NCBI GenBank assembly: GCA_007117785.1
Contig: SKFV01000016.1
Span: 1-33,823 of the forward strand
DNA: 33,823 nucleotides
Direction of reading: 5' to 3'
Source of the DNA: Pseudomonas sp.
Lineage (GTDB): Bacteria > Pseudomonadota > Gammaproteobacteria > Pseudomonadales > Pseudomonadaceae
Part shown: positions 1 to 33,823 of the stretch, one piece after another
Numbering within the stretch: position 1 is the stretch's first letter
Layout: every line of letters starts with the position of its first letter
Notes under the pieces: generated by a model
The model's input: only the letters and a program-made list of their open reading frames with translations
Told to the model about the DNA's origin: nothing
Database searches by the model: none
Program-made: the position numbers and the translations under genes

Positions 1-64
1 AGTGAATCGCCCCTAGTTTCGTAGACACCTCCAGGCCTTATAATCGAGGCACCCAGGAGGTCCA

Positions 65-343
65 ATGAGCAACCCACGCTACACCGAAGAATTCAAAATC
101 GAAGCCGTCAAGCAGGTGGCAGACCGAGGCCATTCCGTTGCCGAGGTCGCCGCTCGATTAGGCGTGTCGGCACACAGCCTGTATCAATGGCTCAAGCGCT
201 ACGATAAGCCCACCGCCCAGCGACAGCAGGATGACGATCTCCAGGCTGAGAACCGGCGATTGAAGGCCGAGCTCAAACGCGTATCAGAAGAGCGCGATAT
301 ATTAAAAAAGGCCACCGCGTACTTCGCCAGAAAGTCCGACTGA
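65..343 (+). CDS. IS3-family transposase OrfA (HTH)
   Basis: MSNPRYTEEFKIEAVKQVADRGHSVAEVAARLGVSAHSLYQWLKRY...ERDILKKATAYFARKSD is typical of IS3-family OrfA. Confidence 0.93.
   Translation: MSNPRYTEEFKIEAVKQVADRGHSVAEVAARLGVSAHSLYQWLKRYDKPTAQRQQDDDLQAENRRLKAELKRVSEERDILKKATAYFARKSD
304..310 (+). promoter_or_regulatory. Programmed -1 frameshift heptamer A-AAA-AAG
   Basis: In the orfA frame, TTA AAA AAG (302-310) gives A AAA AAG in the correct phase. A -1 slip reads GHRVLRQKVRLRYAFIQSQVDKYPVRPLCKMM... into orfB with no intervening stop. Confidence 0.75.
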
Positions 344-1215
344 GGTACGCGTTTATTCAGAGCCAAGTGGACAAATATCCCGTGCGCCCCCTGTGCAAGA
401 TGATGACAGTGCACCCCAGTGGTTACTATGCCTGGTGTCGCAACAAGCTATCTAACCGTGCTCGGGAAGATCAGCGCCTGTTGGGCCAGATAAAACACTC
501 ATGGCTTGAAAGCGGCGGCGTGTATGGCTATCGCAAAATTCATTTGGATCTTCGTGAAGCTGGCGAGACCTGCGGTAAGCACCGGGTAGCCCGGCTAATG
601 CGCGGCGAAGGACTGCGGTCTCAGTCCGGCTATCGGCGCCGTCGAGGCTACTACAGCGGTAAACCTGCTGTTGTCTCACCGAACCACCTAGATCGTCAGT
701 TTGAAGTGTCGGCGCCCAATGTTGCCTAGGTGACAGATATAACTTACATCCGCACCTACGAAGGCTGGCTGTATTTGTCCGTGGTTATCGACCTGTTCTC
801 TCGCCAGGTCGTTGGTTGGTCGATGAAGCCGCGCATGACTTCGGATTTGGCGCTGGACGCTCTGTTAGCGGCAGTATGGCGCCGTAAACCGTCAGGGTCC
901 GTAATGGTCCATTCGGATCAAGGTAGTCAATTCAGTAGCGGTGATTGGCAGAGCTTTCTGAAAGCGAATCATCTGGTGGGCAGCATGAGCCGCCGCGGGA
1001 ACTGCCATGACAACGCAGTCGCTGAAAGCTTCTTTCAATTACTCAAACGCGAGCGGATCAAGCGGCAGATCTATCCAACACGCGAAGCTGCAAGGCAGGA
1101 CGTGTTCAATTACATTGAGATGTTTTATAACCCAAGGCGCCGACACGGCACGAGTGGTGACCTATCACCGATCGAGTTCGAAAAGCGTCACTACCAGAGC
1201 CTGACGGGTGTCTAG
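310..1215 (+). pseudogene. IS3-family transposase OrfB, interrupted by in-frame TAG at 727-729
   Basis: ORFs 367-729 and 730-1215 are in the same frame, separated only by TAG in ...SAPNVA*VTDITYIRTYEGWLYLSVVID..., where related transposases normally have W (NxxWVTDITYI). The DDE core is present downstream (VTDITYI, HSDQGSQFSS, NCHDNAVAESFFQLLKRE). Confidence 0.8.
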
Positions 1216-1290
1216 GATACCGGGGGCGATTCATGGATCCGGATGATCAGCGTTTTGATTGACTGTTACTAGCTGTTTACCCGTGCCATT

Positions 1291-2529
1291 CTAGCTATCA
1301 GTCGGCTCAATAAACACCTGCTGTAGCCAGATCAAACTGTCCAGATACTCGCTGTTCAGGGTGTCAGAAACCGTTAGCTGGCGTCCTTCACGTTGTGCCA
1401 ACTCAAAGGCTTCAACCAACTTCAACAGCCGCCCCTGCGCCCCACTTCGCAGCAAAAGAGCCGCCTTCACTTCTGCAGTGAAAGGGATCATTTCCACCAG
1501 CTCCGCCATATCTACACCATGATAGCTGTCCATTAATGAAAAAAGACCCATCGCAAAGGCTTCACTTGGATCACATGACTGCAAACGCCTTGCAACCCGC
1601 TTACACATGGCAGCCCGCAAGAGCATTTGCTTGAGCTTTAGCGCAGACAGCGGAAAATTATTGGCCAGCAAGAGCTGGGTGATCATACTCTGCAGTTTAT
1701 CCAACCCCAACAACATACTGGCCTGACGCAAGCTGACGACTTCTCTGCGGCGCAGCGGCAAATTTTGGTTCGCTTGTCGCAAGACCAGCACTACCAAGTG
1801 CGGGTCCTGTGAGAGCAAGGCTTCAACCCGGCCAATATCGGGCTCGGCGCGGTAGAGTTCCTGCATCAAACCGAGGCGTGCAGCCAAATTTCCCTTACGG
1901 TTACGCAGGGGTGTGGGCACTTGGATGGCGGTAGAAAAAAAAGGTCCTTGCATCCAGTCCCCGCCGATAGCCAGCGCATGTTCATAATCAGTTTGCGTAT
2001 GGATATCGGCAACAAATAAACCAACGCCTTTCGGCGGCACAGGAGGAGTACCGCCTTGGGCAGGCGCATCGAACAGACTCAAGTAAATGTAATCACTGGC
2101 CTGTAAACCTATTTCTTCAATCTGTTGCGGGGTGAGTAACAGGCGGTAACCGGCTGCACGCAAGCCTTCAAGACAGGCACGATATTCGGCAAGGCTGGCC
2201 GGTGTATCCTCAAGCTTGAGCATGATTTGCTCTGCCGGAAAGTCGAGCACTGCCAGCTGACTCATTATCTGACAGGTCACACTCAAGATCAGCGTACGCT
2301 GCCCCACCAGATGCTGCAGACCCACCTCAAAGAAAGCTGCGGAACATGCTCGGGCAATCTTGCATTCAGGCGTTAGCATGGACCCCGCCACGCCATCGGC
2401 ATCGCGGTACAGCAATTCATCCGCGACATGACGAAACTCTCGGGTACATACCGGGTGCAGGAATATACTGTAGGCCGATTGCTCGCGGCCTGATGATTCT
2501 GTTGGGAATGACGATTCTGTGTGCATCAC
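1291..2529 (-). CDS. Degenerate EAL (YuxH-like) + HDOD domain signalling protein
   Basis: N-terminal ...[12 protein letters not shown]..., [23 protein letters not shown]-terminal HDOD-like ...[48 protein letters not shown]...[26 protein letters not shown]. Overlaps the upstream kinase stop by 4 nt. Confidence 0.8.
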
Positions 2530-4991
2530 GTCAACGTCTGCTGTAGTTGTTGTAACTGTTGGACAAGCTGTCCCAGTTGAGCAGCCAATTGTTGTTGCAA
2601 GGAACGGAGTACAGCTTGATCAGCCGCCTGACCAGCGGCTTGCTGCAAGGCACCTGCTGTTGCCACCACAGGTTCAGCGCCAAAGGTACCCACCAATCCT
2701 TTCAGCGTATGTGCCAGGCGACCAGCCGCAGCGGTGTCTGTTGCGTTAAGGGCTTCGTCCAACTCGACGAGATAGCCGGGACCATCGCGGACAAACATCT
2801 CTATAACTGTCAATAACAGACTTTTGTCCCCTCCCAGCCGACCCAGCATTGCGGGTATGTCAAGCGGAGGCAAGTCAGCGACACTTTCATTATCTGCCTC
2901 CTGCTCTGCTGCCAACAACAGCGTTTCGATGCGCTCTTCATTAAGCGTAACGGCGATGTCTGCAGGCTCGTAACCCGGCACCAATCGAATGATTTCATCA
3001 ATCAGCAGATCACTATCAATCGGCTTGGCTATGTAACCTTGAAAGCCCGACGCAAGGTATTGCTCACGATCACCCTGCATGGCGTTGGCCGTTAGAGCAA
3101 TGATGGGCGTCGCAGCGCAATCGGCGTTTTTCTCAAGTTGGCGTATCTGTCTCAGTGCTTGCTGACCGTCCATGACGGGCATCATGATATCCATCAAGAT
3201 CAGATCAAAGCGACACTCAACAGCCGCTGCCACCGCCTGCTCGCCATTCAGGGCGATATGCGGCTCAATACCATATTTTTTTAACAGCGATTGCAACAGT
3301 GCCAGATTGATACTGTTGTCTTCCGCCACCAACACCTTCAAACCATGCAAGTTATGTATCCGCCGACCCATCGTGCGATCAGCAGGTGGCCCTTGCAATA
3401 CATGACGGATTTCTTCCAGCATTACCGGCTGTATAAGCAAGTCAAACTGGCTCGCGGCAAGATCAGTGCTGATATGCTCAGCGCGCTGATCAGTCGCGAT
3501 GACAACCAGCTGACAGCTAGCGAGTTGCGCATCCTCTCGAATGGCTCGCAAACACTGGGCCTGATCCATACCCGCCTGCAAGGGCCCGAGAAATACATGG
3601 GTAAAAGTCGCTGCCTTGGCTCGTCGCAGCATGAACAAAGCCTCTGGCCCACTGGTCGCCCATTCTGACCCGATACCCAAACGTTTCAACATGACCAGCA
3701 ATAACTGTTTCAGCCGCGGCTGATCGGTGACCAGCAAGACCCGTGGCTGAGAACCATCAAGCGCCTCAAAGGCAGACGCCTCTGACGCTATAGCCGTGGG
3801 CAGGCTGAAGGTGAAGGTAGTCCCATGGTCCGGCTCGCTGTGCAGGTGAATCTCACCGTCGAGCAAATCGCCAAGCCGGCGCGCAATCGTCAGGCCAAGA
3901 CCAGAACCCTCGTATTGTCGGTTACTGGCACTGTCAACCTGGGTAAAGGGTTGAAAAATACGCTCTTGCAACGCAGGATCAATGCCTATTCCGCTATCAG
4001 TCACCTGGAAAATCAACTTGCCCTGTTCCGGCTGAACCGTATCTGCCTGCCAATCCACTTGCAGGCGAACAAACCCGCTGTCGGTAAACTTGAGGGCGTT
4101 GCCCAACAAGTTGATCAGGATCTGGCGGATGCGCGCCGAATCGGTATATACCCAGGCCGGCAAACCAATATCGAGGTCGTAACTGAAATCCAGCTGTTTA
4201 TCCCAGGCCGTGGTGGCAAGGGATTTCATTATTTCCCCACACAAAGAAAGGATATCAACTGGCTCTTTGTTGATCGACAGATGGCCGGCTTCAATCTTGG
4301 ACAAGTCCAGCACGTCGTTGATGATATTCAGCAAATGCTCAGCAGAGCGCTTGGCTAACTGCAGTTGATGGTACTGCAGGTGATCTAGCTGGGTATCCAG
4401 CATCAGATTCAACATGCCTAACACGCCGTTCATCGGGGTGCGTATTTCATGGCTCATATTGGCCAGAAACTGGCTTTTGGCCTGGTTGGCCTCTTCAGCC
4501 AGGCTGATCTGACGCTTGAGTTCACGCTCGTATTGACAGGCCCGAATGGCATGGCTCAGCTTGACCATCAACTGCTGCAGAGAAACCTGCAGATCATGAT
4601 CCAGTTCCTGCAGCCGCTTTTCCAGCAACAACACACCAATATCTGGCAGTTCAAAGGCGTAAAACCAGCCGCTGGCGGTAGCATGCGTGCAGGGCAATGG
4701 CCCGCCTTCGGCAAGTCGCTGAAGGAGCGGGGCAAAATAATCACCGGACATAATGCGCCTCGGGATTGCCGCCAAGCACGCATAACCCACGCCAGCCGCG
4801 TTGACGCCATCATCATTGCTGACCAACACCTGAACGGCCGTACCGTTCAGAGAACGCAGCAGGGTTCGCAAGCTATCCTGCAACATCTGATCCAGATCCA
4901 GACTGTTCCCGATAGACAGGGCTATCTGATAGAGAACTTCGGTTTTTTCTACCGAGTGCATCGGGTCAACCTCTACCGGCGGTGTCTTCAA
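2526..4991 (-). CDS. Hybrid histidine kinase: GAF-like N-terminus, HisKA-HATPase, pseudo-REC, REC, Hpt
   Basis: H-box [18 protein letters not shown]-box [12 protein letters not shown]-boxes VTDSGIGID and [12 protein letters not shown]; second [12 protein letters not shown]...[13 protein letters not shown]...YIAKP; Hpt [14 protein letters not shown] probable alternative start is Met at 4961, just after the FIST stop codon. Confidence 0.93.
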
Positions 4992-6123
4992 TCAGACCGA
5001 CAACACAGGTTTTGTTATAAAAATCCAGATAGTCATTACCACTGTTAGCGATTTCACCCAGGGTAAGCGCTCCCACAACCCGCGCTTTGTGGCCACCCGA
5101 GACCGCTGACAACTCGTCCTGAATGCGTTCCTGGAGAAACAGCACCCTGGAGATACAGTCAACCACCACGGTAATCACCTCATCCGGGAGCCCGATCGCT
5201 GCTGCCTGATCTGTGGCGATTGTCCGTGCCAAGGCTGCCGCAGCAATCAATTGATCAGCCTGACCGTGCAGAACGCGGACAAAACACCCTTCGGGTACCT
5301 CGCCAACACATACCAGCCCGCCGTCAGCATCGACGGCAATCGGGTCACGCACGACCATTTCGTTACTGAGCTTGGTGATACCGAACGGATAAGATTTCGC
5401 GGTACTGAAAAAATCGTCCAGATCCAGGGTGATGCCGGCATGATTGGCAATCTGCTCACGGTACACATCGAGTGCTGGACGCCAGTCAAGGCTACGGATA
5501 ACCGTACCTTGTGCCTCGGTTACCTTGAAACTGCCCGAAACGGGTTGCCAGCCATGTGCCACACCCAGCGCACTGCGTCGTGGCAAGTTGATCAGTACTG
5601 CAGCATCTTCATACAAGCCCTCTGGCGTAAGTAGGCAGGGCTTCTGTACCAGGCTCAGGGATCCCGCACCCCCACCAATAATATTTTTGTCTAGTGCAAA
5701 GCAATCGAAAAGGGCGTCCAAAAGATGACCAATCTGACCGGAAAGGCCATCCACCCAGACCATAAGGGTACCCTTTTCTTCTCGCTGCCACTCTGTAGCC
5801 ACCTCATGCAGGCGTGCCTCGTTCTCAGCAAGTGCTGCGGCATCACTGATCTGCGACAGCAGGCAATACGCTACCTGCAATTGCAGTGCGATGCAGATAA
5901 AACCACGTTCATAGTGCTGATCCTGAAAAATGATCTGTGGGAAAATCGCACCCAAAACAGGCGTTGCAGTTGACTTCAACAACAGGTCAAGCTCAGCCGC
6001 GTCCCAGTCATTACCATCTGCAGCGATGACCAGTAACGTTTTCACATCAGGTGCTGCCAACAAGCAGTTCATTTCGCTACGCAGTGCGGCCATGGTGTGT
6101 TCGGGACAAAACTTAACGTGCAT
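4966..6123 (-). CDS. FIST N/C domain sensory protein (NosP-like candidate)
   Basis: FIST-type pattern: [49 protein letters not shown]...; C-terminal [41 protein letters not shown] upstream. Overlaps or abuts the downstream hybrid kinase, as in known NosP/NahK-type pairs. Confidence 0.8.
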
Positions 6124-6142
6124 GGATACTCCTTAAGTGCCG

Positions 6143-8191
6143 TCACAATGACCGGCGGCTGGCCAGCAGATTGACAAGGTCTGCTGGTAATAGCGGGCGA
6201 GCAAGCAAATAGCCTTGAATGAAATCGACCCCAAGGGCATCCAGATAGTCCCGTTGCCGTTCGGTTTCTACTCCCTCGGCTAGGCACGCTATGCCGGTGC
6301 TTTCGCAGAAACTGGTAATGGCCCGGATAATAGCCCGGCTACCCTTGCTGTCGGTGATTCCCGTGACAAAGGTGCGATCTATCTTCAGTACATCGTGGGG
6401 GAATTGCAGCAAGTATTCCATGGAGGAGTAGCCAACGCCGAAGTCATCTATGGCAATCCGGAAGCCTTCTTGTTTGAGGGCTTGTAAATGAGACAGGGCC
6501 AGCGTGGGATTGGTCATTGCCATGCTTTCAGTGATTTCTACCTCCAAAAGGGTAGGTGAGCAGTTTTCTTCTGCACACAAGGTCAGCATTCGACTGACCA
6601 GATCATGGTCGTTGAACTGAGTTGCCGACAGATTGATAGCTACCACCATATGCAACCCCTCGGACGCCCAGGCTAAAGCCTGTCGACTGGCGGTACGCAA
6701 CACCCAGTCACCGAACTCGGTCATCAACCCCATACTTTCCAGCAGCGGAATGAACCGGTCAGGTCCCAGCAAGCCTCTGTCCGGATGCTGCCAGCGCGCC
6801 AGCGCCTCAACACTGGAAATGCATCCGTCGGCAAGACTCTCCTGCGGTTGATACAGCAGGAAAAACTCATTTCGGTCAAAAGCAAGCCGCAGGTCTTCTT
6901 CCAGCGCAAGCAAGCCCGCTCCATCCTGTCCTACCAGCCCCTGATCGCTCATCAGTGATAAACGCCCTCCCGGCGTCACCTGAGCCTTGGCTCTGACAGC
7001 CTGCTGCAACAAGGCATCCGCCCGAATGCCAGGCTCACTCAAGGCAAAACCACCCTTGAAGTTCAAGCTGACCATTTGACGCTGCAACTGCCAGGTTTCC
7101 TCCAAAGGTTTAAGCTGTGCTGCAAGCCAGTTCTGGGTCCTGGCAATATCAACGGGTAAGAGGCTGGCAAAAATGAAGCAGTCGGCCTCAAGGCGCGCCA
7201 GCAAATGCTCTTTGGGTAAGGTATCGGCCAGCTTTTGCGCCACCATGATCAACAACTGGTCACCGGCTTCAGAACCCAATGCATCGTTGATGCGTTGCAT
7301 TCGGGCAATATCAAGTGCCACCACCACCCAGACATCTTCTGTCTCACAGGTCGACAGAATCTGCTCAAGCTGACTGATGAACAGTCGCCGTTTAGCTAAC
7401 CCCGTCAAATTGTCATGTTCCGCCAGATAAGCAATCTGCTGATCCTTGCTACGCTGCTCGGTAATGTCCTGAAAGGCCCCCGAGATCACCAGAGGATCAA
7501 GTGCATTGTCCGCCATCAAGCGAAGATGACGAATGGTCTTTCCCTTACCAAGTTGGACCTCAGTATCAAGGGTGCTACCACTGCTCACGGCAGCCTGTAA
7601 CATCATGGTCAGTTTATGTAATTGTTCCGTGGTCAATAGATCCGCCAGATCGCTGCGCTTTTCCGGCAAGCAATCCAAGCCTAATAACTCGTGGGCGTCC
7701 GCTGAAAACTGCAGATCTCCGGTATGCATGTTAATACGCCAGAAACCCAGCCGAGCCAGTCGACAAGCCGTATTCTGGTCGTGATAGGCACGATTGAGTT
7801 CATTCGCCTGAAAGGTTGCACGTAGGGCATAGCGCACGCGCTGGTTTAGCAACGGAAGATTGATGGGCTTGCTGATAAAATCGGTTGCACCGGCATTGAA
7901 CGCAGCATTGACGGACTCAATATCATCGTGACCGGTCAACATGATGATGGGTAGTTGTGGACGTATCGCATGCAAAGGTTGACAGGCGGTAAAGCCATCC
8001 ATGACCGGCATACTCACATCCATCAGCACCAGATGAAAGTTGTGATCACGACTAAAAGCAAGCGCCTGCTCACCGTTTTCCGCCTCGGAAACCGCATAAC
8101 CCTGACTTTGCAAGCCACGCACCAGCAGGGTTCGCAACATCGGCTCATCGTCGACCACCAGCAATGACAGGCCGCTCTTTTCTGACGTCAT
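6143..8191 (-). CDS. Response regulator: REC, PAS-like region, degenerate GGDEF, intact EAL (predicted c-di-GMP phosphodiesterase)
   Basis: REC LLVVDDEPMLRTLL...LVLMDVSMPVMDG...FISKPI; GGDEF site replaced by LARLEADCFIF; EAL motifs VEALARWQHP, INLSATQF, EITESMA, IDDFGVGYSSMEYL, LKIDRTFV, LAEGVET, IQGYLLARPL. Confidence 0.92.
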   Translation of the reverse strand: MTSEKSGLSLLVVDDEPMLRTLLVRGLQSQGYAVSEAENGEQALAFSRDHNFHLVLMDVSMPVMDGFTACQPLHAIRPQLPIIMLTGHDDIESVNAAFNAGATDFISKPINLPLLNQRVRYALRATFQANELNRAYHDQNTACRLARLGFWRINMHTGDLQFSADAHELLGLDCLPEKRSDLADLLTTEQLHKLTMMLQAAVSSGSTLDTEVQLGKGKTIRHLRLMADNALDPLVISGAFQDITEQRSKDQQIAYLAEHDNLTGLAKRRLFISQLEQILSTCETEDVWVVVALDIARMQRINDALGSEAGDQLLIMVAQKLADTLPKEHLLARLEADCFIFASLLPVDIARTQNWLAAQLKPLEETWQLQRQMVSLNFKGGFALSEPGIRADALLQQAVRAKAQVTPGGRLSLMSDQGLVGQDGAGLLALEEDLRLAFDRNEFFLLYQPQESLADGCISSVEALARWQHPDRGLLGPDRFIPLLESMGLMTEFGDWVLRTASRQALAWASEGLHMVVAINLSATQFNDHDLVSRMLTLCAEENCSPTLLEVEITESMAMTNPTLALSHLQALKQEGFRIAIDDFGVGYSSMEYLLQFPHDVLKIDRTFVTGITDSKGSRAIIRAITSFCESTGIACLAEGVETERQRDYLDALGVDFIQGYLLARPLLPADLVNLLASRRSL

Positions 8192-10155
8192 GACTGATCA
8201 CCCTTTTCCGTCTGGCCTTGCGCTGTCAGAAACATGGCCAACACACTGCCCAATTGTTGTTTGTCGATAGGCTTGCCCAGCACGCGCTGCATGCCGGCCT
8301 GATAGCAGGCGGCAACCACATTCTGCACGCCATCCGCCGTAATACCGATGACCGGGAGGGGCGGGGCAGCCTCTCCTTCACCTGCCCGAATCTGTCGGGT
8401 TGCTTCCAGGCCGTCCATGACCGGCATCTGGATATCCATTAATACCAGCGCAGGATGCTGATGCTGGATCTGCTCGAGTGCCTCGTTGCCATGGTCCGCG
8501 GTAACTGCGCTATATCCCAGTTCTTCAACAAAGCGTGTAATGATAGCTTGGTTAATCTTGTTATCCTCGACCACCAAAACCGGCCCCGGTGGCAGTCCTG
8601 AAGTGAGCGGCAGTTCATCTGCTGAAGGGAGACGCAAAGGCACACTGAGTGTCACCCTAAAACCTTGACCGTCTGCCGTCTTGAGCGACAAGTGGCCATT
8701 CATGGCACTGGCGAGCAGCTTGCAGACCGTCAGACCCAAACCAGCCCCACTTCGCTCACGCGTTACCCCCGCATCCATATCTGACATCAAAAAGATATCA
8801 TTGAGTGCGTCCTCAGGCATACCCCTTCCAGTATCTTGTACCCAGAATAGCAAAGTCTCTGCAGCCTCGGCACTTGACACCACGCGCGTGCCCAACTCGA
8901 TAGCACCTATGGGCGCAAATTTGCAGGCATTATCCAGCAAGTTCAGCAAGATACGTGACAACTTGGCCTCGTCTAGCAACACCTGATCGGGCACCGCGTC
9001 ATCGACATTCAGCACTATGGCCTCCGCTAAGCCGGGATGCTGCTTGCTAATCCGATCAACTGCTCTGGCCATCAAGGCAGCCACGCGGGCAGGGTGCTCT
9101 GGCTCGACAGCCGACACCGGGCTGGCTATCGGTGTGGTGGACAGTGCAACCAGGTTTTCCAGCATGTCCCGCAAACGCTCACAACTGGACTCCAACTGCG
9201 ATAGCTGGGATGCCTGATCAGCATCGTCAGCACGCATTAACGCCAGCGTACCCATTGCCGTGGTCAAGGGTGTCATCAACTCATGGCTGACATTGGCCAA
9301 CAGGCGGTCACGAAGCGCATGCACCCGAGCCGATTGTGCCTGAGCTTCCAGCATCAGTTGCTCAGAACGCACGCGCGCCGTGATATCTGTCTCGATCCCG
9401 ACAAACTGGGTCAACCGCTGCTGCGCATCACGCACTGGGGTCACACTCAGCGCTACCCATACCGGCTCACCATTGGCTTTGTAATTGACCAGTTCTGTGG
9501 TGAAGCCCTCCTCTCGGGCGATACACTGCGCCATGTAATGGACTGTCGCCGGATCGGTACGCGGTCCCTGCAACAGTTGACCGGGTCGAAAGCCGGCTAC
9601 CTGATCCAGCGTGTAGCCAAAGAGCTCGGTAAAACTGTCATTGACCCATTCAATACGGCCCAGAGGATCGGTAATAATTACAATGCTGGCAGTATGCAGA
9701 GCCACCTGGGCAAGCCGGAAATTTTCCCGCTCACTGTGCTTGAGCAGCGCTTCAACCTGCTTGCGCTGATCTATGTCGTACAGGCTACCAATGAACTGGC
9801 CTTTTTCCCCCGCCACCATGCGCAATTCAAACCAGCGTGGCTGATTGGGTTGCAAAAAGAGCTTTAGCTCAATGCCATCATGCAGCAACGGCAAGCTCTC
9901 AGGCAGCGCAGGTAAACCATCATTATCTTGCTGGAAATCCGACAACTGCATGCCCAGCAAGCTCGCCTCATCCTTTTCCGTCTGCCGAGACCACGCGGCA
10001 TTCACCAGCGACAGACGATAGTCTGCATCACAAATGAAAATGGCAGCATCCAGCAAAGCCAATAGCCGACTGTGCAGCGCTTGCGTACTGGAGAGTTTCT
10101 CCATTAACGCATACTGGATCTGAAGCTGTAGCTCATCTCTGGGGGTGTCAGCCAT
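8188..10155 (-). CDS. PAS-domain hybrid histidine kinase with C-terminal REC
   Basis: PAS ...WVNDSFTELFGYTLDQVAGFRPGQLLQGPRTDP...; HisKA LLANVSHELMTPLTTAMG; HATPase ILLNLLDNACKFAP, VQDTGRGMP, GAGLGLTVCKLL; REC PVLVVEDNKINQ...ALVLMDIQMPVMDG...VLGKPID. Confidence 0.93.
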   Translation of the reverse strand: MADTPRDELQLQIQYALMEKLSSTQALHSRLLALLDAAIFICDADYRLSLVNAAWSRQTEKDEASLLGMQLSDFQQDNDGLPALPESLPLLHDGIELKLFLQPNQPRWFELRMVAGEKGQFIGSLYDIDQRKQVEALLKHSERENFRLAQVALHTASIVIITDPLGRIEWVNDSFTELFGYTLDQVAGFRPGQLLQGPRTDPATVHYMAQCIAREEGFTTELVNYKANGEPVWVALSVTPVRDAQQRLTQFVGIETDITARVRSEQLMLEAQAQSARVHALRDRLLANVSHELMTPLTTAMGTLALMRADDADQASQLSQLESSCERLRDMLENLVALSTTPIASPVSAVEPEHPARVAALMARAVDRISKQHPGLAEAIVLNVDDAVPDQVLLDEAKLSRILLNLLDNACKFAPIGAIELGTRVVSSAEAAETLLFWVQDTGRGMPEDALNDIFLMSDMDAGVTRERSGAGLGLTVCKLLASAMNGHLSLKTADGQGFRVTLSVPLRLPSADELPLTSGLPPGPVLVVEDNKINQAIITRFVEELGYSAVTADHGNEALEQIQHQHPALVLMDIQMPVMDGLEATRQIRAGEGEAAPPLPVIGITADGVQNVVAACYQAGMQRVLGKPIDKQQLGSVLAMFLTAQGQTEKGDQS

Positions 10156-10167
10156 AATCAGGACTCA

Positions 10168-10779
10168 TCAACCCGAACTGGCGGGAGCGGCAGTCAAGTC
10201 AGCCGACGTTGTCACGCTGGCATACAAAGGGAAAATCTGTTCGCAATAGAACTGCTGCTCAAAGGGCGTACGGCTAGAGGTGCAATCACTCAGAATCGTT
10301 ACCTTCAGACCTTCGTCAAGCGCCGAACGCGCACTGGAATCAATACACAGGGATGTCACTGTGCCGGCCAGCACGACATGCTCGATGTCCTGCTGGCGCA
10401 AGATATCTGCCAAACCGGTCTCGGCAAAGGCATTGAGGCCACGCTTGCCCGGCACATAGGTAATCAGATCCTTGAACTCGTCCATTGCAGCAATGACCTC
10501 CGCACCCGGCGAACCCTGTTTGAACGCGCCCACCTCAACAATCGTTTTCAGAATACCGACTGGGTCTTTGAGCTCACTGTAGTCTGGCGTAAACAGGATG
10601 GGCGTATTGACTACCATAGCAAAGGCATGGCCCTGTTGGCGCAACAGTGAAAGGGTATTTTCCAGTACCCCCGTTACCCGTGAAGACTCCTCAATAACGC
10701 CATGCAAGATACCATCAGGCGCAAAGTAATCGTTCTGGAAACCAATCAGCAGCAAAGCGGTTCGTTTAAGATCGATCAT
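10168..10779 (-). CDS. Isochorismatase-family cysteine hydrolase
   Basis: TALLLIGFQNDYF (Asp), YVPGKRGLNAFAETGLADILRQ (Lys), VVLAGTVTSLCIDSSARSALDEG (Cys): candidate D-K-C triad in family-typical context. Confidence 0.88.
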   Translation of the reverse strand: MIDLKRTALLLIGFQNDYFAPDGILHGVIEESSRVTGVLENTLSLLRQQGHAFAMVVNTPILFTPDYSELKDPVGILKTIVEVGAFKQGSPGAEVIAAMDEFKDLITYVPGKRGLNAFAETGLADILRQQDIEHVVLAGTVTSLCIDSSARSALDEGLKVTILSDCTSSRTPFEQQFYCEQIFPLYASVTTSADLTAAPASSG

Positions 10780-10803
10780 TGGCTCAACTCTCTCTGACTC
10801 ATG

Positions 10804-10839
10804 AAAAAATCGGGTCGACTGATCACGCAGATAAACCCG
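10804..10839 (-). terminator. Possible weak terminator/attenuator between the REC-Hpt-like gene and the hydrolase gene
   Basis: On the minus strand: CGGGT-N19-ACCCG followed by ATTTTTT. Short stem and long loop. Confidence 0.3.
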
Positions 10840-10849
10840 TTAATCTGTC

Positions 10850-11554
10850 TCATTCCACATAGTGCCGGATACGCGAACTGACACAACGAATATGTTCGAG
10901 TATCTGGGTCATCTGTTGTGGCGCAAGGGCGTCACCCTGTTTCAGTTTATGCTCCAACAACTGAATATCATGTCGCTCCTCTACTGCCGCTGCAGCAAAA
11001 ATGCCGACCAGGCGATGGACACAATACAAATACTGCGTCAAGCTTCCTGCGTGCGACAAAAGGATCGACACATCGTCGAGATCTTGCAGCAAAGCCTGCA
11101 CAAACATAGCTCTTTGCGGTTGCGGCAAGCTCTCCAACCGCATGCTCAGGCCATCAACCGGCGACTCTTGCCTGGCTGGCAAGCCGAGCAAATCACGTAA
11201 GCCAGTCAGACTGACCGGCTTGCCTATAGCCCCGGAAAAACGCCCGCAGGCATTACTTGAGGAAGTCAGGTCCACCGGGTAGTCTGCGCTGATAACAAAA
11301 GTGTGGATACCCGGGCACCGGCGGTGCAATTCAGCACTCAAAATAGCACCATTACCTTCAGGCATAACCAAGTCAATCAAGGCGCGTTGAGGTTTATGCT
11401 CGCTGGCATACTCACAAGCTTGCAGAAAAGTTGAAGCACAAAAGCACTCATAGCCCAACTTTTCCAACAGTGCCTTGACCAGCAATAAGCAAGCCTCAGA
11501 GTCGTCAACCACAAGAATCTTTGCCGGACTAAACTGATGTTTTACGACCTGCAT
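10850..11554 (-). CDS. Response regulator receiver with C-terminal Hpt-like domain
   Basis: REC KILVVDDSEACLLLVKALLEKLGY...RALIDLVMPEGNG...FVISAD...GAIGKPVSL; C-terminal helix YLYCVHRLVGIFAAAAVEERHDIQLLEHKLKQGD resembles the Hpt HxLKG motif with Val for Lys. Confidence 0.75.
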   Translation of the reverse strand: MQVVKHQFSPAKILVVDDSEACLLLVKALLEKLGYECFCASTFLQACEYASEHKPQRALIDLVMPEGNGAILSAELHRRCPGIHTFVISADYPVDLTSSSNACGRFSGAIGKPVSLTGLRDLLGLPARQESPVDGLSMRLESLPQPQRAMFVQALLQDLDDVSILLSHAGSLTQYLYCVHRLVGIFAAAAVEERHDIQLLEHKLKQGDALAPQQMTQILEHIRCVSSRIRHYVE

Positions 11555-11586
11555 AATGGTGTCCTGTCGACAAATATCGTTTATCT

Positions 11587-11602
11587 TGCAAGTATCAATC
11601 CA
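11587..11602 (-). promoter_or_regulatory. Sigma54 (-24/-12) promoter candidate for the 7-gene minus-strand operon
   Basis: Minus strand TGGATTGATACTTGCA against the consensus TGGCACGNNNNTTGCA: exact GG-N10-GC spacing and intact TTGCA. Predicted start near 11576, then AGGA, then ATG at 11554. Confidence 0.65.
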
Positions 11603-11623
11603 ACATAGCAGCTAAGGTCACTT

Positions 11624-13015
11624 ATGCCGGGGCAAGAAAGTTTGCTGATCGTTGAGGATAATCGTTCCAGTGCCATTCTGTATCAGGCCTGGTTGAGCGG
11701 GCTGGTTGATGATATCCGCCTGGCACATTCTGGCGCAGAGGTTATCGAGCAACTCAACCAGGGGCTCAAGCCTGCCGTCGTCCTGCTTGATATGCACCTT
11801 CCAGACACCACCGGGCTATCTTTACTTGAGCAACTGCGTACCCGCCAATTAACAACCAAGGTCGTTGTGATCACCTCGGATGCCTCGGCTGAATTGGCGG
11901 TAGAGGCGATGAAAGAAGGCGCCCACGATTATCTTCTCAAACCGGTCGATGATTACCGTTTGAGCGTGAGCATCAGCAACACACTACGCGCAGCCCGTCT
12001 GGAAAGCTTGGCCAATGGGGCAGGGCAATTTCAACAGGAGGAGCCACCTACTGCAGACTTTATTGGCTCCTCCTTGCCCATGCAGGCGCTATACAAAACC
12101 CTTAAACTAGCAGCCCTCTCCGATGCGCCCGTTTTCATCAGTGGTGAAAGCGGTACCGGCAAGGAGCTCTGTGCGCAAGCGATCCATGAACTCAGCCAAC
12201 GCAGCAAGGCTCCGCTAGTCTCGGTCAACTGTGCAACCATGCCGGTAGAGCTGGTTGAATCCCAACTGTTTGGCCATACCAAAGGGGCGTTCACGGGCGC
12301 AATCCAGAACCGTCGCGGACTCTGCGAAGAGGCACACAATGGCACGCTTTTTCTGGATGAGTTGACCGAGCTGAGTCTTGATGTGCAAAGCAAACTGCTT
12401 CGCTTTTTGCAAACAGGAGAAATCACGCCGGTCGGCTCTTCCGTCAGCAAAAAGGTCAATTGCCGGGTTGTCTGCGCCAGCAATATTGATATTCGTAAAG
12501 CCGTCAGCAATGGGCTCTTCCGTGAAGACCTGTTTTACCGGCTGCATGTCATTCCGGTTCAACTCCCGCCCTTACGCCATAGGGGAGACGACATCATTCA
12601 GCTGGCTGGCACGTTTCTTCAGCGCTACAGCGCCGCTGAAAACCGCCATTTCAAAGGCTTTACTCCGGCTGCCATCCAGGCACTGCTCGATTACAGCTGG
12701 CCAGGCAACGTTCGGGAACTGCAAAACAGTATTCGCCAAGCAGTTGTCATGCATTATGGTGAACAGGTAGAACCGCGGATGCTCGCATTGGGTTCAGCAA
12801 GCCTGGTCTCGCCTGCAACAACATCAGCGACCAATCCTGCACAGACCAAGGCTCACTCACCGACCTCACTCAAATCTCTCGCACAAGTTGAGAGAGAGGC
12901 CATCGATCATGCCATGCAGCATTTCGCAGGCAATATCACCAAAGTCGCTGCCGCTCTTGAGGTTGCCCCGTCAACGCTCTATCGTAAGCTGAAGCAGTAT
13001 CAAGGAAACACCTGA
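11624..13015 (+). CDS. NtrC/LuxO-type sigma54-dependent response regulator (REC-AAA+-Fis HTH)
   Basis: REC LLIVEDNRSS...VVLLDMHLPDTTG...YLLKPVD; Walker A GESGTGKE; GAFTGA loop LFGHTKGAFTGAIQ; GTLFLDELTEL; R-finger LFREDLFYRLHVIPVQLPPLRHR; C-terminal HTH ITKVAAALEVAPSTLYRKLKQY. Confidence 0.97.
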   Translation: MPGQESLLIVEDNRSSAILYQAWLSGLVDDIRLAHSGAEVIEQLNQGLKPAVVLLDMHLPDTTGLSLLEQLRTRQLTTKVVVITSDASAELAVEAMKEGAHDYLLKPVDDYRLSVSISNTLRAARLESLANGAGQFQQEEPPTADFIGSSLPMQALYKTLKLAALSDAPVFISGESGTGKELCAQAIHELSQRSKAPLVSVNCATMPVELVESQLFGHTKGAFTGAIQNRRGLCEEAHNGTLFLDELTELSLDVQSKLLRFLQTGEITPVGSSVSKKVNCRVVCASNIDIRKAVSNGLFREDLFYRLHVIPVQLPPLRHRGDDIIQLAGTFLQRYSAAENRHFKGFTPAAIQALLDYSWPGNVRELQNSIRQAVVMHYGEQVEPRMLALGSASLVSPATTSATNPAQTKAHSPTSLKSLAQVEREAIDHAMQHFAGNITKVAAALEVAPSTLYRKLKQYQGNT

Positions 13016-13054
13016 ATCGCCACGACCCCTCGCCGTGTCGACGTTTGCCTACCG

Positions 13055-13417
13055 CTATTCAAACGAGCCGCACAGCAACGCGGCACGCAGCTTGATCAGT
13101 TTATCGGCAGTATCTATGGCGGTGGTGACATGCTGCCCAACCTGTCCGCACCGAAGGGTATACCCAGATCGATAAACCGCAACCCCGTCGTCGGTGATCT
13201 GAATGCTGCCCACGCTTACGGACTCCTGCTGGAGACCGGTATTCATATCCATGAGATTGCTGTCGGCGAACAGGGCTAACGCAAACTCGAATCTGTCCCA
13301 CTGACCGGCCACTCGCAGGTTGATTTTGTTGCACTTGACCGCGGAAAAAGAATTATTCCGAGCGCTGGCGTAAGGCTTTGGCCTCAGAAGCGAAATGAAG
13401 TTTATTTTGCCTTGCAT
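13055..13417 (-). CDS. Hypothetical small protein (uncertain coding status)
   Basis: 120-aa ORF in the gap between 13015 and 13539 with no recognised family. Its start codon lies inside the 13411-13425 palindrome. Confidence 0.3.
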   Translation of the reverse strand: MQGKINFISLLRPKPYASARNNSFSAVKCNKINLRVAGQWDRFEFALALFADSNLMDMNTGLQQESVSVGSIQITDDGVAVYRSGYTLRCGQVGQHVTTAIDTADKLIKLRAALLCGSFE

Positions 13418-13425
13418 ATTGCAAG
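13411..13425. promoter_or_regulatory. LuxO-type upstream activator palindrome CTTGCA-TAT-TGCAAG
   Basis: CTTGCATATTGCAAG has perfect 6-bp inverted arms with a 3-bp spacer. The core TTGCATATTGCAA fits the LuxO-type pattern TTGCAWWWTGCAA. It lies about 60 bp upstream of a -24/-12 promoter candidate. Confidence 0.55.
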
Positions 13426-13484
13426 ACCCGCATCAAAGAGGCGTCAGGCAACAGCAGGTACCGGGCGCAGCGCGGCCATAATTA

Positions 13485-13500
13485 TGGCGTCAAAATTGCA
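13485..13500 (+). promoter_or_regulatory. Sigma54 (-24/-12) promoter candidate upstream of the kinase gene
   Basis: TGGCGTCAAAATTGCA: TGGC and TTGCA intact, exact GG-N10-GC spacing. Predicted start near 13511; RBS AGAGG; ATG at 13539. Confidence 0.7.
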
Positions 13501-13538
13501 GAAGCCTCTGTACCATTTCTTTCTGCCAGAGGTCAGCC

Positions 13539-14825
13539 ATGTCCTCCCGAATTGAACACATGTTACGTGGTTTCTTTAATCACATAGGTTTCGGTTTGTT
13601 GGTTACCGACCATGCACTGCGCGTGCTGTTCTGGAACGACATGATTGAACGACAAAGCGGTCTCAATCTGGCCACTCACCTCGGCCAACCCATCACTACT
13701 GTCTTCCCTGACAGTGATCACGCCACGCTGAAAAAAATGGCCACCGAAGCGATCGCCAATGATTGGCCAGTTTATAGCCATTGGCGACAGTCCCCTCTGC
13801 TCGTGGGCGACCCCATTCTCAATCCAAAATACAACAGCCCGCGACTGGAAAGTTCGATGGTATTTGCGTTTAACGACACCAATGGCCAACCACTGCTTGG
13901 CTTTGTTCAGTACGATGCCACGGACATAGCCCGCTCCTATGAAAAACTCAATGATGCCCGCAATCAATTGGCTATTCGTGAGCTCGAACAAGAAGAACTC
14001 ATCATCAGTCTGAAGCAAGCCAACATGCAGCTTGTGCAATCAGAGAAAATGGCTGCTATTGGCCAACTGGCAGCCGGCGTTGCGCATGAAATCAACAACC
14101 CTATCAGCTTTGTGATGTCGAATATCAACGCGCTGTCCGGATATGTGACAGATGTGCTGCATCTGATCAATGCGGTTGAAGACAAGCTGGATATCCAGCG
14201 CCTGCAGCAACTCAAGGACAGCATTGACTTTGGCATGATCCGTGATGACATCCAGGACCTGCTGCAGGAGTCTACCGAAGGGATATCCCGAGTGCGAAAG
14301 ATCATTCAGTCTCTCAAGGAGTTTTCCCATCAGGGCAGTAACGAGTTTGCCCTCGCCGATCTGAATACCGCCATCCGCAACTCGCTCAATCTGGTACACA
14401 ACGAAATCAAATACAAAGCTGAACTGATTGTCGAACTCGGCGACCTTCCCCAGGTTGAATGTATTTTATCGGAGATCAATCAGGTTCTGGTGAACTTACT
14501 GGTCAACGCTGCCCAAGCTATCGACCAGCAAGGTGTCATTACCGTGCGCTCAGGCAGCGTCGGGAAAAAGGTCTGGATCAACATTGAAGATACCGGTTGC
14601 GGCATGGATAACGCGACCCAAAAACGTATTTTCGAGCCCTTTTTCACCACCAAAGAAGTCGGTACGGGAACCGGACTGGGCCTGTCACTCTCCTATAACA
14701 TCGTTCAAAAACACGGCGGGCGCATTGAAGTCATCAGCGAACCTGGCGCCGGTACCTGTTTCCATCTTGAGCTGCCAGTATTGCAGCCAAACGAACACAA
14801 GGAGGTCAGCTATGTCAGCCAATAA
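13539..14825 (+). CDS. PAS-domain sensor histidine kinase
   Basis: PAS-like LLVTDHALRVLFWNDMIERQSG; H-box SEKMAAIGQLAAGVAHEINNPISFV; N-box QVLVNLLVNAAQAI; IEDTGCGMD; GTGTGLGLSLSYNIVQKHGG. Confidence 0.95.
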   Translation: MSSRIEHMLRGFFNHIGFGLLVTDHALRVLFWNDMIERQSGLNLATHLGQPITTVFPDSDHATLKKMATEAIANDWPVYSHWRQSPLLVGDPILNPKYNSPRLESSMVFAFNDTNGQPLLGFVQYDATDIARSYEKLNDARNQLAIRELEQEELIISLKQANMQLVQSEKMAAIGQLAAGVAHEINNPISFVMSNINALSGYVTDVLHLINAVEDKLDIQRLQQLKDSIDFGMIRDDIQDLLQESTEGISRVRKIIQSLKEFSHQGSNEFALADLNTAIRNSLNLVHNEIKYKAELIVELGDLPQVECILSEINQVLVNLLVNAAQAIDQQGVITVRSGSVGKKVWINIEDTGCGMDNATQKRIFEPFFTTKEVGTGTGLGLSLSYNIVQKHGGRIEVISEPGAGTCFHLELPVLQPNEHKEVSYVSQ

Positions 14826-16167
14826 CACGGAACAAGCCATTCGCTTGTTGCTGGTCGATGATGAGCCGAATATTCTCCGCAGCCTGCATCGCTTACTGCG
14901 TCAGGACGATTACGCCATCACGCTGGCAGAGTCGGGTGATGCCGCCTATGCCCTGTTACAGCAGCAAGCCTTTGACGTCATCGTCTCTGATGCACGGATG
15001 CCCGGCATGGATGGCGCCACCCTGCTTGGCCATGCTTATACCCTCTGGCCAGACAGTGTACGCATATTACTGACCGGCTACGCGGATATGACGACTACCG
15101 TCAAAGCCGTTAATGAAGGACAAATTTTCCGCTACCTGAGCAAACCCTGGGACGACGACGAGCTGCGTCACACCCTACAGCAGGGCTTGACGTTACAGGC
15201 GTCAGAGCGAGAGCGGATCCGCCTGAGTCGTATCATTACCCGACAGAACCATCAACTCAAACAACTCAACGACCAACTACAGCATCAGGTCACCGCAAAG
15301 ACCAGCGAGCTGGAGCAGACAGCCGACATGCTGGACCTGACCTATGAAGAGTTGAAGCACAGTTATATGCAAGCGACCGAAGTGTTTGGATCGCTGATCA
15401 ATATGCGCTTGCCGGCCAGCCAGCATACCAATGCCCGCGTTACCGAGCTGTGCAATGCCATGGCAGCATTACTGGATTACGCCGAGAGTGACCGGCGTAA
15501 TCTCACCATGGCAGCCGCTCTCTATAACATCGGCAAGCTGACCTGGGACGATCGTTTACTGCAACTGCCGCTCGACAGCATGGGTAATCGTGAGCGACAA
15601 CTCTGGGAACGCTACCCGCAAACCAGCAGTGAAGTGCTGTTGGGGCTGGAACCCTTGCAGGAGACTGCACAGATTATTCGCCATCATCAGGAGGCCTGGA
15701 ACGGCAGTGGACACCCCGACCAACTGACCGGCAATGCTATACCCCGTTCAAGCCAGATTTTACGTCTCGCCGTTGATTACATTGAGCTGCAAGCTGGCCT
15801 GATCGTGCCACGACAACTGGACCGCGAACAGGCTATCGATCTGATTCAGCAAGCAGCGGGCAGCCGCTACTCACCGGAACTCGTGCCGCTGTTCGTAGCG
15901 TGTACCGAACAGTTTGCGGAGTTATCGCCAGGCCAGGACGCCTGTGTGTGGTTGAGCACTCGGCAGCTTCTACCCGGCATGGTACTGGGCAAGAACCTTA
16001 TCGCACATAGCGGCTTACTGTTACTGAATGCCAACAAGGCGCTGAGCGACATGATCATCGATAAGTTACTGAGCTTTGAAGCCAGTGAACAAACCCAATA
16101 CCGGGTGCCTGTCCTCAAGGACAGCCTCAAAAACAGTCAAACCATCCGTGAGGACACCGTCCCATGA
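14812..16167 (+). CDS. Response regulator with degenerate HD-GYP-like output domain
   Basis: Start set at MSANNTEQAIRLLLVDDEPN (14812) rather than the track's 14533. REC ...VIVSDARMPGMDG...YLSKPWDDDEL; output domain AALYNIGKLTWDD (HD replaced by YN) and IIRHHQEAWNGSGHPDQLTG (GYP replaced by GHP). Confidence 0.88.
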   Translation: MSANNTEQAIRLLLVDDEPNILRSLHRLLRQDDYAITLAESGDAAYALLQQQAFDVIVSDARMPGMDGATLLGHAYTLWPDSVRILLTGYADMTTTVKAVNEGQIFRYLSKPWDDDELRHTLQQGLTLQASERERIRLSRIITRQNHQLKQLNDQLQHQVTAKTSELEQTADMLDLTYEELKHSYMQATEVFGSLINMRLPASQHTNARVTELCNAMAALLDYAESDRRNLTMAAALYNIGKLTWDDRLLQLPLDSMGNRERQLWERYPQTSSEVLLGLEPLQETAQIIRHHQEAWNGSGHPDQLTGNAIPRSSQILRLAVDYIELQAGLIVPRQLDREQAIDLIQQAAGSRYSPELVPLFVACTEQFAELSPGQDACVWLSTRQLLPGMVLGKNLIAHSGLLLLNANKALSDMIIDKLLSFEASEQTQYRVPVLKDSLKNSQTIREDTVP

Positions 16168-16535
16168 AAATTCAACTCGTCGACGATGAACCCTTTCTGC
16201 TGAAGGCTATGCAGCGTGAATTGCGTCGCTATGGCGACTGGGAAACCCACTCCTTTACCTCAGCAGAAGATGCGCTGGAAGGGCTGGAAAGGCACGAATA
16301 TGACATTATCATCAGCGATTACAGCATGCCGAAAAGCAGCGGTGTCGACTACCTGCAACAGGTACGCCAGAAACAGCCAAATGCCAAACGCGTATTGTTG
16401 ACCGCGTGGGCGGACCAGCAGGTACTGGCTGATGCGATCAACCGCGCCCAAGTTCACTGTTACTGGCCCAAACCCTGGCAGGTCAGCCAATTACTTGAGC
16501 TGATGAAAAGCCATGAGCAAGCGGTGCAACCCTAA
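16164..16535 (+). CDS. Stand-alone response regulator receiver
   Basis: MKIQLVDDEPFLLKAMQRELRRYG...DIIISDYSMPKSSGVDYL...VLLTAWAD...YWPKPW. Overlaps the upstream stop by 4 nt (ATGA). Confidence 0.92.
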   Translation: MKIQLVDDEPFLLKAMQRELRRYGDWETHSFTSAEDALEGLERHEYDIIISDYSMPKSSGVDYLQQVRQKQPNAKRVLLTAWADQQVLADAINRAQVHCYWPKPWQVSQLLELMKSHEQAVQP

Positions 16536-16659
16536 GCCAGCAGCCGAGCATCGGGGTAGAGGCTAAAGTCTCAAGCGAAAAAATGTAAAACTGCCATGTA
16601 AAAGATATGCAAGCTTGCCGTTGATGTGCAAGATATCGACGTAAGTTTGCTGCTTTGCG

Positions 16660-17675
16660 TCAATGGCCAAGCCAACGTGTCAACTCCGCGGCCGAGCGCA
16701 CCTTGTCGGGTATATGTTGACCGGCCCAGAGCGGCGAGAAATCACCGCTCTGGGCCGCCTCTGCAGCTTTGCGCAGGGGCGCCAGCGCATTACCCGCCTG
16801 TGGAAAAGCCGGTGCCAGTTCACTCATCGGCCCTTGCTCGCGCATCAAGCGGTTGACGATACCGCGCGCCGGACGCCCGCTGAACAGGTTGGTCAGTGCT
16901 GTGTGTTCGGCTCCTGGTGCCTGCAAGGCAGCACGGTGCACAGCACTGGTAATGGCTTCAGGGCATAGCAGATAGGCAGTACCAACCTGCACGGCACTGG
17001 CGCCGAGGGCCGTCGCAGCGCGCACGCCGGCCGGATCAGCAATACCCCCGGCAGCAATCACCGGCACGGATACAGCAGCAACCACTTGGGGCAGCAGAGC
17101 AAAGATACCTACCTGGGTGCTAATGTCATCACTGAGAAACATGCCACGATGGCCGCCAGCCTCTAGCCCTTGGGCGATAATCAGATCCGCACCGTTCTGC
17201 TCAAGCCAGCGCGCCTCGGCAACGGTGGTAGCGCTGGCCAGCACCTTGCAGCCCAAGGTTTTAACCTGAGCCAGCAAATCCGCAGCCGGCAAACCAAAAT
17301 GGAAACTGACCAGCGGCGGTGGGCAGTCGGCCAATATGTCCAATAGCTCACGGCTGAAAGGTTGCCGGCCAGCGCCACTGGGGGCTTTCCCGGCATCCAA
17401 CTCGAATTCGGCGTAATAGGGCGCCAGGCTCTCCCGCCAGCGCTGCTCGACAGCCACATCAGCCGGTGGCGCTTGATGACAGAAAAAGTTCACATTCCAC
17501 GGCCCTGCAGCTGTCTGCATACACTCCAACTCAGCGGCCAATGCGTCGCTACTCAACATGGCTGCCGGAATCGAACCGACACCGCCAGCGGCACAGACCG
17601 CCAGCGCCAACCGGCTATCCTGGGAACCTGCCATGGGTGCCTGAATAATCGGTAGACGGCTGCCGAGTGTTTTGC

Positions 17676-17685
<10 letters not shown>
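16660..17685 (-). CDS. Nitronate monooxygenase / 2-nitropropane dioxygenase-like FMN enzyme
   Basis: LPIIQAPMAGSQDSRLALAVCAAGGVGSIPAAMLS..., LIIAQGLEAGGHRG, VPVIAAGGIADPAGVRAATALGASAVQVGTAYL. Confidence 0.9.
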
Positions 17686-19621
<1,936 letters not shown>

Positions 19622-19625
<4 letters not shown>

Positions 19626-22600
19626 GGGCTCAGCACCTCATAACTGGTGATATAGGTAGTGGCCTGCGGCTCGGCTAGCGGTCGGCTGAACAGATAGCCC
19701 TGAGCAATATCGCAGCCCTGCAGACGCAGAATTCTCAGTTGTTCGCTGGTTTCTACCCCCTCGGCGAGCGTCCGCATGCCCAGACTTCTGGCCAGGTTGA
19801 TGGTCACACTGACGATGGCCGCATCATCGTTATTGGCGCTCAGGTGACGGATAAACGACTGGTCGATTTTCAGGGTTTGCAATTCATAACGCTTGAGGTA
19901 ACTCAGCGACGAGTAACCAGTACCAAAATCGTCCAGTGCAAGCCCAATCCCCAGGTTATGTAGCTCCTGCATGATGCTGACTGCCAGATCCGGGTCCTGC
20001 ATCGCGATGGTTTCAGTCAGCTCAAGATCGATACTGCTAGACGGTAAGTGATGCCGCCGCAGCAGGCTGGCTACCTGTGTCGCGAGGTCTGGTGCATTGA
20101 ACTGGGCGGCCGAGAGGTTAATCGCCATACTCAACTGGTTATGCCCCGCGGCATGCCAACGTGCCAATTGGGCCATCGCCTGCTCCATCACCCAGTCACC
20201 AATCGGCAAAATCAAACCACTATTTTCTGCCACCGGAATAAATTCGGCTGGCGACACCTGACCCAGTTCTGGATGCTGCCAGCGCAACAAAGCTTCAAAA
20301 CCAAGCAAACGACCACTCACCAGCTCATGCTGCGGCTGATAATTCAGGCTCATCTGGTTCAATTCCAGAGCCCTGCGCAAAGCGTTCTCGATTTCCAGTG
20401 TGCGCACATAATGCGTTTGCAGTGCTGGAGTAAAAAAACTGAAGGTGTTGCGGCCCAGCGACTTGGCCCGGTACATAGCGATATCCGCCTTGGTATGCAA
20501 GCCAGCCAGGTCACTGGCGTCGTCCGGATACATGGCAATGCCGATGGACGCAGTAACCACCAGTTCATGCCCCTGGGTTTCGATCGGATCAGCCAGCAAA
20601 TGCAGAATATCTTCGGCCTTCAAACTGGCAACATTGGCATCGACTTCCGGCAACAAAAGCATGAACTCGTCACCACCCAGACGTGCCAGTGTGTCTACAT
20701 CTCGCAGGGAGCCCTGCAAGCGTTTGGCAATCGCAACCAAAAGTGTATCGCCTGTCTCATGCCCCAACGAATCATTAACGTTCTTGAAGTTATCCAGATC
20801 GATATACAAGAGAGCAACCTGCCGCTCGTGCCGCGCTGCCAGTTTAAACGCAAAGGTAGCGCGCTGTTCAAGAAGCGGCCGATTGGGTAACTCAGTCAGC
20901 GGATCATAGTAGGCCAGCCTGTAGATACGCTTTTCATCTTGCTTGCGCTGGGTGATGTCATTGATCACCGCCAGATAATGACTGACCTCACCCTGTTCGT
21001 TCAGTAAACGGGTGACAGTCAGCCATTCCGGGTACAAAGTGCCGTCCTTGCGTCGGTTCCAGACCTCGCCTTGCCATTGCCCCTCGTTGTCAATCTGATG
21101 CCACATGCTTTCGTAAAAGGCGCGATTGTGTCGACCGGAAGACAGAATGCTGGGTTTTTTACCCAAAACCTCGGCTTCAGAGTAACCAGTGATCCGGCTA
21201 AAGCCCTGGTTGACCATAATAATGCGCTGCTCGGGGTCAGTGATCAGAAAGCCGTCAGTACTTTGCTCGAAAGCGCGAGTAGTCAGACGCAAGCGCTCAG
21301 TCGCTTCTACCTGCTCAGAAAAATCCATCACTGTGCCGACAAAGCGCCCACTACGCTCACCTTCAACGCTGACAATATAGCGCCCTCGAACCAGCAGCCA
21401 GACCCAGTGGCCATCAGCATGCCTTACACGGACCTGATCCTCGTACAAATCCAGTGATTGATCACGCATGTAGCGCACAAAGCGGCGCACAGCCCGACTT
21501 TGGTCTTGCGGATGAATCAGGCGCACCCAGACGTACCAGATATCCGAGCGCTGAACAGCCGTCAGGTCATCCGCTTTCATGCCCAGCAGGGAAAAGTATT
21601 CATCATTGCAGTAGAGGATGTTGCGATGAGTATCGTATTCCCAGGCCCCGGTATTGGTTGCCGAAATTTGCGCTTCGTAACGTGCCAGGTTGTCCCGCGC
21701 AGCTTGCTCAGCCTTGATACGCAAACTGATATCTCTTGACAGCACGACGAACACCGGTGGCTCAGCCCCCGGCTTGCGAGCAACTGATAGCTCAAACCAG
21801 CGCTGGCTTTCATCAACGGGTAAACAGATGCGTTGGCCCGTGGACCACCCTTGCCTGTCTGCCTCTTGTAAAGCAGCCAGCACCGCATCCGCCGATGCGC
21901 GATCCGTGAACACCTCGCTGACTGTGCGCCCGCGGAGCTGACTGAAGGGCGCTTCAAGTCGCTCAGGTGCCGAGTAATAGGTCAGGTAGGTGCCTTCCCG
22001 GTCCATTTCAAACAATAGGTCAGGAATGGCAAGTACTATACCTTCGGTGCGTTGACGGCCTTCCTCAATAGTCGCTGTGCGCATTACCACTTCATGCTCA
22101 AGATGTTCACGCTGCCAACGGACACGTAATAGCGATAAAACCAGATATGCCAGCAACAGGCTTATCAGCAGGGCAGTTGACATCCATATAAGCAGATAGG
22201 GCATTGAGCCTTCAGCCTCCTGCTCGATACGCAACTGCCAACGGCTATTGGTTAGCTCGAAGTCACCCGTCATGTAATTGCCAGACAAGGCATCATGGCT
22301 GCTCAGAACGATTTCATAATCACCACTGAGGGTATCAAGGCGTAGCAATTGATAGGCATAACCCTGTTCACGCAAGTGTTGCAGATCTGCCGTCTCCAGC
22401 AGTCCCGAAATCCGGATAAGAACACTGACCAGCCCCCAAAACTCTCGCTGATGGTCATCTTCAAGATAAACAGGCACACGGCCTACGATGACTTCACGTC
22501 CATCTGCCAGTGTTACCCGGGAGGAAATCGTCAACTCTTCTCGTTCGACAGCCAGCCATGCATCCCTTGATGTGTCTGGATCAGTGAAGAGATCACGCCC

Positions 22601-22969
22601 GAGATTCTCTTGACTGCCTTCGAGTGGCGCAATCATGTCGACTACACCTCCAGGAGCCAGAGCGAGCATCGAAACGCCCGGATAATTGCGCAGCAATTCA
22701 GTGCTGAAACCCTGGAAATCGTTGAATTCGCCGTTAGTGAACCTAACAACACCGGCAAGTGCGTCGGCGACGCTGAAAGAACGTATCAGATGGTCCTGCA
22801 AGCCCTTGGCGTGCAAATCTGCCAAGGTATCAGTCTGGTGTTTTTGTTCCTGCTGTTGGTAGCTGAAAAGGTTGAGCACAACCGCGGTTGAGAGTGCCAG
22901 ACACAAACAGAAAGCCAGACCAGCAAAGGCCCAGTAGCGGGTAGGCAGTTTCAGAAATTGATCAACCAT
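19622..22969 (-). CDS. CHASE-PAS-PAS-GGDEF-EAL c-di-GMP turnover protein
   Basis: N-terminal TM and CHASE-like periplasmic region; PAS repeats; LARLGGDEFMLLLP; LLGFEALLRWQHP, LDDFGTGYSSLSYLKRY, LKIDQSFIRHL, LAEGVET, AQGYLFSRPL. Confidence 0.95.
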
Positions 22970-23094
22970 CAGGGGCTCACAAACAAAAAGTGCTGTTGTT
23001 GTATGACGTCCCGGTCGAAAAGCTGCCTTTGGGCTTGGGCAGCAGGTTATGTTCCGACCGATATTGTCGCATAAACCCCTGTTTTAACTATGAT

Positions 23095-24111
23095 TTAGTA
23101 GTAGTTCTGCAACCTTTCGCGGCGACTTACTGCAGCTTGTCGGCCCAGCTCGGCAACGCGAGCATGAAAGATGGCCCAGTCGTTTCCGGCCTCGGCAAAA
23201 AGCGCGGCAAAGCCCGGTACCCATTGGTCATATAACCCAAAGGGTAGCAGACTGGCGTTATTTAGCTCGCTGGCAAACCAGTGATCAAAGCGTGTACTGC
23301 CAGCCCATTGCTGATCGCGCCAATCGGCATAGTCGGCTCGCAATTGTGCAAAACGCTGATCGCGCTGGTCTCGCAACTCTTCCTGCAGCAAAGGCTGGGC
23401 ATAGACGACCTGCAAGTCTTCCCGTGCCGTCAGCATAAATTGCACAAACTCGCGCTGCTGCTGACGCTCGGTCGCTTCGGGTTGCGGCCAGCCTTGTAGT
23501 TTGCGCCACTCGCGCAACCCCTGCTGTTCGACAAAGGTGGCATAGGATTCATTGAAGGCGGTGTCATTGCGCACATAGACCTGTTGGTGCGCCAACTCAT
23601 GGAAAATCAGCCGCACCAGCTCCTCATCACTCCAGTGCAGCATCGAACTGAGCACCGGGTCATCATACCAGCCCAGGGTCGAATAGGCCGGGACCCCGCC
23701 AATAAACACCTGTTTGCCGCGCTCGCGCCAGTCAGCCGCGGCTGACTGCGCATCCGCCTGGGAAAAATAGCCGCGATAGCTCACACAGCCCAGCCAGGGA
23801 AAGCATTGCTCAACCGGCTCGACCGAGAATTCCGGAGTGATCATCAGATTCCACAATACATAGGGCCGGGGCAAGGCGCTGTAACGGGTATAACTGGCAT
23901 TGTCCGGCAGGGCCAGTTGCTCACTGGCAAACTGGCGGGCTTCCAACGCCAACCCCAGGCGCCGCTGCAATTCAGGGTCGGCCTCAGGATCGGCCAGAAT
24001 AGTTTCAATCGGTACCGCCAGCCGCATCACCTCACGCTGACCCTGCCAGGCCTGGTGCAGATAGCTCATGCCGCTGCAGCCAGTCAACAGCGCCAGCAGC
24101 GCGCCGATCAT
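23095..24111 (-). CDS. Predicted lipoprotein aminopeptidase (HExxH metallopeptidase)
   Basis: [14 protein letters not shown] lipobox; LIFHELAHQQVYVRNDTAFNESYATFVEQQG. Start set at 24111 (TGATG overlap with the LysR stop) rather than the track's 24141. Confidence 0.88.
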   Translation of the reverse strand: MIGALLALLTGCSGMSYLHQAWQGQREVMRLAVPIETILADPEADPELQRRLGLALEARQFASEQLALPDNASYTRYSALPRPYVLWNLMITPEFSVEPVEQCFPWLGCVSYRGYFSQADAQSAAADWRERGKQVFIGGVPAYSTLGWYDDPVLSSMLHWSDEELVRLIFHELAHQQVYVRNDTAFNESYATFVEQQGLREWRKLQGWPQPEATERQQQREFVQFMLTAREDLQVVYAQPLLQEELRDQRDQRFAQLRADYADWRDQQWAGSTRFDHWFASELNNASLLPFGLYDQWVPGFAALFAEAGNDWAIFHARVAELGRQAAVSRRERLQNYY

Positions 24112-25013
24112 CAGTCCACGCACAGGGCCTCCTTGAGCCATTCGGCCAGTTCCCGTGCCGCTGCTTGCGGCTGACGCGCAGGTACCCAGAGGCTCAACTG
24201 ATTGCCAGTAGAAACAAAGCCCCAGGGCGCCAACAAGCGCCCGGCAGCCAGATCATCAGCCACCAACAGTTGTGGCGCAATGGCCACACCCAAGCCAGAT
24301 AGCGCCGCTTCCAGCAGGTAATACAAATGCTCAAAGCCCTGCCCTTGTTGAATCTTTGCCGGGTCCAGCTCACTGGCCTTGGCCCAGTCCGTCCAGGCTT
24401 GTGGTCGCGACTGGGTATGCAGCAGCGCCTCCTGCAACAGCGTCGCAGCCGGTTGCCCCTGCAAGCTGTTGGCGCGGGCAAAACGCGGGCTGAATACCGG
24501 GCCAATGCGCTCGGCAGCAACAGGATAGACCTGCATATCCGCTGGCCAGGGCGGTGCGGCAAACAGCAGGGTGGCGCTGACTCCGGGGCGGCGCGGATCC
24601 AGTTCGCCTTCGCTGGCTGACAAATGCAGGTTCAGCGCTGGCAGTTCGTTGTTGAGTCGATCCAGGCGCGGAATAAACCAGCGCGCCAACAGGCTACCCG
24701 GGCAAGCAAGCAGGAAGGGCGCGGCCAACTCGCTGGCACGGACTTCGCCACAGGCCAGACGCAAACGCTCAAAGGCATCCTGGACGGCGCTCTGCAAATG
24801 CTGGCCGGCGGGGGTCAGGCGAATACCGCGCCCCACCTTATCGAACAGAGCCACACCCAGCTCCTGCTCCAGCAGTCGGATCTGACGACTGACGGCACCA
24901 TGGGTGACGTACAATCTGGCTGCCGCCTGGCTCACACTTTCCAGCTCGGCAACACGCTCGAACACCTTGAGGGCATTGAGTGAGGGGATATCTCTGGCCA
25001 TAAAACAGGTCAA
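24111..25013 (-). CDS. trpI: LysR-family regulator, TrpI-like
   Basis: [65 protein letters not shown]; divergent from trpBA, as for Pseudomonas trpI. Confidence 0.88.
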
Positions 25014-25100
25014 CTTTTCTCACAGGTTGCGGCCAGCATATCGCTTTTTTAACCGCTCGGGCAGGCCTATTGTATGCGCATGCTTCCAGAGGAGGATGCC

Positions 25101-26309
25101 ATGCAATCCACTACCTTTACCCAAGGCGCCGATGCCCAGGGCCAGTTCGGTCAATTTGGCGGCCGTTTTGTTGCCGAAACCCTGATGCCGCTGATTCTCG
25201 ATCTGGAACAAGCGTTCAATCAGGCCATGTGTGAGCCGGACTTTCTGGCCCAGCTCGACCGCTTCCATGCCGAGTTCGTTGGCCGTCCCAGCCCGCTGTA
25301 TTTCGCTGAACGCCTGACCGAACAATACGGCGGTGCCAAGATCTACTTCAAGCGTGAAGAGCTGAACCACACCGGCGCACACAAGATCAACAATTGCATC
25401 GGCCAGGTCTTGCTGGCCAAGCGTATGGGCAAGACCCGCATCATCGCCGAGACCGGTGCCGGCATGCACGGCGTGGCAACCGCCACCGTGGCCGCCCGTT
25501 TCGGCTTGCCCTGCGTAGTCTACATGGGTGCCACTGATATTGAGCGCCAGCGCGACAATGTCGCCCGGATGCGGCTGATGGGCGCCGAGATCGTGCCGGT
25601 TACCTCGGGTCGCGGCACGCTGAAAGACGCCATGAACGAAGCCCTGCGCGACTGGGTCACCAACGTTGACAACACCTTCTACATGATAGGTACGGTCGCC
25701 GGGCCACACCCTTACCCGACCATGGTACGTGATTTCCAGGCCATTATCGGCCGCGAAACCCGCCAGCAGATGCTCGCCCGCGAAGGCCGTCTGCCGGACA
25801 GTCTGATTGCCTGCATTGGCGGTGGCTCCAACGCCATGGGCCTGTTCTACCCCTTCCTCGATGATGCCGAGGTACGCATCGTGGGTGTCGAGGCGGCCGG
25901 CCATGGCCTGGACAGCGGCCAGCACGCAGCCAGCCTCAAGGGCGGCCAGCCCGGTGTATTGCACGGCAACCGAACCTATCTGCTGCAGGACGACGACGGC
26001 CAGATCGCCGATGCCCACTCGGTCTCGGCCGGCCTTGACTACCCCGGCATCGGCCCGGAACACGCCTGGTTGCATGAGCAGGGCCGCGTTGAGTATGTCG
26101 CCGTCACCGATACCGAAGCGCTGGATGCCTTTCATAACTGCTGCCGGAAAGAAGGCATCATCCCGGCGCTGGAAACCGCGCATGCCCTGGCCGAAGTGGC
26201 CAAACTTGCGCCCACCCTGCCCAGCGACCACCTGATGGTGGTCTGCTTGTCTGGTCGCGGTGACAAGGACATGCCCACAGTATTACGCCTCATGGAGGAA
26301 GCCCAATGA
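25101..26309 (+). CDS. trpB: Tryptophan synthase beta subunit
   Basis: [79 protein letters not shown]. Start at MQSTTF (25101) with upstream GAGGAGG. Confidence 0.97.
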
Positions 26310-27130
26310 ACAACCTGCGCCTGGCCAAACGCTTTAAGCAATTGCGCAGCGAGCAACGTGCTGCGCTACTGACCTATATGTGTGGCGGCGATCCGAACTA
26401 TGCCGACAGTCTGCAATTGCTGCTCGGCCTGCCTGCTGCCGGTGCCGATATCATCGAACTCGGCATGCCCTTCAGTGACCCCATGGCTGACGGCCCAACC
26501 ATTCAGGCCGCCACCCAGCGCGCCCTGAAAAACGGCCAGACTCTGCACAAGACGCTGGAAATGGTCTGTCGCCTGCGCCAACATGACATGGAAACTCCGG
26601 TAGTGCTGATGGGTTACTACAACCCGATTCACCGCTTCGGTCCTGCCACTTTCCTCGGTGCTGCCGCCAGTGCCGGTGTTGATGCGCTGCTGATCGTTGA
26701 CCTTCCCGCGGAACACGATAACGAACTCGGCCCGGTGGCCCGTGAGCTGGGCATCGATATGATTCGCATGACCACGCCGACCACGGATGCCAAACGCCTG
26801 CCCAATGTCCTCAACGCGGCCAGCGGCTTTATCTATCACGTCGCCCTGAATGGCGTCACCGGTGTCGGCCAGGCCGAAACCGAAAAAGTCGCCAACAATC
26901 TCGCGGCCATTCGCAGCAAGACCGACCTGCCCCTTTGCGTCGGCTTCGGCGTCCGCCGTCCGGAACAAGCCGCTGCCTTTGCCCAAATCGCTGACGGTGT
27001 GGTGGTGGGTTCAGCCCTGGTGGAGTGTTTGTTGGAACATGGGGTTGAGGCTGCTTTGTCGCTTACCCGTGAGTTGGCTGAGGCTGTGCGTGGGGTTGAT
27101 CCTTCCGTTAACAAGGCAATCGCTGGGTAA
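26306..27130 (+). CDS. trpA: Tryptophan synthase alpha subunit
   Basis: [76 protein letters not shown]. Overlaps the trpB stop. Confidence 0.97.
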
Positions 27131-27189
27131 TTTGCTTTGCCTTCGCTGGAGCATTGCCGATTACGGTATCTCACCTGAGCCGCAGCATT

Positions 27190-27238
27190 GCCGGGGATGG
27201 CATCTACGAGCCTACAGGGAAGTATTTACGGCGTGTCC
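27190..27238. repeat. Possible dispersed intergenic repeat (REP-like)
   Basis: gccggggatggcatctacgagcctacagggaagtatttacggcgtgtcc between convergent trpA and aroE; resembles short intergenic repeats with GGGATGGC and TACAGGGA cores. Only one copy is seen here. Confidence 0.3.
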
Positions 27239-27286
27239 AGCCGGGCAGTACGCCAACTCGGCAACCCTGCACACACTGAAATATTC

Positions 27287-28092
27287 CTATCGCAAAGCTT
27301 CCAAAACTGCTTGAGTCTCAGGCCGAACACCGCGCCAGAGCAAAAACGCCTCGGCAGCTTGTTCGACCAGCATGCCCAGCCCATCGATACAGCTTGCCGC
27401 ATCGTGCTCGGCAGCCCAGCGATTGAAAGCGGTAGGTTCTTTGGCGTACATCATGTCGTAGCAGACCGTGTGGCCCGGCTTGATCAGGTGGGGAGAAATG
27501 GCTGGGACGCTGCCGCCGAGACTGGCTGAGGTCGCATTGATGATCAGATCCACCGGCTCCTCGATCCACTCAAAGCCTGCTGCACTGATCGGCCCCTGAT
27601 CGGCAAACAGGACAGCCAGCTCTTCCGCCTTGCTCACGGTACGGTTGACCACGCAGAGCTGGTCCGGTCCTGCCGCCAACAAGGGCTGAATCACCCCGCG
27701 CGCCGCACCACCGGCACCCACCAACAGAATGCGCAGCCCCTTGAGTGGCAGCTGGTTGTTGACCTCAATATCGCGCACCAAGCCTTTACCATCGGTGTTG
27801 TCGCCCAGGAGCCTTCCATCGGATAGACGCTGAATGGTATTAACCGCGCCGGCGCGTTCTGCCGCCGGCGTGTGCTGATCCACCAGCGCCCAGGCCTGTT
27901 CCTTGAAGGGTACCGTGATATTGACACCCAGGCCGGTCGCCAGAAAATCACGCAGGGTGCCGGCAAAGTCATCCAGCGGGGCCAACAAGGCGCAGTAGTC
28001 CAGATCCTGCCCGGTTTGTCGGGCAAAGAGGGCATGAATCTGCGGTGACTTGCTGTGCTCGATCGGGTTACCGATTACCGCATAGTGGTCCA

Positions 28093-28093
<1 letters not shown>
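27287..28093 (-). CDS. aroE: Shikimate dehydrogenase
   Basis: [82 protein letters not shown]. Confidence 0.97.
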
Positions 28094-29594
<1,501 letters not shown>

Positions 29595-29667
29595 GCCTAC
29601 TCCTTACCATCCACACCGGCAATAGCGCCGGCCCATGCGGCGACACTAGCCGGTTGTACGCGCAAGC

Positions 29668-30783
29668 TCAAGTGACTTGCCGGCAATATCCCTGCGGACT
29701 CTTGATCACCTGACCATCCAGCTCCAGTTCCAGCAGGCGCTGAAGTACCTGGTGGATGGGCAAATCCGTCTGCAGGCTGATCCAGTCGGCGGTTACCGGC
29801 TCGGTGTCCAGCCAACGCAACAAGGGGTCCTGGCTCGCGGTAGTGCCCGCCTCGGCAGCCTGGCTGGCACTCAAGGCCGCAATCAGGGGCAACTTCAGTA
29901 CCTGCAGCACATCCTGCACGCTTTCAACCAGATGCGCCCCGTCACGCAACAAACGGTGACAACCGCGCGCCTGCGGATTGTGGATTGAGCCGGGCATGGC
30001 GAACAACTCCCGGTTCTGCTCCAATGCCAGCCGTGCGGTAATCAGCGAGCCACTGTTCAGGCTGGCCTCGACCACCAGGGTACCCAGGCTCAGGCCACTG
30101 ATAATCCGGTTACGGGTAGGGAACTGACCCGGTTGCGGCCCGATATCCGGCCAGAAGGCCGATGCCAGGGCGCCATCCTGCTCGATGATACGTTCAGCCA
30201 GATGCGCATGACGTTTCGGGTAACAGCGCTGCAAGCCGGTACCCCAAACCGCAATGGTCTGCCCGCCAGCCTCCAGAGCACCCTGATGCGCAGCGGCATC
30301 AATACCCAGCGCCATCCCACTGGTAATGGTCAGTCCGGCCTGGGCAAAAGCCGTCGCAAAGGCCCTTGCGGTGCCACCCCCGTGTGGGCTGGGGTGCCGG
30401 GTGCCGACCATGGCCAGTTGCGGATCCTGCAGCAAGGCCGGGTTACCGCGTACAAACAACACCAGTGGCGGGTCGGCAATTTCCTTCAGTTGGGCAGGGT
30501 AGTCGGGGGCATCCAGGCACAACAAATGGTTGCCTGTTTCGGCCAGCCAGTCGGCAGCCACCTGCAGACGCGCCGTCAGTTCACTGCGGTGTTGTTTCAA
30601 TGCCAGTAGCGCATCGATGGTGGCGGGGCGCAACCCCAGAGCACGCAAGCTGGCGGGAGCGAGATCAAATATCTGAGTCAGGTCAATCAGTTGTTCGCGC
30701 AGGCGCTGCAACGAGCGCGGGCCCAGACCGGGCAGCAGAGCGAGTAACAGCCAGCGTTGCTGGCACTCAGTGAGTTCGGGCAT
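29668..30783 (-). CDS. dprA: DNA processing protein DprA
   Basis: YPAQLKEIADPPLVLFVRGN; LAMVGTRHPSPHG; ITSGMALGIDAAAHQGALEAGGQTIAVWGTGLQRCYPKRHAHLAERI; FPTRNRIISGLSLGTLVVEASLNSGSLITARLALEQNRELFAMPGS. Confidence 0.97.
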   Translation of the reverse strand: MPELTECQQRWLLLALLPGLGPRSLQRLREQLIDLTQIFDLAPASLRALGLRPATIDALLALKQHRSELTARLQVAADWLAETGNHLLCLDAPDYPAQLKEIADPPLVLFVRGNPALLQDPQLAMVGTRHPSPHGGGTARAFATAFAQAGLTITSGMALGIDAAAHQGALEAGGQTIAVWGTGLQRCYPKRHAHLAERIIEQDGALASAFWPDIGPQPGQFPTRNRIISGLSLGTLVVEASLNSGSLITARLALEQNRELFAMPGSIHNPQARGCHRLLRDGAHLVESVQDVLQVLKLPLIAALSASQAAEAGTTASQDPLLRWLDTEPVTADWISLQTDLPIHQVLQRLLELELDGQVIKSPQGYCRQVT

Positions 30784-30811
30784 AGCAGATCATCCTTGAT
30801 CGTCAATACGG

Positions 30812-30838
30812 AAAAAAGCCCGTCATGGGACGGGCTTT
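30812..30838 (-). terminator. Rho-independent terminator downstream of the LysM gene
   Basis: AAAGCCCGTC-ATGG-GACGGGCTTT perfect 10-bp stem; on the minus strand the tract runs into T6. Confidence 0.85.
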
Positions 30839-30874
30839 GTTCAACTGCTGGGCCGGCTGGCGCCGGCCAGGGAC

Positions 30875-31900
30875 TCAGGGGTTACGTACCTGATCCATGA
30901 TCGCCATTTGGCGATTGGCATTGACCACGATGCCGTAGCTCATCTTGTCATAGACACGAAAAGCCATCATCAGACCAGCACGTTCCGCCGGCAGACGCAC
31001 GCGCTCGTTCTGGATACGGTCTCGCACCAGCTCACCGGTCTTGTAGATGGCCAGGATATTGCCTTCTTCCAGGCCGTCACGGGCACCCTTGTTGATGATC
31101 ACCACGTCATACAGGCCGATCTGGGTGACGCCATTGGGGACATCCAGAATCACACCATCAATGGTGGTTTTCGGATCACTGGGGAAGAAGGTCGAGGCGA
31201 CCGGGCGCTCTTCGGTTTCCAGCATGCGGTCACCGACACGGACTTCCTGACGGCTGCGGGTGATATCCAGGGTCGCGATATCATCATCAATCGCACGCAC
31301 GCGGGCGTTACCGATGTCCTGAATATGCAAACCCAGATACTCACCACTCTGCGGATCGGTGTAACTGCTGCCGCGACGGTAAATACCCAGCGCGCGAACA
31401 CCCTCTTCAAACTCGCCGCGCGCATACACACGACCACCAGCGCCCTGAATCACGCTTTCAGCCTGGCCACCAATCACGTAGGGTGCCTGCTCCATAGTTG
31501 CTGGATCATCGAGAATACGGCCAGCCTGCAGGAAGGCATTGATGGCTTCCAGTGGAATGGTCGGGATGGCCTCGGCAACGGGTGTGCTGCGAATACCGGG
31601 TGACAGACGAATGGTACCGCCATCGCCGCGACCTACGGTCAGACGGGGCTGGCCATCAATATACACCAGCGAAATAATATCGCCGGGATAGATCAGATGC
31701 GGGTTATCAATTTGCGGGTTGGCATGCCATATTTCTGGCCATTTCCAGGGTAGGCTGAGAAAACGCCCGGCAATATCCCAGAGTGTATCCCCACGCACCA
31801 CGGTATAACGCTCCGGGTGATCTTCCCTAAATACAGACTCCTGCGCCACGGCCCAAAAGCTCATTGACAGCAACAGGAGGCCGACTAGTGTTTTCCTCAT
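30875..31900 (-). CDS. LysM peptidoglycan-binding domain protein
   Basis: Signal peptide [20 protein letters not shown], then Lys[48 protein letters not shown]. Confidence 0.93.
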
Positions 31901-32035
31901 GACATGAATCCCTTTATTATAGAGGCCAGCATCCTGGTCCGAGACGACATGTTATTCGGACCTGTTGATTTCCTAGCTGCTTGTCATCTTAGCAGCACCC
32001 ACTGGATTTATTCCACAAATGCAGTAAAAACCGCT

Positions 32036-32548
32036 ATGCCTATTTTGACAATACTAGAATTTCCCGATACGCGCTTGCGTACCATAGCCAAACCGGTGGC
32101 AGCAGTAGACGAGCGTATTCGCCAACTGGTCGACGATATGTTCGAGACCATGTACGCCGCACCGGGTATTGGCCTGGCCGCGACGCAGGTCAATGTGCAC
32201 GAGCGCGTGATCGTTATTGACGTGTCCGACGACAAGAGCGAACCACTGGTGTTCATCAACCCGGAGCTGGAGCCACTGACTGACGAGCTGGAAGAAATGC
32301 AGGAAGGCTGTCTGTCGGTCCCCGGTTTCTATGAGAACGTGGTACGCCCAGAGCGCGTGCGGGTCAAAGCCCTGGACCGCAATGGGGAGCCCTTTGATCG
32401 CGTGCTGGAAGGCTTGCTTGCCGTGTGCATTCAGCATGAATGCGATCACCTGAATGGCAAGCTGTTTGTTGATTACCTGTCCAACCTCAAGCGTGACCGT
32501 ATCCGCAAGAAGCTGGAAAAGATCCACCGCGCACAGGCCAACGGCTAA
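32036..32548 (+). CDS. def: Peptide deformylase
   Basis: [79 protein letters not shown]. Start at 32036 rather than the track's 31904. Confidence 0.97.
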
Positions 32549-32567
32549 GGCCTGTCATCCCGCTAGC

Positions 32568-32595
32568 AAGGCTTGCTTCGGCAAGCCTTTTGTTT
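32568..32595 (+). terminator. Hairpin terminator/attenuator between def and fmt
   Basis: AAGGCTTGC-TTCG-GCAAGCCTT perfect 9-bp stem with a TTCG tetraloop, followed by TTGTTT. Confidence 0.75.
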
Positions 32596-32605
32596 ACGAG
32601 GCAGC

Positions 32606-33565
32606 ATGAATCCTGCAGAGCTACGCCTGATCTTCGCCGGCACCCCGGAATTTGCCGCCACCCACCTGCAAGCCCTGCTCGACGCCAAACTGAATGTGGT
32701 TGCCGTCTATACCCAGCCTGATCGCCCGGCCGGGCGTGGCCAGAAACTGGCCATGAGCGCGGTCAAGCAGCTTGCCGTCCAGCATCAGTTGCCCGTGCTG
32801 CAGCCCGCCAGCCTGAAAAGTGCCGAGGCTCAGGCTGAACTGGCTGCTCTCAAGCCGGACTTGCTGATCGTTGTGGCTTACGGGCTGATTCTGCCGCAAG
32901 CCGTGCTGGATATTCCGCGCCTGGGCTGCATCAACAGTCATGCGTCGCTGTTACCGCGCTGGCGCGGTGCAGCACCGATCCAGCGCGCAATCGAAGCTGG
33001 TGATCAGGAGAGCGGCGTGACCATCATGCAGATGGAAGCCGGGCTGGATACCGGCCCCATGTTGCTTAAACAGCATACCCCGATCAGCCGGAGCGATACC
33101 GGCGGCAGCCTGCATGACCGCCTCGCGGCGCTGGGTGCAACCGCGTTGCCTGATGCCATCGAAGGGCTGGCAGCAGGCACGCTGAGCGCTGAGGTGCAGA
33201 ATGATGCCCTGGCCTGCTATGCACACAAACTGAGCAAGGCCGATGGCCTGATCGACTGGCAGTTACCGGCGGCTGATCTGCTAAACCGTATTCGCGCCTT
33301 CAACCCCTGGCCGCTGTGTCAGGCGCGCTTGCAGGACAAGGTGATCAAGCTCTGGGCCGCCGAACCGGCTGACGGGGAGGCTTCCGGTCAGCCCGGTGAA
33401 ATCCTCGCTGCCGACCGCAGCGGGCTTACCGTTGCCTGCGGCAACGGCGCACTGCGCCTGATCCGGCTGCAACTGCCCGGTGGCAAGCCCCTGGCCTTTG
33501 CCGACCTGCTTAACGCGCGGCGCGAGCAGTTTGCGCCCGGTCAGTTGCTGGATAACGGCCTGTGA
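32606..33565 (+). CDS. fmt: Methionyl-tRNA formyltransferase
   Basis: [91 protein letters not shown]. Start at MNPAELR (32606). Confidence 0.97.
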
Positions 33566-33823
33566 GCCCACGTCTTGCGGCCTGCCGCGCCTTGCTACCG
33601 GTCCTGCAAGGCAAGGCATCACTGGGCAGCAGCCTGCCCGAACAGCAGGGCAAGGTTGCCGAACGTGATCGACCGCTGGTGCAGGAACTGGCCTTTGGCA
33701 CGGCGCGCTGGTATCCGCGCTTGATGGCGCTGACCAGTCGCTGCCTGGAAAAGCCCTTCAAGCCGGCCGACCTGGATATCCAGATCCTGCTGCTGCTGGG
33801 GTGTTATCAATTGCTCTACACCC
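33562..33823 (+). CDS. rsmB: 16S rRNA (cytosine-967-C5)-methyltransferase N-terminus, truncated by window end
   Basis: GTG start overlapping the fmt stop (GTGA). Translation [87 protein letters not shown] matches the NusB-like N-terminus; expected fmt-rsmB order. Not in the supplied ORF track. Confidence 0.88.

Follow-up and report, generated by a model that had tools for sequence, protein, structure and literature searches.

A putative sigma54 promoter with a LuxO/SypG-type enhancer dyad upstream of a kinase operon in Pseudomonas sp.

Genes and features of the signaling island

The stretch of Pseudomonas sp. DNA analyzed here (33,823 nucleotides, hereafter the window) contains an island of signaling genes, in which the gene for an enhancer-binding protein is followed, on the same strand, by an operon of three genes, and faces a divergent block that includes genes for a REC-Hpt protein and a FIST-domain protein (table 1). 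In the operon, the ATG of the second gene (14812) overlaps the stop of the kinase gene and has its own Shine-Dalgarno sequence (AAGGAGG, 14799–14805). The product of this second gene reaches 511 bits with the NosR family model (NF053512, at least 400 bits required), and its HD-GYP motif is degenerate, with YN in place of HD and GHP in place of GYP. A scan of genome contigs yielded, for the kinase, only a relative at 30%. The window gave no hit to any Rfam family, and no Qrr RNA was found in the genome by an Rfam search run without a positive control on an assembly about 81% complete. At the left edge of the window lies an integrase core domain (rve, 730–1215), which probably belongs to an insertion sequence.

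The product of 11624–13015 has the domains of group I bacterial enhancer-binding proteins: a receiver (REC), an AAA+ domain with the GAFTGA loop and a Fis-type helix-turn-helix (HTH). LuxO is its top match both in the PDB (5ep0, 373 bits, the next protein reaching 291) and among the NCBIfam models (NF041946, 494.5 bits, the next model reaching 369.5). Because the latter score is below the equivalog cutoff of 800 bits, we classify the protein, by sequence, as LuxO-like and not as LuxO. The HTH helix motif PST[IL]YR is common to nearly all aligned relatives, including a LuxO-like protein of Aeromonas. Elsewhere in the genome to which the window belongs (locus L164, contig C379 of genome G000), a strong sigma54 site, TTGGCATGGCACTTGCG (7828–7812, minus strand), is accompanied by several near-dyads and adjoins the gene of another NtrC-type activator (C379:8063–9328).

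The C-terminal half of the REC-Hpt protein aligns with the C-terminus of a REC protein and with a stand-alone protein of 112 aa, encoded at the L109 and L110 loci of two congeners, respectively (see below), and an H-x-L-V-G box is common to the three proteins. The model of the C-terminal domain is all helical (pLDDT 83), and Hpt domains, HptB of P. aeruginosa among them, are its top fold matches, at a TM-score of about 0.7 and nonsignificant E-values (above 0.04); the protein has no Pfam Hpt match. From the alignments and the modeled fold, a LuxU-like role may reasonably be inferred. The FIST protein scores 27.9 bits with the NosP model (NF041558, at least 450 bits required) and is designated here only by its domain.

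Table 1. Coordinates of the genes and sites discussed in the text
Feature	Position	Strand	Remarks
FIST-domain protein, divergent block	4966–6123	-	L109 counterpart under a dyad-plus-sigma54 promoter
REC-Hpt protein with H-R-L-V-G box, proposed LuxU-like phosphodonor	10850–11554	-	Divergent from activator gene
Other sigma54 candidate, TTGGATTGATACTTGCA	11603–11587	-	Before REC-Hpt gene; 15.1 bits
LuxO/SypG-like bacterial enhancer-binding protein, proposed activator	11624–13015	+	REC, AAA+ with GAFTGA, Fis HTH
Candidate upstream activating sequence, TTGCATATTGCAA	13412–13424	.	Perfect match to LuxO/SypG-type TTGCAWWWTGCAA
Putative sigma54 core promoter, ATGGCGTCAAAATTGCA	13484–13500	+	-24 GG 13486–13487, -12 GC 13498–13499, GG-N10-GC spacing
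Predicted transcription start, ~13511	13510–13512	+	Inferred; 12 nt past C of -12 element
AGAGG, likely ribosome-binding site for ATG 13539	13528–13532	+	
PAS-histidine kinase, 428 aa, operon gene 1	13539–14825	+	HEINN phosphatase-type H-box
REC + degenerate HD-GYP protein, NosR family, operon gene 2	14812–16167	+	NCBIfam
Stand-alone receiver, 123 aa, operon gene 3	16164–16535	+	4-nt overlap with preceding gene

Putative core promoter, enhancer dyad and the background of chance matches

The sequence TGGCGTCAAAATTGCA, preceded by an A at 13484, occupies positions 13485–13500 of the plus strand. An earlier note on this DNA had proposed it as a sigma54 promoter of the plus-strand operon, and the elements that it described are present: TGGC, TTGCA and their spacing, a leader of 28 nt between the predicted start and ATG 13539, and a ribosome-binding site close to this ATG. 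The full site, ATGGCGTCAAAATTGCA, has all four key bases, with GG and GC ten bases apart in a TTGGCACG-N4-TTGCW context, and has a modest core score, 12.5 of 22.9 bits. It is located in the intergenic gap of about 520 bp between the activator gene, which ends at 13015, and ATG 13539, and the genome encodes RpoN (PF00309, 51 bits for a cutoff of 23.8). A perfect 14-bp palindrome, GCCATAATTATGGC (13475–13488), overlaps the -24 element and is a possible operator for a second regulator. In addition, CCTCTG (13505–13510) can form a leader hairpin with CAGAGG (13527–13532), which includes the ribosome-binding site, but only in RNA begun upstream of 13511; when this pairing was folded for read-through RNA, no convincing switch that would hide the site emerged.

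Matches of this quality are common in the genome. Our score matrix is an approximation of the published consensus, and its background was a 605-kb sample of the same genome, part of which had been picked from contigs already known to contain TGGC-N7-TTGCA, a choice that inflates the background. In this sample, sites scoring at least 12.5 occur about 1.93 times per 15 kb when both strands and all positions are counted, and 0.20 times per 15 kb, about tenfold more rarely, when the count is restricted to noncoding DNA and to sites oriented toward a start at most 200 bp away. The latter positions are 4.4-fold enriched in such sites, with hardly any enrichment within the score bin of the 13484–13500 site. 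This site is itself absent from the 5' noncoding count, because the crude ORF caller dropped the kinase gene (13539–14825). The window contains 13 sites of at least 12 bits for 4.3 expected from a Markov model, most of them within genes, and four copies of TGGC-N7-TTGCA for 0.96 in shuffles, the remaining three being intragenic; an unbiased count of the whole genome gives 61 copies in 2.71 Mb.

The earlier note had considered two good sites in one island, one before each gene block, to be more than chance would give, and had named a high background rate as what would refute this. The scan of the 605-kb sample returned such a rate: at about 1.9 matches per 15 kb, two sites are the average (P ~0.57), and the claim stands only when restricted to 5' noncoding positions (P ~0.017). 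For the same reason, we rejected the core score alone as proof of a promoter. Nor do the two sites form an equivalent pair. The minus-strand candidate at 11603–11587 scores higher, but no dyad within 150 bp of it has fewer than four mismatches, and an enhancer shared by the two sites was sought and not found; the corresponding divergent gap of L109 contains no sigma54 site. This candidate lacks an enhancer dyad and is, on sequence grounds, less supported than 13484–13500.

The feature that sets the latter apart is the 13-bp dyad TTGCATATTGCAA, embedded in CTTGCA-TAT-TGCAAG (13411–13425) and ending 61 bp before the -24 GG. It matches in full TTGCAWWWTGCAA, the 13-bp site of LuxO, which SypG apparently also uses at qrr1 (PMC10162802), and resembles sites found by ChIP-seq of V. 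cholerae LuxO, such as ttgcaatttgcaa (PMC10328515). It is centered some 93 bp before the predicted start, within the usual enhancer distance (~70–150 bp). In the 2.71-Mb assembly, the perfect TTGCAWWWTGCAA (WWW form) is found at this single position, and TTGCANNNTGCAA occurs three times; of the two copies elsewhere, one is within what appears to be an alcohol dehydrogenase gene and the other in apparently coding DNA. Across the genus, the WWW form is present in only 6 of the 37 genomes scanned; in the five congeners, the matches have no adjoining sigma54 site. Because the only perfect LuxO-type dyad of the genome is at an enhancer position, with a regulator gene next door, it is very probable that 13484–13500 is a true sigma54 promoter.

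These observations bear on two other explanations. The core could be a chance match, the operon being transcribed by read-through from the activator gene or from an unrecognized sigma70 promoter in 13020–13480. The high background is in keeping with this, as is the position of the activator gene upstream on the same strand, with one weak terminator-like site in between. However, a perfect dyad is expected by chance within 150 bp with a probability of only ~1.7e-4 and occurred in none of 20,000 random 150-bp stretches, the intergenic gap spans about 520 bp, and no sigma70-type hexamer pair was found in 12900–13700, so that we consider this explanation quite unlikely. The dyad could otherwise be the operator of a small divergent ORF of 120 aa (13055–13417, minus strand), whose first ATG falls inside it, and not an enhancer of the plus-strand operon. 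Yet no sigma54 site faces this ORF at a suitable distance, and the ORF may not be a gene, because neither a Pfam match nor, in 36 congeners, a relative was found for it and because its ATG lies inside the dyad; such an arrangement appears very improbable.

Orthologous activators and their predicted promoters

Close orthologs of the activator were identified in only two congeners (58% and 56% identical). The sigma54 scan of the 20-kb surroundings of both genes (loci L109 and L110) preceded the discovery of the dyad, and the best site was the same 17-mer, ATGGCCCGGCTCTTGCT, in both. In L109, the genes downstream of this site encode RR-GGDEF-EAL, FIST and hybrid kinase proteins, and in L110 a PAS-chemoreceptor. 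Each copy is preceded by three dyads with zero or one mismatch, against one dyad before the kinase operon of the window; these dyads are separated by the same 13- and 19-bp steps and end 54–99 bp before the GG. In L109 (9943–18137), the LuxO-like activator gene is divergent from the REC-Hpt, RR-GGDEF-EAL, FIST and hybrid kinase genes, and all of these but the REC-Hpt gene are under the three-dyad promoter.

In a more distant set of 16 loci with LuxO-like activators (same order, 44–47% identical), a dyad with at most one mismatch combined with a sigma54 score of at least 11 was found at eight promoters, in 5 of the 16 loci (~70 kb), against two such combinations in 572 kb of the present genome (Poisson ~3e-10). 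Several of the dyad-bearing loci, among them L206–L208, look like polysaccharide loci of the syp and scv kind; in one locus, an Hpt gene and a REC-SpoIIE gene stand at the two divergent promoters. In L207 (8631–8795), a single perfect dyad (TTGCAGTTTGCAA) is shared by two divergent sigma54 promoters, which stand between epimerase and glycosyltransferase genes, beside the gene of a LuxO-like activator.

The kinase operon is not beside the activator gene in the sister genomes, and the exact promoter can therefore not be footprinted by alignment. Full-length relatives of the kinase in other genera (L111–L117) have neither a dyad-plus-promoter upstream nor an adjoining activator of this type.

The dyad could also be incidental, or belong to another regulator, with a different enhancer-binding protein of the genome driving a genuine sigma54 promoter. 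Three further NtrC-type proteins in the genome match the 11624–13015 product at E-values of at most 1e-80, and the palindrome over the -24 element could be the operator of another regulator. On the other hand, the dyad matches the published LuxO/SypG site, the gene of the LuxO-like activator ends about 400 bp upstream of it, and dyads of this type co-occur with orthologs of this activator in sister species and in more distant relatives. A different activator is thus unlikely. The promoter assignment of the earlier note is well supported by evidence that it did not contain, namely the dyad, the adjacent LuxO-like activator, RpoN and the orthologous layout.

Proposed relay and comparison with known systems

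Taken together, it is highly likely, judging from the DNA, that 13484–13500 is a genuine sigma54 promoter of the 13539–16535 operon and that the LuxO/SypG-like activator drives it through the dyad. We infer the following course of events. The activator would be phosphorylated on its receiver, plausibly with phosphate from the divergently encoded REC-Hpt protein (11554–10850), as LuxO is from LuxU. The phosphorylated protein would bind the dyad, about 90 bp upstream of the start, loop to the sigma54-RNA polymerase at 13484–13500 and open the promoter by means of its GAFTGA AAA+ ATPase. The operon would then be a direct target of a LuxO-type relay that feeds c-di-GMP-type signaling.

In a broader reading, which we put forward tentatively and with slightly less than even confidence, a LuxO/SypG-type relay outside Vibrionaceae has been rewired to directly drive c-di-GMP and nitric-oxide-type two-component operons. 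Its parts would be the REC-Hpt protein, the LuxO-like activator, TTGCA-N3-TGCAA enhancers and sigma54, and its targets the NosK/NosR-like genes here and the RR-GGDEF-EAL/FIST/hybrid kinase or PAS-chemoreceptor operons in the sister species. If so, the relay would provide FIST/NosR signaling with a transcriptional front end and would not be a quorum-sensing switch. The analysis provides an otherwise uncharacterized signaling island with a testable target, a candidate binding site and a candidate activator. A further suggestion from it is that the enhancer code of LuxO and SypG reaches beyond vibrios and can directly control c-di-GMP and FIST/NosR-type genes, in place of Qrr RNAs or polysaccharide genes. 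The combination of a TTGCA-N3-TGCAA dyad with a -24/-12 site is specific enough for regulon mapping in related genomes.

One close parallel is the LuxO-qrr system of Vibrio (PMC10328515, PMC10162802), which likewise has sigma54 promoters with an upstream TTGCAWWWTGCAA dyad and a REC-AAA+-Fis activator, LuxO being the curated family closest to the activator of the window; the Hpt-type protein encoded beside the latter is a possible analog of LuxU. The two differ in that the predicted target in the window is the mRNA of a kinase/HD-GYP/receiver operon and not a Qrr sRNA, and in that the activator falls below the LuxO equivalog cutoff. With SypG/ScvE and the syp and scv promoters (PMC10162802, PMC8941931), the window shares a LuxO-like activator encoded inside the locus that it regulates (or, here, is proposed to regulate), nearby hybrid kinases and several sigma54 promoters with an overlapping type of upstream activating sequence. 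Unlike these loci, it has no polysaccharide genes among its annotated genes, and its outputs are c-di-GMP-type and two-component proteins.

The operon itself resembles the NosP-NosK-NosR system of Burkholderia (PMC12570481), with a soluble HEINN kinase as its first gene, a NosR-family REC-degenerate HD-GYP protein as its second and a FIST protein in the same island. It differs from that system in the PAS domain of the kinase, in the location of the FIST gene in the divergent block, in the score of the FIST protein, far below the NosP cutoff, and in its third gene, for a lone receiver; control of the sigma54/LuxO type was not described for the Burkholderia operon (PMC12570481). In V. cholerae, NosP is linked to LuxO through VpsS and LuxU (PMC6769237). 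Because of this circuit and of NosP-NosK-NosR, together with the NosR-family membership of the second gene product and the FIST gene of the island, nitric oxide is suggested, by analogy only, as the input signal.
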